A DNA stretch of 64,000 bases. It comes from Arthrobacter sp. zg-Y238. Its GTDB lineage: Bacteria > Actinomycetota > Actinomycetes > Actinomycetales > Micrococcaceae. Positions 1 through 64,000 of this stretch are shown here, one piece after another. The stretch is from NCBI RefSeq assembly GCF_024385525.1, contig NZ_JANFLU010000008.1:124001-188000 (forward strand), given 5' to 3'. A program made the position numbers and the translations under genes. The notes under the pieces are model-generated. The model was given only the letters and a program-made list of their open reading frames with translations, did not search any database and was not told the origin of the DNA. Every line of letters begins with the position of its first letter. Position 1 is the stretch's first letter.

Positions 1-771
1 GTTGCCGGGACAGCCGACCCGAAGGTCACCAACATCGCCCCGGGCACCATGCGGATCCAGACGGAGAAGCTGAGCGATGACCAGACCATCGAGGTCAAGG
101 AATCGCTGGCGGATACCTACGGCGTAAGCCAGGACGAGGTCACCTCCACCTTCATCGGTCCCACCTGGGGCAGCGACGTCAGCCGGCAGGCCCTCGTGGG
201 CCTCGTCGTCTTCGTGGCACTGGCCGCGGTGCTGATGGCCTTGTACTTCCGGACTTGGAAGATGTCGGTTGCCGCCGTCGTCGGGCTGCTGGTGGTTATG
301 GTGGTCACCGCGGGCGTCTACGCCCTGAGCGGTTTTGAAGTCACGCCGTCGGCCATCATCGGTTTCCTTACCGTGCTCAGCTACTCGCTCTATGACACCG
401 TGGTGGTGTTCGACAAGGTCCGGGAAAACACCAAGGACCTGGACAAGCGCACCAAGCGGACCTTCGCGGAAGAAGTGAACCTGGCCGTGAACCAGACCCT
501 GGTGCGGTCCATCAACACTTCCGTGGTGGCAGTCCTCCCGGTGGCCTCCATCCTGTTCATCGGTGCGCTGCTGCTGGGCGCCGGAACCCTGAAGGACCTG
601 TCCCTGGCATTGTTCGTGGGCATCATCCTGGGCACCATCGCGACCATCTATATTGCAGCGCCGCTGTACGCGTGGCTGCGCCGGAATGAACCGGACATCC
701 GCAAGCAGGCCAAGCGGGTGGCCGAGCGCCGTGCAAGCGAAGCCAAGGGCTCGACGGCGGTCAGCGCCTAA
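1..771 (+). CDS. secF: Protein translocase subunit SecF (5' end outside window)
   Basis: SecF works with SecD in the membrane to drive late steps of Sec-dependent protein export using the proton gradient. The reading frame is open from the first base of the window, so the gene starts upstream; an internal ATG at 49 is not the true start. The visible 256 residues contain the last part of the periplasmic domain, then about five membrane segments (first one ALVGLVVFVALAAVLMALYF), and the family-typical stretch GFLTVLSYSLYDTVVVFDKV. The C-terminus is a basic cytoplasmic tail. secD would be expected just upstream. A strong hairpin follows the stop codon, so SecDF transcription probably ends before relA. 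Confidence 0.95.
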   Translation, partial: VAGTADPKVTNIAPGTMRIQTEKLSDDQTIEVKESLADTYGVSQDEVTSTFIGPTWGSDVSRQALVGLVVFVALAAVLMALYFRTWKMSVAAVVGLLVVMVVTAGVYALSGFEVTPSAIIGFLTVLSYSLYDTVVVFDKVRENTKDLDKRTKRTFAEEVNLAVNQTLVRSINTSVVAVLPVASILFIGALLLGAGTLKDLSLALFVGIILGTIATIYIAAPLYAWLRRNEPDIRKQAKRVAERRASEAKGSTAVSA

Positions 772-794
772 GGGGTAAATCCCGCTCCGACCAT

Positions 795-840
795 CCGGTT
801 CCGTACTCCATGCCAAGTGAGTACGGAACCGGCGGTTTAA
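795..840 (+). terminator. Rho-independent-like terminator after secF
   Basis: A perfect 14-bp inverted repeat (CCGGTTCCGTACTC at 795-808 and its complement at 819-832) closes a 10-nt loop, followed by the short T-rich stretch CGGTTTAA. It sits between the secF stop and the relA promoter. Confidence 0.85.
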
Positions 841-858
841 GTGCGGTGCGGGCAGGCT

Positions 859-864
859 TAGACT
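859..864 (+). promoter_or_regulatory. Probable relA promoter -10 box
   Basis: TAGACT fits the actinobacterial TAnnnT -10 consensus and lies about 80 nt before the relA start, just after the secF terminator. No clear -35 is visible. Inference only. Confidence 0.45.
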
Positions 865-943
865 GGTTGACAGGGCTGCGTAAAGCGCGGCCGCCAAAAC
901 GTTTTGACCACCTGCTTTTGAGAGCACGGAAGAAAGGTCGTCA

Positions 944-3379
944 GTGGCCAACAGTGCAACGCCTGCCGATGAGGCAGGAAACAGCGGCACCGCGGGAATC
1001 GACCCGGGGCAGAAGAGCACCGCAGCGCGCGAAGCTGCGGCATTGGATGCTGCCGCAAGCACCACTGACGCCCTGCTTCCTGTACCCGGCCCGGCTTCCG
1101 CTCCGGCGAAAGTCGGCAGCGGCGCAGGCCGTGCGCCGTCGACCGGCCGCCGTGCCTCCACGCGTGCACGGCTCGCCCGGCTGGCAGGCCGGGGCAACCC
1201 CGGCTACTCGCCGATGCTGGAACCGCTGCTGCGCACGGTCCGGGTCAACAACCCCAAGGAAGACCTGGAGCTGATCCAGCGCGCCTATGTGGTTGCCGAG
1301 CGCAGCCACGAGGGCCAGAAGCGCAAGAGCGGGGATCCGTACATCACGCATCCGGTGGCGGTGGCGACCATCCTGGCGGAGCTGGGCATGACCGGCACCA
1401 CCCTCGCCGCGGCGCTGCTGCATGACACCGTGGAGGACACCAGTTACACGCTGGACGAGCTGCGGAGCGAGTTCGGCCCCGAGGTAGCCATGCTCGTGGA
1501 CGGTGTCACGAAGCTGGACAAGGTCACTTTCGGCGATGCGGCGCAGTCCGAGACCGTGCGGAAAATGGTCGTTGCCATGGCCAAGGACATCCGAGTCCTG
1601 GTCATCAAGCTCGCGGACCGGCTGCACAACGCCCGCACCTGGCGGTTTGTGTCACCGGAATCGTCCGCCAAGAAGGCGCGCGAAACCCTGGAAATCTTCG
1701 CCCCGCTGGCCCACCGGCTGGGCATGAACACCATCAAGTGGGAGCTGGAGGATCTTTCCTTCGCCGCGCTGCACCCCAAGGTGTATGACGAAATCGTGCG
1801 GATGGTGGGGGACCGGACGCCGGAACGGGAAAAGTACCTGGGCACCGTGCGGTCGCAGATCGCCGATGACCTGCATGCGGTCAAGATCAAGGCCACCATC
1901 ACCGGCCGGCCGAAGCACTATTACTCGATCTACCAGAAGATGATCGTGCGGGGCAAAGACTTCGACGACATCCATGACCTGATGGGCGTGCGCGTCCTGG
2001 TGGACTCCGTCCGCGACTGCTACGCGACCCTCGGTGCCCTGCATTCGCGGTGGAACCCCCTGCCCGGGCGGTTCAAGGACTACATCGCGATGCCGAAGTT
2101 CAACATGTACCAGTCGCTGCACACCACGGTGATCGGCCCCGGGGGCAAGCCCGTGGAAATCCAGATCCGCACGCACGACATGCACCGCCGCGCCGAATAC
2201 GGCGTGGCCGCGCACTGGAAGTACAAGGACGGAAATAAGGGCCCCGAAGCCCCTGACGACATGGGCTGGCTGCGCAGCCTGGTGGACTGGCAGCAGGAAA
2301 CCTCGGATCCCGATGAGTTCCTGGATTCGCTGCGGTTCGAGATCAATGCGCGCGAAGTCTTCGTCTTTACGCCCAAGGGCGAGGTCATGGCGCTTCCGGC
2401 CGGGTCGACGCCGGTGGACTTCGCCTACGCCGTCCACACCGAGGTGGGACACCGGACCATCGGTGCACGCGTCAACGGGAAACTCGTGCCGCTCAACAGC
2501 GAACTGCAGCACGGCGACTGGGTGGAGATCTTCACCTCCAAGGCCGAGGGCGCCGGCCCCAGCCAGGACTGGCAGGGCTTCGTCAAGAGCCCGCGCGCCC
2601 GGAACAAGATCCGGCAGTGGTTCACCAAGGAACGCCGCGAAGAGGCAATCGAAAAGGGCAAGGACCTGCTCACCCGCGGCATGCGCAAGCAGAACCTGCC
2701 GCTGCAGCGCCTGATGACGCATGATGCGCTGGTGGCGGTGGCCGAAGAACTGCACCACCAGGACATTTCCGCGCTGTACGCCGCGGTGGGCGACGGCCAT
2801 ACCTCCGCCCAGAACGTCATTGAGCACCTGGTCAACCTGATGGGCGGGCACCAGGGCGCCGAGGAGGACCTGGCCGAAACGCCGGTGGCCACCGCGGCCC
2901 GCCGTCCCAAGTTCTCCGATTCCGGCGTCACCGTGCGCGGTACCGGCGATGTGTGGGTCAAACTTGCCCGCTGCTGCACCCCTGTTCCGCCGGATCCGAT
3001 CATCGGATTTGTGACCCGCGGCTCGGGTGTTTCGGTACACCGCAGCGACTGCCGGAACGTGCAGGAACTGCGCGCCACACCGGACCGCATTGTCCCGGTG
3101 GAATGGGCACCCACCCAGTCCAGCGTCTTCCTGGTCGAGATCCAGGTGGAGGCGCTGGACCGCAAGAGCCTGCTGTCGGATGTGACGCGGGTCCTCTCGG
3201 AGAACCACGTGAATATCCTCTCCGCCAGCGTCAACACCTCCAGCGACCGCGTGGCGATGTCGAAGTTCGTGTTCGAGATGGGGGACCCGAAGTACCTGAA
3301 CCACATCCTCAGCGCGGTCCGCAAGATCGACGGCGTATTCGACGTCTACCGCACCACCGGGTCGCAGCGGCGGGTCTAG
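944..3379 (+). CDS. relA: Bifunctional (p)ppGpp synthetase/hydrolase Rel
   Basis: Makes and degrades the stringent-response alarmone (p)ppGpp on starvation, in association with the ribosome. The 811-residue protein has the full long-RSH layout: an HD hydrolase domain with HDTVED near residue 160, a synthetase domain with [12 protein letters not shown] near 322 and [13 protein letters not shown] near 416, a TGS domain starting near 470 ([19 protein letters not shown]), and a C-terminal ACT domain from about 730. Intact HD and synthetase motifs suggest both activities, as usual for the single Rel of actinobacteria. The GTG start at 944 follows GAAAGG; the first 80 residues are a low-complexity Ala/Gly-rich extension. 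It converges with the AbiEi-like gene 13 bp downstream. Confidence 0.96.
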
Positions 3380-3392
3380 TTCCCGCGGTCCG

Positions 3393-4025
3393 CTAACGGA
3401 TCGGCTCGGCGGCGGCAGCCGCAACACGGTCCAGTGCCGCCGCTTTGCCCGGTATCCGGTTTCCGGCTTCCAGGGCACGCTGCACGAGGTCCAGCCGGCA
3501 GTTCAGGGCCGGGAGCGCGGCCAGGCGCCGCAGGGTGGAAACCGCTTCTGCGGTGCCGGCATAGAGGGCGACGTCGACGGCGGTCCGCAGCGGTGAGGTA
3601 ACGGACACCGTTCCTACGTCCGCACGGTCGGCAGGGCCCAGCAGGACCTCGTGGAGGACTGCGGTGCTGAAGGGCTGCAGGGCACCGGTGCGGCTGCGGC
3701 GGTCCGCCAGGACATCGAGGCGGGACGGCCGCGGAGCGCAGCCGTAGATCCAGGCAGCGGTCATTCTCCCCATGGTCAGCCGGCGGCGCAGCTGCACGGG
3801 CAGCTCGGCCGACGCCGCGAGGGCACGGACCACCGGGTCCGGCCGGACATCCCAGCGTACAAAGGTTCCCGCGTACACATGGCGGAGCAGCCCGTCCATC
3901 GCCATGGCCTGGAGTTCCTCGTGCCGGAACACGTCCCCGGCGGTGAACAGCGCTCCGCCCGTGGAAGTGATCTGCGGGAGGGCACCGGGGTAGGGAAAGA
4001 GCTGCGCAGGCATGCACACCAGCAT
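3393..4025 (-). CDS. AbiEi-type (type IV antitoxin-like) protein, orphan
   Basis: About 210 residues. An N-terminal winged-helix-like region (GGALFTAGDVFRHEELQAMA, then LLRHVYAGTFVR) is followed by a variable C-terminal domain, resembling proteins annotated as AbiEi-family antitoxin-domain proteins in high-GC Gram-positives. In true AbiE systems the antitoxin represses its own operon and sits beside an AbiEii nucleotidyltransferase; no such partner is visible here, since the neighbours are relA and the DUF349 gene. The ATG at 4025 has GCAGG six bases upstream; the in-frame ATG at 4013 is an alternative, while longer starts would run through the terminator hairpin at 4041-4091. Function as a DNA-binding regulator is inference. 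Confidence 0.7.
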   Translation of the reverse strand: MLVCMPAQLFPYPGALPQITSTGGALFTAGDVFRHEELQAMAMDGLLRHVYAGTFVRWDVRPDPVVRALAASAELPVQLRRRLTMGRMTAAWIYGCAPRPSRLDVLADRRSRTGALQPFSTAVLHEVLLGPADRADVGTVSVTSPLRTAVDVALYAGTAEAVSTLRRLAALPALNCRLDLVQRALEAGNRIPGKAAALDRVAAAAAEPIR

Positions 4026-4040
4026 GTGCAGCCTGCGGGC

Positions 4041-4091
4041 AAAGCGAAAGCCCCGACCCGGCCGTTGTGGATAACGGGAGGGGCGGGGCTT
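4041..4091 (-). terminator. Terminator after the DUF349 gene
   Basis: On the minus strand, AAGCCCCG (4091-4084) pairs with CGGGGCTT (4055-4048), and the sequence continues TCGCTTT. It lies 24 nt beyond the DUF349 stop and before the next minus-strand start. Confidence 0.6.
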
Positions 4092-4114
4092 GCGCCGTGG
4101 ACGGGCTACAGGGC

Positions 4115-5545
4115 CTAGGCGAAGTCCTGCGCGGACTTCTGCAGCATTGCCAGCCACTGCTGACGGGCTTCGAGGGCCTCGCGGGCGTCCGCGATCTTTT
4201 TCGCGTTGCCGGCCTTCTCGGCGTCGGCCAGGTCCTGTTCGAGGGACGCGATGGTCGCCTCCAGCTGGGACAGGGCAGAGTTGGTGCGTGCCTTGGTCTC
4301 GGGGTTGCTCCGCTGCCAGTGCTCGTCTTCGGCAGCCTTCACGGCTTCCTCGACCTTGCGGATGCCGGTTTCCATGCGTCCCATATCCGCGCGGGGTACC
4401 TTGCCGGCGTCTTCCCAGCGTTCACGGATCGACTGGAGGGCCTTGCGGGCCGAGTTCAGGTCCGTGATCGGCAGCAGGGCCTGTGCTTCCCTCAGCAGCT
4501 CTTCCTTGACCACCAGGTTCGCGGCGAATTCCTCGTCGATAACCTCGTTCGCTGCCTGGCGGGCGGCGAAGAACTTATCCTGCGCCGCACGGAAGCGGGC
4601 CCACAGGGCATCGTCGTCCTTGCGGCTGGCGCGCTTGGAGGCCTTCCACTCATCCATGAGCTGCCGGTATTCGGCGGCGGTGTTGCCCCAGTCCGTGGAC
4701 GTGGCCAGTTCCTCGGCGCGGGCAATGAGAGCCTCCTTCGCAGCCTTGGCGGACGAGTTTTCACTGTCCAGCTGGGAGAAGTAGGCGCGGCGGTGGCGGT
4801 CGAAGACCGTGCGGGCGGAGCGGAACCGCTTCCACAGGGTGTCCTCCGTGCTGCGGCCCAGACGCGGGCCGTTCTTCTGCGCGGTCTTCCACGCATCGAA
4901 CAGCTCGTTCATCCGGTTGCTGCTGGTCTTCCACTGAATCGTGGCCGGGTCCTTGGCTGCGATCTCCTCCGCCTCGGCAACAATGGCTTCACGGGCGGCA
5001 AGCTCACGCGCCTTGGCGGCCTCAGCCTCGGCACGCTCGGCGGCCTCGGCTTCCTTCAGCGAGGTTTCGAGCGCTTCGATGCGGGCATCAAGCGCCTTGA
5101 TGTCGCCCACCATCTTGCGCTCGGCCACCTGCTGGGCAAGGTGCTTCAGGGTCTTGTGGATGTCCGCAGCCGGAGCCTTGACCTGCACCCGCTGCTCAAG
5201 AAGCAGGAGCTGGCTGGCGACGTCGTCGTACTTGCGCACGAAGTAGGCCAGTGCTTCTTCCTTGGAGGCGTCGGGGAACTGGCCGACGGCGGATTCCTCG
5301 CCGTCCACGATCAGGAAGACATGGCCGTCCTCCTCGACCCGCGCGAAGCGGGCGGCTTCCTCCAGCGGGGTGGAGTGGGCCGCGGGGGCAGCCACCACCG
5401 GCTGGGCGGCCGCGCCGGGCCGGGAGCCTACGGCTGCGGGGGAGGGCCGTCGCGCCGCAAGTGCTGCGGGGCTCGGAGTGGCAGGCCGGGACGTCTCCGT
5501 AGTGGACGGGCCTGCTGTTTCGTCGGATTTCTGACTGTCTGTCAC
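4115..5545 (-). CDS. DUF349 domain-containing protein
   Basis: A 476-residue, highly charged, mostly helical protein. After a Pro/Ala-rich N-terminus and a small beta-rich segment (ARFARVEEDGHVFLIVDGEE) come a coiled-coil stretch at about 140-200 and at least two to three DUF349-type repeats, each with a Trp/Phe-rich signature such as DTLWKRFRSARTVFDRHR and DALWARFRAAQDKFFAAR. DUF349 proteins are conserved next to rel genes in actinobacteria, but I know of no established function. The GTG start at 5545 has no strong ribosome binding site. It lies 53 nt downstream of the cyclophilin gene on the same strand, so the two may be co-transcribed. Confidence 0.88.
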   Translation of the reverse strand: MTDSQKSDETAGPSTTETSRPATPSPAALAARRPSPAAVGSRPGAAAQPVVAAPAAHSTPLEEAARFARVEEDGHVFLIVDGEESAVGQFPDASKEEALAYFVRKYDDVASQLLLLEQRVQVKAPAADIHKTLKHLAQQVAERKMVGDIKALDARIEALETSLKEAEAAERAEAEAAKARELAAREAIVAEAEEIAAKDPATIQWKTSSNRMNELFDAWKTAQKNGPRLGRSTEDTLWKRFRSARTVFDRHRRAYFSQLDSENSSAKAAKEALIARAEELATSTDWGNTAAEYRQLMDEWKASKRASRKDDDALWARFRAAQDKFFAARQAANEVIDEEFAANLVVKEELLREAQALLPITDLNSARKALQSIRERWEDAGKVPRADMGRMETGIRKVEEAVKAAEDEHWQRSNPETKARTNSALSQLEATIASLEQDLADAEKAGNAKKIADAREALEARQQWLAMLQKSAQDFA

Positions 5546-5598
5546 CGCTAAAAGTCTTTCACTCGATGGATGGCAGTTTGCGAAGCCCGCGCCGCCAC

Positions 5599-6357
5599 TT
5601 AATTCAGGGTGAACGAGTTAATCGTCACCGGGTCTTTCGGGAAACCATCGGTCTCCCCGGAGGCTGTCCCCGAGGAAGCAATGGCCTCCAGTACGTCAAG
5701 ACCTGACGTTACCTTACCCATTATCGTGTAGCCGCCGGTTTCCTGCGTTAGCGTCGAATCCTTGTAAACAATGAAGAACTGTGTGCCGTGGCTCATGACG
5801 TCCTCGCCGCGGGCGACGGCGATGGTGCCGGCGGGGTAGAAGCCGTCGGCGGGTGTGTTCTCCACCGGCCCCCACAGGAAGTCCTGGTCGGCTTTTCCGT
5901 CCCCGTTCGGCGAACCGCACTGGAGCACGGAGGTGGATTCGGTGGCGGTCAGGCGGTGGCAGTCCTTGCCGGTGAAGTAGCCCGCATCGGCAAGCGTTTT
6001 GAAAGAGGCAACTGCCTGCGGCGCGGCATTGCCGTCCAGTTCCACGCCGATCTCGCCCTGGCCCAGGGCCAGGGATCCGGTGAAGGTCTTGCCCTCGGCG
6101 ACGGAGGGATCCGGAACGTCGGGCAGTTCGGCGACGTCGGCCTGGTCCCGCAGCAGCTCCAGGTCTTCCGCAGTGGGGTCGGAACTGAACCAGGCCACCT
6201 GCAGTGCAACGGCAAGGGCCAGGATAACGACGGCGGCGGATGCGGCGAAGAGATTGTCGCGCCTGCGCCGCTTGGCACGGGCAGCAGCGAAGGCCTTCCG
6301 TGCTTCCATCCGGGCCAGCCGGCGCCTGTCTTCACGGCTGGTGCGGTTTGCTGCCAC
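5599..6357 (-). CDS. Membrane-anchored cyclophilin-type peptidyl-prolyl isomerase
   Basis: Catalyses cis-trans isomerisation of Xaa-Pro bonds, probably outside the membrane. The 252-residue protein starts with a basic cytoplasmic segment (REDRRRLARMEARK), then one membrane helix near 35-57 (LFAASAAVVILALAVALQVA), then a cyclophilin domain from about residue 90 with ASFKTLADAGYFTGKDCHRL and GTQFFIVYKDS. The GTG start at 6357 is chosen because AGGAGG lies seven bases upstream; the open frame extends 37 codons further but without support. Such anchored cyclophilins are commonly found near rel and hisS in Arthrobacter-like genomes. Confidence 0.92.
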   Translation of the reverse strand: MAANRTSREDRRRLARMEARKAFAAARAKRRRRDNLFAASAAVVILALAVALQVAWFSSDPTAEDLELLRDQADVAELPDVPDPSVAEGKTFTGSLALGQGEIGVELDGNAAPQAVASFKTLADAGYFTGKDCHRLTATESTSVLQCGSPNGDGKADQDFLWGPVENTPADGFYPAGTIAVARGEDVMSHGTQFFIVYKDSTLTQETGGYTIMGKVTSGLDVLEAIASSGTASGETDGFPKDPVTINSFTLN

Positions 6358-6449
6358 CGTTGCCTCCTGTACTGGATCGTGGTCGGGATCGGGGATCGAC
6401 GCCTGGGTTCGACGCGCGGGTCTGAAACGGGGGCTGCTTCCCAAGCGGC

Positions 6450-6548
6450 TAAAATGAGTGCCGCACATAGTTTATGCACGCGGTTGCGTGCACCGTGGCC
6501 GGGCGGGGTTCCGCCTGTGCCGTTTCGCCCACCTAAGGAGTTGCCACC
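6450..6548 (+). promoter_or_regulatory. hisS promoter and hairpin leader
   Basis: TAAAAT (6450-6455) is a good -10 box. It is followed by a perfect 7-bp stem with a GGTT loop (TGCACGC 6475-6481, GCGTGCA 6486-6492). An ATG at 6474 inside the hairpin opens a 20-codon frame (second codon CAC, His) ending in TAA at 6534-6536, overlapping the hisS ribosome binding site AAGGAG (6535-6540). Whether the short frame is translated is unknown. Confidence 0.5.
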
Positions 6549-7904
6549 ATGGCACGCAAGGCCTCACTGTCCGGTTTCCCCGAATGGCTACCGCAGGAGC
6601 GCCTTGTTGAACTCCATGTCCTGGACGTACTGCGCCGCACCTTCGAACTGCACGGCTTCTCCAACATCGAAACCCGTGCCGTGGAGACGGTGGGCCAGCT
6701 GCTGCGCAAGGGCGAAATCGACAAGGAAGTTTACGCGCTCAGCCGGCTGCAGGCCGAAGAGGGCGAGGCGGCCGGCAAGGAAGATCCCAACCAGCTGGCC
6801 CTGCACTTCGACCTGACCGTGCCGTTTGCCCGCTACGTGGTGGAGAACGCCGGCCACCTTTCCTTCCCGTTCCGCCGCTACCAGATCCAGAAGGTCTGGC
6901 GCGGCGAGCGTCCGCAGGAAGGCCGCGCCCGCGAGTTCACGCAGGCCGACATCGATGTGGTGGGTGACGGAGAGCTGCCGTTCCGCTACGACGTCGAGCT
7001 GGCGCTGGTCATCGCCGAAGCCCTGGGCGCGCTGCCCATCCCCGAGTTCAAGATCCGGGTCAACAACCGCAAGCTGGCCGAAGGCTTCTACCGCGGGATC
7101 GGCCTGGAAGACACCGCCGGAGTGCTGCGCAGCATCGACAAGCTGGAGAAGATCGGCGCGCAGCGCGTAGCCGAGCTCCTGCAGGAAGAACTCGGTGCCA
7201 CCCCCGAACAGGCCGAGGCTGCCCTGAAACTGGCCTCCATCCGCACGGAGGACACTTCGTTCGTGGAGCAGGTCCGGGCACTGGGCGTGTCCAACGAACT
7301 GCTGGACGAAGGCCTCGATGAACTGTTCCAGGTCATCAGCGAAGCCTCCCGCCGCGCTCCGGGCCGGGTCCTCGCGGACCTCAGCATTGCCCGCGGCCTG
7401 GACTACTACACCGGCACCGTCTACGAAACGGTCCTGGTTGGGCATGAAGCGCTCGGCTCCATCTGCTCCGGCGGACGCTACGATTCCCTGGCCAGCAAGG
7501 GCAACCGCACCTTCCCCGGCGTCGGACTCTCCATTGGCGTCACCCGGCTGGTCATGCGCATCCTCAGCCAGGAATTCGCGCAGGCTTCGCGCAGCGTTCC
7601 CACCACGGTGCTGCTGACCCTGGCCACCGACGAGTCCTGGTCCGAAGCCCAGGACACCGCCGCCCAGCTGCGCAGCCGCGGGATTTCAGTGGAAGTTGCC
7701 CCGAAGGCGGAGAAGTTCGGGAAGCAGATCAAGTTCGCAGACCGCCGGGGCATCCCGTTTGTCTGGTTCACCGCCGAAGACGGCAGCCACGAGGTCAAGG
7801 ACATCCGGACCGGTGAGCAGGTGCCGGCGGATCCCGCGCTCTGGACCCCGCCGGCCGAGGACCTCACCGTGCAGGTAACCCCCGTTCAGGTGCCGTCCGC
7901 CTAG
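6549..7904 (+). CDS. hisS: Histidine--tRNA ligase
   Basis: Charges tRNA-His with histidine in the cytosol. The 451-residue protein has class II synthetase features: motif 2 region FRRYQIQKVWRGERPQEGR, HFDLTVPFARYV, the HisRS signature GLDYYTGTVYE, and motif 3 near GVGLSIGVTRLV, with an anticodon-binding domain from about residue 350. The ATG at 6549 is preceded by AAGGAG. It is transcribed away from the cyclophilin gene and converges with the response regulator; the two stop codons share the palindrome CTAG. Confidence 0.97.
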   Translation: MARKASLSGFPEWLPQERLVELHVLDVLRRTFELHGFSNIETRAVETVGQLLRKGEIDKEVYALSRLQAEEGEAAGKEDPNQLALHFDLTVPFARYVVENAGHLSFPFRRYQIQKVWRGERPQEGRAREFTQADIDVVGDGELPFRYDVELALVIAEALGALPIPEFKIRVNNRKLAEGFYRGIGLEDTAGVLRSIDKLEKIGAQRVAELLQEELGATPEQAEAALKLASIRTEDTSFVEQVRALGVSNELLDEGLDELFQVISEASRRAPGRVLADLSIARGLDYYTGTVYETVLVGHEALGSICSGGRYDSLASKGNRTFPGVGLSIGVTRLVMRILSQEFAQASRSVPTTVLLTLATDESWSEAQDTAAQLRSRGISVEVAPKAEKFGKQIKFADRRGIPFVWFTAEDGSHEVKDIRTGEQVPADPALWTPPAEDLTVQVTPVQVPSA

Positions 7905-8572
7905 CGGCCCGGGCCGCCGCCGCGTTCCCGGAACGCGATGGCGGCCTGCACCCGGGAGGAGACTCCCAGCTTGGCCAGGACCCGGGAGACATGGGTCTTG
8001 ACGGTGGTTTCGGCGATGCCCAGCCGGCGGGAAATCTGCTGGTTGGACAGTCCCTCGCCGATGCAGGCCAGGACGGCTTCCTCCCGTGCGGTCAGGGGCT
8101 CAGCCGCGATGTTCCCGGCAGCCATTGCCGCTGCGGGTGCCGTAACCGGTGACTGCACGAACGCGGAGATCAGCCTGCCGGTGACCTCCGGGGAGAGGAC
8201 GCTGTCGCCGTCGGCCACGCTTTGCACCGCACGGACCAGTTCGGCAGGTTCCACCGATTTCAACAGGAAACCGGCGGCACCGGCCCGCAGTGCAGCGAAA
8301 ACGTACTCGTCAATGTCGAAGGTGGTCAGCACCAGCACCGCGGACAGGCCCTCTCCGGTGATCTCGGCGGTGGCGGCAATTCCGTCCATTCCGGGCATGC
8401 GAAGGTCCATCAGTACGACGTCGGGCCGCAGGGCACGTGCCATGCGCACGGCTCCGGCTCCGTCGGCAGCCTCGCCGACGACCGTGAAGCCGCCGATGGA
8501 CTCCAGGATCATGCGCAGGCCGCCGCGGATGGCCGAGTGGTCATCCGCCAGCAGCACGGTGGCGGCGGTCAA
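7901..8572 (-). CDS. LuxR/NarL-family response regulator
   Basis: Output half of a two-component system. The 223-residue protein has a receiver domain with acidic pocket D10-D11, phospho-acceptor D56 (in VVLMDLRMPGMDG) and the conserved Lys in FLLKS, and a C-terminal NarL-type helix-turn-helix from about 158 (LTAREEAVLACIGEGLSNQQ). The start is TTG at 8572, overlapping the kinase stop as TTGA, with AGGAG just upstream; translational coupling with the kinase is likely. Target genes cannot be told from the sequence. Confidence 0.93.
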   Translation of the reverse strand: MTAATVLLADDHSAIRGGLRMILESIGGFTVVGEAADGAGAVRMARALRPDVVLMDLRMPGMDGIAATAEITGEGLSAVLVLTTFDIDEYVFAALRAGAAGFLLKSVEPAELVRAVQSVADGDSVLSPEVTGRLISAFVQSPVTAPAAAMAAGNIAAEPLTAREEAVLACIGEGLSNQQISRRLGIAETTVKTHVSRVLAKLGVSSRVQAAIAFRERGGGPGR

Positions 8573-9888
8573 AGTGTCTCCTGGGGCTGGCGGGGGAGTA
8601 CGCGGGGGAGCACGCGGGGGAGCAGGGAGGCTTCCACGGCGTCTTCTATGGGCAGGGCGGCTTCGACGAGCCAGACGGGTCGCAGATCCTGCCCAGGGGA
8701 ACTACCTGCGACCCGTCCGGCAGAGAAAGTTCCGCCGAGCTGGGCTGCCCGCAGGTTCATGTTCCGCAGGCCCGAACCGTTTCCGGCGGCCGCGGAACTG
8801 CCGCCGCCGGATGCGGGGAGCGCATTGCTGATGCTCAGCTCCAGCCGCCTGTCCCGCAGTCGGACAGAGATGCTGACGGGGCAGCCGGGCGCGTGCCGGA
8901 CCGCGTTGGCCAGCGATTCCTGCACGATCCGATAGACGCTGCTGCCTACCAGCACCGGCACCTCAACGTCCCCGGGCAGATCCAGTTCCACCGGGCTTCC
9001 GGCCAGCCGGGCGGACGCTGCCAGGGATTCCAGCTGGCCCAGGCCGCCTGCGGCTGCAGCGGCTTCCGCCTGCTCCCTGCCGTCCAACGGGCCGTCGGAC
9101 TGGAGCAGGTCGATCATCGAGCGCATTTCCTGCAGGGCGGAGACGCTTTCCGCCCGGACCTGGGCCAGCACCCGGTGGTCCAGGGCAGCGTCGCGCGCCG
9201 CCAGCGCAGCGCCGGACTGGAGTGCTATGGCGGACAGATGCCCGGCAATCGCGTCGTGCAGTTCGCGTGCCATGGCGCCGCGCTCCGACGCCACCGCAAC
9301 CCGGAGGCGAAGTTCAGCCAGCTGGGCGGTGCGTTCGGCCCGAAGGCGTTCTGTTTCCGCCCGCTGCCGTTCGCGTTCCGCCCGCTCGGTCTGGCGGCGC
9401 AGGGAGCCGGCCCACCACAGCGGAACAAGGCAGACGAAAACCGCCTGGAATAAACCGAAGAGCAGGTACGGCCACTCCCGGTACACCAGTCCTACGGAAA
9501 CGGGAAGGACAACCATGCCGGTGACCGCCGCGCGCTGCACGCCGCGGCTCACCCGAGGCGAGCCAAAGAGGATCCCGGCGTACAGCACCTCGAACAGGAG
9601 CAGATAGGTGATGATCCCGCCGCCCAGCACTGCGCCGGCACAGGTTGCCGTTCCGGTGACGGCCAGCATCAGCGGAACATTCCGGCGGCGGAACAGCAGT
9701 CCCGCGCAACCCAGCACCAGGACGGGCACCCAGGCCCAGCCCGGTGCGCCCGGAATCGGCGGGAACAGGCCCGCAGCGTTCACCCCGAGGAGTTCCAGCA
9801 CGGTACCGCCCACCAGGTAGCCGGCAGCCGTGGCGGCGCCGGAAGGCCAAATTCCGTTCCCGGCACGCTGGTCTGCGGTTTTTTGCAT
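8569..9888 (-). CDS. Sensor histidine kinase (HisKA_3/NarL type)
   Basis: Membrane sensor that phosphorylates the adjacent response regulator. The 439-residue protein has about five N-terminal membrane helices (residues 20-165), a coiled coil (about 163-200), the dimerisation/phospho-acceptor motif ARELHDAIAGHLSAI with H211, and an HATPase domain with N-box YRIVQESLANAVRHA and GSGLRNMNLRAAQLGG. This is the DesK/NarL class of kinases. The last residues contain the repeat LPRV-LPRV-LPRQ, encoded by three 12-bp tandem repeats. The ATG at 9888 has a TAGGCT box 6 nt upstream, implying leaderless transcription. The signal sensed is unknown. Confidence 0.93.
   Translation of the reverse strand: MQKTADQRAGNGIWPSGAATAAGYLVGGTVLELLGVNAAGLFPPIPGAPGWAWVPVLVLGCAGLLFRRRNVPLMLAVTGTATCAGAVLGGGIITYLLLFEVLYAGILFGSPRVSRGVQRAAVTGMVVLPVSVGLVYREWPYLLFGLFQAVFVCLVPLWWAGSLRRQTERAERERQRAETERLRAERTAQLAELRLRVAVASERGAMARELHDAIAGHLSAIALQSGAALAARDAALDHRVLAQVRAESVSALQEMRSMIDLLQSDGPLDGREQAEAAAAAGGLGQLESLAASARLAGSPVELDLPGDVEVPVLVGSSVYRIVQESLANAVRHAPGCPVSISVRLRDRRLELSISNALPASGGGSSAAAGNGSGLRNMNLRAAQLGGTFSAGRVAGSSPGQDLRPVWLVEAALPIEDAVEASLLPRVLPRVLPRQPQETL
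8591..8626 (-). repeat. Three 12-bp tandem repeats in the kinase 3' end
   Basis: On the plus strand the units are CGGGGGAGTACG (8591-8602), CGGGGGAGCACG (8603-8614) and CGGGGGAGCAGG (8615-8626). They encode LPRV, LPRV and LPRQ near the kinase C-terminus, after the ATPase domain. Confidence 0.9.
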
Positions 9889-9894
9889 GGGTTC

Positions 9895-9900
9895 AGCCTA
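9895..9900 (-). promoter_or_regulatory. Leaderless promoter box of the histidine kinase gene
   Basis: TAGGCT ends 6 nt before the kinase ATG with no Shine-Dalgarno between, the usual layout of an actinobacterial leaderless transcript. Inference from spacing. Confidence 0.6.
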
Positions 9901-10023
9901 AATGAGCGGCGTTCGCCTGCCTCCCGGTGCAGCGCTATGTCCTCCAAAGGGATGACGGAAGGCACCCAACCGGTGGCACCTTTCGCCGACGACACCCGGT
10001 TCCCCGCACGGAAGGCTGGGGTT

Positions 10024-10581
10024 ATGGACATCCTCGTGTATTTGATCATCGGCTCAGAGGTCGGCTTCTGGGTCCTGCTGGCGGCGGGCCTGGGCGCCCG
10101 CTACGTGCTTCACCGGCGCCGGCTGGGCATGGTGCTGCTCGCGTGCGTTCCCCTGCTCGACGTCGTGCTTTTGGCGGCATCCGCGGCTGACCTCGCGCTG
10201 GGCGGACGGGCCGAGTCCATTCACGGCCTTGCGGCGTTCTACCTCGGCTTCAGTGTTGCCTTCGGCCACAGCCTGATCCGGTGGGCGGATGTACGGGTTG
10301 CCCACCGGTTTGCCGGGGGACCGGCACCCGTGAAGCCGGCGAAGGGGACGCCGGAGTACCGGCGGTCGTTGTGGGCCGAATACGGACGCGTCCTGCTGGC
10401 CACCGGGATTACCGTCGCCGTCCTGCTGGCCATGATCACCATCGTGGCCGCACCCGGGCAAGCGGAGGTGCTGTGGGACTGGGTGAAGCGGGCCGGCCTG
10501 GTCGCAGGGATCTGGCTGCTGGCCGGCCCGGTGTACGGAATGTTTGAAACCGCTCCCCGGGAAAAGGCCGGCCGCAGCTAG
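10024..10581 (+). CDS. Hypothetical multi-pass membrane protein
   Basis: About 185 residues with roughly five hydrophobic segments: 2-23 (ILVYLIIGSEVGFWVLLAAG), 36-58, 65-85, 125-147 and 160-175. A cytoplasmic loop holds a basic, Pro-rich stretch (PAPVKPAKGTPEYRRSLWAE). I do not recognise a characterised family. The ATG at 10024 follows GGAAGG; an upstream extension to 9883 would run through the kinase promoter and is rejected. It stands alone between the divergent kinase gene and the deaminase gene. Confidence 0.8.
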   Translation: MDILVYLIIGSEVGFWVLLAAGLGARYVLHRRRLGMVLLACVPLLDVVLLAASAADLALGGRAESIHGLAAFYLGFSVAFGHSLIRWADVRVAHRFAGGPAPVKPAKGTPEYRRSLWAEYGRVLLATGITVAVLLAMITIVAAPGQAEVLWDWVKRAGLVAGIWLLAGPVYGMFETAPREKAGRS

Positions 10582-10613
10582 CCGCATCCGTGGCGGTGCA
10601 CGGCACAGGCCCC

Positions 10614-10619
10614 TAGGCT
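10614..10619 (+). promoter_or_regulatory. Leaderless promoter box of the deaminase gene
   Basis: TAGGCT with six bases (TTACCC) before the ATG at 10626 and no ribosome binding site. Confidence 0.65.
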
Positions 10620-10625
10620 TTACCC

Positions 10626-11636
10626 ATGCCCGTTGACCTGATTCGCACCCCGCCCTGCGCCGAACTCCACCTCCACATCGAGGGAACGCTGGAACCGGAG
10701 CTGATCTTCGAACTGGCCGCCCGCAACGGCCTCGACCTGCCCTACGACAGCCTCGAGGACCTCCGTGCGCGGTACCGGTTCACGGACCTGCAGTCCTTCC
10801 TGGACCTCTATTACTCCAATATGGATGTGCTGCGGACCGAGGCGGATTTCACCGACATGACCCGCGCCTACCTGCGCCGGGCCTCGGCGGCCGGGGTGCG
10901 GCATGTGGAGATGATGATGGATCCGCAGGCGCACCTTGTCCGCGGCGTCCCGCTGAGTGTGTCTGTGGGCGGCGTCTGGGCGGCTTTGGCCCGCAGCGAG
11001 GAAGAATTCGGGATCTCCACCGAGCTGATTGCCGCGTTCCTGCGCGACCACCCGGTGGCCGAAGCGCTGGAAGTGCTGGAGGAACTGCTGGCCATGGACG
11101 CGCCGATCATCGGGATCGGCCTGGACTCTGCGGAAGTAGGGAACCCGCCGTCGTCGTTCATAGACCTGTACCGGCGTGCCCGGGAGGCGGGGCTGCGGAG
11201 CGTAGCGCACGCGGGCGAGGAAGGCCCGTCCGCCTACATCGAGGAGGCACTGGACCTTCTTCAGGCAGACCGCATCGACCACGGGATCCGCTGCCTGGAT
11301 GACCCGGACCTTGTGGACCGCCTGGTCCGGGAGAAAGTGCCGCTGACCGTCTGCCCGCTGTCCAACGTGCGGCTGCAGGCGGTGCCGGGGCTGGCAGAGC
11401 ATCCCTTGCCGCGGATGCTCGAACACGGCCTGAATATTTCCGTGAACTCGGATGACCCGGCCTACTTTGACGGCTACGTGGATGACAATTTCCGGGCGGT
11501 GCAGGAAACCTTCGGGCTCAGCAGGGCGCAGCTTGCCCTATTGGCCGCCAACTCCATTGAAGCCTCGTTCGCGTCTGCCGGACGCCGCGCAGAGCTGCTG
11601 GGCGAAGTCCGTGCATGGGAGGCGGCCGGCGCCTAG
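10626..11636 (+). CDS. add: Adenosine/adenine deaminase family protein
   Basis: Zinc-dependent hydrolytic deaminase of purine salvage. The 336-residue protein has all metal and catalytic motifs: H15 and H17 in AELHLHIEGTLEPE, H195 and E198 in VAHAGEEG, H219 in RIDHG, and D276-D277 in NSDDPAYF. The pattern HLHIEGTLEPEL together with AGEEGP and SDDPAYF resembles the adenine deaminase (Ade) subgroup more than classical adenosine deaminases (which have LHxHLDG), so adenine to hypoxanthine is the likelier reaction; the symbol add is the usual family label. It is probably transcribed leaderless and converges with the permease gene 6 bp on. Confidence 0.88.
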   Translation: MPVDLIRTPPCAELHLHIEGTLEPELIFELAARNGLDLPYDSLEDLRARYRFTDLQSFLDLYYSNMDVLRTEADFTDMTRAYLRRASAAGVRHVEMMMDPQAHLVRGVPLSVSVGGVWAALARSEEEFGISTELIAAFLRDHPVAEALEVLEELLAMDAPIIGIGLDSAEVGNPPSSFIDLYRRAREAGLRSVAHAGEEGPSAYIEEALDLLQADRIDHGIRCLDDPDLVDRLVREKVPLTVCPLSNVRLQAVPGLAEHPLPRMLEHGLNISVNSDDPAYFDGYVDDNFRAVQETFGLSRAQLALLAANSIEASFASAGRRAELLGEVRAWEAAGA

Positions 11637-11642
11637 GCGGGC

Positions 11643-12956
11643 CTAGAACGGCGGCGGGGTCCTGGGGGTCCGCGGCCGCCGGAAGCTCAACCGGACCACG
11701 AGCCCCGCTACGAGGATGATCAGGGTCAGGCTGATGGACACGGGCGGCAGGGCGAGGGCCAGCAGCAGCGCGCCCAAGGCGCCGGCCAGGTTCAGGACCC
11801 GGGGTGCGTAGCGCGTGCGGTCCTTCAGCGTGAAAGCACACACAGTGGTGATGGCCGCGTAGAACAGGAGGGCGAAGGACGCCATCCCCAGCAGGGCGTC
11901 CAGATCCCCCAGCACGACAAGCATCAGGACGACGGCGGCGGCCGCGGCTTCTGCAGCCCAAGGGGTCTGTCCGCGGCCGAAGCGGGATCCCCTGGACCAA
12001 CCGAAGAAGGGGGGAAGGTCACGGTCGGCGGCCATGTCGGAGGCTGTCCGGCCTGCCGATTCCATCAGCGACCACAGTCCGCCCAGGGCGGCGGCGGCAA
12101 CGGCAAGGATGACGGCCCCCGTACCCACGCCTGCGCCCACGCTCTCCAGCGGATCAAGCAGGGGAGCGGTCTCGGCGGACAGGGCAGCCGCACCGTAGTA
12201 GGCCAGCATTGAGGAACCCATGAACCAATACAGTGCGAAGGCCACGGCAATGGCAGCGGGGATCGCGATCGGCAGGTTGCGTGAGGGATTACGTACACCC
12301 GAACCCAGCGTGGCCAGCCGCGTGTACCCGGAGAAAAGGAAGAACAGCAGCCCGGCTGCCTGCAGCACACCCGAGGTGCTGGCCTCAATCTCCGCACCCA
12401 CCCGCAGTGGCTGGTGAGGTGCCTCGTTGAAGAGCACCACCACGGTGAAGGCCAGGACGCTGAAGACAAAGGCCACTATGAAGCGGGTAACCCAGGAACC
12501 CCTGTTCACTCCCAGCAGGTTCACTGCGGCCATAACAACCACGGCCCCGGCCGCGCCGGCCTTGGGATGCTCAGGAAATACATAAGCGCCGAACGCGAGT
12601 GCCAGGACAGCCGAGGAAAGCAGCAGCGCCCAGACCAGGGTCCAGCCGGAAAGGAAACCACTGTATGGCCCCAGCAGGATCCTCGCGGCCGTGCGCGCCG
12701 TGGCGTCCCCGCCGCGGTCCTCGGGGAGCCGGCGTGAGACGGCCCTGCTGAGCTGGAAGGTGGAGAGCCCGCAGAGGAAGGCCACAACCGCGGCGATGCC
12801 GAGGCCCGCGCCCAGCGCCGGTCCTGCTGCAGCCGCAGCCGGAGCGAAGGCGACGAACGCGCCCGCACCGACGATGGAGCCTAGGCCGGCAGTGGTGGCA
12901 TCAAAGCCGCCCAGGGGAACACGCGGCTGGGTAGTGCCGGACAACAGGCCGTCCAA
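11643..12956 (-). CDS. APC-family amino-acid permease
   Basis: A 437-residue secondary transporter with about 12 hydrophobic segments. The N-terminal GGFDATTAGLGSIVGAGAFV matches the unwound first helix (GSIIGAG-like) where APC transporters bind substrate; FLFSGYTRLATLGSGVRNPS matches the loop after helix 6 (E is often present in relatives at the GEEVKNP position, here GSGVRNP). Substrate cannot be assigned. The start is uncertain: TTG at 12956 gives the family-typical N-terminus but has no clear ribosome binding site. It is divergent from aspS and convergent with the deaminase. Confidence 0.88.
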   Translation of the reverse strand: MDGLLSGTTQPRVPLGGFDATTAGLGSIVGAGAFVAFAPAAAAAGPALGAGLGIAAVVAFLCGLSTFQLSRAVSRRLPEDRGGDATARTAARILLGPYSGFLSGWTLVWALLLSSAVLALAFGAYVFPEHPKAGAAGAVVVMAAVNLLGVNRGSWVTRFIVAFVFSVLAFTVVVLFNEAPHQPLRVGAEIEASTSGVLQAAGLLFFLFSGYTRLATLGSGVRNPSRNLPIAIPAAIAVAFALYWFMGSSMLAYYGAAALSAETAPLLDPLESVGAGVGTGAVILAVAAAALGGLWSLMESAGRTASDMAADRDLPPFFGWSRGSRFGRGQTPWAAEAAAAAVVLMLVVLGDLDALLGMASFALLFYAAITTVCAFTLKDRTRYAPRVLNLAGALGALLLALALPPVSISLTLIILVAGLVVRLSFRRPRTPRTPPPF

Positions 12957-13027
12957 TCGGTAGGTACGTGGCGGGGTGGGGGTCGGTTCACCGGTAAACT
13001 CTCAAGTAGACCGTGTATTTACAATGG

Positions 13028-13055
13028 GCGGAAACAGTGGTTTCCGCAAGTTTTT
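13028..13055 (+). promoter_or_regulatory. Terminator-like hairpin in the aspS leader
   Basis: GCGGAAA (13028-13034), loop CAGTGG, TTTCCGC (13041-13047), then AAGTTTTT. The hairpin plus T-run looks like an intrinsic terminator but sits between a likely -10 (TAAACT, 12991-12996) and the aspS start, ending 14 nt before it. It could be an attenuator or a weak terminator against readthrough. Confidence 0.5.
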
Positions 13056-13068
13056 CGAAAGGACAGCT

Positions 13069-14862
13069 GTGCTGCGCACTCATGCCCTTGGTTCCCTGAG
13101 GGCCGAGCATATTGGACAGACCGTTACTCTCGCAGGATGGGTCGCCCGACGGCGCGACCACGGCGGCGTCGCCTTCCTCGACCTCCGCGATGCCTCGGGT
13201 GTGGCGCAGGTTGTGGTGCGTGAAGAGGATGTCTTCCACGGGCTGCGCAACGAGTACGTCCTGCAGATCACCGGCACCGTGCAGAAGCGGCCCGAGGGTA
13301 ACGAGAACCCGGCGCTGGCCACGGGCGAAGTAGAGGTGATCGCGGACGACGTCGTTATCCTGAACACCTCGGACCCGCTGCCCTTCCAGATCGACGAGCA
13401 TGTGGAGGTCGGCGAGGAAGCCCGCCTGCGCCACCGTTACCTGGACCTGCGTCGCCCGGCGCCGGCCGCGGCCATGCGTCTGCGCTCGGAAGCCAACCGT
13501 GTTGCCCGCGAACTGCTGCACGACGAAGGCTTCGTGGAGATCGAAACCCCCACCCTGACGCGTTCCACCCCCGAGGGCGCCCGCGACTTCGTGGTTCCGG
13601 CACGCCTGGCCCCGGGTTCCTGGTATGCCCTGCCGCAGTCCCCGCAGCTGTTCAAGCAGCTGCTGCAGGTGGGCGGTTTCGAGAAGTACTACCAGATTGC
13701 CCGCTGCTACCGCGACGAGGATTTCCGCGCCGACCGCCAGCCGGAGTTCACGCAGCTGGACATTGAAGCCAGCTTCGTTGAAGAAGACGACATCATCGCC
13801 CTGGGCGAGCAGATCGTGAAGTCGCTGTGGAAGCTGATCGGCGTCGAGATCAGCACCCCCATCCCGCGGATGACCTACGCGGATGCCATGGCCCGCTACG
13901 GTTCCGACAAGCCGGACCTGCGTTTCGGCCTGGAGCTCACCGAGCTCACCGAATTCTTCAAGGACACCACCTTCCGCGTCTTCCAGGCTCCCTACGTGGG
14001 CGCCGTGGTGATGCCGGGCGGCGCCTCCCAGGCACGCCGCACCCTTGATGCCTGGCAGGAATGGGCCAAGCAGCGCGGAGCGAAGGGCCTGGCTTACGTG
14101 CTGATCCAGGAAGACGGCACGCTGACCGGTCCGGTCGCTAAGAACCTGACCGACTTCGAGCGGGAGAACCTCGCCGAAAAGGTGGGTGCCAAGCCGGGTG
14201 ACTGCATCTTCTTCGGTGCCGGCGAAAAGAGCGAGGCGCGTGCCCTGCTCGGTGCCGCGCGCGTGGAGATCGGCCACCGCACCGGCCTGATCGACCCCAA
14301 GGACTGGGCTTTCGTCTGGGTTGTCGACGCGCCGATGTTCGAGCCGGCGTCGGCCGCTGTTGCCGCCGGTGACGTGGCCGTGGGCGGCGGCGCCTGGACG
14401 GCCGTGCACCACGCCTTCACCTCGCCCAAGCCCGAATTCATGGATACCTTCGACACGGATCCCGAGTCGGCAGTGGCCTACGCCTACGACATTGTCTGCA
14501 ACGGCAACGAAATCGGCGGCGGTTCCATCCGTATCCACCAGCGCGACGTGCAGGAACGTGTCTTCAAGGTCATGGGCCTTTCACAGGAAGACGCCCAGGA
14601 GAAGTTCGGGTTCCTGCTTGAAGGCTTCAAGTACGGCGCACCGCCCCACGGCGGCATCGCGTTCGGGTGGGACCGCGTGGTGGCCCTGCTGGCCGGCACC
14701 GATTCCATCCGCGACGTCATCGCCTTCCCGAAGTCCGGCGGCGGCTACGACCCGCTGACGCAGGCTCCGGCACCGATCACGCCGCAGCAGCGCAAGGAAG
14801 CCGGCGTGGACTTCAAGCCTGAGGCGAAGAAGGACAAGGAAGCAGCCGCGAAGGAAGCATAG
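13069..14862 (+). CDS. aspS: Aspartate--tRNA ligase
   Basis: Charges tRNA-Asp. The 597-residue protein has the bacterial AspRS layout: N-terminal OB-fold anticodon domain ([20 protein letters not shown]), class II core with motif 2 [21 protein letters not shown], a GAD insertion domain (about 290-420) and motif 3 [15 protein letters not shown]. The GTG at 13069 follows GAAAGGA; an earlier in-frame start at 12976 would add 31 residues through the leader hairpin and is rejected. A strong terminator follows. Whether it also charges tRNA-Asn (non-discriminating form) cannot be settled from this window. Confidence 0.97.
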
Positions 14863-14875
14863 CTCTCCGCCGCAG

Positions 14876-14919
14876 GCACGGTACCCGGTCGCAGCATGCG
14901 GCCGGGTACCGTGCTTTAA
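14876..14919 (+). terminator. Terminator after aspS
   Basis: A perfect 13-bp stem (GCACGGTACCCGG 14876-14888, complement 14902-14914) with a 13-nt loop, followed by TTTAA. Confidence 0.88.
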
Positions 14920-14971
14920 CCGCGTTTTGGACATGCCCGTTTCCGCTGGACAGTCCGGCACCGGCACCCGA

Positions 14972-14977
14972 TAGTGT
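14972..14977 (+). promoter_or_regulatory. Leaderless promoter box of the PhzF-like gene
   Basis: TAGTGT followed by six bases (TTGGGC) and the ATG at 14984. Confidence 0.6.
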
Positions 14978-14983
14978 TTGGGC

Positions 14984-15820
14984 ATGAGAGATCGCTGGTT
15001 CAAGCAGGTGGACGTATTCGGCACCAAGCCCTATCTGGGCAACCCGGTGGCCGTGGTGTTGGACGCAGACGGCGTTTCCGACGCCGCCATGGCCTCCTTT
15101 GCCCGGTGGACGAACCTGTCGGAGACGACGTTCGTGCTGCCGCCCACGCAGGACGGCGCCGACTACAGGGTGCGCATCTTCACGCCCGGGGGAGAGATCC
15201 CCTTCGCCGGACACCCCACCCTGGGCACCTGCCATGCGTGGCTCGAAGCCGGCAACATTCCGCACTACCCCGGCGTCGTAATATCCGAATGCGAAGTGGG
15301 ACTGGTGACCCTGCACGCCTCGGCCGGGATGGCTGCGTTCGGTGCACCGCCGCTGATCCGCGCGGGCGAGTTGGAGGAAGCCGTGCTGAAGCAGGCCGTG
15401 GAGGCCCTCGGGATCAGCCGGGACCAGGTTTCCGCCTCGAACTGGATCGACAACGGGCCCGGCTGGCTGGGCCTGCTCCTGAAGGATGCCGAAACCGTGC
15501 TGTCCCTGACGCCGGATCCGGCAGCTATGGGATCCCTGGCCGTGGGGGTTATCGGCCCGCAGCCCGACGGCGGCGAAACGGACTTCGAAGTCCGCGCCTT
15601 TGCGCCCGGGCACGGGGTGCCGGAGGATCCCGTCACCGGCAGCCTCAACGCCGGACTGGCACAGTGGCTGATCGGAGCCGGCCTGGCGCCGGAGCGCTAC
15701 ACCGTCACGCAGGGCACCGTGCTGGAGCGTTCCGGGCTGGTGCGGATCTTTACCCGGGACCGGAAAATCTGGGTCGGCGGGGAAACGGTCACCTGCATCG
15801 ACGGCACCGTAAAGCTGTAG
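14984..15820 (+). CDS. PhzF-family isomerase-like protein
   Basis: A 278-residue member of the PhzF/diaminopimelate-epimerase-like fold, built of two similar halves. Visible signatures are QVDVFGTKPYLGNPVAVV at the N-terminus, the LSETTFVLPP segment carrying the conserved Glu used for acid/base chemistry in PhzF, FTPGGEIPFAGHPTLGTCHA, and the mirrored EDPVTGSLNAGLAQWL in the second half. No phenazine genes are nearby, so the substrate is unknown; the symbol is left blank. The ATG at 14984 is preferred over TTG at 14978 because of the promoter spacing. It is followed 8 nt later by the nitronate monooxygenase gene, likely co-transcribed. Confidence 0.88.
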   Translation: MRDRWFKQVDVFGTKPYLGNPVAVVLDADGVSDAAMASFARWTNLSETTFVLPPTQDGADYRVRIFTPGGEIPFAGHPTLGTCHAWLEAGNIPHYPGVVISECEVGLVTLHASAGMAAFGAPPLIRAGELEEAVLKQAVEALGISRDQVSASNWIDNGPGWLGLLLKDAETVLSLTPDPAAMGSLAVGVIGPQPDGGETDFEVRAFAPGHGVPEDPVTGSLNAGLAQWLIGAGLAPERYTVTQGTVLERSGLVRIFTRDRKIWVGGETVTCIDGTVKL

Positions 15821-15828
15821 CCGCGGGC

Positions 15829-16881
15829 ATGTTTACTCTGGGGTCCCTTCCGCACGCCGTCGTCGGCGCACCCATGGCCGGCGGGCCGTCCACTCCGGCG
15901 CTGGCCGCGGCGGTCAGCAACGCCGGCGGCCTGGGGTTCCTGGCCGCCGGCTATCGAAGCCCGGAGGCGCTGGCGGAGGAAATAACCGCGGCCCGGGCAC
16001 TGACCAGGCGGCCGTTCGGAGTAAACCTCTTCGTGCCGGACGCCGCGAACACCGGCGGTTCCGGAACGTCCCGGCAGGTCGCTGCCGCCCTTGCCTACCG
16101 GGAGCAGCTCACCCGGGACTATCCGCCGGAGCTGCTGCCGCTGCCGGATCCGGAGGACGACGACGGCTGGGACGCCAAACTCGAAGCAGTCCTCCGCCTG
16201 CAGGTACCGGTGGTGTCCTTTACCTTCGGCCTGCCCGGCAGGGACGTTATTGCTGCGCTCCGGGACGCAGGCACCGCCGTTGCCGTCACCGTGACCACCG
16301 CAGCGGAAGCGGAACTCGCCGTTGCGGCCGGCGCACGGATGCTGTGCCTGCAGGGGCCGGAGGCGGGCGGCCACCGCGGCACGTTCGACGCCGCGGCGGA
16401 GCCGGCCGCGCAGCCGTTGGTCGACCTGGTACGTGCGGTCCGGGACACCTTCAGCTCAGCCCGGGTCGAACTCATTGCCGCCGGAGGAATCAGCACCGCT
16501 GCACAGGTGCGGACCCTGCGGGCCGCCGGCGCGGACGCCGTGCAGATCGGCACCGCGCTGCTGTTGAGCCCGGAGGCCGGGACCAGTCCCGTGCACCGAG
16601 CGGCACTGCAGGATCCGCAGTTTGCACAGACCGCACTGACCCGGGCCTTTTCCGGCCGCACCGCACGGGGACTGGCCAATCGTTTTATGGCCGGGCACCC
16701 CGACGCTCCCGCCGCGTACCCGCTGGTCAACCAGATCACCAAGGGGCTTCGGGCGCAGGCGGTGGCCGCGGGGGACCCGCACGGCACCAGCCTCTGGGCC
16801 GGAACCGGTTACCGGTCGGCACTGCCGGAACCGGCCGCCGCCGTGGTCGCGCGATTGGGTGGGCGCATTAACCGTTCCTAG
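15829..16881 (+). CDS. Nitronate monooxygenase (2-nitropropane dioxygenase type)
   Basis: FMN-dependent TIM-barrel enzyme that oxidises alkyl nitronates such as propionate-3-nitronate, probably for detoxification. The 350-residue protein begins VVGAPMAGGPSTPALAAAVS, and shows GGLGFLAAGY, LQGPEAGGHRG (substrate/FMN loop), LIAAGGISTAAQVRTLRAAG and AVQIGTALLLSPEAG, all typical of the family. The ATG at 15829 lies 8 nt after the PhzF-like stop with little ribosome binding site, suggesting coupling; the long open frame upstream of it is just a shadow in the PhzF-like gene. It converges with the acVLRF1-like gene through a shared CTAG. Confidence 0.88.
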   Translation: MFTLGSLPHAVVGAPMAGGPSTPALAAAVSNAGGLGFLAAGYRSPEALAEEITAARALTRRPFGVNLFVPDAANTGGSGTSRQVAAALAYREQLTRDYPPELLPLPDPEDDDGWDAKLEAVLRLQVPVVSFTFGLPGRDVIAALRDAGTAVAVTVTTAAEAELAVAAGARMLCLQGPEAGGHRGTFDAAAEPAAQPLVDLVRAVRDTFSSARVELIAAGGISTAAQVRTLRAAGADAVQIGTALLLSPEAGTSPVHRAALQDPQFAQTALTRAFSGRTARGLANRFMAGHPDAPAAYPLVNQITKGLRAQAVAAGDPHGTSLWAGTGYRSALPEPAAAVVARLGGRINRS

Positions 16882-17465
16882 GGCAGGCTGATCCGGACGA
16901 ACACCGACGCCGCATTGCGGGCCGCCTGCGCCAGCACCGCAGCTTTCGGATCTGCGACGTCCAGCGGGCGCAGCCGGGGCAGGCCGGCCCAGCGCGCAAA
17001 CTCCCGCCGTCCAGCCACCTGCTCGGCCAGCATCCGGTCGCCGCCGAAGACGAGGTACTCCGGGGTTGCACCGCCGAATACGGCCGCTGCCTGCTCCGCG
17101 GCGATGGTAGCCAACGCGTCGGCTGCGTTGGCCCGGCGGCTGTTGGGTGAGCCCGTTTTCGAGCCCAGCAGGCGGCCTTCCCTGGCAACGCCCACGGCAT
17201 ATCCGCCGCGGCGGACCAGCACCAGCCCCAGGGTCCGGGCCTGCCCGGCCAGTGAGGCGAGGCGTTCGACGTCGTTGGTTCCCCGCCCGGGACGGCCGTC
17301 GGCAGGCCAGGGTCCGAGCAGTTCGGCCTCGGCCCCGGACGCCGCCCGGACCCGGATACCCTCGTTCACGGGCAGGAACTGAAGCGCCCCCTGGTTCGCC
17401 TCGAACCGTTCCAGCCAGCCGGCCAGCCGCTCTGCCGGAACATAGGTGGTGCGCGAGGCAGGCAT
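16878..17465 (-). CDS. acVLRF1-like (peptidyl-tRNA hydrolase family) protein, catalytic loop apparently missing
   Basis: About 195 residues. The layout VPAERLAGWLERFEANQG, LGLVLVRRGGYAVGVAREG, RRANAADALATIAAEQAA and YLVFGGDRMLAEQV matches the actinobacterial VLRF1 (Vms1-like release factor) family, thought to cleave peptidyl-tRNA on stalled ribosomes. In relatives as I recall them, a loop with GRTAAGGWSQQRF lies between the SK (here GSKTG) and RRANQADAL motifs; here only about six residues (SPNS region, roughly 17130-17150) stand there, in frame. So the protein may be catalytically inactive or a divergent branch. The ATG at 17465 is chosen; TTG at 17483 is an alternative. TAACCT (17512-17507) is a likely -10, back to back with the rarA promoter. 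Confidence 0.65.
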   Translation of the reverse strand: MPASRTTYVPAERLAGWLERFEANQGALQFLPVNEGIRVRAASGAEAELLGPWPADGRPGRGTNDVERLASLAGQARTLGLVLVRRGGYAVGVAREGRLLGSKTGSPNSRRANAADALATIAAEQAAAVFGGATPEYLVFGGDRMLAEQVAGRREFARWAGLPRLRPLDVADPKAAVLAQAARNAASVFVRISLP

Positions 17466-17521
17466 GGCCGGGTCTGCTTTCAACGAAAAGAGGGGTGGAC
17501 CTGCTCAGGTTACGGCACGAG

Positions 17522-17527
17522 TAGCCT
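17522..17527 (+). promoter_or_regulatory. Leaderless promoter box of rarA
   Basis: TAGCCT, six bases (TGAAGC), then the GTG start at 17534. Confidence 0.65.
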
Positions 17528-17533
17528 TGAAGC

Positions 17534-18949
17534 GTGAATGGTTTGCCGGGGAATGATTTGTTCAGCGTAGACGGAGACGACGACGCAGAGTTCGACGACG
17601 CCGGGGCAGCCCCGGGTACGAGAGTGCGGCCGCGCAGCCCCCTGGCGGTCCGGATGCGCCCGCGCACCGTGGACGAGGTGGTGGGGCAGCAGCACCTGCT
17701 CGGCCCCGGTTCGCCGCTGCGCACACTGGCTTCGTCCGCGGACGAACGCAACCCCGCCGGACCCTCCTCGGTCATGCTGTGGGGGCCGCCGGGCACCGGC
17801 AAGACCACGCTGGCGCACGTCGTCGCCCGGGGCGCAGGCCGCAAGTTCGTGGAACTCTCCGCCATCACGGCCGGCGTCAAGGACGTCCGCCGGGTCATGG
17901 AGCAGGCCCTGACGGACCGGGACCTGCACGGCGTCACCACCATCCTCTTCCTGGACGAGATCCACCGCTTTAACAAGGCACAGCAGGACGCACTGCTGCC
18001 CGGAGTGGAAAACCGGTGGGTGGTCCTGATGGCAGCCACCACGGAGAACCCGTCCTTCTCCGTGGTTTCCCCGCTGCTGTCCCGGTCCCTGCTGCTCACA
18101 CTGAAGCCGCTGACCGAGGAGGACATTGCCGCCCTGCTCCAACGCGCCGTCGAGGATGAACGGGGACTCGCAGGGCGGGTCACGCTTAGCGCTGAGGCGC
18201 TGGAGCACCTGGTCCGGCTGGCGGCAGGGGACGCCCGCCGCGGCCTGACCGCGCTCGAGGCCGCCGCCGGCGTCGCCTACTCCGAGAAAGCGGACGGCGA
18301 CGACATCCCGGAAGTCACGCTGAAGCATGCCGAAGAGGCACTGGACGTCGCCGCGCTGCGCTACGACCGTGCGGGGGACCAGCACTACGACATCACCAGC
18401 GCGTTCATCAAGTCCCTGCGCGGATCCGACGTCGACGCCGCCCTGCACTACCTGGCCCGCATGCTGGAATCGGGGGAGGACCCGCGGTTTATTTCCCGGC
18501 GGCTGATCATCTCCGCCTCGGAGGACGTGGGAATGGCGGACCCGACGGCGCTGCAGACCGCCGTCGCGGCGGCCCAGGCCGTCCAGCTGATCGGCATGCC
18601 CGAAGGCCGGATCATCCTGGCCGAGGCCGTGGTGCATATTGCCACCGCACCGAAATCCAACGCTGCCTACAACGGCATCAACGCGGCCATCGCCGACGTG
18701 CGGGCCGGGCGCGGGCAGGGCGTTCCATCCCACCTGCGCGATGCCCACTACCCGGGCGCGAAGCAGCTGGGGCACGGCAAGGGGTATGTCTATTCGCATG
18801 ATTCCCCGCACGGCGTCGCACGCCAGCAGTACGCGCCGGATGACCTGGTTGGAAAGAACTACTACGAACCCACCGGCAACGGAGTGGAGCGCGACATCTC
18901 CGCAAGGCTGGAGCGGCTGCGGGGAATCATTCGGGGCGAGAAGTCCTGA
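17534..18949 (+). CDS. rarA: Replication-associated recombination protein RarA (AAA+ ATPase)
   Basis: Clamp-loader-like AAA+ ATPase (MgsA/WRNIP1 family) acting at stalled replication forks. The 471-residue protein has Walker A GPPGTGKT at 84-91, Walker [19 protein letters not shown] near 140, sensor region [11 protein letters not shown], and the family C-terminal domain ([38 protein letters not shown]). The first 30 residues are acidic and non-conserved. The start GTG fits a leaderless transcript. In actinobacteria rarA is commonly upstream of rpsD and alaS, as here. Confidence 0.96.
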
Positions 18950-18991
18950 CCTGCCCCGGCTGCTCCTGCCGGCGGGCGCCGCAGTGCGTGT

Positions 18992-19157
18992 TAGCATTGA
19001 TGGTTGACTGGCAAGCCGGTTGTCGATTTCGACACCCTCGGCTGTAGCAGACGGCAGCGGTTGGCCGGAGCTCTCCCTAATGGAGGCCAGCATATTTCGC
19101 AGCAGTCACGGCACGTACTACCGCCGTGGCCAAACCGCCAAACAGTGAAAGGTGAAC
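18992..19157 (+). promoter_or_regulatory. rpsD promoter and structured 5' leader
   Basis: TAGCAT (18992-18997) is a probable -10. The roughly 150-nt leader begins with a two-tier hairpin: AGCCG (19014-19018) with CGGCT (19039-19043) enclosing TGTCGA-TT-TCGACA (19021-19034). Further on TGGCC (19062-19066) can pair with GGCCA (19085-19089). S4 often represses its own synthesis by binding leader RNA, so this is a candidate autoregulatory site; that role is inference. Confidence 0.5.
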
Positions 19158-19784
19158 GTGGCTAACAACACACGTGCACGCCGGCAGGCACGCGCATCGC
19201 GCGCCCTCGGCATTGCTTTGACCCCCAAGGCAGCAAAGTACTTCGAGCGTCGGCCTTACCCCCCGGGTGAGCACGGCCGCGCCCGTCGCAAGCAGGACAG
19301 CGACTACGCCGTACGTCTGCGTGAAAAGCAGCGTCTGCGCGCACAGTACGGCATCCGCGAAGCACAGATGACCCGTGTCTTCGAAGAAGCCCGCCGTACC
19401 GCCGGCCTGACCGGTGAAAACCTGATCGAACTGCTCGAAATGCGTCTCGACGCACTCGTACTGCGTGCCGGCTTTGCCCGCACGATCGCCCAGGCCCGCC
19501 AGCTGGTTGTGCACCGTCACATCATGGTTGACGGCGCCCGCGTGGACCGTCCGTCCTTCCGCGTTTCCGAAGGCCAGCTCATCCACGTGCACCAGCGCAG
19601 CGAGACCATGACGCCGTTCCAGGTTGCCGCAGCCGGCGCCCACCGCGACGTCCTGCCCGCCGTTCCGGGTTACCTCGATGTTTCCCTGGACAAGCTGCAG
19701 GCACGCCTCGTGCGTCGCCCGAAGCGCTCGGAAGTCCCCGTGACCTGCGAAGAGCAGCTCGTGGTGGAATACTACGCACGCTAA
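19158..19784 (+). CDS. rpsD: 30S ribosomal protein S4
   Basis: Primary 16S rRNA-binding protein that starts 30S assembly. The 208-residue protein has the S4 N-terminal domain and an S4 RNA-binding fold (LIELLEMRLDALVLRAGFAR, QLVVHRHIMVDGARVDRPS). It lacks the N-terminal zinc cysteines, i.e. the C-minus form. GTG at 19158 is chosen (GAAAGG five bases upstream, giving the typical VANNTRARRQ); GTG at 19152 overlaps the ribosome binding site. As in other Micrococcaceae it is outside the alpha operon. Confidence 0.97.
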   Translation: MANNTRARRQARASRALGIALTPKAAKYFERRPYPPGEHGRARRKQDSDYAVRLREKQRLRAQYGIREAQMTRVFEEARRTAGLTGENLIELLEMRLDALVLRAGFARTIAQARQLVVHRHIMVDGARVDRPSFRVSEGQLIHVHQRSETMTPFQVAAAGAHRDVLPAVPGYLDVSLDKLQARLVRRPKRSEVPVTCEEQLVVEYYAR

Positions 19785-19785
19785 T

Positions 19786-19843
19786 AACGGAAACTTTTCC
19801 GTTTACTGTTCAGCCCGCGGCCTTGTGCCGCGGGCTGTTCCGT
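19786..19843 (+). terminator. Double-hairpin terminator after rpsD
   Basis: First a perfect 8-bp repeat AACGGAAA/TTTCCGTT (19786-19803) directly behind the stop, then a perfect 10-bp stem CAGCCCGCGG/CCGCGGGCTG (19811-19837) followed by TTCCGTT. The remaining DNA up to the next gene (to 20013) shows nothing else clear. Confidence 0.85.
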
Positions 19844-20013
19844 TATCCGGGGCCGTATTCCTCCTTTCGTGGCGTACACGGCAAAAGTAAGTGCCGCGGC
19901 GTTGCAGTAGGTAAGGTACATAGCGGAGTCTTTCGCCGTATCCAGGCGGGACCTTCCGGGCAGATCCGGTCACGGTGATGCGAACCACAAATTTTTGCGC
20001 AAGAAGGAGTCCC

Positions 20014-20388
20014 ATGTCGGGTGGAGATATAGCCGGTCTGATCGCGGCCGGTGTGTTTGCCGTATTGGTCGCGTTGCTGGCCGTTCCCGTCTGGAAACTG
20101 GGGAAGGTCTTTGACGAGATGCGCGGCGCCATCCGTACGCTCAGCGAGGAGACCACTCCGCTGATCGACGAGGTCACCACAACGGTGTCCACCACCAACC
20201 AGCAGCTGCAGAAGGTGGACGGCATCTCCTCGAATGTTTCGGACGCATCGGCCAACTTGTCCGCTCTGTCCTCCCTGGTGGCCGCCACCGTGGGTTCCCC
20301 GCTGATCAAGGTCTCGGCATTCAGCTACGGCGTCCGTTCCGCCCTCGCTTCCCGCAGGACCGTCGGCCGCGGCCGACGCAGCCGCTAA
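20014..20388 (+). CDS. DUF948 small membrane protein
   Basis: A 124-residue protein with one N-terminal membrane helix (DIAGLIAAGVFAVLVALLAV), then a helical, methyl-accepting-chemotaxis-like segment (LSEETTPLIDEVTTTVSTTN) and a basic tail rich in Arg. This matches DUF948 proteins of unknown function, which in actinobacteria sit between rpsD and alaS. The ATG at 20014 follows AAGGAG. Likely co-transcribed with the next small gene 27 nt on. Confidence 0.85.
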   Translation: MSGGDIAGLIAAGVFAVLVALLAVPVWKLGKVFDEMRGAIRTLSEETTPLIDEVTTTVSTTNQQLQKVDGISSNVSDASANLSALSSLVAATVGSPLIKVSAFSYGVRSALASRRTVGRGRRSR

Positions 20389-20415
20389 GCACACCAACAA
20401 CTACAGGAGCCAGCC

Positions 20416-20670
20416 ATGATCAAGCGCGTATTTTGGATGTCCATTGGCGTTGCCATCGGCGTCATCGCCGTCCGCCGGGTATCCGAAGCCAAGACCAGCC
20501 TGAGCCAGGCGGGGATCAACCGTGCGGTGGATTCCGCAGCAGGTGCCGTGCAGAGCTTCGCCGAAGCCCTGCGTGAAGGCATGGGCCAGCGCGAGGGCGA
20601 GCTGCGCGCCGCCCTGGGCCTGGACAACTCCGACAACGTTGCCGAAACGCTGAGGTCCACGCGCCGCTAA
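20416..20670 (+). CDS. DUF6167-like small protein
   Basis: An 84-residue protein: one membrane-type helix at residues 4-20 (RVFWMSIGVAIGVIAVR) and a hydrophilic helical rest with an Arg-rich end. It corresponds by position and look to the small conserved actinobacterial family found just before alaS (DUF6167); function unknown. The ATG follows AGGAG by seven bases. Confidence 0.78.
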   Translation: MIKRVFWMSIGVAIGVIAVRRVSEAKTSLSQAGINRAVDSAAGAVQSFAEALREGMGQREGELRAALGLDNSDNVAETLRSTRR

Positions 20671-20765
20671 GCGGCCGGCACTTCTTCGTCACTGGCAGCA
20701 CAGCATTACGCACGCAGTTCCACCTGCATGCCGAAACACCATTACCGGAAGGGTATAGAAGCACC

Positions 20766-23459
20766 ATGAAGTCCCACGAGATTGCACGCCGCTGGCTGGA
20801 TTACTTCAGCAACAAGGGACATACGGTGGTGCCCTCGGCGTCGCTCGTCTCCAACGATCCCTCGCTGCTGTTCACCGTGGCCGGCATGGTGCCGTTCATC
20901 CCTTACCTCACCGCCCGCGAAAAGGCGCCGTACAGCCGGGCAACCAGCGTGCAGAAGTGCATCCGCACCGCGGACATCGAAGAAGTGGGCAAGACCGCCC
21001 GCCACGGCACCTTCTTCCAGATGGCGGGAAACTTCTCCTTCGGTGACTACTTCAAGGAAGAAGCGATCACCTACGCCTGGGAACTGCTGACCTCCGACGT
21101 GGAGAAGGGCGGTTACGGGCTGGACCCGCAGCGGCTCTGGGTCACCGTCTATGAAGACGGCGACGAGCGCGACGACGAAGCACGCGCCATCTGGCGGGAC
21201 AAAGTCGGTGTTCCGAATGAACGCATCATCGGGACCGGCAAGGCGGACAACTACTGGAACACCGGACAGGCCGGCCCGGGCGGCCCCTGCTCCGAGATCT
21301 ACTACGACCGCGGCCCGGCCTACGGCCAGGAGGGCGGCCCGGCAGTAGACGAGACGCGCTACATCGAGATCTGGAACCTGGTCTTTATGCAGTACCAGCT
21401 CTCCGCCGTGCGCTCCAAGACGGACTTCGACGTGGCCGGCGAACTGCCGCAGAAGAACATCGACACCGGCCTCGGCCTTGAGCGTCTGGCCATGATCCTG
21501 CAGGGCGTGGAGAACATGTACGAGACGGACCAGGTCCGTCCCGTGCTGGACAAGGCCGCCGAGCTCTCCGGCAAGACCTACACCAGCTCCGAAGACCCCT
21601 CGGACCCGCACCACACGGACGACGTCCGGATGCGCGTGGTTGCCGACCACATCCGCTCCGCCCTGATGCTGATTTCGGACGGCGTGAGCCCCTCCAACGA
21701 AGGCCGCGGCTACGTGCTGCGCCGCCTCATCCGCCGGGCCGTGCGTGCCATGCGCCTGCTGGGCGTGGACACCGCCGTGCTGCCCGAACTCCTGCCCGTC
21801 TCCCGCGACGCCATGAAGGGTACGTACCCCGAGGTTGAAGCGGACTTCGCCCGGATCAGCCGGATTGCCTACGCCGAGGAGAAGGCGTTCCTGCGCACCA
21901 TCGCCTCCGGCACCGAGCGCCTGGAAGAAGCCGTCAAGGTGTCCAAGGCTGCCGGAGCTCCGCTGAGCGGCGAAGAAGCGTTTGCCCTGCACGACACCTA
22001 CGGTTTCCCCATCGACCTCACGCTGGAGATGGCCGAGGAAGCGGGACTGAAGGTCGACGAGGCCGGATTCCGCTCCCTCATGTCCGAGCAGCGCAAGCGC
22101 GCCCAGGCAGATGCCCGCGGGAAGAAGCACGGGCACGCCGATATGTCGGTGTTCAACGAACTGCTGGCCGCCGGCTCCACAGTGTTCACCGGCTACGACG
22201 AGCTGAAGACCGAATCGAAGGTCCGCGGCATCATTTCCGGGGACTCCCGGGTGGAATACGCCGGGCAGGGTTCGGAGATTTCCCTGGTGCTGGACTCCAC
22301 CCCGTTCTACGCCGAAGCAGGCGGACAGGCCGCCGATACCGGCCTTATCACCGGTGACGGCTTCGTCCTCGAGGTGCAGGACGTCCAGCGCCCGGTCAAG
22401 GGACTGAGCGTACACAAGGCGATTGTCCGCGAAGGCGAGATCGCTGCCGGCGCCAACGTGCTGGCCGCCGTCGACGCCCAGCGCCGCCACGAAGCGGAGC
22501 AGGCGCACTCCGGCACGCACATTGTGCATGCCGCCCTGCACCAGATCCTCGGCCCGGAAGCGCTGCAGCGCGGCTCCTTCAACAAGGCCGGCTACCTGCG
22601 CTTCGACTTCTCCTGGGGCGAAGGCCTCTCCGACGCCGCGAAGTCCGAAATCGAAGAGGTCTCCAACCTCGCGATCCGCAGCAACTACCAGGTCGAGACC
22701 AAGGTCATGTCCCTGGCGGACGCCAAGGCCCTGGGCGCCACCGCACTGTTCGGCGAAGCCTACGGCGACACCGTGCGGGTCGTGGAAATGAACGGCGACT
22801 GGTCCCGCGAACTCTGCGGCGGTACACACGTGGCCTCGACGTCCCGCATCGGCAGCCTGACGCTGCTGGGCGAGCAGTCCGTGGGCTCCGGCAACCGCCG
22901 GGTCGAAGCCTTCGTGGGTATGGATGCCTTCCGTCACCTGGCCGCAGAGCGGGCACTGGTGAACGAGCTGTCCGAGATGCTCAAGGTCCCGTCGGCGCAG
23001 CTCCCGGACCGCCTTGCCGCCACCCTGGCAAAGCTGAAGTCCACCGAGAAGGAACTCGAAAGGCTGCGCCGCGAGCAGCTGTCCGCTTCCGCTGCCGCCC
23101 TCGTAGGCACTGCAGTTGACGTTGACGGCGTCCGGCTCCTGGCACACAACGCCGGCGAGGTCGGGGGAGCGGATGATCTGCGCACCCTGGCCCTCGACCT
23201 GCGTTCCCGTCTGGGCAGCGAGCCCGCAGCGGTGGCTGTCGCAGGCGTCTCCAACAACCGTCCCGTAGTGATTGTTGCCACCAATGAAGGCGCCCGCGGC
23301 GCCGGCGTCAAGGCCGGTGCACTCGTCAAGGTTGCGGCCGGCGTGCTCGGCGGCGGCGGCGGCGGCAAGGACGACGTCGCCCAGGGCGGCGGCTCCGACG
23401 CAGGCAGGATCGGAGATGCCCTCACGGCCATCCGCGAAGCCGTGGCCGGGCGGAGCTGA
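20766..23459 (+). CDS. alaS: Alanine--tRNA ligase
   Basis: Charges tRNA-Ala and edits mischarged Ser/Gly. The 897-residue protein has the class II core (FLQ-type FFQMAGNFSFGDYFKEEAIT), the tRNA-recognition region, the editing domain with metal motifs HSGTHIVHAAL and CGGTHV, and the Gly-rich C-Ala domain ending GVLGGGGGGKDDVAQGGGSD. Upstream both a GGAAGGG and a TATAGA box six bases before the ATG are present, so leadered or leaderless initiation is possible. ruvX starts one base after the stop codon. Confidence 0.97.
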   Translation: MKSHEIARRWLDYFSNKGHTVVPSASLVSNDPSLLFTVAGMVPFIPYLTAREKAPYSRATSVQKCIRTADIEEVGKTARHGTFFQMAGNFSFGDYFKEEAITYAWELLTSDVEKGGYGLDPQRLWVTVYEDGDERDDEARAIWRDKVGVPNERIIGTGKADNYWNTGQAGPGGPCSEIYYDRGPAYGQEGGPAVDETRYIEIWNLVFMQYQLSAVRSKTDFDVAGELPQKNIDTGLGLERLAMILQGVENMYETDQVRPVLDKAAELSGKTYTSSEDPSDPHHTDDVRMRVVADHIRSALMLISDGVSPSNEGRGYVLRRLIRRAVRAMRLLGVDTAVLPELLPVSRDAMKGTYPEVEADFARISRIAYAEEKAFLRTIASGTERLEEAVKVSKAAGAPLSGEEAFALHDTYGFPIDLTLEMAEEAGLKVDEAGFRSLMSEQRKRAQADARGKKHGHADMSVFNELLAAGSTVFTGYDELKTESKVRGIISGDSRVEYAGQGSEISLVLDSTPFYAEAGGQAADTGLITGDGFVLEVQDVQRPVKGLSVHKAIVREGEIAAGANVLAAVDAQRRHEAEQAHSGTHIVHAALHQILGPEALQRGSFNKAGYLRFDFSWGEGLSDAAKSEIEEVSNLAIRSNYQVETKVMSLADAKALGATALFGEAYGDTVRVVEMNGDWSRELCGGTHVASTSRIGSLTLLGEQSVGSGNRRVEAFVGMDAFRHLAAERALVNELSEMLKVPSAQLPDRLAATLAKLKSTEKELERLRREQLSASAAALVGTAVDVDGVRLLAHNAGEVGGADDLRTLALDLRSRLGSEPAAVAVAGVSNNRPVVIVATNEGARGAGVKAGALVKVAAGVLGGGGGGKDDVAQGGGSDAGRIGDALTAIREAVAGRS

Positions 23460-23460
23460 C

Positions 23461-24033
23461 TTGAGTGGTCTGCACGGGGTGAAGCTGGGCGTCGACGTCG
23501 GCCTGGTCCGGGTCGGCCTCGCAGCCAGCGACCCCGACGGCGTCCTGGCCATGCCGGTCAGGACGCTGAAGCGGGACGCGAAGAAGAACAGTGACATCCG
23601 CGTGGTGGTCCGGGAGGCTGCGGAGCGGGGTGCCGTTGAAGTGTTTGTCGGCCTGCCCCGCAGCCTGGGCGGCGGCGAAACCGCCTCCACGCAGATGGCA
23701 CGGGACTACGCGCAGGCGCTGGTCCGCGCCCTGGCCGACGCCGGCCAGGAACAGCAGGTGCGGCTGGTGGACGAACGCCTGACTACGGTCTCCGCGCACC
23801 GTTCCCTGCGCGAAGCTGGAATGAACAGCCGGAATCACCGTACAGTGGTTGATCAAGCGGCCGCTGTGGCTATTCTGCAGCAGTCTATTGACACACAACG
23901 ATCCCTGAACCGGGACGTAGGGGAGCTGGTTACACTGCGCCGGCCGCGCCGCGAGAGCGGCGGGGTGCCGGCCCCGACTGAGGAGTTCGACATTTCGCAG
24001 GACATCGAGCGCGAAGGCGGTAATACGCCGTGA
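23461..24033 (+). CDS. ruvX: RuvX/YqgF-type Holliday junction resolvase family nuclease
   Basis: RNase H-fold protein implicated in Holliday-junction resolution and pre-16S rRNA maturation. The 190-residue protein shows LGVDVGLVRVGLAASD (first catalytic Asp), VFVGLPRSLGGGE, VRLVDERLTTVSAHRSL and VVDQAAAVAILQ (last acidic residue). The TTG at 23461 follows GGAG five bases upstream; GTG at 23479 is possible but would remove part of the first strand. The C-terminal 30 residues are a charged extension. It overlaps mltG by four bases (GTGA). Confidence 0.92.
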   Translation: MSGLHGVKLGVDVGLVRVGLAASDPDGVLAMPVRTLKRDAKKNSDIRVVVREAAERGAVEVFVGLPRSLGGGETASTQMARDYAQALVRALADAGQEQQVRLVDERLTTVSAHRSLREAGMNSRNHRTVVDQAAAVAILQQSIDTQRSLNRDVGELVTLRRPRRESGGVPAPTEEFDISQDIEREGGNTP

Positions 24034-25244
24034 GCCACAGATATCCCGATTACCCGGCCATGGCGGAGCCAGACCGCAGGCCCGGACAGGGCGGCAGTGA
24101 TGAACTCCCCGTGGGTGTGTTCTTCGAGGAGCCCGCGGACCTGCCCAGCCGCAGGAGCCAACGGCCGAGCCGTGAAAAGCAGCGCCGCCGCCGTCGCCGG
24201 ACCATCATCATGGTCACCGTGCTGGCCGTATTTGCAGGGGTGATTTTCGGCCTCATTATGTTCCTTCGGGACCTGCTTGGCATGAACGAGATCCAGGACT
24301 ACGAGGGTGCCGGCAACGGCACCGTGGCCTTTACCGTTGCAGAAGGTGACGGCCCGTTGCTGATCGGCGGAAAGCTCGAAGCCGAAGACATCGTCGCCAC
24401 GTCCAAGGAATTCGTCAACGCCTTCACCGCCCAGTCGGACGGACGGGAAATCCAGCCCGGTACGTACGAAATGAAGTACCAGATGTCCTCCTCGGCCGCC
24501 GTGGATGCCTTGCTCGGGGACGGCGGCAGCCAGGTGCATTACGCGGCCGTTGCACGCGACCTGCGCCAGAGCGAGGTCTTCGAAGTCCTGAACACCTCCA
24601 CCCGGATCCCGCTTTCGGAGTTCCAGGCGCTGGCCGCGGACCCGCAGCAGTTCGGCCTGCCGGAGGAAGCAGTAAGCCTAGAGGGCTACCTGCATCCGGG
24701 CGAATACCGGTTCGACGTCGAAAAGGACGCCACCGAGATCATTACCGAGATGGTGGATAACACCTTCGCTGAACTCGAAGGGGCCGGTATTACCGATCCC
24801 GCCGAGCAGTACCGGATCCTGACCAAGGCCAGCATCATCCAGGCCGAGGCCGGGGAGGCTGACTACGGCGCCGTCGCCGGCTCCATCGAGAACCGGCTGG
24901 GCCCGGACAACAAGGAAACCAACGGGCTGATCCAGTCCGATGCCACGGTGACCTACGGTCTGAACCGCAAGAGCTACGAACTCACGCCGGAGGAAAAAGC
25001 GGACAAATCCAACCCGTACAACACCTATGCCAACCCCGGCCTGCCCGTCGGTCCCATCGGTTCCCCGAGCCGGGAGGCCATTGAGGCAGCGGCCAACCCG
25101 GATGACGTCCCGTATTACTACTGGGTCACCGTCAACCTGGACAGCGGCGAAACCAAGTTCTCCTCCACCCTCGCCGAGCACGCCAAGTACGTCGAGGAAT
25201 ACCAGAACTGGTGCAGTACCCAAAAAGCCGGGCGGTGCGGTTAG
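24030..25244 (+). CDS. mltG: Endolytic peptidoglycan transglycosylase MltG
   Basis: Cuts nascent glycan strands, limiting their length during wall synthesis. The 404-residue protein has a Pro/Arg-rich cytoplasmic N-terminus, one membrane helix (about 59-80), a LysM-like domain (FTVAEGDGPLLIGGKL) and the YceG catalytic region: LEGYLHPGEYRF at 218-229, ASIIQAEAGE at 267-276 with the catalytic Glu, and YNTYANPGLPVGPIGSPSR. Translationally coupled with ruvX and followed by aroE, the usual actinobacterial order. Confidence 0.95.
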   Translation: MSHRYPDYPAMAEPDRRPGQGGSDELPVGVFFEEPADLPSRRSQRPSREKQRRRRRRTIIMVTVLAVFAGVIFGLIMFLRDLLGMNEIQDYEGAGNGTVAFTVAEGDGPLLIGGKLEAEDIVATSKEFVNAFTAQSDGREIQPGTYEMKYQMSSSAAVDALLGDGGSQVHYAAVARDLRQSEVFEVLNTSTRIPLSEFQALAADPQQFGLPEEAVSLEGYLHPGEYRFDVEKDATEIITEMVDNTFAELEGAGITDPAEQYRILTKASIIQAEAGEADYGAVAGSIENRLGPDNKETNGLIQSDATVTYGLNRKSYELTPEEKADKSNPYNTYANPGLPVGPIGSPSREAIEAAANPDDVPYYYWVTVNLDSGETKFSSTLAEHAKYVEEYQNWCSTQKAGRCG

Positions 25245-25246
25245 GG

Positions 25247-26116
25247 GTGGATAGCACTGCGCGGCGCGCAGCCGTGCTGGGGCATCCGATCAGCCATTCC
25301 AGGTCGCCCCGGCTGCACCGGGCTGCATACGCCCATTTGGGTTTCGACTGCAGCTACGAGGCAATAGACCTTCGCGTTGAGGAGGCCGCGGGATTCGCGG
25401 CCTCCCTCCGCGGGCAGGCGGGCTGGACCGGTCTGTCCGTCACTATGCCGCTGAAGGCGGTCATGGTGGCGCAGATGGACGAAGTCGAGCCGCTGGTGAA
25501 GGCACTCGGGGTGCTGAATACAGTGACCTTCTCCCTGACGGGATCCCGCACGGTCCTGACCGGCCACAATACCGACGTCGCAGGCATTGCCGGCGCGCTG
25601 CGGTACGCCGGAATCGGTGCCCGGCCCCGCGCCGTGGTGCTGGGTGCGGGCGGAACGGCGTGCGCGGCCATTGCGGCCCTCGCGCAGCTGGACGCGTCCG
25701 AAACTGTGGTCTGTGCCCGTCGGTTCCCGGAACCCGCCCCCGGCCAGGCCGGGGTATTAGACGCAGGCCGCGCAACCGGCGTTGCTGTCCGCCCGCGCCC
25801 GTGGGAGGAGGCGGCCGAGGCCTGTGCGGCTGCCGACGTCGTAATCTGCACGCTGCCGCCGCACGGCGCCGACGGCCTGGCAGAGGACATCGCCGAAGTC
25901 CGGGATGGTGCCATCCTCCTGGATGCCGCGTACGACCCATGGCCAAGCCGGATCGCGTCCGTCTGGTCCGGGTTCGGCGGAACGGTGGTGCCGGGCATCG
26001 AGATGCTGCTCTACCAGGCCGTGGAGCAGGTAAAGCTGTTTACCGGGGAAGCCTTCTTTGACGAACCCGGCGTCACAAACGCCATGTGTGACGCCGTGGG
26101 AATCCCGCGGCGCTGA
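25247..26116 (+). CDS. aroE: Shikimate dehydrogenase
   Basis: NADPH-dependent reduction of 3-dehydroshikimate to shikimate in the aromatic pathway. The 289-residue protein has the substrate-site [18 protein letters not shown], the catalytic-Lys segment [12 protein letters not shown], and a nucleotide fold [16 protein letters not shown]. The GTG at 25247, two bases after the mltG stop, gives the family-typical N-terminus; in-frame starts inside mltG (25211, 25235) are possible but less likely. aroC, aroK and aroB follow. Confidence 0.93.
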
Positions 26117-26148
26117 ACGCCCCCGCCGGGCATGGCAGTATTGAAAGC

Positions 26149-27357
26149 ATGTTGCGTTGGTTGACCGCCGGTGAGTCCCATGGCCCTGCATTGGTCGGAA
26201 TTGTTGAAGGTGTCCCTGCCGGAGTGGAAGTGGACAGCACCCTGATTTCCGCTGCACTGGCCCGCCGCCGCCTCGGCTACGGCCGCGGCGCCCGGATGAA
26301 ATTCGAACAGGATGCGGTACGCATCCTCGGCGGCGTCCGCCACGGCAAAACCCAGGGCGGGCCGGTGGCCATCGAGATCGGCAACACCGAGTGGCCCAAA
26401 TGGGAACAGGTGATGGCTGCGGATCCGGTGGATCCGGCAGTCCTGGCCGACTCTGCCCGCAACGCGCCCCTCACCCGCCCCCGTCCGGGGCATGCTGATT
26501 TCACCGGCATGCAGAAGTACGGTTTTGACGAAGCCCGTCCCGTCCTGGAACGTGCCAGCGCCCGGGAAACCGCGACCCGCGTGGCGCTTGGCGCCGTCGC
26601 CTCTGCCTTCCTGAAGCAGCTGGGCATTGAGCTGGTCAGCCATACCGTGGGCATTGCCGGCGTGATGGCGCCCGGGGACTCGGCGTTGCCGCTCCCGGCC
26701 GACGTCGACGCGCTCGACGCCGATCCGATGCGCTGCTTCGATGCAGGCGTCTCGGCCGCCATGGTTGCCGAAGTCGATGCCGCCCACAAGGAGGGCGAAA
26801 CGCTCGGGGGAGTGGTGGAGGTGCTGGCCTACGGGCTGCCGCCGGGACTGGGCAGCTACGTTCACTGGGACCGCCGGCTCGACGCCCGGATCGCCGGTGC
26901 CCTGATGGGTATCCAGGCCATCAAGGGCGTGGAAGTAGGGGACGGTTTCCTCACTGCCACCCGCCGCGGTTCCGCCGCGCACGACGAAATCCTGCAGGAC
27001 GCCGAGGGCCGCGTGGTCCGCTCGGGCAACCGCGCCGGCGGCATTGAAGGCGGCATGAGCATCGGGGAGCTGCTGCGGGTACGTGCCGCAATGAAACCCA
27101 TTGCCACCGTGCCGCGGGCGCTGCGCACCGTTGACGTAAGTACCTCCGAACCGGCCCGGGCCCACCACCAGCGGTCGGATGTCTGTGCGGTCCCCGCTGC
27201 CGGTGTGGTTGCCGAAGCCATGGTGGCGTTGGTCCTGGCCGAAGCCGTGATCGAGAAGTTCGGCGGCGATTCCGTGCCCGAAACCGCCCGGAACCTGCAC
27301 GCCTACCTGGCCGCCATCCCGCAGCCGCTGGAATCCGCCGGTACCGATGTCCTCTAG
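26149..27357 (+). CDS. aroC: Chorismate synthase
   Basis: FMN-dependent last step of the shikimate pathway, making chorismate. The 402-residue protein starts [20 protein letters not shown], with [33 protein letters not shown] and [19 protein letters not shown], all chorismate synthase signatures. CAGTAT seven bases before the ATG and no ribosome binding site suggest a possible leaderless promoter. It overlaps aroK by 11 bases. Confidence 0.96.
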
Positions 27358-27889
27358 GAACGGCAGGTCCAGGGCGCTCGACCGGCACCTGGTCCTGATG
27401 GGCTTTATGGCAGCCGGGAAATCGGTGGTCGGCCGCGGGTTCGCGGCCCGCCAGGGGATGCCGTTCCTGGATACCGACGAGGCCGTAGTGGCACGCTACG
27501 GCCCCATTGCCGGTATCTTCAGCGCCTACGGTGAGCACTATTTCCGGGAGGTCGAGGCGCGGACCGTTGCCGCGGCGCTCGAAGCCCGGGTGCCCACGGT
27601 CATCTCGCTGGGCGGCGGAGCCGTACTGGACTCGGGGACGCAGCAGTTGCTCAGCGGCGCCACTGTAGTGTTTCTGGATACGGACCTTGCCACAGTGCTT
27701 CCGCGGATCACCCGTGCAGGCCACCGTCCACTGCTCGCACCGGACCCGGTCCGGCGCTGGCAGGAGCTGGCGGACATCCGCCGCCCCATATACGAATCCC
27801 TGGCCGACATCACCATAGACACCAGGGGACTCACCGTTCCGGCCATTATTGACCGGCTGACTTCCGTCCTCATCAAAGGAGAAGACTAG
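27347..27889 (+). CDS. aroK: Shikimate kinase
   Basis: ATP-dependent phosphorylation of shikimate at O3. The 180-residue protein has a P-loop [13 protein letters not shown] (an Ala where most AroK have Gly: GFMGAGKS), the shikimate-binding FLDTDE and [13 protein letters not shown], and [14 protein letters not shown]. The ATG at 27347 lies inside the aroC end; its stop directly abuts the aroB ATG. Confidence 0.94.
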
Positions 27890-29011
<1,122 letters not shown>

Positions 29012-29027
29012 GTTCTGCGCGAGCGGG

Positions 29028-29113
29028 TAGAATAGTCGACGGACTTGAATAAAACGTACTTTGACTAACGAACGTACTTTGATTAACGACTGACTAACAA
29101 CGGAAGAGAAACT
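29028..29113 (+). promoter_or_regulatory. efp promoter and tandem-repeat leader
   Basis: TAGAAT (29028-29033) is a good -10. The leader then holds two 18-bp tandem copies (AACGTACTTTGACTAACG 29053-29070 and AACGTACTTTGATTAACG 29071-29088, one mismatch) plus a partial third (TGACTAAC 29091-29098), before the ribosome binding site GGAAGAG. This A/T-richer stretch stands out from the surrounding GC-rich DNA. Confidence 0.65.
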
Positions 29114-29677
29114 GTGGCGACGACCAACGACATCAAGAACGGCACCGTGCTGAAGCTTGAAGGCAACCTCTGGAGCATCATCGAGTTCCAGCACGTGAAG
29201 CCGGGCAAGGGTGGTGCGTTCGTCCGTACCAAGATGCGCAACGTGACTTCGGGCAAGGTAGTGGACAAGACGTTCAACGCCGGCATCAAGGTCGAGACCG
29301 CCACCGTGGACCGCCGCGATTACCAGTACCTGTACCAGGACGGCGAAGACTACGTCTTCATGGACACCTCCGACTTCGACCAGCTCACGGTCCCCGGCAA
29401 GATTGTCGGTGACAACGCGAACTTCATGATGGAGTCCATGATGGTCACCATCGCGATCCACGAAGGTTCGCCGCTGTACATCGAGCTGCCGCCGTCGGTC
29501 ACCATGGAAATCACCTACACGGAGCCGGGCCTGCAGGGCGACCGCTCCACCGGCGGCACCAAGCCCGCCACCATCGAGACCGGCTACGAGATCCAGGTGC
29601 CCCTGTTCCTGGAGCAGGGCACCAAGGTCAAGGTTGACACCCGCACCGGCGACTACCTGGGACGCGTTAACGAGTGA
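29114..29677 (+). CDS. efp: Elongation factor P
   Basis: Relieves ribosome stalling at polyproline. The 187-residue protein has three OB/KOW-like domains; the loop [14 protein letters not shown] carries the Lys that is modified in some bacteria, and [20 protein letters not shown] is the EF-P signature. GTG at 29114 gives [17 protein letters not shown]. Overlaps nusB by four bases (GTGA). Confidence 0.97.
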
Positions 29678-30084
29678 GTGCACGCAGTAAAGCACGGACC
29701 CGGGCACTGGAGGTCCTTTTCGAAGCCGAACAGCGTTCGGTTTCTGCCTTCGATGCCATTCGGGCCCGCCGCGAAAAGACCGACCAGACCATCAACCCCT
29801 ACACCATGGACCTGGTGGAAGGCGTGGTTGCGATGCAGGAGCAGATCGATGAGTTCCTGAGCACGTATTCGCAGGGCTGGACGCTTGATCGCATGCCTTC
29901 GGTGGACCGCATCATCCTCCGCCTGGGCACTTGGGAACTTCTCTACAACGACGACGTTCCCGACAAGGTGGCCATCAGCGAAGCCGTGGAATTGGCGAAA
30001 GCGCTCTCCACGGACGAATCCCCGGCCTTCATCAACGGCCTGCTCGGACGGCTGCAGGAACTCAAGCCGTCCCTGCTGGCCTAG
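29674..30084 (+). CDS. nusB: Transcription antitermination factor NusB
   Basis: Binds boxA RNA with S10 during rRNA transcription antitermination. The 136-residue all-helical protein shows [20 protein letters not shown], the central [20 protein letters not shown] and [20 protein letters not shown]. Coupled to efp through a GTGA overlap. A 15-bp palindromic terminator follows. Confidence 0.95.
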
Positions 30085-30105
30085 CCAGGATCCAAACAGC
30101 CAGAA

Positions 30106-30135
30106 AAAAGACCGGCCCCGCGGGGCCGGTCTTTT
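30106..30135. terminator. Bidirectional terminator between nusB and the PrsW gene
   Basis: A perfect 30-bp palindrome, AAAAGACCGGCCCCG followed directly by its complement, with T-runs on both strands, placed between two convergent genes. Confidence 0.92.
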
Positions 30136-30172
30136 CTGCGTCTCAGGCGTTTCCAGTTGTTTTCAGCCGTTT

Positions 30173-31393
30173 CTACCGGGGCTGCAGGGCCTGCCCGGCC
30201 AGCATGGTGGTCCGGATGCCGGTCACTTCACCCAGCAGGGTCCGCTCGTACTCCATATTGGCGCTGACATCCCGGCCGGAGGCGATCTGCTGCCGGGTCA
30301 AGGCCAGGCGGGTGGCCCGCCGGATGAATTCCTTCATGTGCGGTGCCGCCCCGGCGGCCCGGGCCCAGCCCATTGCCTGGCGGCGGCCGGCACCGGTGGC
30401 CAGCATCCTCACTTCTGCAGGGGTGAACCAGCCCGCCGTGGCGTATTCGGAGAGCCGTCGCAGGGTCAGGCGCTGCTCCGCGCGGCGCAGCAGCCATACG
30501 CCGGTGACCGCCGCCCCGAAGAACGGGACCTGGAGCAGGAAGTAGAAGAGGAAGAAGTCCCCGAAAAACAACGCGGGGCCGCCGTTCCACAGCATGTGCC
30601 CCAGCATGGCCGGAATCAAGCCGAGCACGAAGGCCGGCAGGATCCACGCGTTGCCCGCACGCCGCGCCGCCAGGCCCAGGGCGAGCCCGGTGCAGGCGGT
30701 GAACAGGACATGCGCAAAGGGCGAGAGCAGCCCGCGGAGGATGAAAATAAACCCGAGCTCGTACACCGTTTCCGGGCCGGCCGTCCGCAGCGCCGACCCG
30801 AAGTAGAGGATGTTTTCCGTGAAGGCGAACCCCGCTGCCACGGCGGCGGCAAACACGATGCCGTCCACCGGCCCGTCAAAGATCCGCCGTCGCACCAGCA
30901 GCAGCAGGAGGATGCCCAGGCCCTTGGCGATCTCCTCCACCACGGGAGCCTGGACCACCGCGCCCAGCAGGTCCGCCGAGCCGTAGGGGACCAGCTCCAG
31001 CAGGGCATACGTGAAGTACGGGCCAACCAGCAGGGCGATGGCCACTGAAACCCCGGCGCCCCAGAGGAAGGAGAAAACCAGGCTGCTGCGCGGTTCCGGT
31101 TCCCACCGGTCCACCCACCAGATACCCAGCACACAGATGCCCAGGGGAACCAGCGCGAGGAGCCCGCAGATAATAAAGGCCGGCGGGCCGAGGCCGTCGA
31201 CCAGGTACATGCCCACCCAGGCCAGTGCTACGGCGGAGAGCGCAATCAGCACTACGGTGGCGGCCAGGCCCTTGTCCCGGCGTGGTGCCGGAGGGGACCA
31301 GAACGCCTGGACGGGTGCGGCGCCGTCGGCAGGGCCGTAGCCCGGAGGGGCTGGATGCTGCTGCTGGGCGGGGAAGATACCGGGTGCGCTCAT
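30173..31393 (-). CDS. PrsW-family intramembrane metalloprotease
   Basis: About 406 residues with a Pro/Gln-rich cytoplasmic N-terminus and 8-9 membrane helices. The protease motifs are present: E153-E154 in VVEEIAKGLG, FAFTENILYFGS with E193-N194, H228 in SPFAHVLF, and a further HMLWNG. PrsW proteases cleave anti-sigma factors in Bacillus, but the substrate here is unknown; no anti-sigma gene is adjacent. The ATG at 31393 is preferred over an extension to 31438, because the extension runs through a likely -10 (TATCCT). Confidence 0.88.
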   Translation of the reverse strand: MSAPGIFPAQQQHPAPPGYGPADGAAPVQAFWSPPAPRRDKGLAATVVLIALSAVALAWVGMYLVDGLGPPAFIICGLLALVPLGICVLGIWWVDRWEPEPRSSLVFSFLWGAGVSVAIALLVGPYFTYALLELVPYGSADLLGAVVQAPVVEEIAKGLGILLLLLVRRRIFDGPVDGIVFAAAVAAGFAFTENILYFGSALRTAGPETVYELGFIFILRGLLSPFAHVLFTACTGLALGLAARRAGNAWILPAFVLGLIPAMLGHMLWNGGPALFFGDFFLFYFLLQVPFFGAAVTGVWLLRRAEQRLTLRRLSEYATAGWFTPAEVRMLATGAGRRQAMGWARAAGAAPHMKEFIRRATRLALTRQQIASGRDVSANMEYERTLLGEVTGIRTTMLAGQALQPR

Positions 31394-31476
31394 GCGCTGG
31401 GCCTGCTCATAGCAGACAGGATAGTTGCAGCGCGGCACTTACCGTCACACACAGCGGGCGGCGGCGTGGCCTGTGA

Positions 31477-31539
31477 TAGCTTGGTGCCGCATTCAACCTT
31501 TAAGTTCCGTCCTGTGAGGCGGGGAAGGAGGAAGCGAAT
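31477..31539 (+). promoter_or_regulatory. pyr operon promoter and PyrR RNA-binding loop
   Basis: TAGCTT (31477-31482) is the likely -10. The leader contains UCCUGUGAGGC (31510-31520), matching the PyrR binding-loop consensus UCCnGnGAGGY, with flanking TTCC (31505-31508) able to pair with GGAA (31523-31526). The hairpin runs into the ribosome binding site AAGGAGG (31525-31531), nine bases before the pyrR ATG. UMP-bound PyrR would thus block translation, as described for Mycobacterium; no terminator is seen. Confidence 0.82.
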
Positions 31540-32124
31540 ATGACGGCCAAAGATGCCATTTCCAGCCGTACTGTTTTGTCTTCAGCTGACATTGACCGCG
31601 CCCTGACGCGTATTGCCTATGAGATCCTCGAGGCCAACAAGGGCCCCGAAGACCTGGTCCTGATGGGGATTCCGCGCCGCGGCTATCCGTTGGCCCAGCG
31701 CCTGGCCGCGAAGATCGCGGCGGCGGCCCCCGGCGTCGATCCCGCTGCCATCACCGGCCAGCTCGATGTCACCATGTTCCGCGACGATCTCGCCCGCAGG
31801 CCCACCCGGCCGCCCTACGCCACCCGCGTCCCGGTCACCGGCATTGATGACAAGGTGGTGGTGCTGGTGGACGACGTCCTGTATTCCGGCCGCACCATCC
31901 GCTCCGCGCTCGATGCCCTCGTGGACCTGGGCCGGCCGCGCATCGTCCGGCTGGCGGTGCTCGTGGACCGCGGCCACCGCGAACTGCCCATCCGCGCTGA
32001 CCACGTGGGCAAGAACCTGCCCACCGCTTCCATTGAACAGGTCCGGGTCCGGCTGGCCGAAAGCGACAGCTCGGCCGCAGGCGGGCCGGCCACAGACGAA
32101 GTGGTCATCGAGGGCATTGCATGA
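31540..32124 (+). CDS. pyrR: Pyrimidine operon regulator PyrR / uracil phosphoribosyltransferase
   Basis: RNA-binding repressor of pyrimidine genes responding to UMP, with uracil phosphoribosyltransferase activity in many relatives. The 194-residue protein has the PRPP motif [35 protein letters not shown] and [15 protein letters not shown]. It is the first gene of an operon whose members all overlap: pyrB begins within its stop codon (ATGA). Confidence 0.96.
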
Positions 32125-33116
32125 GGCACCTGCTGTCCACGCTGGACCTTGGCCGGGATGACGCCCTGGCCATCCTGGATACGGCGGAGCAGATGGCCGC
32201 GGTAGGGGAGCGGGAAGTGAAGAAGCTCCCGGCCCTGCGCGGCCGCACCGTGGTGAACCTCTTCTTCGAGGACTCCACCCGCACACGCATCTCCTTTGAA
32301 GCGGCCGCGAAACGGCTGTCCGCCGACGTCATCAATTTCTCCGCCAAGGGGTCGTCGGTCTCCAAGGGCGAATCACTGAAGGACACGGCACAGACGCTGG
32401 CAGCCATGGGCGCCGACGCCGTGGTGATCCGGCACGGATCCTCCGGAGCGCCCGCGCGGCTGGCCTCCTCCGGCTGGATTGATGCCGCAGTGCTCAACGC
32501 CGGGGACGGCACGCACGAACACCCCACCCAGGCGCTGCTGGATGCCTTCACCATGCGGCGGCACTGGGCGCGGCTGCACGGCACGGAATCCGCCGGCACC
32601 GACCTGGCCGGAATGAAGGTGGTGATTGCCGGGGACGTGCTGCATTCGCGGGTTGCCCGCTCGGACCTGTGGCTGCTTCGGACACTCGGCGCGGAGGTCA
32701 CCCTGGTTGCACCGCCCACGCTGCTGCCGTTCGGCGTCGAGTCCTGGCCCTGCACCGTCAGCTACGACCTGGACGAGGCGCTGGCGACCCGGCCGGATGC
32801 CGTCATGATGCTGCGGGTGCAGGGCGAACGGATGCACTCGGCTTTCTTCCCGTCCGTCCGCGAGTATTCCCGCCGCTGGGGCCTGGACGACGTCCGCCTC
32901 GACCGGCTGGACGCCCTGGGCCTGACGGACACCATCATCATGCACCCCGGTCCGATGAACCGCGGGCTGGAAATTTCCGCCCGTGCCGCTGATTCGCCCC
33001 GCTCCACCGTCCTGGACCAGGTCCGCAACGGCGTCTCCGTGCGGATGGCCGCCCTTTACCTGCTGCTCTCCGGAGAGAACAGCACCCCCCGTACCCAGCA
33101 GGAGCAGACGCGATGA
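32121..33116 (+). CDS. pyrB: Aspartate carbamoyltransferase catalytic chain
   Basis: Second step of UMP synthesis: carbamoyl phosphate plus aspartate to carbamoyl aspartate. The 331-residue protein has the carbamoyl-phosphate loop [19 protein letters not shown], the [13 protein letters not shown] loop, [11 protein letters not shown] and the C-terminal [11 protein letters not shown]. No regulatory pyrI is next to it, as usual in actinobacteria. Confidence 0.97.
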
Positions 33117-34441
33117 GCACTTCCGGCACCTATTTGATCCGCGGAGCGTCAGTGCTCGGCACCGAACGTGCGGATATCCGCATCGAGGACGGCACCATCA
33201 CCGCCGTCGCCCCGGCGCTGCCGGTGCCCGAGGGCGCCCTCGTGGTGGAGGCGGAGGGCCTGATCGCCCTGCCCGGCATGGTGGACCTGCACACACACCT
33301 CCGCGAACCCGGCCGGGAAGACGCCGAAACGGTGGAGACCGGCACCCGTGCCGCAGCGCTCGGCGGCTTCACCGCCGTGCACGCCATGGCCAACAGCATG
33401 CCGGTCGCAGACACCGCCGGCGTGGTGGAACAGGTCCTGAGCCTGGGGGAGCGGGCCGGCTGGGTGGATGTGCGTCCGGTAGGGGCGGTCACCGTGGGCC
33501 TCGAGGGCCGGCAGCTTGCCGAACTCGGCGCGATGGCCGATTCCCGCGCCCGGGTACGCGTGTTTTCCGACGACGGCAAGTGCGTCTCGGACCCGGTGCT
33601 GATGCGCCGTGCGCTGGAATACGTGAAGGCATTCGACGGCGTCGTTGCCCAGCACGCCCAGGAGCCACGCCTCACCGAAGGCGCGCAGATGAACGAAGGG
33701 GAAGTCAGTGCCGTCCTCGGGCTGGCCGGCTGGCCCGCCGTCGCCGAGGAATCCATCATCGCCCGCGATGTCCTGCTGGCACGGCACACAGGCTCCCGCC
33801 TGCATGTCTGCCACGTCTCGACCGCGGGGTCGGTGGAAATTCTCCGCTGGGCCAAGGAACGCGGCATCCGGGTCACCGCCGAGGTCACCCCGCACCATCT
33901 GCTGCTGACCGATGAACTGGTGCGGACCTACGATCCGGTCTACAAGGTGAACCCGCCCCTGCGCACCGAAGCGGACGTGCAGGCGGTCCGCCGCGGCCTC
34001 GCCGACGGCACCATCGACATTGTCGGCACCGACCATGCCCCGCACCCCAGCGAGCACAAGGAAGGCGAGTGGGCGACGGCGGCCATGGGCATGACCGGCC
34101 TGGAGACGGCACTCTCGGTGGTGCAGCACGCGATGATCGACACGGGGCTGATGGACTGGGCAGGTTTCGCCCGCGTCACCTCTGCGACACCAGCGCTGAT
34201 CGGCCGGGTCCCGGGCCAGGGCAGGCCCCTGGCCGCCGGCGAACCGGCCCACGTCATATTGGTGAACCCGTCTGCGCGAAGAAGGGTCGACCCTTCTAAG
34301 ATGGCTAGCAAGGGACGCAACAGTCCGTTTGCCGGACTGGAACTGCCCGGTGGAGTCGAAACGGTTTTCTACGCCGGCCACCCCACCGTCCTGAACGGCA
34401 GACTGAACACGCCCCACCCCGCTGCCGCAAAGGAATCCTGA
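33113..34441 (+). CDS. pyrC: Dihydroorotase
   Basis: Third step of UMP synthesis; a zinc amidohydrolase of the long (type I) class. The 442-residue protein has metal ligands in [30 protein letters not shown] and the catalytic Asp in [21 protein letters not shown] overlap with pyrB; its stop overlaps the next start by one base. Confidence 0.96.
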
Positions 34442-34956
34442 TGGAACTGGTCTTTTTCTTCCTGGGCCTGGCCGCCCTTATCGTCGTGGTCCTGGGTCTG
34501 TTCGCCCTGGGCTGGCGCGGCCGACGACGCCGCCAGCAGGACACGCCCCGCCCCCGGCCCCTGCCGGACGAGCTGTCCGATCCGGGCTTCCAGGCGCTGG
34601 GCCAATACGTCGCCACCACCACCGCCGGTGACTGGCTGGACCGCGTGGCGGTTTACGGGCTGGGCGTAAAATCCAACGCCACCGCCGCTGTTTTCCCCGA
34701 AGGCGTGCTCTTTGCCCGCTCCGGCGCCGACGACCTCTGGATTCCGCGGCAGGATCTGCACAGCGTCCGGCTGGAGCGCGGCATGGCCGGAAAATTCGTG
34801 GAAAAGGACGGACTGGTCATCGTGACCTGGCAGCTGGGACCCAAGCGCGTCGACACCGGCTTCCGCACCCGCTCCGCGGACGAGAAGACACCCCTGGTCC
34901 GCGCCATTACTGAACTTCTGCCGGAATCGGCCACCCCTAGCGAGGAACAACTGTGA
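34441..34956 (+). CDS. Membrane-anchored PH-like protein of the pyr operon
   Basis: A 171-residue protein: one N-terminal membrane helix ([20 protein letters not shown]), a basic Arg/Pro linker, and a beta-rich domain ([38 protein letters not shown]) resembling the PH-like domain of the small membrane gene found between pyrC and carA in other actinobacteria (for example the Rv1382 position in Mycobacterium tuberculosis). Its role is unknown. Conserved location and tight overlaps with pyrC and carA suggest a link to pyrimidine synthesis or merely co-expression. Confidence 0.82.
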
Positions 34957-36130
34957 CAGTGCACGAAATCATCAATCCCACCCCGGCCGTCCTGATGCTG
35001 GAAGACGGCCGCAGCTTCCGCGGGCGTGCCTACGGCGCGCAGGGAACGGCCCTGGGCGAAGCGGTGTTCGCCACCGGCATGACCGGATACCAGGAGACCA
35101 TCACCGACCCCTCCTATGCCCGGCAGCTCGTGGTCCAGACGGCCCCGCATATCGGCAACACCGGCGTAAACGGCGACGACGCCGAGTCCCGGCGCATCTG
35201 GGTGGCCGGGTACATTGTGCGCGACGCCGCCCGCCGCCCCTCCAGCTGGCGTTCCGAATCCACCTTGGACGAGCAGCTGGCGGAACAGGGCGTCGTCGGC
35301 ATCTCCGGCGTCGACACCCGCGCCGTGACGCGGCACCTGCGCGAACGCGGCGCCATGAAGGCCGGGATCTTCTCCGGGGCCGACGCCGAACGTCCGGACA
35401 GCGAACTGCTCGCCGAGGTCCGTGCCCAGCAGGGTATGGAGGGCGCACGGCTGGCCGAAGAGGTCAGCGTGGACGAAACCTACCTCATTGACCCGGCGGA
35501 CCACGGGTGGGCCGGCGAACCGCTGTTCACCGTCGCCGCCATCGACCTGGGCATCAAGTCCATGACGCCGGTGCGCCTGGCCGAACGCGGCATCCGCACC
35601 TACGTGCTGCCCGCCGCCGCCACCTTCGAGGACATCAAAGCCCTCAACGCCGACGGCGTGTTTATGTCCAACGGCCCCGGCGACCCGGCCACCGCCGACG
35701 TCCAGGTGGACCTGCTGCGCGAAGTGCTGGACGCCCGCATCCCGTTCTTCGGGATCTGCTTCGGCAACCAGATCCTCGGCCGCGCCCTGGGCTTCGGCAC
35801 CTACAAGCTGCGCTACGGGCACCGCGGGATCAACCAGCCCGTCATGGACCGGCGGACCGGCAAGGTGGAAATCACCAGCCAGAACCACGGGTTCGCCGTC
35901 GACGCCCCGCTGGACGGCCCCGTCACCGCACCCGAGGCCCGCTACGGCCCGGTGGAGGTCAGCCACGTGAGCCTGAACGACGACGTCGTCGAGGGCCTCG
36001 CCTGCCTCGACATCCCCGCCTTCTCGGTCCAGTACCACCCCGAGGCTGCCGCCGGACCGCACGACTCCGCGTACCTCTTCGACCGCTTCGTGGACCTGAT
36101 GGCCGCCAGCAAGAGCAAGGAAAGCATCTA

Positions 36131-36131
<1 letters not shown>
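34953..36131 (+). CDS. carA: Carbamoyl-phosphate synthase small chain
   Basis: Glutaminase subunit supplying ammonia to CarB. The 392-residue protein has the N-terminal CPSase domain ([37 protein letters not shown]) and a class I glutamine amidotransferase domain with the nucleophile Cys in [14 protein letters not shown] and His/Glu in [15 protein letters not shown] start overlapping the previous gene (GTGA); stop overlaps the carB ATG by one base. Confidence 0.97.
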
Positions 36132-39416
<3,285 letters not shown>

Positions 39417-39424
<8 letters not shown>

Positions 39425-40286
39425 GGCGCGACCCGCTTTCGGCACACGGCTGCGCGCGGCCATGGACCGCCGCGGGCAGCTGTGCGTCGGCATTGATCCG
39501 CATCCCGGCCTGTTGGCCGAGTGGGGCCTGAACGACGACGCCGCCGGGCTGGAGCGTTTCTCCCTCACCGTCCTCGCGGCGGTGGGGGAACAGGTTGCAG
39601 CCGTGAAGCCGCAGGCGGCGCTGTATGAACGCCACGGATCCGCCGGGATCGCGGTCCTCGAACGCCTGCTGGCGGCCTGTTCGGACGCCGGCGTGCTCAG
39701 TATCGCCGACGCCAAGCGCGGGGACATCGGCTCCACGATGGCCGCCTATGCGGACGCGTGGCTGCGGGACGGTTCGCCGCTGGCAGCCGACGCCGTGACA
39801 CTCAGTCCGTATCTCGGGTTCGAATCACTGCGGCCCGCCCTGGACCTCGCCGCTGCCAGCGGGCGGGGCGTGTTTGTCCTGGCACTGACGTCAAACCCGG
39901 AAGGGGCGTCCGTTCAGCACGTCGGCGCCGGGGGAGCGGCACGCTCCGTAGCGGCCCGGATCGTGGACGCGGCAGCGGCGGAAAATGCCGGCGCGGGAGT
40001 GGTTCCCGGGACGGAGCTGGGTTCCGTGGGACTTGTGGTGGGCGCGACCGTCGGCACGGCACTGGCGGACCTGGAGATTGACCTCGCGGCCTCGCGTGCC
40101 CCGCTGCTCGCACCGGGACTGGGCGCCCAGGGCGCCACGGCCGCCGACCTGCGCGCAACCTTCGCTGCGGCGTACCCCAACGTCCTGGCGACCTCCAGCC
40201 GCGGCATCCTGCGGGCCGGCCCCGATCCCCGGGCCCTGCGCGAGGCAGCGCTGCGGACCGGAGCGGAGCTGGCATCCGTACGCTAG
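39417..40286 (+). CDS. pyrF: Orotidine 5'-phosphate decarboxylase
   Basis: Last step of UMP synthesis. The 289-residue protein belongs to the long type 2 class: [15 protein letters not shown] at the N-terminus, [13 protein letters not shown], and the catalytic [20 protein letters not shown] with Asp and Lys residues; [11 protein letters not shown] is a phosphate loop. Overlaps carB by eight bases and ends the pyr operon. pyrD and pyrE are not in this window. Confidence 0.95.
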
Positions 40287-40317
40287 CGGAGCGGCGTGTG
40301 GTGCGAAGCGGTTTCCA

Positions 40318-40347
40318 TTGCAATTGGGCTTCGATTACGGATAGGTT
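40318..40347 (+). promoter_or_regulatory. Probable promoter of mihF
   Basis: TTGCAA (40318-40323), an 18-nt spacer and TAGGTT (40342-40347), about 55 nt before mihF. The -10 overlaps a small inverted repeat TAGGT-TCGG-ACCTA (40342-40355). Confidence 0.6.
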
Positions 40348-40401
40348 CGGACCTACCAGCAGAGCCGCTGACAGCGGTGTGTCCTCGTCCGGGAGAGTCT
40401 C

Positions 40402-40719
40402 TTGAACCTCAAGCCACTGACCGAAGCCGAGCGTACGCTGGCCCGCGAAAAGGCCACTGCGGCCCGGGCTGTCCGCGCCGAGGTCAAGTCACGAATCAAG
40501 TCCGGTGACCTCAGCATCGAAGAAGTCATCCTGTCCCGTTCCGGAGAGGAAGCAATCGGCCGGCTGAAGGTCATGGACCTGCTGCGCGCCCTGCCTGGTG
40601 TCGGGGAGCGCCGCGCAGCTGGAATAATGGCTACGGTAGGTATCGCGCCGACCCGCCGGGTCCGGGGGTTGGGCGTGCATCAGCGCAAGGCGCTGATAGA
40701 CCTGCTGGCGGGCCATTAG
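40402..40719 (+). CDS. mihF: Actinobacterial integration host factor (mIHF)
   Basis: Small basic nucleoid protein unique to actinobacteria, bending DNA and needed for phage integration and chromosome organisation. The 105-residue protein has the typical N-terminal helix rich in Ala/Lys/Arg (EKATAARAVRAEVKSRIKSG) and a helix-two-turn-helix S13-like motif (LRALPGVGERRAAGIMATVG, followed by RVRGLGVHQRKAL). The start is TTG at 40402 with a weak GGGAGA upstream. Position between pyrF and gmk is the standard one. Confidence 0.93.
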   Translation: MNLKPLTEAERTLAREKATAARAVRAEVKSRIKSGDLSIEEVILSRSGEEAIGRLKVMDLLRALPGVGERRAAGIMATVGIAPTRRVRGLGVHQRKALIDLLAGH

Positions 40720-40760
40720 GCTCCGGAGGCCAGCAATAACAACGAGTGAATGAGGTTTAC

Positions 40761-41330
40761 GTGTCGCAACCGCGGCTGACAGTTCTGGCAGGTCCAACCG
40801 CAGTTGGCAAGGGCACTGTATCCACCTATATCCGGGACAACTATCCCGAGGTCTGGCTTTCCGTCTCGGCCACCACCCGTGCCCCCCGGCCGGGCGAAGA
40901 AGACGGCGTACATTACTTCTTTGTGAGCGCCGAAGAGTTCGACGAAATGGTTGAAAAGGACCAGATGCTCGAGTGGGCAGTGGTCCACGGACGCAACCGC
41001 TACGGAACCCTGCGCCGCACCGTCGAGGCAGCCATGGCCGAGGGCCGCAGCGTGTTGCTGGAGATCGATCTGCAGGGTGCCCGGCAGGTTAAGAAGTCCA
41101 TGCCGGAGGCGAATTTCGTGTTCCTGGCCCCGCCCACATGGGATGAAATGGTGCGGCGCCTGGTGGGGCGCGGAACCGAAACGTCCGAAGAGCAGCAGCA
41201 ACGGCTGGAAACCGCTAAACTGGAACTTGCTGCCGAGTCCGAGTTCGATCACACCGTCATTAATGATGACGTCCAGCGGGCTGCAGCTGAGCTTGTATCA
41301 CTCATGGGAATCAGTCCGCGCACGCGCTGA
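40761..41330 (+). CDS. gmk: Guanylate kinase
   Basis: Phosphorylates GMP to GDP. The 189-residue protein has a P-loop [29 protein letters not shown] for GMP binding, [14 protein letters not shown] and [16 protein letters not shown] at 40761 is chosen because GAGG lies five bases upstream; GTG at 40746 lacks a site. Confidence 0.96.
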
Positions 41331-41368
41331 CAAACCGCGAATCCCGTTCAAGAATTTTGGAGAACCCT

Positions 41369-41620
41369 GTGTCTGAAGGCATCATCAACCCGCCGATCGA
41401 CGACCTGCTCGAAGCAGCCGATTCCAAGTACGCGCTGGTCATCTACGGTGCCAAGCGCGCCCGCCAGATCAACGCCTACTACTCCCAGCTGCACGAGGGT
41501 CTGTTCGAGTACGTCGGCCCGCTGGTGGAAACCAAGCTGAACGAAAAGCCGTTGTCCATCGCCCTGCGCGAGATCAACGACGGCATGCTCGTGGTGCGCC
41601 CGAACGAGAACGCCGAGTAA
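41369..41620 (+). CDS. rpoZ: RNA polymerase omega subunit
   Basis: Helps fold and assemble the beta' subunit. The 83-residue protein has [20 protein letters not shown] followed by [13 protein letters not shown] and [11 protein letters not shown], typical of omega. The GTG at 41369 follows GGAG; TTG at 41357 lies in the ribosome binding site and is rejected. Located between gmk and coaBC as in most actinobacteria. Confidence 0.95.
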
Positions 41621-41652
41621 AGCTCAGCGAACACAAGGGGGAAGGCAGCAGC

Positions 41653-42930
41653 GTGCGCATAGTCCTGGGCGTCGGCGGCGGAATCGCCGCGTACAAGGCC
41701 GCGTCGCTGCTGCGGCTTTTCACCGAGGCCGGGCACAACGTCACCGTTGTCCCTACTGAATCCTCCAAGCAGTTCGTCGGCGTCTCCACCTGGGAGGCGC
41801 TCTCGGGCAACCCCGTCTCCTCCTCCGTCTTCGACGAAGTGGAGAAGGTTAACCATGTGCGGCTCGGACATGAAGCGGATCTGATCGTGGTGGCCCCGGC
41901 CACTGCGGACCTGCTGGCCCGGGCTGCCGCCGGCCAGGCGAACGACCTGCTCACCAACACCCTGCTGATGGCCCGCGGGCCGGTGGTTTTCGCGCCGGCC
42001 ATGCATACCGAAATGTGGATGCATCCCGCAACCACCGCCAACGTCGCAACCCTGCGCAGCCGGGGCGCCGTGGTGCTGGAGCCGGGCATCGGACGGCTTA
42101 CCGGCAAGGACACCGGCCCCGGCCGCCTGCCGGAACCTGAGGCTATCTTCACCGCCGCACTGGCCGCCGTCAAAGCAGCCGCCGAAGCTAAAGCAGCCGC
42201 CGAAGCCGCCCAGCCGGCATCCGCCCCCGGCGCGCTGGCCGGCACCACCGTCACTATCACTGCCGGCGGCACCCGTGAACCGCTGGACCCGGTCCGGTTC
42301 CTCGGCAACCGCTCCTCAGGAAAGCAGGGGACAGCGCTGGCCGAAGCGGCTCTGGCGGCCGGCGCCCGGGTGCGGCTCATAGCGGCGCACATGGACGTTC
42401 CGGCGCCGAGCGGCGTCGAGCTTCTCCGCGTTGAAACAGCCCTCGAACTGCGTACCGCTGTGCATGCGGCTGCCGCGGACTCCGACGTCGTGATCATGGC
42501 CGCTGCTGTGGCGGATTTCCGTCCCTCACAGGTGGTGGACACCAAAATCAAGAAGCGCGACGACGAAGCTGATCCCGTGATTACCCTCGTCCGGAATCCC
42601 GACATCCTGCGCGAACTGGTCCAGGCGCGCGACGCAGCCGAAACACGCACCCCCAAGCTCATTGTCGGCTTTGCTGCCGAAACCGGAGATGCCACCTCCG
42701 ATGTGCTCGAATACGGGCGTAAGAAGCTTGCCCGCAAGGGCTGCGACCTGCTGGTCCTCAACCGGGTCGGCAAATCCCTTGTCTTCGGCCAGGACGAAAC
42801 CGAGGTGAGGATTCTCTCACCGGCAGACGCCGCAGAGGATGCAGGCGAGAGCGCTGCCGGTACCAAAGCCGACGTTTCGGCACGCATCATCGCGCGGATT
42901 TCCGCCGAGCTCGCTGCACGCACCGCCTGA
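41653..42930 (+). CDS. coaBC: Bifunctional phosphopantothenoylcysteine decarboxylase/synthetase
   Basis: Makes 4'-phosphopantetheine in coenzyme A synthesis. The 425-residue protein has an N-terminal CoaC flavin domain ([37 protein letters not shown]) and a C-terminal CoaB domain ([35 protein letters not shown]). The linker is an Ala/Lys/Glu stretch encoded by an exact-looking 18-bp tandem duplication at 42172-42207. GTG start with AAGGGGGAAGG upstream. Confidence 0.96.
42172..42207 (+). repeat. 18-bp tandem duplication in coaBC linker
   Basis: AAAGCAGCCGCCGAAGCT (42172-42189) and AAAGCAGCCGCCGAAGCC (42190-42207), one mismatch, encoding KAAAEA twice between the two enzyme domains. Confidence 0.9.
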
Positions 42931-42973
42931 GGCTGCGCACCCTGCGCGTGCTTGGATGGTCGGTGCGGCCCGG

Positions 42974-42979
42974 TAGAGT
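42974..42979 (+). promoter_or_regulatory. Leaderless promoter box of metK
   Basis: TAGAGT with seven bases before GTG at 42987. This spacing decides the metK start over an upstream in-frame start at 42948. Confidence 0.65.
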
Positions 42980-42986
42980 AAATCCC

Positions 42987-44210
42987 GTGACTTCTACTTC
43001 CTCTCCCGCTAAGCCGCAGTCCAATCTGCGCCTTTTCACCTCGGAATCCGTCACTGAGGGCCACCCGGACAAAATCTGTGACCAGATCAGTGACGCAATC
43101 CTCGACGGCCTGCTCAAGGTTGACCCCGAGTCCCGGGTAGCCGTTGAAACCCTGGTGACCACCGGACTGGTGCACGTCGCCGGAGAAGTAACCACCGAGG
43201 GTTACGTTGAAATCCCGCAGCTGGTGCGCGACACCATCCTGGACATTGGTTACGATTCCTCGGCCAACGGCTTCGACGGCGCCCGCTGCGGCGTGTCCGT
43301 CTCCATCGGCCAGCAGTCCCCGGAAATTGCTTCAGGCGTGTTCAACTCCCTGGAGAACCGGACCGGGAAGGTCGTTGACCCCTATGACGCCCAGGGCGCG
43401 GGGGACCAGGGTATCATGTTCGGCTACGCCAGCGACGAGACCTCGGTACTTATGCCCACGCCTATCTGGCTGGCACACCGGCTCTCCGAACGCCTCACCA
43501 CTGTCCGCAAGGACGGCACCCTTCCGTACCTGCGCCCTGACGGCAAGACCCAGGTCACCGTGGGGTACGACGGCGACCGGCCGGTTTCCGTGGACTCCGT
43601 GGTTGTCTCCACGCAGCACGCTGCGGAGCTGGACCTGGAACAACTGCGGGCCGACATGGTGGAGTACGTGGTCAACCCCGTCCTCGCCGGCACCGACCTC
43701 GACATCTCGGACGTCGAGCACATCATCAACCCGGGCGGCCCGTTCGTCATCGGCGGCCCCGTCGGTGATGCCGGCCTCACCGGCCGCAAGATCATCGTTG
43801 ACACCTACGGCGGATTCGCCCGCCACGGCGGCGGTGCCTTCAGCGGCAAGGACCCGAGCAAGGTAGACCGTTCCGCGGCCTACGCCATGCGCTGGGTAGC
43901 CAAGAACGTGGTTGCCGCCGGTCTGGCCCGGCGTGCCGAAATCCAGATTGCCTACGCCATCGGCATGGCCCGCCCCGTAGGCATCTATGTTGAAACCTTC
44001 GGCACCGAAACAGTGGACCCGGCCCGGATTGCCGACGCTGTGAAGGAAGTCTTCGACCTGCGTCCGCTGGGCATCATCAACGGCCTGGACCTCAAGCGTC
44101 CCATCTACCAGCGGACTGCCGCCCACGGCCACTTCGGCCGCGAGGACGAAGGTTTCACCTGGGAGCGCAAGGACAAGGTCGAGGACCTCCGCAGCTACTT
44201 CAACGTGTAG
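42987..44210 (+). CDS. metK: S-adenosylmethionine synthase
   Basis: Makes SAM from methionine and ATP. The 407-residue protein has all signatures: [36 protein letters not shown] and [19 protein letters not shown], plus [11 protein letters not shown]. It probably carries its own leaderless promoter and is followed six bases later by priA. Confidence 0.97.
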
Positions 44211-44216
44211 CCGGCC

Positions 44217-46442
44217 ATGGCCGCCGACGACACCACTGAGGCCGTGCAGCTTTCCCTGCTGCACGGCTTCACGCCGTCGGCAAAACCCGTGGGCAAGGCG
44301 CAGCCGGCTTCCGCCCTGCCGATTGCCCGCGTCCTGCTGGATTCCCCGCTGCCGCACCTGGACCGTCCCTTTGACTATCTGGTCCCGGCTGACCTCGACA
44401 CCGACGCTGTGCCGGGCGCCCGGGTCAAAGTCCGGTTCGGCGGCCAGGAACTCCCGGGATTCATCACCGAACGGGTGGCCGAAGCGGACACCACTGCCCG
44501 GTTGATGCCGCTGGGGAAGGTAATCTCCCCGCAGCCCGTGCTTTCCCCGCAGATCCTGCGCCTGGCCGAGGCCGTCGCCGCACGCTACGCCGGAACGGTC
44601 CACGATGTGCTGCGCGTAGCCATTCCGCCGCGTGCGGCGCGGGTGGAGAAGGAATTTACTCCCGAGGCCCGGGCGGAATCCGCTGACGCCGGCTCTGGTG
44701 CCGACGGCGAGTCCGGTACGGGCGACGACTCCGGTACGGGCGGCGGCTCGTCGGCGGTGCCGGCCGTCGCCGTGCCCGGACCGGCCGACGCCGTGCCTGG
44801 ACCGGAAGGGGCCGGAGCCAACCCGCTGGCACGCTATCCGCACGGACCGCGGTTCCTGACCCATCTGGCCGCGGGCCACCGCCCCCGCGCTGTGCTCTCC
44901 TCGCTGGGCGGCTACGGCCCGCAGGATTGGCCTGCCGAAATTGCCGAGGCTGTCCGGTCCACGCTGCTCTCCGGGCGGGGCGCCGTCGTCGTCGTTCCCG
45001 ACAACAAGGACCTCTCCCGGGTGCAGTCCGCGCTTACTGCCCGGATCGGGGCAGATGCCTTTGTCCGGTTGACGGCCGAAGACGGACCCACGCCGCGCTA
45101 CCGCAGTTTCCTCCAGCTGCTGCACGGTGATGTCCGCGTGGCCATCGGTACCCGTTCGGCCGCCTATGCGCCGGTGCGGGATCTCGGCCTGGCCGTTATC
45201 TGGGATGACGCAGACGACCTGCACGCCGAACAGCGGGCGCCCTACCAGCACACCCGCGACGTACTCCTGCTGCGTGCCGAGCTGGAAGGCGCAGCCCTGC
45301 TCCTGGCATCCCATTCGCGCAGCACTGAGGCACAACGGCTGGTCGCCAGCGGCTGGGCGGCCGGTATAGCCGCCGAACGCTCCACCGTCCGGGCGCATGC
45401 CCCGCGGGTGGTCAGCACTACCGATTCCTTCACGATGGAACGCGATCCCTTGGCTGCCCGGGCCCGGATACCGCACGCAGCGTGGAAGGCGGCGCAGGAC
45501 GGACTGACGCGCGGACCGGTGCTGGTCCAGGTGGCCCGGACCGGTTTCTCGCCGGCGTTGTCCTGCCAGGAATGCCGGGAACCCGCCCGCTGCCGGAACT
45601 GCTCCGGTCCGTTGGGCCTGGCCAGCAGGAACGGTATTCCGGCATGCCGCTGGTGCGGGCGGCCGGAACCCATGTGGCATTGCGGCAACTGCGGCGGAAC
45701 CCAGCTGCGGGGCTCCACCGCCGGTGCCGGGCGCACCGCCGAGGAACTGGGCCGTGCGTTCCCCTCCACCACTGTGATTTCGTCCGCCGGCGACCACATC
45801 CGGACCGAGATTCCGGACACCCCGGCCCTGGTCGTCGCCACCCCCGGAGCCGAACCCGTAGCTCCGGGCGGCTACGCCGCAGCCATCCTGCTGGACGGCA
45901 ATGCGATGCTGTCCCGGGAATCGCTGCGGGCGGGGGAGGACACCCTGCGCCGCTGGTTTACGGCGGCAGCGCTGGTCCGCCCGGCAACGGAAAAAGGCCT
46001 CGTGGTTGTCACAGCCGATGATTCGGCAACGGTCGGCCATCTGCTCCGTTGGGACCCGGCTTCGGCGGCGGAACGCGAACTGGAGCTGCGGCGTGAACTG
46101 GGTTTGCCTCCGGCCGTACGGTATGCCGAACTGAGCGGGTCGAGGGAAGGGCTTGACGCGTTTATCACTCGGCTCGAGCTGCCTGAGGGTGTCCGGGCCG
46201 TGGGGCCGGCGCCTCTGGCACCCGCAGTGGTTCCGCCGTCCGGCAACTCCCAGCAACGGGACAGCAGGTCTCCGGAAGGCCAGCTGGGCGGGGCCGGTGG
46301 ACGCTACCGGACACTCCTGTTTTTCCCGTACACGGCCGCACCTGCGATTACGGCGGCCCTGCGTTCTACCAAGGCTGCTGCCTCTGCCCGCCGGACGGGC
46401 GATCCCGTCTACATTCGAGTGGACGGAACTGACGTCCTTTAA
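44217..46442 (+). CDS. priA: Primosomal protein N' (PriA), helicase motifs degenerate
   Basis: Replication-restart protein. The 741-residue protein has the N-terminal DNA-binding domain (RVLLDSPLPHLDRPFDYLVP, VKVRFGGQELPGFI) and the eight-Cys zinc-binding region (CQECREPARCRNCSG ... CRWCGRPEPMWHCGNC, about residues 448-495). The Walker A expected near residue 240 is absent and motif II reads VIWDDADDLHAEQRAPYQH instead of a DEEH box, as in other actinobacterial PriA-like proteins, so helicase activity is unlikely. Residues about 150-200 are a Gly/Ser/Asp-rich insertion. The ATG lies six bases after metK. Confidence 0.93.
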   Translation: MAADDTTEAVQLSLLHGFTPSAKPVGKAQPASALPIARVLLDSPLPHLDRPFDYLVPADLDTDAVPGARVKVRFGGQELPGFITERVAEADTTARLMPLGKVISPQPVLSPQILRLAEAVAARYAGTVHDVLRVAIPPRAARVEKEFTPEARAESADAGSGADGESGTGDDSGTGGGSSAVPAVAVPGPADAVPGPEGAGANPLARYPHGPRFLTHLAAGHRPRAVLSSLGGYGPQDWPAEIAEAVRSTLLSGRGAVVVVPDNKDLSRVQSALTARIGADAFVRLTAEDGPTPRYRSFLQLLHGDVRVAIGTRSAAYAPVRDLGLAVIWDDADDLHAEQRAPYQHTRDVLLLRAELEGAALLLASHSRSTEAQRLVASGWAAGIAAERSTVRAHAPRVVSTTDSFTMERDPLAARARIPHAAWKAAQDGLTRGPVLVQVARTGFSPALSCQECREPARCRNCSGPLGLASRNGIPACRWCGRPEPMWHCGNCGGTQLRGSTAGAGRTAEELGRAFPSTTVISSAGDHIRTEIPDTPALVVATPGAEPVAPGGYAAAILLDGNAMLSRESLRAGEDTLRRWFTAAALVRPATEKGLVVVTADDSATVGHLLRWDPASAAERELELRRELGLPPAVRYAELSGSREGLDAFITRLELPEGVRAVGPAPLAPAVVPPSGNSQQRDSRSPEGQLGGAGGRYRTLLFFPYTAAPAITAALRSTKAAASARRTGDPVYIRVDGTDVL

Positions 46443-46473
46443 CGTCCTTTAGATCCAGGCGTCCGGCGGCGGG

Positions 46474-46574
46474 TTCCTGCGGCAGTTCTTGCTTACAGCT
46501 GGCGAGTTCCTGAAGCAATTCTTACTTACGGCAGCTCGAGTTCCTGGGGCAGTTCCTACTTACAGCAGCTCGAA
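46474..46574 (+). repeat. Three tandem ~34-bp imperfect repeats behind priA
   Basis: Copies at 46474-46506, 46507-46540 and 46541-46574 share the pattern TTCCTG..GCAGTTCTTACTTACAGCAGCTCGAG with a few substitutions and one missing base in the first. They begin 31 bases after the priA stop. Confidence 0.85.
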
Positions 46575-46676
46575 CAGGACCGCGCTGGCGCCGAGGAGGG
46601 AAAGCAAAGCCAGCTGGGCGGCGCCGCCCAACCGGGACAAACGGCCAAACAGTCCACGGGGTACTCCGTGGATCAT
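46560..46676 (-). CDS. Possible 38-residue hydrophobic peptide
   Basis: ATG at 46676 opens a frame of 38 codons ending TAA at 46562-46560: a short basic amphipathic start (GVPRGLFGRLSRLGG) followed by a hydrophobic helix (AAQLALLSLLGASAVLFELL), like a small single-span membrane protein. Its stop codon falls in the third copy of the tandem repeat. There is no strong ribosome binding site and the frame could be chance. I do not recognise a family. Confidence 0.3.
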   Translation of the reverse strand: MIHGVPRGLFGRLSRLGGAAQLALLSLLGASAVLFELL

Positions 46677-46888
46677 CCAGTACCGATGATTGACAGTTGG
46701 CAGCCTCACTGCTGCGTCCCCTTTCCCGGTCGCCGGAATCTAGTGGCTGCAGCTGTGGCTGCCACCTTCTTGCCCCGGCCCGATCCGTTTCATGGCGTAC
46801 ATTTCCCAGTATCCCGCCCCGTGGAAAGCGGAATTGACCGGAATCGGGGTGAAGTTTGCCACTGGGTGTGCACCGGTGGCGGGTACAA
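46677..46888. other. Intergenic stretch without recognisable gene
   Basis: Between the possible small peptide and the heat-shock gene terminator I see no convincing coding frame, repeat or RNA structure. Confidence 0.5.
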
Positions 46889-46918
46889 CGAAGGGCTCCG
46901 GATCTCCGGAGCCCTTCG
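46889..46918. terminator. Terminator behind the small heat-shock gene
   Basis: A perfect 14-bp inverted repeat (CGAAGGGCTCCGGA and its complement) with a TC loop, 23 bases past the Hsp20 stop on the minus strand, followed by TTGT. It could also stop plus-strand readthrough from priA. Confidence 0.75.
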
Positions 46919-46940
46919 TCGCAGAAAATGTGGTCAGGGA

Positions 46941-47414
46941 TTAGGCCCCAACGGTTTCACGGCTGGTACCTTCGACTGCGCTGCTTTCGACTGTTTCGCC
47001 GTTGATGGCGGAAGATTCCGTTGAGGTTTGGACGGCGATCTTGCGGGGCTTGGCCCGCTCAACCACGGGGATGATGACACTGAGGACGCCGTTCTCGTAC
47101 TGGGCGGAAATCTGTTCAGTGTCGATCCCCTGGCCAAGGTTGAGCTGGCGCAGGAAGTTACCGGCTTCCCGTTCACGCGTGAGCCACTTGACCCCGTCCG
47201 CGTTCTGCAGTGTGCGCTGGGCCCGGATTGTCAGCAGCTGGCCGTCGACGTCAATGTCGATGGATCCGGGATCGATCCCGGGGAGATCTGCTGCGAGGAT
47301 GTACTGGTCGCCTTGCCGGTAGAGGTCCATGGGCATGCCGCGCAGGGTTCCTTCGCCACGCAGTGCCTGAGCCATGCGGTCCAGTTCCTGGAACGGATCA
47401 AACTTCATAGCCAT
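46941..47414 (-). CDS. Hsp20/alpha-crystallin family small heat-shock protein
   Basis: ATP-independent holdase that binds unfolding proteins in oligomers. The 157-residue protein has a short N-terminus (FDPFQELDRMAQALR), an alpha-crystallin domain at about 28-125 (YILAADLPGIDPGSIDIDVD; REREAGNFLRQLNLGQGID) with ENGVLSVIIP, and a Ser/Thr/Glu-rich tail. Strong AGAAGGAG before the ATG. Its promoter carries both HAIR and CIRCE operators, so strong heat induction is expected. Confidence 0.95.
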   Translation of the reverse strand: MAMKFDPFQELDRMAQALRGEGTLRGMPMDLYRQGDQYILAADLPGIDPGSIDIDVDGQLLTIRAQRTLQNADGVKWLTREREAGNFLRQLNLGQGIDTEQISAQYENGVLSVIIPVVERAKPRKIAVQTSTESSAINGETVESSAVEGTSRETVGA

Positions 47415-47472
47415 GGTGGTACCAACTCCTTCTACGTGATCGCTTTTTCAGCGGTGCCGAGATTCAGTTCCA

Positions 47473-47497
47473 AAGTTGAGTCAGCAACACTCAACTT
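47473..47497 (-). promoter_or_regulatory. HAIR-like HspR operator
   Basis: A perfect 9-bp inverted repeat AAGTTGAGT-N7-ACTCAACTT, close to the HspR-binding HAIR consensus CTTGAGT-N7-ACTCAAG. It begins just downstream of the predicted transcription start of the Hsp20 gene. Confidence 0.8.
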
Positions 47498-47506
47498 GCG
47501 AAAATG

Positions 47507-47536
47507 AGATTAGCACTCTCGTGGGGCGAGTGCCAA
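47507..47536 (-). promoter_or_regulatory. Hsp20 promoter with CIRCE (HrcA) operator
   Basis: On the minus strand TTGGCA (47536-47531), an 18-nt spacer and TAATCT (47512-47507) form a good promoter. The spacer region is spanned by TTAGCACTC-N9-GAGTGCCAA (47510-47536), one base off the CIRCE consensus TTAGCACTC-N9-GAGTGCTAA bound by HrcA. Confidence 0.9.
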
Positions 47537-47565
47537 CTACTTTTTCTGGTGATGAATTTGTGGCC

Positions 47566-48303
47566 TTAGCGGCTGCCGGAGCGATCCGTCCGAACTGCCG
47601 CCAGGCGTGCCAGTTCCTGAACCTCGCCCGGGGAACCGCGCCAGGGAGCCCCGTGTCCGGGGAGCACCCATGTGGCGTCGAGGCCGGCCAGTCGGTTCAG
47701 GGAATTGAGGGCTAATGCAGGGTCATCGGTGAACGGTGCGGGCCGGATGCCGGTCTGCCCTGTCAGTACGTCGCGCGTGGTGAGGGCATCCCCGACAAAG
47801 ACCGCATCCGCAACCGGAACGTACACGGCGACGCTCCCCGGAGAGTGTCCCGGCAGGGCGATGACGCGCGGTGAACCCGGAAGCGGGAGGACATCTCCGT
47901 CGGCCACTTCGGATACCTGGGTGAGGTACGTTGGGCGCCAGCCCCGCTTGCGCAGCGCGTAGGCGAAGAACCGAACCACGGGGCCCGGCCGCATGGGGCC
48001 CATTGCAGGCTTTGGCTTCTTGCCGCCGCGAGCACGGTCTGCGTCTTCGGAATGGACGAAGACGGGCACGTTCTGGCTTCGGCGCAGTCTTTCTGCAAAG
48101 CCGATGTGGTCGCTGTCGCCGTGGGTCAGGACCACCCCGCGTATGTCATCCAGGCTTCGACCCATGGATTTAAGCTCGGCGAGCAGATCGTTCCAGTGCC
48201 CGGGGAGTCCCGTGTCGATCACGGTAATCCCGTCGTCGGTGTCGACCAAATAAGCAGCCACGATGTCGTTTCCGATGCGGTGCAGATGCGGTCCAAGCTT
48301 CAC
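47566..48303 (-). CDS. Metallo-beta-lactamase-fold hydrolase
   Basis: A 245-residue MBL-fold protein with the zinc motif THGDSDHIGF (HxDxDH variant), the second ligand in ALPGHSPGSVAVYVP, the bridging Asp in VFVGDALTTRD and the last His in VLPGHGAPW. This resembles glyoxalase II-like or quorum-lactonase-like hydrolases; substrate not assignable. The GTG at 48303 follows AAGGAGG; the ATG at 48324 would place that site inside the gene. Its stop lies 30 bases before the heat-shock promoter. Confidence 0.87.
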   Translation of the reverse strand: MKLGPHLHRIGNDIVAAYLVDTDDGITVIDTGLPGHWNDLLAELKSMGRSLDDIRGVVLTHGDSDHIGFAERLRRSQNVPVFVHSEDADRARGGKKPKPAMGPMRPGPVVRFFAYALRKRGWRPTYLTQVSEVADGDVLPLPGSPRVIALPGHSPGSVAVYVPVADAVFVGDALTTRDVLTGQTGIRPAPFTDDPALALNSLNRLAGLDATWVLPGHGAPWRGSPGEVQELARLAAVRTDRSGSR

Positions 48304-48435
48304 GGGTCCTCCTTCTGATGACAATTAGCCGATCCGTGAGGGCTGAGTTGGCAACTGGCTTCTGGCCCTCGCTAGCTGGTTGGCCGCCACTATAGCCACG
48401 TGCTTCCATCTGCGGCAGCCCTCCGGGGTTCGCCT

Positions 48436-50100
48436 TTAGGCGGCCCAGACAAAATCAGCTATGCATGCTTCAACGGGGGAGTCCGGTGAACGCGCCGGGG
48501 GACGGGCCAGGGGAGGCGTCGGGTTCTCTTGCAGGTGAGCCGGGTGGTCTTGCGGACGTGCCAGCCGCGGTAGTGTTCCGGGCGGCTCCGCCCCTGGTAA
48601 AGCAGTCCCGGCCAACGCAGTCCCGGGCAATGTCGTCCCGGGCAGGGGCGGAGCGGTGGAACGATACGTGTGGCCGGTCGGCGTCGTCGTGTCCACCGTG
48701 TGTCCTTCGGTCGCTGTGTTTACCGGGCGTCCGGGTCCCGCGTTGATGCCGGTGTCTGCTTCGGCCTCCGGCCTGCTCCTTCGGACTGGTTCTGCACGCC
48801 ACCCGGGCGCTTCCTTTGCATGGTTACATGCCTCGCATAGTCCCTGCCCGTTGGAGGCACTGGTGGGTCCGCCGCGGTTGTGAGGGCGGATATGGTCCAG
48901 ATGGCGGATTGGTGCTCCGCACCAGGGCATTCGGCAGGCAGTGTCCCGGGCCGCGATGAACCGTGCCAGGGACTTGGGAAACAGCCGTGCGCGGGAATCC
49001 ATCGCCACCAGCTCTCCGGTGTCCGGAGCCGTGTACAGCCTCCGGACCCAGTGTTCCGCGTGCTTGTCGGAGCCGCCCATGGCTTGGTCCTTAGTCCGGC
49101 CCCGGCTGCTCTGGTGCCGTCTGCTCGGGCCCCGCCGGCTCCGACGCCGAACCAGATCCCTAGCCCACTGCGCCGGCACCGGACCGTACCCGGGTACCAG
49201 CGCCGGTTCCGAATCGCCTGCCAGTAAGGTCCGGTCGGTCATTACCAGCTGGATCTCCACCTTCGTCGAGCCCGCATCTCCCAGCCCGGTGATCCGTTCC
49301 ACCAGGGTGTCCGCCATGATCTGGCCCCGCCCCCTTGAGTCGCCGGCGGCGCGCAGCCGGTCAGCCTCGTGAGATAGCGCCGTGTAGACGCCCACTCCCT
49401 GCGCCACGGGCAGTAATCCGGTGAGATACGTCATGGTGTCCGGCGCCGGACGGCAGGAGACAAACCGTTCAGAGGCTGCTTTCGCGGCGCGGTTCACTGC
49501 CGCCCGCGGGTCCAATCGGTATGCGGCAGCCTTGGCGCGGGCGATGATCTGCCGGTCACCCAGGGACTCCAGCAGGCCGGCATCACCTGCCACTTCTTCA
49601 TCCACTTGCCGCCGGTCTTCGAGGGAGAGGCAAGCTGTCTCGCGCACCAGGAGTGTGGCCCGCCATTCGCTGATCTTTCCGAAGGACAGAGCCTGCATTG
49701 TGTACGGCATCTCCGAGGTCAGGGCTTTTGCCAAGCCGAGCAGCCGTCCGCCCTTGTTGGCGGATTCCCGCCGGGCCAGTGCGATCTGTGAAGCTACCCC
49801 TCGCCCCAACTCTTCCTTCCGCAGGCCGGCGTGTTTCTGCTTGCTCCGCTGTGAGGCGTCGAATGCCGCTGCGATCCGTGCCTGCGCTGCGGCAGCGGCA
49901 CCCTTCAGTTCCTCAAGCGCCCGCAGTTGGTCGATCAGTTCCGAATCCGATGCGATTTCCGAAATTGAGCCCTCCTGCGTCGGAAGGGGGTTAGGTTCGA
50001 ACTCAGCTGCCAAGTACTCCACCCAGGCGTCAAACACTGCGGATTGGGCCTCCAGCGGGCCCTTCCGATGATGATCAACCGATGGCAGATATTCGAACAT
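48436..50100 (-). CDS. DUF222/HNH endonuclease (13E12-repeat type)
   Basis: A 554-residue protein with an N-terminal DUF222 helical domain (about 20-300) and an HNH nuclease domain near 395-450: CRMPWCGAPIRHLDHIRPHN, GGPTSASNGQGLCEACNHAK. This is the abundant actinobacterial 13E12-like family; the biological role is not established. The C-terminal 100 residues are Pro/Thr-rich with PGT-type short repeats. The start at 50100 is fixed by a TAGACT box seven bases upstream (leaderless) and by an exact LexA box over the start codon. A longer frame to 50178 would cover the promoter. Confidence 0.88.
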   Translation of the reverse strand: MFEYLPSVDHHRKGPLEAQSAVFDAWVEYLAAEFEPNPLPTQEGSISEIASDSELIDQLRALEELKGAAAAAQARIAAAFDASQRSKQKHAGLRKEELGRGVASQIALARRESANKGGRLLGLAKALTSEMPYTMQALSFGKISEWRATLLVRETACLSLEDRRQVDEEVAGDAGLLESLGDRQIIARAKAAAYRLDPRAAVNRAAKAASERFVSCRPAPDTMTYLTGLLPVAQGVGVYTALSHEADRLRAAGDSRGRGQIMADTLVERITGLGDAGSTKVEIQLVMTDRTLLAGDSEPALVPGYGPVPAQWARDLVRRRSRRGPSRRHQSSRGRTKDQAMGGSDKHAEHWVRRLYTAPDTGELVAMDSRARLFPKSLARFIAARDTACRMPWCGAPIRHLDHIRPHNRGGPTSASNGQGLCEACNHAKEAPGWRAEPVRRSRPEAEADTGINAGPGRPVNTATEGHTVDTTTPTGHTYRSTAPPLPGTTLPGTALAGTALPGAEPPGTLPRLARPQDHPAHLQENPTPPLARPPARSPDSPVEACIADFVWAA

Positions 50101-50108
50101 GTGTTCGA
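50093..50108 (-). promoter_or_regulatory. SOS (LexA) box over the DUF222/HNH start
   Basis: TCGAAC-ATGT-GTTCGA matches the actinobacterial SOS box TCGAAC-N4-GTTCGA in every defined position. It covers the ATG and touches the last base of the TAGACT -10 box (50113-50108). Confidence 0.88.
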
Positions 50109-50113
50109 GTCTA

Positions 50114-50410
50114 GTGTTCGGTTTGACTGCATAAAAGGCCAAAACTACGCGACTCAATACCTGTTTTTTGACGGGCACTGTGCGCTGTGGGAGCGGCGTC
50201 GGTCACAGACCCAGATGGTCCTCCGGAGCCGGTTGCACCGCGCTTCGAAACCCATTAGGTACCAGCACTATCAGTCGACGCCTGGCTGGTCGCAGCCTTC
50301 GTCATTGGAAGTGTCATCAGTCTTTACGGTGTTGTCCGACCCGAAAGCGCCGCTGCCGCTCCGTTCCCCGGTCGGCCGAAGCCCGCGCTGTTTCCATCAA
50401 AGCCTGGGCC
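50114..50410. other. Intergenic stretch, no gene seen
   Basis: About 300 bases between the HNH gene promoter and the end of the broken phosphotransferase. Open frames here are short and have no family features or ribosome binding sites. Confidence 0.5.
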
Positions 50411-51382
50411 TCACCCGGCCAGCCCGCGCCGGGCGGCCAGCCAGGCGTAGATCAGCCGTGCCGTATGCCTGCCGTGGCTGCGCAGGTGCGGACTTGATGC
50501 CACCTCGGGCTTGCAGCCCGAGTCGATCATGCAGTTGAGCAGCGACGCCAGCCACGCGTCAATATGGTCAGCCGGGACGTCCCGGGTAAGCGCCGACCGC
50601 CGGAGTTCGGCGTCGACGTCGAGCCCGTCACCACGCACGTAAGGAAGTACCCCGACCCAGTCCAGCCAGGGAGCGCCGGTCCCGAGGAAATTCCAATCGC
50701 AGAACAGTGCCCGCCCGGAGCTGACCAGGATATTGTCCGGGCGCAGGTCTCCGTGAAGGACTGCATCACCTGCCAGGGCCTCGGGACACAGTTCCAGCAG
50801 TCCGGAAAACGTCCGGGCCTATTCGGCACTCAGCGTCGGCAGGAACCACGGCGCCGGACCGCCCTCGGCTACCGGCTCGAAAGTGGAGGGTATCCGGGCC
50901 ACGTCTTCTGTAACGGGACGGCCGGCAGCATCCTGCGGGAAGTTCGCCAAGAGGCCGGCGGCGGTGTTGCAGGAGTCCTCGACGGCGAGCAGGTCGCCGC
51001 TGGTCCACGGCTGGCCTGGCATGCGTCCGTCCACCGCCTCATAAACGAGCAGCTGCCAGTCGGTGCCCTCCGCCGCCAGGCATTCGGCGGCAAGCAGCGC
51101 CGGCATGGGCATGCCCGCAGGCATCAAGGGCACCACCTGCGATTCGCGCACGCATGACGGGTAAGTGACAGTGTCCGACGCCGGTGCCGCCTTCACGAAG
51201 ACGCGCACCCCGGCGTCGTTCCCGAGAACCGCGGCGAAACCGGGCGTGAAGCCGCCGCCCGCCGGCTGCACCGATGTGATGCTGCCGCCCAGATATGTAC
51301 GGAGCCGCAACTGCAGGACTGCCGGCAACCCGGCCCAGGGACGCCTGGCGGCCGTGCGGCGGTAATCGGGGATGCTCTGCAT
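50411..51382 (-). pseudogene. Aminoglycoside phosphotransferase (APH)-family gene with in-frame TAG
   Basis: Reading from ATG 51382, a kinase-like fold runs to codon 188, which is TAG (50821-50819); the same frame then continues for 135 codons to a TGA-type end at 50411 and contains the catalytic loop AVLHGDLRPDNIL and the metal-binding CDWNFLG. So the N-lobe (VRVFVKAAPASDT with the likely ATP-binding Lys) and the catalytic half are separated by a single nonsense codon. Relatives include antibiotic and choline/homoserine kinases; substrate unknown. It is either a recent pseudogene, an amber readthrough case or a sequence error. A TAGGCT box seven bases before the ATG suggests the promoter is intact. 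Confidence 0.85.
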
Positions 51383-51389
51383 TCGGAAC

Positions 51390-51395
51390 AGCCTA
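51390..51395 (-). promoter_or_regulatory. Leaderless promoter box of the APH-family pseudogene
   Basis: TAGGCT on the minus strand, seven bases (GTTCCGA) before the ATG at 51382. Confidence 0.55.
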
Positions 51396-51456
51396 GGGCA
51401 GCACTTGTGCCCAAGCAGGCAAGGGCGCATCCAGCGAGCCGCCACAAACGGGTTGT

Positions 51457-51481
51457 GCACAATTGAATTGTGCCCTACGGT
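51457..51481 (+). promoter_or_regulatory. ohrR operator and leaderless promoter
   Basis: GCACAAT-TGA-ATTGTGC (51457-51473) is a perfect 7-bp inverted repeat of the MarR/OhrR operator kind, directly upstream of TACGGT (51476-51481), which lies six bases before the ATG at 51488. The placement suits autorepression. Confidence 0.75.
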
Positions 51482-51487
51482 GGGCTC

Positions 51488-51922
51488 ATGAACGAATCCC
51501 TACAGCGGCAGGTGTGCTTCTCGCTGTACTCCGCCTCCCGGGCGGCTACGGCCCTCTATCGTCCGATGCTCGAAGAGATGGGGCTGACCTACCCGCAGTA
51601 CCTGGTGATGTCGCTGCTCTGGGAGAAAGACGCCCAAAGCGTCCGGGACCTGGGCGAGGCACTGGACCTGGACTCCGGCACGCTTTCCCCGCTGCTCAAG
51701 CGGCTGGAGGCAGCGGACCTGGTGCAGCGGCGTCGTGCCGTCGAGGACGAGAGGCGCGTCCGTATCAACCTCACGGATGCCGGACGCGCACTTCAAAATG
51801 ACGCCAGGAACCTGCCGGACCGGCTCGCAGCCTCCGCCGGACTGGCACCGCAGGACCTGCAGAGCCTGCAGGACACACTCGCCAAGGTTACTGCCGCACT
51901 GCGGCAGGCCGCGGCGAAGTGA
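51488..51922 (+). CDS. ohrR: MarR-family regulator of the OhrR (organic peroxide) type
   Basis: A 144-residue repressor. The N-terminal QVCFSLYSASRA holds C10, equivalent to the reactive Cys of OhrR that senses organic hydroperoxides; LTYPQYLVMSLLWEKD, LDLDSGTLSPLLKRLEAADL and the wing RRRAVEDERRVRINLTDAG are typical. ATG at 51488 is supported by the promoter spacing. The usual partner ohr is not adjacent; the next gene is an NADP-dependent oxidoreductase, which may be a target. Confidence 0.85.
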   Translation: MNESLQRQVCFSLYSASRAATALYRPMLEEMGLTYPQYLVMSLLWEKDAQSVRDLGEALDLDSGTLSPLLKRLEAADLVQRRRAVEDERRVRINLTDAGRALQNDARNLPDRLAASAGLAPQDLQSLQDTLAKVTAALRQAAAK

Positions 51923-51923
51923 C

Positions 51924-51962
51924 GGCACCAATACCCGGCACCAATGCCCGGCACCAATACCT
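51924..51962 (+). repeat. Three 13-bp tandem repeats between ohrR and the oxidoreductase gene
   Basis: GGCACCAATACCC (51924-51936), GGCACCAATGCCC (51937-51949) and GGCACCAATACCT (51950-51962), beginning one base after the ohrR stop. Confidence 0.9.
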
Positions 51963-51992
51963 ACCATCAACCCCGACAGTAAGGTTCATTCC

Positions 51993-53006
51993 ATGAGCAG
52001 TTACCCCGAAACCGGCCGCGAAATCCAGCTTGCTTCCCGCCCCGAAGGGTGGCCGACGGAGCAGAACTTCCGGCTGGCGGAGGTACCGGTACCCGAACTG
52101 CAGGAGGGCCAGGTCCTGGTCCGCAACCTGCACATGTCCGTGGACCCGTATATGCGCGGCCGGATGAATGACGCGAAGTCCTATGTACCGCCGTTCCAGC
52201 TCGACGAAGCGCTGGAGGGCGGCGCCGTCGGTGAAGTCGTGGAGTCACGCTCACCGAAGCACAAGCCGGGGGACAAGGTGCTGCACGGCCTCGGCTGGCG
52301 CGACTACGCCGTCCTTGACGGGCGCCGTGCCCGTGTCATCGACACGGATGCCGCTCCGGCCAGCGCGTACCTCGGGGTGCTGGGCATGACCGGCCAGACC
52401 GCCTACGCCGGCCTGACCAAGGTGGCGGAGTTTAAGGAAGGCGACGTCGTCTTCGTCTCGGGTGCCGCGGGCGCCGTGGGTTCGCTGGTCGGCCAGATTG
52501 CCAAGGCCCTGGGTGCCAAGAAGGTCATCGGCAGTGCCGGTTCCGCCGAAAAGGTCCAGCGGCTGCTCGACCTGGGCTTCGACGAAGCGTTCAACTACCA
52601 CGACGGTCCCGTGAAGGATTCGCTGAAGAAGGCTGCCGGGGCCGACGGCATTGACGTCTACTTCGACAACGTGGGCGGCGAGCACCTGGAAGCGGCCCTG
52701 TCGGTGATGAACAAGTTCGGGCGGATCGCCATGTGCGGCGCCATTTCGCAGTACAACGATGCGCCCGTCGGCCCGCGGAACCTGGCCATTGCCATCGGCA
52801 AGGAAATCACGCTCCGGGGGTTCCTGGTGGGCAGCTACAACCAGTACGCAGAAGAGTTCGCCGCCCTGATGACCCGCTGGATGCAGGACGGCCTGGTCCG
52901 CTATGACGAGACGTTCATGGACGGACTCGAAAACTCCCCGCAGGCCTTCATTGACCTGATGAAGGGTGCCAACAAGGGCAAGATGATCGTGAACCTGGGC
53001 AAGTAG
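51993..53006 (+). CDS. NADP-dependent medium-chain oxidoreductase (curcumin/alkenal reductase type)
   Basis: A 337-residue zinc-independent member of the MDR superfamily, of the group including CurA and prostaglandin/alkenal reductases that reduce alpha,beta-unsaturated carbonyls. Signatures are MSVDPYMRGRMNDAKSY, LGVLGMTGQTAYAGL, the nucleotide-binding VFVSGAAGAVGSLVGQ and YFDNVGGEHLEAAL. A detoxification role downstream of a peroxide sensor would be sensible. ATG at 51993; spacing after the 13-bp repeats suggests co-transcription with ohrR. Confidence 0.88.
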   Translation: MSSYPETGREIQLASRPEGWPTEQNFRLAEVPVPELQEGQVLVRNLHMSVDPYMRGRMNDAKSYVPPFQLDEALEGGAVGEVVESRSPKHKPGDKVLHGLGWRDYAVLDGRRARVIDTDAAPASAYLGVLGMTGQTAYAGLTKVAEFKEGDVVFVSGAAGAVGSLVGQIAKALGAKKVIGSAGSAEKVQRLLDLGFDEAFNYHDGPVKDSLKKAAGADGIDVYFDNVGGEHLEAALSVMNKFGRIAMCGAISQYNDAPVGPRNLAIAIGKEITLRGFLVGSYNQYAEEFAALMTRWMQDGLVRYDETFMDGLENSPQAFIDLMKGANKGKMIVNLGK

Positions 53007-53009
53007 GGA

Positions 53010-54107
53010 TCAACGACGACGGCGGCGGCCGGGGAACAGGCGGACAGCCTCCCCGGCCGTTTCCATGAGCTGGGCGGCAGAGGCACCCCAGCTGTAGTCG
53101 GCGGCCCGCTGCACGCCGGCGTCGGACGCCTTCTGCCAGCGCCCCGGCTCGTCAAGGTGCCGTACGGCCCCGGCGAAGGCGGACGGATCATCCGGATCAA
53201 CCAGCACCGCCGCACCGCCGGAAACCTCGCGGAAAATCGGAATGTCACTGGCAATCACCGGTGTGCCCACGGCCATTGCCTCGATCACCGGCAGCCCGTA
53301 GCCCTCCGCTTTCGACAGCGTCACCAGGGCCGTGGTGCGGCGCAGGAGGGCGTCATACTCCTCATCGGTGACCCCGTTGTGGAACCTTACGCGCGCTCCG
53401 GCGGGAATCAGCGCCTCAAGCTCGCTTCGCCGCGCATCGGAGATCCGGCTCAGCAGGTGCAGCGTGAAATCGGGCAGGTATTCCATGCCGCGGACGATGG
53501 TCTCCACGTTCTTGTACGGCATGAAGGACCCCATATACAGCAGCGACGCCTCGGCCTTCGCATCCGGGTCCCGCGGCACGGCACCCGCCTGGGGTGCGTT
53601 GGCCACTATCCGGACGGGGCGTTTCGTCAACCGGTGGCGGGACATCAGCTCCCGCGTAGTCCCGCTGATGGTGGCAACGACGTCGGCCCTGTCCAGCAGC
53701 AGCCGCTGCGGCCAGTAGGCCAGATGGTACAGCCGCCACAGCCAGCGAACCGCCGGCGGAAGGAACGACGGCGGCGTCGGGTTCTGGTAATAGATCAGGT
53801 CATGCAGGGTCAGGATCAGCGGATACTTCCGGCCCCAGCTGCCCATGGTCTGCATCGGGCAGAAAACCGCATCGGCGCCGAGGCGGTTAATCCGGAAAGC
53901 CACGAACAGTTCCGCGGGGGAAAGCGGGCTGTTGACCTTCACCCACGGCAGGTCCGGCAGCAGGCCCAGCTGGCGTTCATCCGAAATCAGCATCACGACG
54001 TCGGCGTGCCGGCTCACCGCCTCGATCAGGCTGGCGCCGTAGCGGCTGATGCCGTCGTGGTGGTCGGTGCGGGTAAACCGTGCGTCTACGGCCAGGCGCA
54101 TCCTCAT
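53010..54107 (-). CDS. GT4-family glycosyltransferase
   Basis: A 365-residue GT-B fold enzyme transferring a sugar from an activated donor. The N-terminal half has DARFTRTDHHDGISRYGASL (acceptor side); the C-terminal half has LLYMGSFMPYKNVETIVRGM and the EX7E-type motif EGYGLPVIEAMAVGTPVIAS. Donor and acceptor are unknown. Its start overlaps the upstream hydrolase gene by four bases (ATGA), so they form an operon. Confidence 0.9.
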   Translation of the reverse strand: MRMRLAVDARFTRTDHHDGISRYGASLIEAVSRHADVVMLISDERQLGLLPDLPWVKVNSPLSPAELFVAFRINRLGADAVFCPMQTMGSWGRKYPLILTLHDLIYYQNPTPPSFLPPAVRWLWRLYHLAYWPQRLLLDRADVVATISGTTRELMSRHRLTKRPVRIVANAPQAGAVPRDPDAKAEASLLYMGSFMPYKNVETIVRGMEYLPDFTLHLLSRISDARRSELEALIPAGARVRFHNGVTDEEYDALLRRTTALVTLSKAEGYGLPVIEAMAVGTPVIASDIPIFREVSGGAAVLVDPDDPSAFAGAVRHLDEPGRWQKASDAGVQRAADYSWGASAAQLMETAGEAVRLFPGRRRRR

Positions 54108-55033
54108 ACATGCCTCCGCGACAGGAAATCCTCGATCTTGTCGGCTGCCTCAGCCGGCTTTTCATAGTGCACCAGGTGGCCGACACCGCGGAGCATCTGC
54201 AGTTCCGCGTCGGGGATCCGATCCGCAAGCAGGCGCTGTCCCCGAACCGATCCGATGTCGTCCTGTTCCGCCGCGATCAGCAGCACCGGCACGGAAAGCT
54301 GCGCGGCGACGTCGCGCACCGTGGCCGAAATGGATGCCCGGAAGGCATCCAGGACCACCCGGCGGTTCGCGAAGGCGCTGAAGTACGCATCGTGCTGGGC
54401 ATGGATCCAGCGGCGCAGGCCCGGGTCCTTCGTCTTTGCCATCAGCATGCTCATGCCCCGGACAATTACCGGGCTGCGGAGCAGTGCCATGCCGGATTTC
54501 TCCGGCAGTGCCGCCGCCAGCCGATAGTAGAGTTCAGCCGCCTTGCTGGTGATCCCCTTGGGACCTTCCAGTGCAGGCTCGCAGATCGGGTTGACGAGCA
54601 CCAGCTCACTGATCAGCTCCGGCGACTGGGCCGCCAGGTGCGCGGCAATGATGGAGCCGAAGGAGTGGCCGAGCAGGACGGTGTCCGCACCCAGACCCAG
54701 GTCCGCCAGTGCTTCGCGGACAAATGCGGTGTAGGCGGGGACATCGTGCGGGCCGGGAAGGGCGGCTCCGGCGCCGAAACCGGGAAGGTCAGGCACCAGG
54801 ACACGGTGGCGGGGGAGTGCTTCGACAACCCGCAGCAGTCCGTGGTGGTCGCCGCGGAAACCGTGGACCATGAAGATCGGCGGCAGGCCGGCGTCGTCCT
54901 CCGTTACCGGCGCGAAGTCCCGGCAGACCTGTTCGGTGCCGTACACGGAAAAGGACCGCACTGCGGCCTTGCGGGAGAAAGGCGCAGGGGCGCCCGACGG
55001 CGTCGCCGAACTCCGCGCTGCAGTACCGGACAT
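54104..55033 (-). CDS. Alpha/beta-fold hydrolase
   Basis: A 309-residue hydrolase with FMVHGFRGDHHGLLRVVEAL (oxyanion region), the nucleophile elbow LGHSFGS, the acid in LLIAAEQDDIGSV and the catalytic His in VGHLVHYEKP. A cap of about 100 residues separates the halves. Substrate unknown. It directly follows the aldo-keto reductase gene and overlaps the glycosyltransferase, giving a three-gene minus-strand run. Confidence 0.88.
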   Translation of the reverse strand: MSGTAARSSATPSGAPAPFSRKAAVRSFSVYGTEQVCRDFAPVTEDDAGLPPIFMVHGFRGDHHGLLRVVEALPRHRVLVPDLPGFGAGAALPGPHDVPAYTAFVREALADLGLGADTVLLGHSFGSIIAAHLAAQSPELISELVLVNPICEPALEGPKGITSKAAELYYRLAAALPEKSGMALLRSPVIVRGMSMLMAKTKDPGLRRWIHAQHDAYFSAFANRRVVLDAFRASISATVRDVAAQLSVPVLLIAAEQDDIGSVRGQRLLADRIPDAELQMLRGVGHLVHYEKPAEAADKIEDFLSRRHV

Positions 55034-55870
55034 TCAGTTCACCTCGTCGGGATTCGATCCGGACCGCTGGCCCCGGTCCAGTCCGTTCAACGCCGTCCGG
55101 TGATCGTCGGTCAGCTCGAAGGAGTACAGGTCCAGGTTTCCGGCAATCCGCTCGGGGCTGCTGGCCTTGGGGATAACGATGTTGCCGAGGTCCAGGTGCC
55201 AGCGGAGGATCACCTGCGCGGGGGTGCGGCCGAGTTCAGCGGCAATCCGCACAACTACCGGGTCCGCGAGGACTGCACCGCGGCCCAGCGGACTCCACGC
55301 AGCCGTTCGGATTCCGAGCCGCTGGTGCAGCTGCCGCAGTTCCTCCTGTGCCAGCCACGGGTGCAGTTCAATCTGGTTTACCGCCGGGACAATTCCGGTC
55401 GCGTCCAGCAGCTGATGCAGATGGCCGGGCTGGAAATTGGAGACGCCGATGGCACGGACCCGGCCTGCGGCGTAGAGCTCCTCCAACGCCCGGTACGTAT
55501 CGACGAACTGCCCCCGCTGCGGGCACGGCCAGTGGATGAGGTACAGATCCAAGTAGTCCAGGCCCAGCCGGGAGAGGGACGCGTCAAAGGCACGCAGAGT
55601 GGAGTCGTAGCCCTGGTCGGTGTTCCAGACCTTCGAGGTAACGAAAATGTCGCTGCGCTCGGCTTCGTTCGCGCGGACGAAGGTGTTCACGGCCTCTCCC
55701 ACCCCGGCTTCATTGCCGTACAGGGCCGCCGTATCGAGGTGCCGGTAGCCTGCCCCGAGCGCCTCAAGGCACAGCCGGGCGGCGTCGTCGGCCGGGATCT
55801 TGTAGGTGCCGAAGCCGACCTGATCCATCATGACGCCGTTATTGAGCGGAACTCGAGCTGCAGGCTGCAT
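55034..55870 (-). CDS. Aldo/keto reductase
   Basis: A 278-residue NADPH-dependent carbonyl reductase of the AKR5 (2,5-diketogluconate reductase-like) kind. The full catalytic tetrad is visible: D46 and Y51 (HLDTAALYGNEAGVG), K80 (VTSKVWN) and H113 (LIHWP), with GVSNFQPGHL and the NADP-site IPKASSPERIAGN. The ATG at 55870 has TAAAGT six bases upstream (55882-55877), a leaderless layout. Upstream gene of the three-gene run. Confidence 0.92.
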   Translation of the reverse strand: MQPAARVPLNNGVMMDQVGFGTYKIPADDAARLCLEALGAGYRHLDTAALYGNEAGVGEAVNTFVRANEAERSDIFVTSKVWNTDQGYDSTLRAFDASLSRLGLDYLDLYLIHWPCPQRGQFVDTYRALEELYAAGRVRAIGVSNFQPGHLHQLLDATGIVPAVNQIELHPWLAQEELRQLHQRLGIRTAAWSPLGRGAVLADPVVVRIAAELGRTPAQVILRWHLDLGNIVIPKASSPERIAGNLDLYSFELTDDHRTALNGLDRGQRSGSNPDEVN

Positions 55871-55876
55871 ATGACG

Positions 55877-55882
55877 ACTTTA
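55877..55882 (-). promoter_or_regulatory. Leaderless promoter box of the aldo/keto reductase gene
   Basis: TAAAGT, six bases, ATG on the minus strand. Confidence 0.6.
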
Positions 55883-55919
55883 CCGAGGTGCGGGCACGGT
55901 GCCGAATCGTGCCCTGACT

Positions 55920-56011
55920 ACCTGTTTCGCCGCGTGAAGATTGGCGTGGCGCCAAACAGGTCGGCTAAGGTAATGGCGCTTCTTGCAAAAGATTGGTTGC
56001 ATAGAAACCAA
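55920..56011 (+). promoter_or_regulatory. glpFK control region with three inverted repeats
   Basis: ACCTGTTT (55920-55927) pairs with AAACAGGT (55954-55961); inside lies TTGGCG-TGG-CGCCAA (55941-55955). A possible promoter is TTGGCG (55941-55946), 19-nt spacer, TAAGGT (55966-55971). Downstream of it TTGGTT-N7-AACCAA (55993-56011) could be an operator. No regulator gene is adjacent, so the binding proteins are unknown. Confidence 0.45.
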
Positions 56012-56064
56012 CAGTCCGCCCTCCCACTTGGGTCGCGGACAGATACGAATGATCGGAGGAGTCG

Positions 56065-56811
56065 ATGGTGACTCTCGGAGAAGTTTTCATCAGTGAGCTG
56101 GCCGGAACGGCCATCCTCATTATTCTGGGCTGCGGTGTCGTGGCCAACGTGGCGCTGGCAAAAACGAAGGGTGCCGGCGGCGGGTTCCTGATGGTCAACT
56201 GGGGGTGGGCCATCGGTGTTTTTGCCGGCGTGTATGCGGCCGCTATTTCCGGCGCACACATCAACCCCGCCGTCACGGTAGGTCTCTGGGCGGCAGGCAA
56301 TGAGGAATTCGCGCCGGGCGTCGAGGTCTCCTTCGGCGCGGCCATGGTTTACTTCGCCGGGCAGATGGCCGGTGCCATCATTGGTGCCTTTGTGGCGTGG
56401 CTCGCCTACAAGAAGCAGTTCGACGACGAGCCCGACGCAGCCAACATCCTGGGTGTCTTCTCCACCGGTCCGGCTATCCGGTCCTACGGCTGGAACGTTG
56501 TGACCGAGGTCGTAGGCACCTTCGTCCTCGTCTTCACCATCGTTGCCTTCGCAGGAACCCCCACGGAGCTCGGCCCGCTGGCCGTGGCCCTCGTGGTGCT
56601 CGGCATCGGCGCATCGCTCGGCGGCCCGACCGGCTACGCCATCAACCCGGCCCGTGACCTTGGACCCCGCATCGTGCACGCCCTGTTGCCCATCCCGGGC
56701 AAGGGCAGCAGCGACTGGGCCTACGCCTGGGTGCCCGTCGTCGGTCCGCTGATCGGCGGCGCACTCGGCGGCTGGATCGGCGCCCAGATCCCCCTCCCGC
56801 TTCCGGTATAA
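56065..56811 (+). CDS. glpF: Glycerol uptake facilitator (MIP/aquaporin family)
   Basis: Channel for glycerol across the membrane. The 248-residue protein has six membrane helices and both NPA boxes: [16 protein letters not shown] (67-69) and [13 protein letters not shown] (194-196), the Asp after the second box (D198) being typical of aquaglyceroporins. ATG at 56065 after GGAGGA. glpK follows 61 bases later, completing the uptake-and-phosphorylation pair. Confidence 0.95.
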
Positions 56812-56872
56812 GCGCAGCGGCAGTCCTCTTGGTCTGCCACCCCAAAGACCCCCACCGCAAGGAGCAGAAACA

Positions 56873-58396
56873 ATGCCTGACAATCCCAGGTACATCATCG
56901 CCATCGACCAAGGCACCACCAGCAGCCGGGCCATCGTCTTCGGCCACGACGGAAACATCATTTCCACCGGGCAGAAGGAACACGAGCAGATCTTCCCGCA
57001 CGCCGGCTGGGTGGAGCACGATCCGATGGAGATCTGGACGAACGTCCGCGAAGTTGTCGGCAGTGCCCTGTCCAAGGCCAACCTGACCCGGCACGACATT
57101 GCCGCCGTCGGTATCACCAACCAGCGTGAGACGGCAGTGGTCTGGGACCGCAACACGGGTGAGCCCGTCTACAACGCCATTGTCTGGCAGGACACCCGCA
57201 CGCAGCCCATCGTCAACGAGCTGGCGGAAAACGGCGGCCTGGACCGCTTCAAGGACACCGTCGGCCTGCCGCTGGCCACGTATTTTTCGGGCACGAAGAT
57301 CAAGTGGATCCTGGACAACGTAGAGGGGGCACGTGAACGGGCAGAGGCGGGGGACCTCATGTTCGGCAACACGGACTCCTGGATTGTCTGGAACCTCACC
57401 GGCGGGACCGACGGAGGCGTGCACATCACCGATGTGACCAATGCGTCCCGCACCCTGTTCATGAACCTTGAGACACTCACCTGGGATGAGGACATTCTCA
57501 AGGAATTCGGGATTCCGCGGTCGATGCTGCCGGAAATCAAGTCCTCCTCCGAGGTCTACGGCATGGTTGCAGGCTCGCAGCTGCTGCGCGAAACCCCGGT
57601 GGCCGGCATCCTCGGCGACCAGCAGGCCGCCACGTTCGGCCAGGCCGCGTTCGAGAAGGGCAATGCCAAGAACACCTACGGAACAGGCTGCTTCCTGATC
57701 TTCAACACCGGCGAGGAGATTGTCCGTTCCGAGAACGGCCTCATCACCACCGTTGCCTACCAGCTGGGTGACGCCAAGCCGGTCTACGCCCTCGAGGGTT
57801 CCATTGCCGTCACCGGTTCCCTGGTCCAGTGGCTCCGCGACAACCTGGGCATCATCAACAGCGCCCCGGAAATCGAAGAGCTTGCCCGCAAGGTGGAGGA
57901 CAACGGCGGCGTGTACATTGTGCCCGCGTTCTCCGGACTGTTCGCACCGTACTGGCGTGCGGATGCCCGCGGTGCGATGGTGGGCCTGACCCGCTACGTG
58001 AACAAGAACCACATTGCCCGGGCCGCACTGGAAGCCACCGCGTTCCAGACCCGGGAAGTGCTCGACGCCGTGAACGCCGACTCCGGTGTCCCGCTGTCCG
58101 AGCTGCGGGTGGACGGCGGCATGGTTGCCAACGATGCCCTGATGCAGTTCCAGGCAGACATCCTCGGTGTGGACGTGGTCCGGCCCAAGGTCATCGAGAC
58201 CACTGCCCTGGGTGCTGCCTACGCCGCAGGCCTGGCCGTCGGGTTCTGGAACGGCACCGACGAGCTCGAGCAGAACTGGGCCGAAGGCAAGCGCTGGACC
58301 CCGCAGATGGATGACGCTGAGCGTGAGCGCCAGATGCGTCTCTGGAAGAAGGCCGTCACCAAGACCTTCGACTGGGTTGACGACGACGTTCAGTAA
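56873..58396 (+). CDS. glpK: Glycerol kinase
   Basis: Phosphorylates glycerol to glycerol-3-phosphate, trapping it in the cell. The 507-residue FGGY-family kinase shows [55 protein letters not shown] and [19 protein letters not shown] precedes the ATG. A strong terminator follows. No glpD is in the window. Confidence 0.97.
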
Positions 58397-58417
58397 GTCA
58401 ACCGCAGAGTAGTGAAT

Positions 58418-58453
58418 GGCCCCGGCAGCGAGACTGCCGGGGCCTTTCGTTTC
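58418..58453 (+). terminator. Terminator after glpK
   Basis: A perfect 11-bp stem GGCCCCGGCAG/CTGCCGGGGCC with a 5-nt loop, followed by TTTCGTTTCC. Confidence 0.9.
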
Positions 58454-58541
58454 CCCGCACGGGCGGGGCCGGTTTGACCCGCACATCCACCCTTCGGTAG
58501 CGTTCGGGCAGCATCGCTAGTGATGCAGGTCACAGAAGCAG

Positions 58542-59900
58542 GTGGAAGTGTCTCCCGCAGCAAACGCCATACGATCGGAACTGCCCGTCGCCGTCATCGG
58601 CTCCGGACCCAGCGGCCTTGCCGCCATGCGTGCCTTGTCGAAACGGGGACTGGACTTTGTGGGCTTTGAACAGCACACGGACGTCGGTGGACTCTGGAAC
58701 ATCGAGAATCCCGCCAGCACCGTTTATGAATCGGCGCACCTGATCTCCTCGAAATCCACCACCCAGTTCTCCGAGTTCCCCATGCCCCGGGACACTCCCG
58801 ACTATCCCGGGCACCGCCGACTGCACGCCTATTTCCGTTCCTATGCGGACCATTTCGGTCTGCGGCCTGCCATCCGGTTCGGTGTAAAGGTCACTGCAGC
58901 GGTGCCGGCCGACGACGGCGCCTGGACGGTTTCGTGGGATGGCCCCGACGGTCCCGGCAGCGGCCGTTTCGGTGCCGTCATCGTTGCGTCCGGCACCCTG
59001 CACACGCCGGCCGTGCCCGCCCTGCCCGGCCGGTTTGCCGGAGAGATCCGCCATTCCGCAGAGTACAAGGATGCCCGGGAGCTCGCGGGGAAGCGGGTGC
59101 TGATTGTCGGCGCCGGCAACAGCGGCTGCGACATTGCCGTGGACGCCGTCCACCACGCCGCCGCCGTCGACATCAGCGTCCGGCGCGGTTACTACTTCAT
59201 TCCCAAGTACGTCTTCGGCCGGCCCACCGACACCCTGAACCAGGGCAAGCCGCTGCCCCGGCCGCTGAAGCAGTTCTTCGACAAGCGGCTGCTGCGCATG
59301 TTCACCGGAGATCCGCACCGCTTCGGCTTCCCGAAGCCCGACTACCGCATCTACGAGTCCCACCCCGTGGTGAACTCCCTGATCCTGCACCATCTGGGAC
59401 ACGGGGATCTTCAGGTCAAGGGCGACATTGCCCGGCTGGACGGGCACACCGTGCACTTCCGGGACGGCAGCACGGGGGAGTATGACCTCCTCCTGCTCGC
59501 CACCGGCTACGCCCTGGACTATCCGTTCCTGGACCCGGCGCTGCTCGGCTGGGACGGCCCGTCGCCGTCGTTGTACCTGAACATCTTCAGCCGCCAGGCG
59601 GAGAACCTCTTCGTCATCGGCATGGTGGAAGCCTCCGGACTGGGCTGGGAAGGAAGGTTCCGGCAGGCCGAACTGGCAGCCGCCTACCTAGCAGCCCAAA
59701 AACACTCCCCGGAGGCGGCGGGGGAGTTCCGGCAGCTGCTGGCGGAGAAGTCCCCGGATGTCACCGGCGGCTACCGTTACCTGGGCCTGGACCGGATGAG
59801 CTACTACGTAAACAAGGACGCCTACCGGGCCGAACTCGAAGCGCACCTGGACCGGCTGGCCTCCGCCGGGTCCGCAGTGCGTGAAGAGGTGAACCGCTGA
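58542..59900 (+). CDS. Flavin-containing monooxygenase
   Basis: FAD- and NADPH-dependent oxygenase of the FMO/Baeyer-Villiger group. The 452-residue protein has the FAD motif VIGSGPSGLAAM (20-25), the FMO signature FAGEIRHSAEY (165-175; FxGxxxHxxxY), and the NADPH motif VLIVGAGNSGCDIAV (about 187-200), plus the LLLATGYALDYPF segment. Substrate unknown. GTG at 58542; GTG at 58548 is an alternative. A possible -10 is TAGTGA near 58518. Its stop codon overlaps the transporter start by one base. Confidence 0.92.
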   Translation: MEVSPAANAIRSELPVAVIGSGPSGLAAMRALSKRGLDFVGFEQHTDVGGLWNIENPASTVYESAHLISSKSTTQFSEFPMPRDTPDYPGHRRLHAYFRSYADHFGLRPAIRFGVKVTAAVPADDGAWTVSWDGPDGPGSGRFGAVIVASGTLHTPAVPALPGRFAGEIRHSAEYKDARELAGKRVLIVGAGNSGCDIAVDAVHHAAAVDISVRRGYYFIPKYVFGRPTDTLNQGKPLPRPLKQFFDKRLLRMFTGDPHRFGFPKPDYRIYESHPVVNSLILHHLGHGDLQVKGDIARLDGHTVHFRDGSTGEYDLLLLATGYALDYPFLDPALLGWDGPSPSLYLNIFSRQAENLFVIGMVEASGLGWEGRFRQAELAAAYLAAQKHSPEAAGEFRQLLAEKSPDVTGGYRYLGLDRMSYYVNKDAYRAELEAHLDRLASAGSAVREEVNR

Positions 59901-60877
59901 TGCCCATCGACGACGTCGTCCTGAGCTTCACGCCAGCCTCCCTGCTGATCCTGAACGTAGTGCTGGCGGTCATCATTCTGGGCATCGCCCTCGAGGTGCG
60001 TCCGGCGGACTTCCGGACCGTGGCGCGCAGCCCGAAGGCAGTGCTGCTGGGGATCTGCGCCCAGTACCTGGTGCTTCCCGCGGTGACGGTGGGGCTGGCG
60101 CTCCTCCTGCAGGTCCCGGCATCGATCGCCCTGGGCATGATCCTCGTTGCCTGCTGTCCGCCCGGCGGCATTTCGAACGTGCTTACGCACCGGGCGCACG
60201 GCAATGTTGCCCTGTCCGCTTCCATGACCGCTGTCTCGAACCTGGTGGCCATCGCCGTGATGCCGCTGAACGTGGCGCTGTGGGCACGGCTGAATCCGGC
60301 CACTGCCGGATTGATGCGGGACTTCTCCCTGGACCGCTGGGAAATGCTGGTCCAGGTCCTGCTTATCATCGGCGTGCCCTTTGCAGTGGGCATGCCGTTG
60401 GCCCGGCGCTTCCCCGCGGTGACCGACATCCTGCGGCCCTGGGTGCAGCGGATCGGCCTGCTGGCCCTGCTCGTTTTCATCGTTGCCGGGACGGCCAGCA
60501 ACCTGGGCCCGCTCCGCGAGCATCTTGGGACCATCTTCCTGGTGGTGCTGCTGCATGATGCGGTGGCACTGGCTGTTGGCTACTGGACCGCAGCGGCGGT
60601 GCGGCTGGACGAGCCCAGCCGGCGGGCGTTTACCTTCGAGGTAGGTGCCCGCAATACCGGGCTCGGGCTCGGGCTGACCCTGACCTTCTTCGCCGGGCTG
60701 GGCGGGATGGCCATGGTTGCCGCCTGGTGGGGCATCTGGGACATCCTGGCCGGACTGCTGCTGGCCGCCTGGTGGCGACGGCGGGATGCGCGCCGCAGTG
60801 CGGCGGCCTCGTCAGCCGAGTCGGAAGGATCGGCAGGGTCGGTCGGATCGACCGGGAAGCGGGGGAGGGGACGATGA
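59900..60877 (+). CDS. Bile acid:sodium symporter family (BASS-type) transporter
   Basis: A 325-residue secondary transporter with about nine membrane helices. Conserved patches are LVACCPPGGISNVLTHRAHG (sodium-site crossing region) and FEVGARNTGLGLGLTLTFFA (second crossing region). The family moves bile acids, pantoate, steroid sulfates or small organic acids; the substrate here is unknown. The C-terminal tail is a Ser/Gly/Arg-rich extension. Coupled to the monooxygenase (TGATG) and to the epimerase (ATGA). Confidence 0.9.
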   Translation: MPIDDVVLSFTPASLLILNVVLAVIILGIALEVRPADFRTVARSPKAVLLGICAQYLVLPAVTVGLALLLQVPASIALGMILVACCPPGGISNVLTHRAHGNVALSASMTAVSNLVAIAVMPLNVALWARLNPATAGLMRDFSLDRWEMLVQVLLIIGVPFAVGMPLARRFPAVTDILRPWVQRIGLLALLVFIVAGTASNLGPLREHLGTIFLVVLLHDAVALAVGYWTAAAVRLDEPSRRAFTFEVGARNTGLGLGLTLTFFAGLGGMAMVAAWWGIWDILAGLLLAAWWRRRDARRSAAASSAESEGSAGSVGSTGKRGRGR

Positions 60878-61845
60878 CCCGGGTCTGCGTGACCGGCGGC
60901 AACGGTTTCCTGGGCAGCGCGGTGGTTGCCGGATTGGCAGGACATCCGGAGGTCTCGTATGTCCTTAGCCTGGACATCCGGGAACCGGCGGAGGAACGCC
61001 GGCTCGCCGGGGTCGAGTACGCCCTCGCGGATGTGTGTTCCCCGGACGTGGCCCGGCTGCTGCAGTCGCACCGGATCGACACCGTGGTCCATCTGGCCGC
61101 CATTGTGAATCCCGGCAAGCACACCACCCCCGAACAGGAATTCTCTGTGGACGTGCTGGGTTCACGGAATGTCCTGGCGGCCTGTATCTCCTCCGGAGTG
61201 AAGCATGTGGTCATTTCCTCTTCCGGCGCCGCATACGGTTACCACCCGGACAACCCCTCGTGGCTGAAGGAATCCGATCCGCTCCGCGGCAATGACGAGT
61301 TTGCCTACTCCCGGCATAAAAGGCTGGTCGAGGAGGAGCTGGCCAGGCTCCGCGAGGAACATCCCGAGCTGCAGCAGACCATCTTCCGGATCGGCACCAT
61401 CCTCGGCGAACGGGTCCGCAACCAGATCACCGCCCTTTTCGACGCACGGAAACTGCTGCGGGTAGCCGGCAGCGATTCCCCGTTCGTGTTCATCTGGGAT
61501 GAAGACGTGGCCGGCATTATGGTGCAGGCCGTCGTCACGGGACGCAGCGGCATTTTCAACGTCGCCGGAGACGGTGCCCTGACCGTCCGGGAAATCGCAG
61601 GGCTGCTGGGGCGCGGCACCATCACGGTTCCGGCACCGGCCCTGGCCGCCGCCCTCTGGCTGGGACACCTGCTGCGGCTGACCGTCCACGGGCCGGAGCA
61701 GGTGAGGTTCCTGCGCTACCGGCCGGTGCTGGACAACACCGCGCTTAAGCAGGAGTTCGGGTTTACCCCCACCCGCACCAGCCGGGAAGCGTTCCTCGCG
61801 TTCCGTGCAGCCCGGGACGCCGCCCGGGACATACGTCAGAAGTAG
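60874..61845 (+). CDS. NAD-dependent epimerase/dehydratase family protein (extended SDR)
   Basis: A 323-residue extended short-chain dehydrogenase: nucleotide fold VTGGNGFLGSAVVAGLAG, ALADV for the adenine ring, and the active-site region VISSSGAAYGYHPDN with YSRHK (YxxxK) near residue 147. Similar proteins act on nucleotide sugars or 3-beta-hydroxysteroids; substrate unknown. Third member of the coupled cassette with the monooxygenase and transporter. Its end overlaps the convergent sigma-factor gene by 10 bp. Confidence 0.88.
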   Translation: MTRVCVTGGNGFLGSAVVAGLAGHPEVSYVLSLDIREPAEERRLAGVEYALADVCSPDVARLLQSHRIDTVVHLAAIVNPGKHTTPEQEFSVDVLGSRNVLAACISSGVKHVVISSSGAAYGYHPDNPSWLKESDPLRGNDEFAYSRHKRLVEEELARLREEHPELQQTIFRIGTILGERVRNQITALFDARKLLRVAGSDSPFVFIWDEDVAGIMVQAVVTGRSGIFNVAGDGALTVREIAGLLGRGTITVPAPALAAALWLGHLLRLTVHGPEQVRFLRYRPVLDNTALKQEFGFTPTRTSREAFLAFRAARDAARDIRQK

Positions 61846-62867
61846 GACACGCCGTTCGTCTTGAAGGGCAGTCCCAGGCCGCCGGCCACCTCGGCCAGGA
61901 CTTCGGGGCAGAAGAAGTACAACCGAAGTTCGGCAATCAGGGGTTCCCCGAGGGCACCGCTGAGACGAAGAACATCGGCGACAACCTCGGGCGTCTTAGG
62001 CGCATCCTTGGGGCGTTCCCACAGGAGGATTACGTCCTCGCCGTCATAGCTGTGCACGCTGGCCCGGTAGAGCTCTGCGGCATCCGGCCCGAAGGTGTGG
62101 GTCATGGAGCCGGTTCGGATCTCCTCGTGCCCGGTTTCGCTGACGTTGCCGATCACCACCGTGCGCCCGCCGGTCAGGAACAGGCTGACCATCGCATCGA
62201 TGTCGTAGGAGTTGAAGGCATCGGCGAGGCGGCGCAGCAGCTCCGGGTGTCCTTCCGGCTGCGGTGGTTTGGTCCCGGAGCCGGCGGCAGCGCCGTCGTC
62301 GTCGGCGGGCACGGATCCTCCCGCCCGGGCCGTTGCCAGCGTGCTCCGGCCGCGGTGAAGCGCGGACTTTACCGCCCCGGCGCTGGTGTCCAGCGTTTCC
62401 GCGATCTCGGCCAGGGAGTAGCGAAACACGTCCTTGAGGACCACGCAGGCCCGTTCCTGAGGGGGCAGGACCAGCAGCAAATGCTCCAGCGCCGACTCCA
62501 CCTCCAGAGACGTCAGGGGATCCGCGGCGCCGTCGTCGGGCACGTCCACACCCGGTTCGCTGAAGTCCTGCACCGCTGTCCGGCCACTGCGGCGCAGGGT
62601 GTCCAGCCAGGTATTCGTGGCGATCCGGATCAGCCAGGCCTCCACGTTGCTGATGGGTTCATGCCGCTGGGAGGCATCGGAGAGGGCCTTCACCAGGGTT
62701 TCCTGCAACAGGTCCTCGGCGTCCCAGACAGTGCCGGTCAATCTGCGGCAGTAACGGTAAACGGCCGGGCGCACAGGCTCGAGCGCTACGAGGAAATTCC
62801 TCCTGGCCTGCCGAAGTTCTCCGGCCTGGATGTTTACCGGTTCCGGCTTCGTTGCTGCTACTGACAT
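61836..62867 (-). CDS. ECF sigma factor with SnoaL-like C-terminal domain
   Basis: A 343-residue extracytoplasmic-function-type sigma factor. Region 2 (about 25-95) has YRYCRRLTGTVWDAEDLLQE and WLIRIATNTWLDTLRR; region 4 (about 122-178) has LPPQERACVVLKDVFRYSLA and AGAVKSALHRGRSTL. After a Pro/Gly linker, residues about 208-343 form a SnoaL/NTF2-like domain (LLRRLADAFNSYDIDAMVSL), as in SigJ/SigG-type groups where the tail replaces an anti-sigma factor. No anti-sigma gene is adjacent. ATG 62867 follows GGAG; an extension to 63008 has no support. Confidence 0.92.
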   Translation of the reverse strand: MSVAATKPEPVNIQAGELRQARRNFLVALEPVRPAVYRYCRRLTGTVWDAEDLLQETLVKALSDASQRHEPISNVEAWLIRIATNTWLDTLRRSGRTAVQDFSEPGVDVPDDGAADPLTSLEVESALEHLLLVLPPQERACVVLKDVFRYSLAEIAETLDTSAGAVKSALHRGRSTLATARAGGSVPADDDGAAAGSGTKPPQPEGHPELLRRLADAFNSYDIDAMVSLFLTGGRTVVIGNVSETGHEEIRTGSMTHTFGPDAAELYRASVHSYDGEDVILLWERPKDAPKTPEVVADVLRLSGALGEPLIAELRLYFFCPEVLAEVAGGLGLPFKTNGVSYF

Positions 62868-63033
62868 TCCTGGCTCCATTCCGTTCGGCCGCCCCGGCGG
62901 CACCTGCGATAACAATGGCATTCCTGCGTTGGTCCTACCGGGTAGACGCACGGGAAGGGACAAAAGATACGCCGGGGTCCATCCGACCTGCGGCTCACCC
63001 GAACACACTGGCTCCGAGGGCCGTGCGCTGTTG

Positions 63034-63039
63034 TAAAGT
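63034..63039 (+). promoter_or_regulatory. Promoter box of the leuS leader
   Basis: TAAAGT followed by six bases (GGAGAA) and the ATG of the leader peptide; the same spacing as other leaderless starts in the window. Confidence 0.6.
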
Positions 63040-63045
63040 GGAGAA

Positions 63046-63072
63046 ATGATCGCAGTACTCCTCCTTAGCTAG
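63046..63072 (+). CDS. Putative leucine leader peptide upstream of leuS
   Basis: An 8-codon frame, MIAVLLLS then TAG, with three consecutive Leu codons (CTC CTC CTT). GGAG lies close before the ATG, although the promoter box would put the transcript start nearly at the ATG. Two hairpins follow directly, the second with a T-run, giving the layout of ribosome-mediated attenuation. Translation is not proven. Confidence 0.6.
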   Translation: MIAVLLLS

Positions 63073-63126
63073 CCGCGCACCGTCAGTGCGCGGCCGCCCC
63101 TTGCTTGTCGAGGGGCTTTTGTGTGT
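63072..63126 (+). promoter_or_regulatory. Attenuator hairpins before leuS
   Basis: Hairpin 1: GCCGCGCAC (63072-63080), loop CGTCA, GTGCGCGGC (63086-63094). Hairpin 2: GCCCCT (63096-63101), 9-nt loop, AGGGGC (63111-63116), then TTTTGTGTGT. The Leu-codon segment CTCCTC (63058-63063) could pair with GAGGGG (63110-63115) with one G-U, opening hairpin 2. About 90 further leader bases precede leuS, with a small GGGCC/GGCCC repeat (63149-63168 area). Confidence 0.6.
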
Positions 63127-63213
63127 CTGGGGAGGACCCAAAAATTTAAGGGCCGGATTTACCGACGGCCCGCAGCGCGGATCGATTTTCTTTGAGGACA
63201 GAGGCGAAGCATA

Positions 63214-64000
63214 GTGAGCACGCAGTCACAGACTGATCAGCAGGAAGAGGCCGTCTACAGTTTCGCGGCCATCGAGCAGAAATGGCCGAAGGTCTGGGAT
63301 GACCTCGGTGTTTTCACCCCTGCCGACGACGGCTCGCGCGAACGACGCTATGTACTGGACATGTTCCCGTACCCCTCCGGCGACCTGCACATGGGCCACG
63401 CCGAAGCGTTCGCGATGGGCGACGTCGTCGCCCGGTACTGGCGCCAGCTCGGCTACGACGTGCTGCACCCGATCGGCTGGGACTCCTTCGGCCTGCCCGC
63501 GGAAAACGCAGCCATCAAGAACAACGCGCACCCCAGTGACTGGACCTACCGCAACATCGAGACGCAGGCGGAGTCCTTCAAGCGCTACGCCATCAGCGTT
63601 GACTGGTCCCGCCGGATCCACACCTCGGATCCCGAGTACTACCGCTGGACCCAGTGGCTGTTCACCCGCTTCTACGAGCGAGGCCTGGCCTACCGCAAGA
63701 ATTCCCCGGTCAACTGGTGCCCCAAGGACCAGACCGTGCTGGCCAACGAACAGGTAGTCAACGGTGCCTGCGAACGCTGCGGAACCCAGGTCACCAAGAA
63801 GTCGCTGAACCAGTGGTACTTCAAGATCACCGATTATGCCGACCGCCTGCTCGATGACATGGAACAGCTCAAGGGCCACTGGCCCGAGCGTGTCCTGGCC
63901 ATGCAGAAAAACTGGATCGGCCGCTCCGAGGGCGCGCACGTCCGGTTCAACATCGAGGCCGACGGCGGCAAGCCCGCCGAGCAGGTCACCGTCTTCACCA
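63214..64000 (+). CDS. leuS: Leucine--tRNA ligase (3' end outside window)
   Basis: Charges tRNA-Leu. The GTG at 63214 opens a frame that runs off the window after 262 codons. Visible parts of the class I core: [18 protein letters not shown] with the HIGH motif as [24 protein letters not shown], and the zinc-type Cys pairs in [16 protein letters not shown] and [20 protein letters not shown]. The editing domain and KMSKS lie beyond the end. GAGG occurs about nine bases before the start. The gene is preceded by a leucine-rich leader peptide and attenuator-like hairpins. Confidence 0.95.

Follow-up and report, generated by a model that had tools for sequence, protein, structure and literature searches.

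A conserved candidate leucine-responsive attenuator upstream of leuS in Arthrobacter sp. zg-Y238

The window analysed here (64,000 nucleotides of contig NZ_JANFLU010000008.1 from Arthrobacter sp. zg-Y238) carries, ahead of the leucyl-tRNA synthetase gene leuS, a leader element that we regard, on sequence evidence, as a real and conserved candidate for a leucine-responsive attenuator (Table 1). It is likely, in our judgement, that this element acts as a ribosome-mediated transcription attenuator. Cognate codons before a cognate synthetase in many genomes, the rise of Leu towards the first hairpin (P1), the rare CTT codon, the Leu that Glutamicibacter-type leaders retain at codon 7, a fixed register, covariation of P1, a published S. 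lividans leader with a matching peptide and recurrence of the design before cimA argue for this reading; against it stand the lack of an antiterminator, the many genomes with no match, natural variants (L050; L012 and L036), the spacing of Glutamicibacter-type leaders and the reported behaviour of codon mutants in S. coelicolor ilvB and leuA leaders. The original prediction had described a −10 box, an eight-codon frame with Leu codons, and two hairpins with a T-run before leuS, all of which are confirmed on reading the sequence. Its proposal of a Leu-codon leader peptide followed by an intrinsic terminator is supported by the comparisons below, and the leaderless start it suggested is probable.

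Table 1. Features of the leuS leader region (positions are those of the window).
Feature	Position	Strand	Basis and remarks
−10 promoter element TAAAGT	63034..63039	+	Read from sequence; 6 nt to the start codon
Leader ORF, 8 codons, MIAVLLLS*, probably leaderless	63046..63072	+	Sequence; relatives of the genus
Key regulatory codon 7, CTT (Leu)	63064..63066	+	Codon counts across leuS leaders
Hairpin P1, 9 bp	63072..63094	+	5′ arm 63072–63080, 3′ arm 63086–63094; covariation
Intrinsic terminator hairpin, 8 bp, GCCCCTTG/CGAGGGGC	63096..63116	+	Folding, terminator scan; P1 lies 1 nt upstream
Terminator U-tract TTTTGTGTGT	63117..63126	+	Read from sequence
Possible anti-leader segment GUCUGGGGAGGA	63125..63136	+	Complementary to 63059–63069 (helix P0); suggestive only
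leuS, leucine--tRNA ligase, runs off the window	63214..64000	+	NCBIfam TIGR00396

The leader frame (ATG ATC GCA GTA CTC CTC CTT AGC TAG) leads directly into P1, which has the arms GCCGCGCAC and GTGCGCGGC and opens on the G of the TAG stop codon. Within the U-tract of the terminator, TTTTGTGTGTC is invariant across 22 aligned leaders from the genus and its nearest relative. The leuS start lies 87 nt past position 63126, and the product matches its NCBIfam model with an E-value of 3.5e-114 over the 262 codons inside the window. The segment 63047–63135 folds at −44.3 kcal/mol, compared with −32.6 ± 3.0 kcal/mol for shuffled sequences (z −3.9; 0/200 shuffles as low), and a terminator scan of 62850–63300 on both strands returned four sites, two of which are versions of the leuS leader terminator, against a shuffle mean of 0.5. 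Conservation is nevertheless stronger evidence than these folding statistics that the element exceeds chance. At the Rfam gathering threshold the window gave no match, the best being a chance-level one (E 0.55); a T-box, a riboswitch or another known RNA family was rejected on this absence. On the minus strand, an ORF at 61836–63008 resembles an ECF-type RNA polymerase sigma factor, judging its translation by eye; it points away from the leuS leader, and the intergenic region is common to both.

Many Arthrobacter and allied genera share the eight-codon frame with Leu at codons 5–7, the TAG stop, the same base of P1 and the same terminator. We compared 80 named leuS loci, the top 80 of at least 591. 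A covariance model (R1), trained on the window together with 24 of them, matches 54 of the 80 at E ≤0.01, the 24 training loci included. The 26 loci missed by R1 include all those from Kocuria, Rothia, Nesterenkonia, Yaniella and Micrococcus; three of the 26 (L052–L054) carry a diverged leader, by eye, and in another, L055, the contig starts 48 nt before the match. Within the family of the window, 161 of 295 genomes match R1 and 134 do not; 24 matching genomes belong to its genus, which has no member among the 20 listed of the 134 non-matching ones. In a class-wide draw, 143 of 394 genomes match, leaving 251 with no match, whilst a phylum sample yielded 17 of 296, three of them outside the class. 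In two of these three, leuS follows directly; in the third it follows one match, the other match of that genome lying at a contig end. We fetched 108 of the class matches, a non-random set which includes the window's own and for which second matches were picked deliberately: leuS lies downstream in 89, cimA in 12 and ilvB in five, whilst one (L128) is unassigned and one (L141) is at a contig end. NCBIfam searches covered six of the 12 cimA proteins and three of the five ilvB proteins, the others being named by likeness. The one extra R1 match in the window's own genome is weak (E 0.2) and reads as chance. A leuS leader-peptide element is thus common across Actinobacteria, beyond Streptomyces.

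Codon choice and spacing were compared across 125 parsed leuS leaders, with identical sequences counted once (L135 was omitted as a repeat of L113). The parse set aside 24 of the 162 distinct leaders of all kinds, for having no two separate hairpins or no recognised frame, and six of these 24 carry the peptide MRAVRLLLSEPR; codon counts use 123 leuS leaders, two more having no codon in register. The eight-codon frame occurs in 65 of the 125. The codon nearest P1 encodes Leu in 120 of 123 leaders and is CTT in 111; Leu climbs towards the hairpin, from 9/123 one codon further upstream to 105, 114 and 120/123 at the three codons that follow. By comparison, CTT makes up 72 of 1240 Leu codons (about 6%) at the start of leuS itself in the 80 named loci (the best 80 of at least 591). 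Rare, particular regulatory codons are what the theory of sensitive attenuators is reported to call for (PMC1183508).

The register of the last Leu codon is similarly constrained. It lies 5 nt from P1 in 98 leaders and 4 nt in 21 (4–5 nt in 119/125), and P1 in turn is separated from the terminator by 0 nt in 74 and by 1 nt in 43 (0–1 nt in 117/125); the span of P1 varies from 12 to 69 nt. Frames end in two ways: one residue after the key codon, with the TAG at the foot of P1 (66 of 123 leaders), or four residues after it, within the P1 5′ arm (50). Conservation thus attaches to the codon-to-hairpin distance and to the rare codon, not to the stop.

Several leaders depart from this pattern. Five of Glutamicibacter type (L052–L054, L056 and L060; named so in two of these records and Arthrobacter in the other three) retain the eight-codon length but have Leu at codon 7 alone, and their P1 starts further off, at about 8 nt by eye. 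In L012 (1257–1368) and L036 (1344–1454) CAG replaces the TAG stop of their relatives, and the frame enters P1 as in the Streptomyces form. The leader of a Micrococcaceae metagenome-assembled genome (L050, 137–234) has intact hairpins with Pro (CCT) as key codon. Finally, a contig labelled Sporosarcina beigongshangi (L035; NZ_JADHDY010000020.1) carries an Arthrobacter-like leuS, 85% identical to that of the window, with an Arthrobacter-type leader; this assembly looks mislabelled or contaminated.

The P1 helix is real: among 25 aligned leaders both sides change at five of the nine pairs, and within the genus alone they do so at three of nine. Taking P1 and the terminator hairpin together, 29 cells changed on both sides compared with 10.5 ± 2.9 in shuffles (0/500), and the two hairpins score 0.185 for covariation, slid versions staying at or below 0.093; a weaker measure gives six both-sided pairs compared with 4.3 in shuffles (58/500 as high), slid versions reaching seven. 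The original prediction had proposed looking in relatives for conserved Leu codons and covarying stems; both the codons and the stems proved to be conserved, with P1 covarying.

A simple sigma-70 promoter scan gave no full promoter, with a good −10 element and an unrecognisable −35. In 119 of 123 leuS leaders a TANNNT box precedes the leader start by 6 or 7 nt, the start having been picked independently of the box, although some bias remains in this count as R1 contains the −10 columns. Spacing of 6–7 nt between −10 element and start codon fits leaderless transcripts, and the leader transcript of the window organism is probably leaderless. A leaderless start of leuL2, before leuS of S. lividans, is reported to be backed by RNA-seq (PMC8079986).

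The arrangement suggests the following mechanism. Transcription would begin at or next to the ATG, to judge by the −10 spacing, and a 70S ribosome would load at the 5′ end of the transcript and read the eight codons. When charged tRNA-Leu is abundant, the ribosome would clear the three Leu codons and leave; P1 and the terminator would then fold side by side, and transcription would stop. When charged tRNA-Leu is scarce, the ribosome would halt on the last, rare Leu codon, CTT. Given the size of the ribosome footprint, a ribosome halted there would mask roughly five bases at the start of the P1 5′ arm, a mere 5 nt downstream, so that the base of P1 could not close; with P1 open, the terminator would be poor and leuS would be made. 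As the base of P1 is the only strand that can be covered from the key codon, we take P1 to be the sensor. Since the search for a competing antiterminator turned up none, P1 is cast as a termination helper, which might stack on the terminator or serve as a pause hairpin. The step from P1 to termination is inferred from position.

A strictly classical attenuator of the trp type, in which the antiterminator takes the form of a pseudoknot, includes a protein or escapes nearest-neighbour folding through weakness, is an unlikely alternative, although codons, first hairpin and terminator are ordered as in trp and Streptomyces leuS leaders were described in 2005 as having both antiterminator and terminator hairpins (PMC1262725). 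Equilibrium folding with ribosome masking was uninformative, since the terminator of the E. coli trp control persists in all states, and it was dropped in favour of a co-transcriptional test in which the terminator 3′ arm is left out: does a stalled ribosome release a strand able to sequester the terminator 5′ arm ahead of 3′ arm synthesis? Sequestration in six E. coli control leaders was 0.62–0.88 with the ribosome stalled and, in five of them, 0.01–0.25 with the ribosome at the stop; the his attenuator was unresponsive (0.74 stalled, 0.73 at stop), and thus the test detects five of six controls and misses some true cases. Across the 125 leuS leaders the mean stall-minus-stop difference was 0.0 and reached 0.3 or more in three, so that the terminator 5′ arm is unresponsive to ribosome position in 122. 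The P1 3′ arm paired with the terminator 5′ arm no better than swapped partners did (59/60 swaps as low). The original prediction had the Leu-codon segment pairing with the terminator 3′ arm. This pairing is possible in the window (−9.5 kcal/mol); as a switch it does not hold up, being no better than swapped partners across relatives (33/60 as low), and it would act the wrong way, because a stalled ribosome covers the Leu codons and would free the terminator. The usual antiterminator appears to be absent, or of a form unseen by folding.

The close apposition of P1 and terminator would also suit a mechanism of opposite polarity, in which a closed P1 sterically hinders the terminator, a ribosome at the stop opens P1 and brings about termination, and an upstream stall gives read-through. 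In both leader forms, a ribosome terminating translation would sit over the P1 5′ arm; yet a stall at the key codon, 4–5 nt from P1, would itself open the base of the hairpin, and a stall site farther away would fit better. We consider this polarity improbable. No likelier is a post-termination mechanism, in which the terminator is constitutive and the leader ORF pairs through helix P0 so as to control stability or translation of the leuS mRNA, in the manner of the leuA LEU element. In the window, P0 would join 63059–63069 to 63125–63136 at −16.1 kcal/mol, the partner adjoining the originally predicted range on its outside. For 48 leaders of the window's family, cognate P0 energies average −19.1 kcal/mol compared with −16.9 kcal/mol for swapped partners (0/2000 swaps as low; control region 1722/2000). 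The signal weakens elsewhere, with 20/2000 in other families (control 137/2000), p 0.059 on 14 leader clusters, 153/2000 for 18 distinct leaders within the genus, and none in cimA leaders (723/2000). Counting minimum free energy structures, at least five P0 pairs occur in 97 of 124 leaders, against 75–92 in shuffles and 83–101 in swaps; 21 of 124 leaders fall under the 5% mark of a shuffle test (six expected), compared with 12 of 124 for a control stretch, and in a separate test the control stretch was low too (0/500), with a mean spoilt by placeholder energies where the duplex is absent. The partner segment ends 77 nt ahead of the leuS start and is not the leuS ribosome-binding site. P0 could form only in read-through RNA and cannot be an antiterminator; as a third helix it is suggestive only.

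Leaders of the same build as the preferred, P1-based attenuator occur before other genes. A second model, R2, made from ten Ile leaders upstream of cimA, matches 250 of 394 class genomes, a count that includes cross-hits to leuS leaders, and it also matches the leuS leader of the window (E 4e-8). We examined 48 cimA loci, comprising 30 listed R2 matches and 18 chosen from lower ranks, of which 11 repeat leaders found with R1 (ten of them R2 training sequences) and 37 are new; tblastn against leuS, cimA and ilvB references placed cimA downstream in all 48. Five were set aside at parsing. In the remaining 43 the last Ile codon is ATT in 33 and ATC in 10, and lies 5 nt from P1 in 32 and 4 nt in six; the gap between P1 and terminator is 0–1 nt in 42. 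The cimA leader loci (L218–L249, L251–L253 and L255–L267, together with L118–L121, L123, L132, L178, L182, L186, L189, L193 and L194) carry mini-ORFs with Ile runs, for example VQRTAIIIP* and MQHRHIVIP*, which mostly look leaderless and are followed by P1 and a terminator. The five ilvB (acetolactate synthase) leaders found by R1 (L125, L130, L176, L179 and L195) contain Val, Ile and Leu codons in a similar layout; the 5-nt register was parsed in L176 and seen by eye in L125 and L179, and L130 and L195 do not parse to it. Rfam, run on eight loci of the leuS, cimA and ilvB kinds (three of them cimA), gave no match other than a tRNA.

A tentative generalisation, which we rate at somewhat less than an even chance, is that a single modular design without an antiterminator, in which the first hairpin decides between termination and read-through, is used for several amino acids across Actinomycetota, with Leu codons ahead of leuS, Ile codons ahead of cimA and Val/Ile/Leu codons ahead of ilvB. 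It would consist of a leaderless mini-ORF, a codon for the sensed amino acid (mostly a rare NTT) placed 4–5 nt before the hairpin, and a terminator that directly adjoins this hairpin; all that the stalled ribosome would do is open the foot of the first hairpin. An Ile leader before citramalate synthase would, in many genomes, couple the citramalate route to the supply of isoleucine. A design that rests on the position of the codon relative to P1 may also partly explain why codon mutations in the S. coelicolor ilvB and leuA leaders are reported to lack the classical response (PMC1262725). One small construct would now suffice for a direct test of how such leaders work with no visible antiterminator.

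In the literature consulted, which was represented mostly by titles and abstract openings, neither a Micrococcaceae leuS leader nor a cimA leader appeared. A later comparative paper by the group behind the 2005 study reportedly treats aminoacyl-tRNA synthetase attenuators, and for that reason we claim no priority for either kind. For leuS as such, the novelty implied by the original prediction was overstated: attenuators before leuS were predicted in 2005 in S. avermitilis and S. coelicolor, as classical ones (PMC1262725), and leuL2 of S. lividans is described as leaderless, encoding the peptide MRAVRLLLSEPR, with a hairpin and U-run upstream of leuS (PMC8079986). One R1 match, L115, encodes exactly this S. 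lividans peptide.

Set beside known systems, the leader of the window shares with the trp-type attenuators (E. coli trp, thr, leu, phe and ilv) a cognate-codon ORF, codons within reach of the first hairpin, and an intrinsic terminator behind it. It differs from them in the probable start at the 5′ end without a Shine-Dalgarno sequence and in having P1 flush with the terminator; as far as folding tests go, it also lacks their mutually exclusive antiterminator that a stalled ribosome would favour. The leuA LEU element of actinobacteria (PMC1262725) similarly has a run of Leu codons in a leader peptide and possible pairing with a purine-rich downstream segment. There, the run pairs with the Shine-Dalgarno sequence of the target gene and there is no terminator, neither of which applies in the window, where an intrinsic terminator is present and the suggestive pairing partner is not the target Shine-Dalgarno. 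The ilvB leaders of Actinobacteria resemble the leuS leader in having branched-chain codons, P1 and a terminator ahead of the target gene, with different codons and a different target.

The closest likeness is to the Streptomyces leuS leaders, which are described with a Leu-codon peptide, a hairpin, a terminator and a leaderless start (PMC1262725; PMC8079986). With its LLL leader directly upstream of leuS, hairpin and terminator, the element of the window belongs, by anatomy, to this actinobacterial leuS leader (leuL2) kind. This kind was already known, and the form in the window appears to differ in lacking a visible antiterminator: the 2005 study claims one for Streptomyces (PMC1262725), and none emerged from our test of 125 leaders, which leaves the six MRAVRLLLSEPR leaders outside. 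The two forms also differ in how the frame ends, the eight codons of the window closing with TAG directly at P1, whereas the Streptomyces frame, LLLSEPR-stop, runs into the hairpin.
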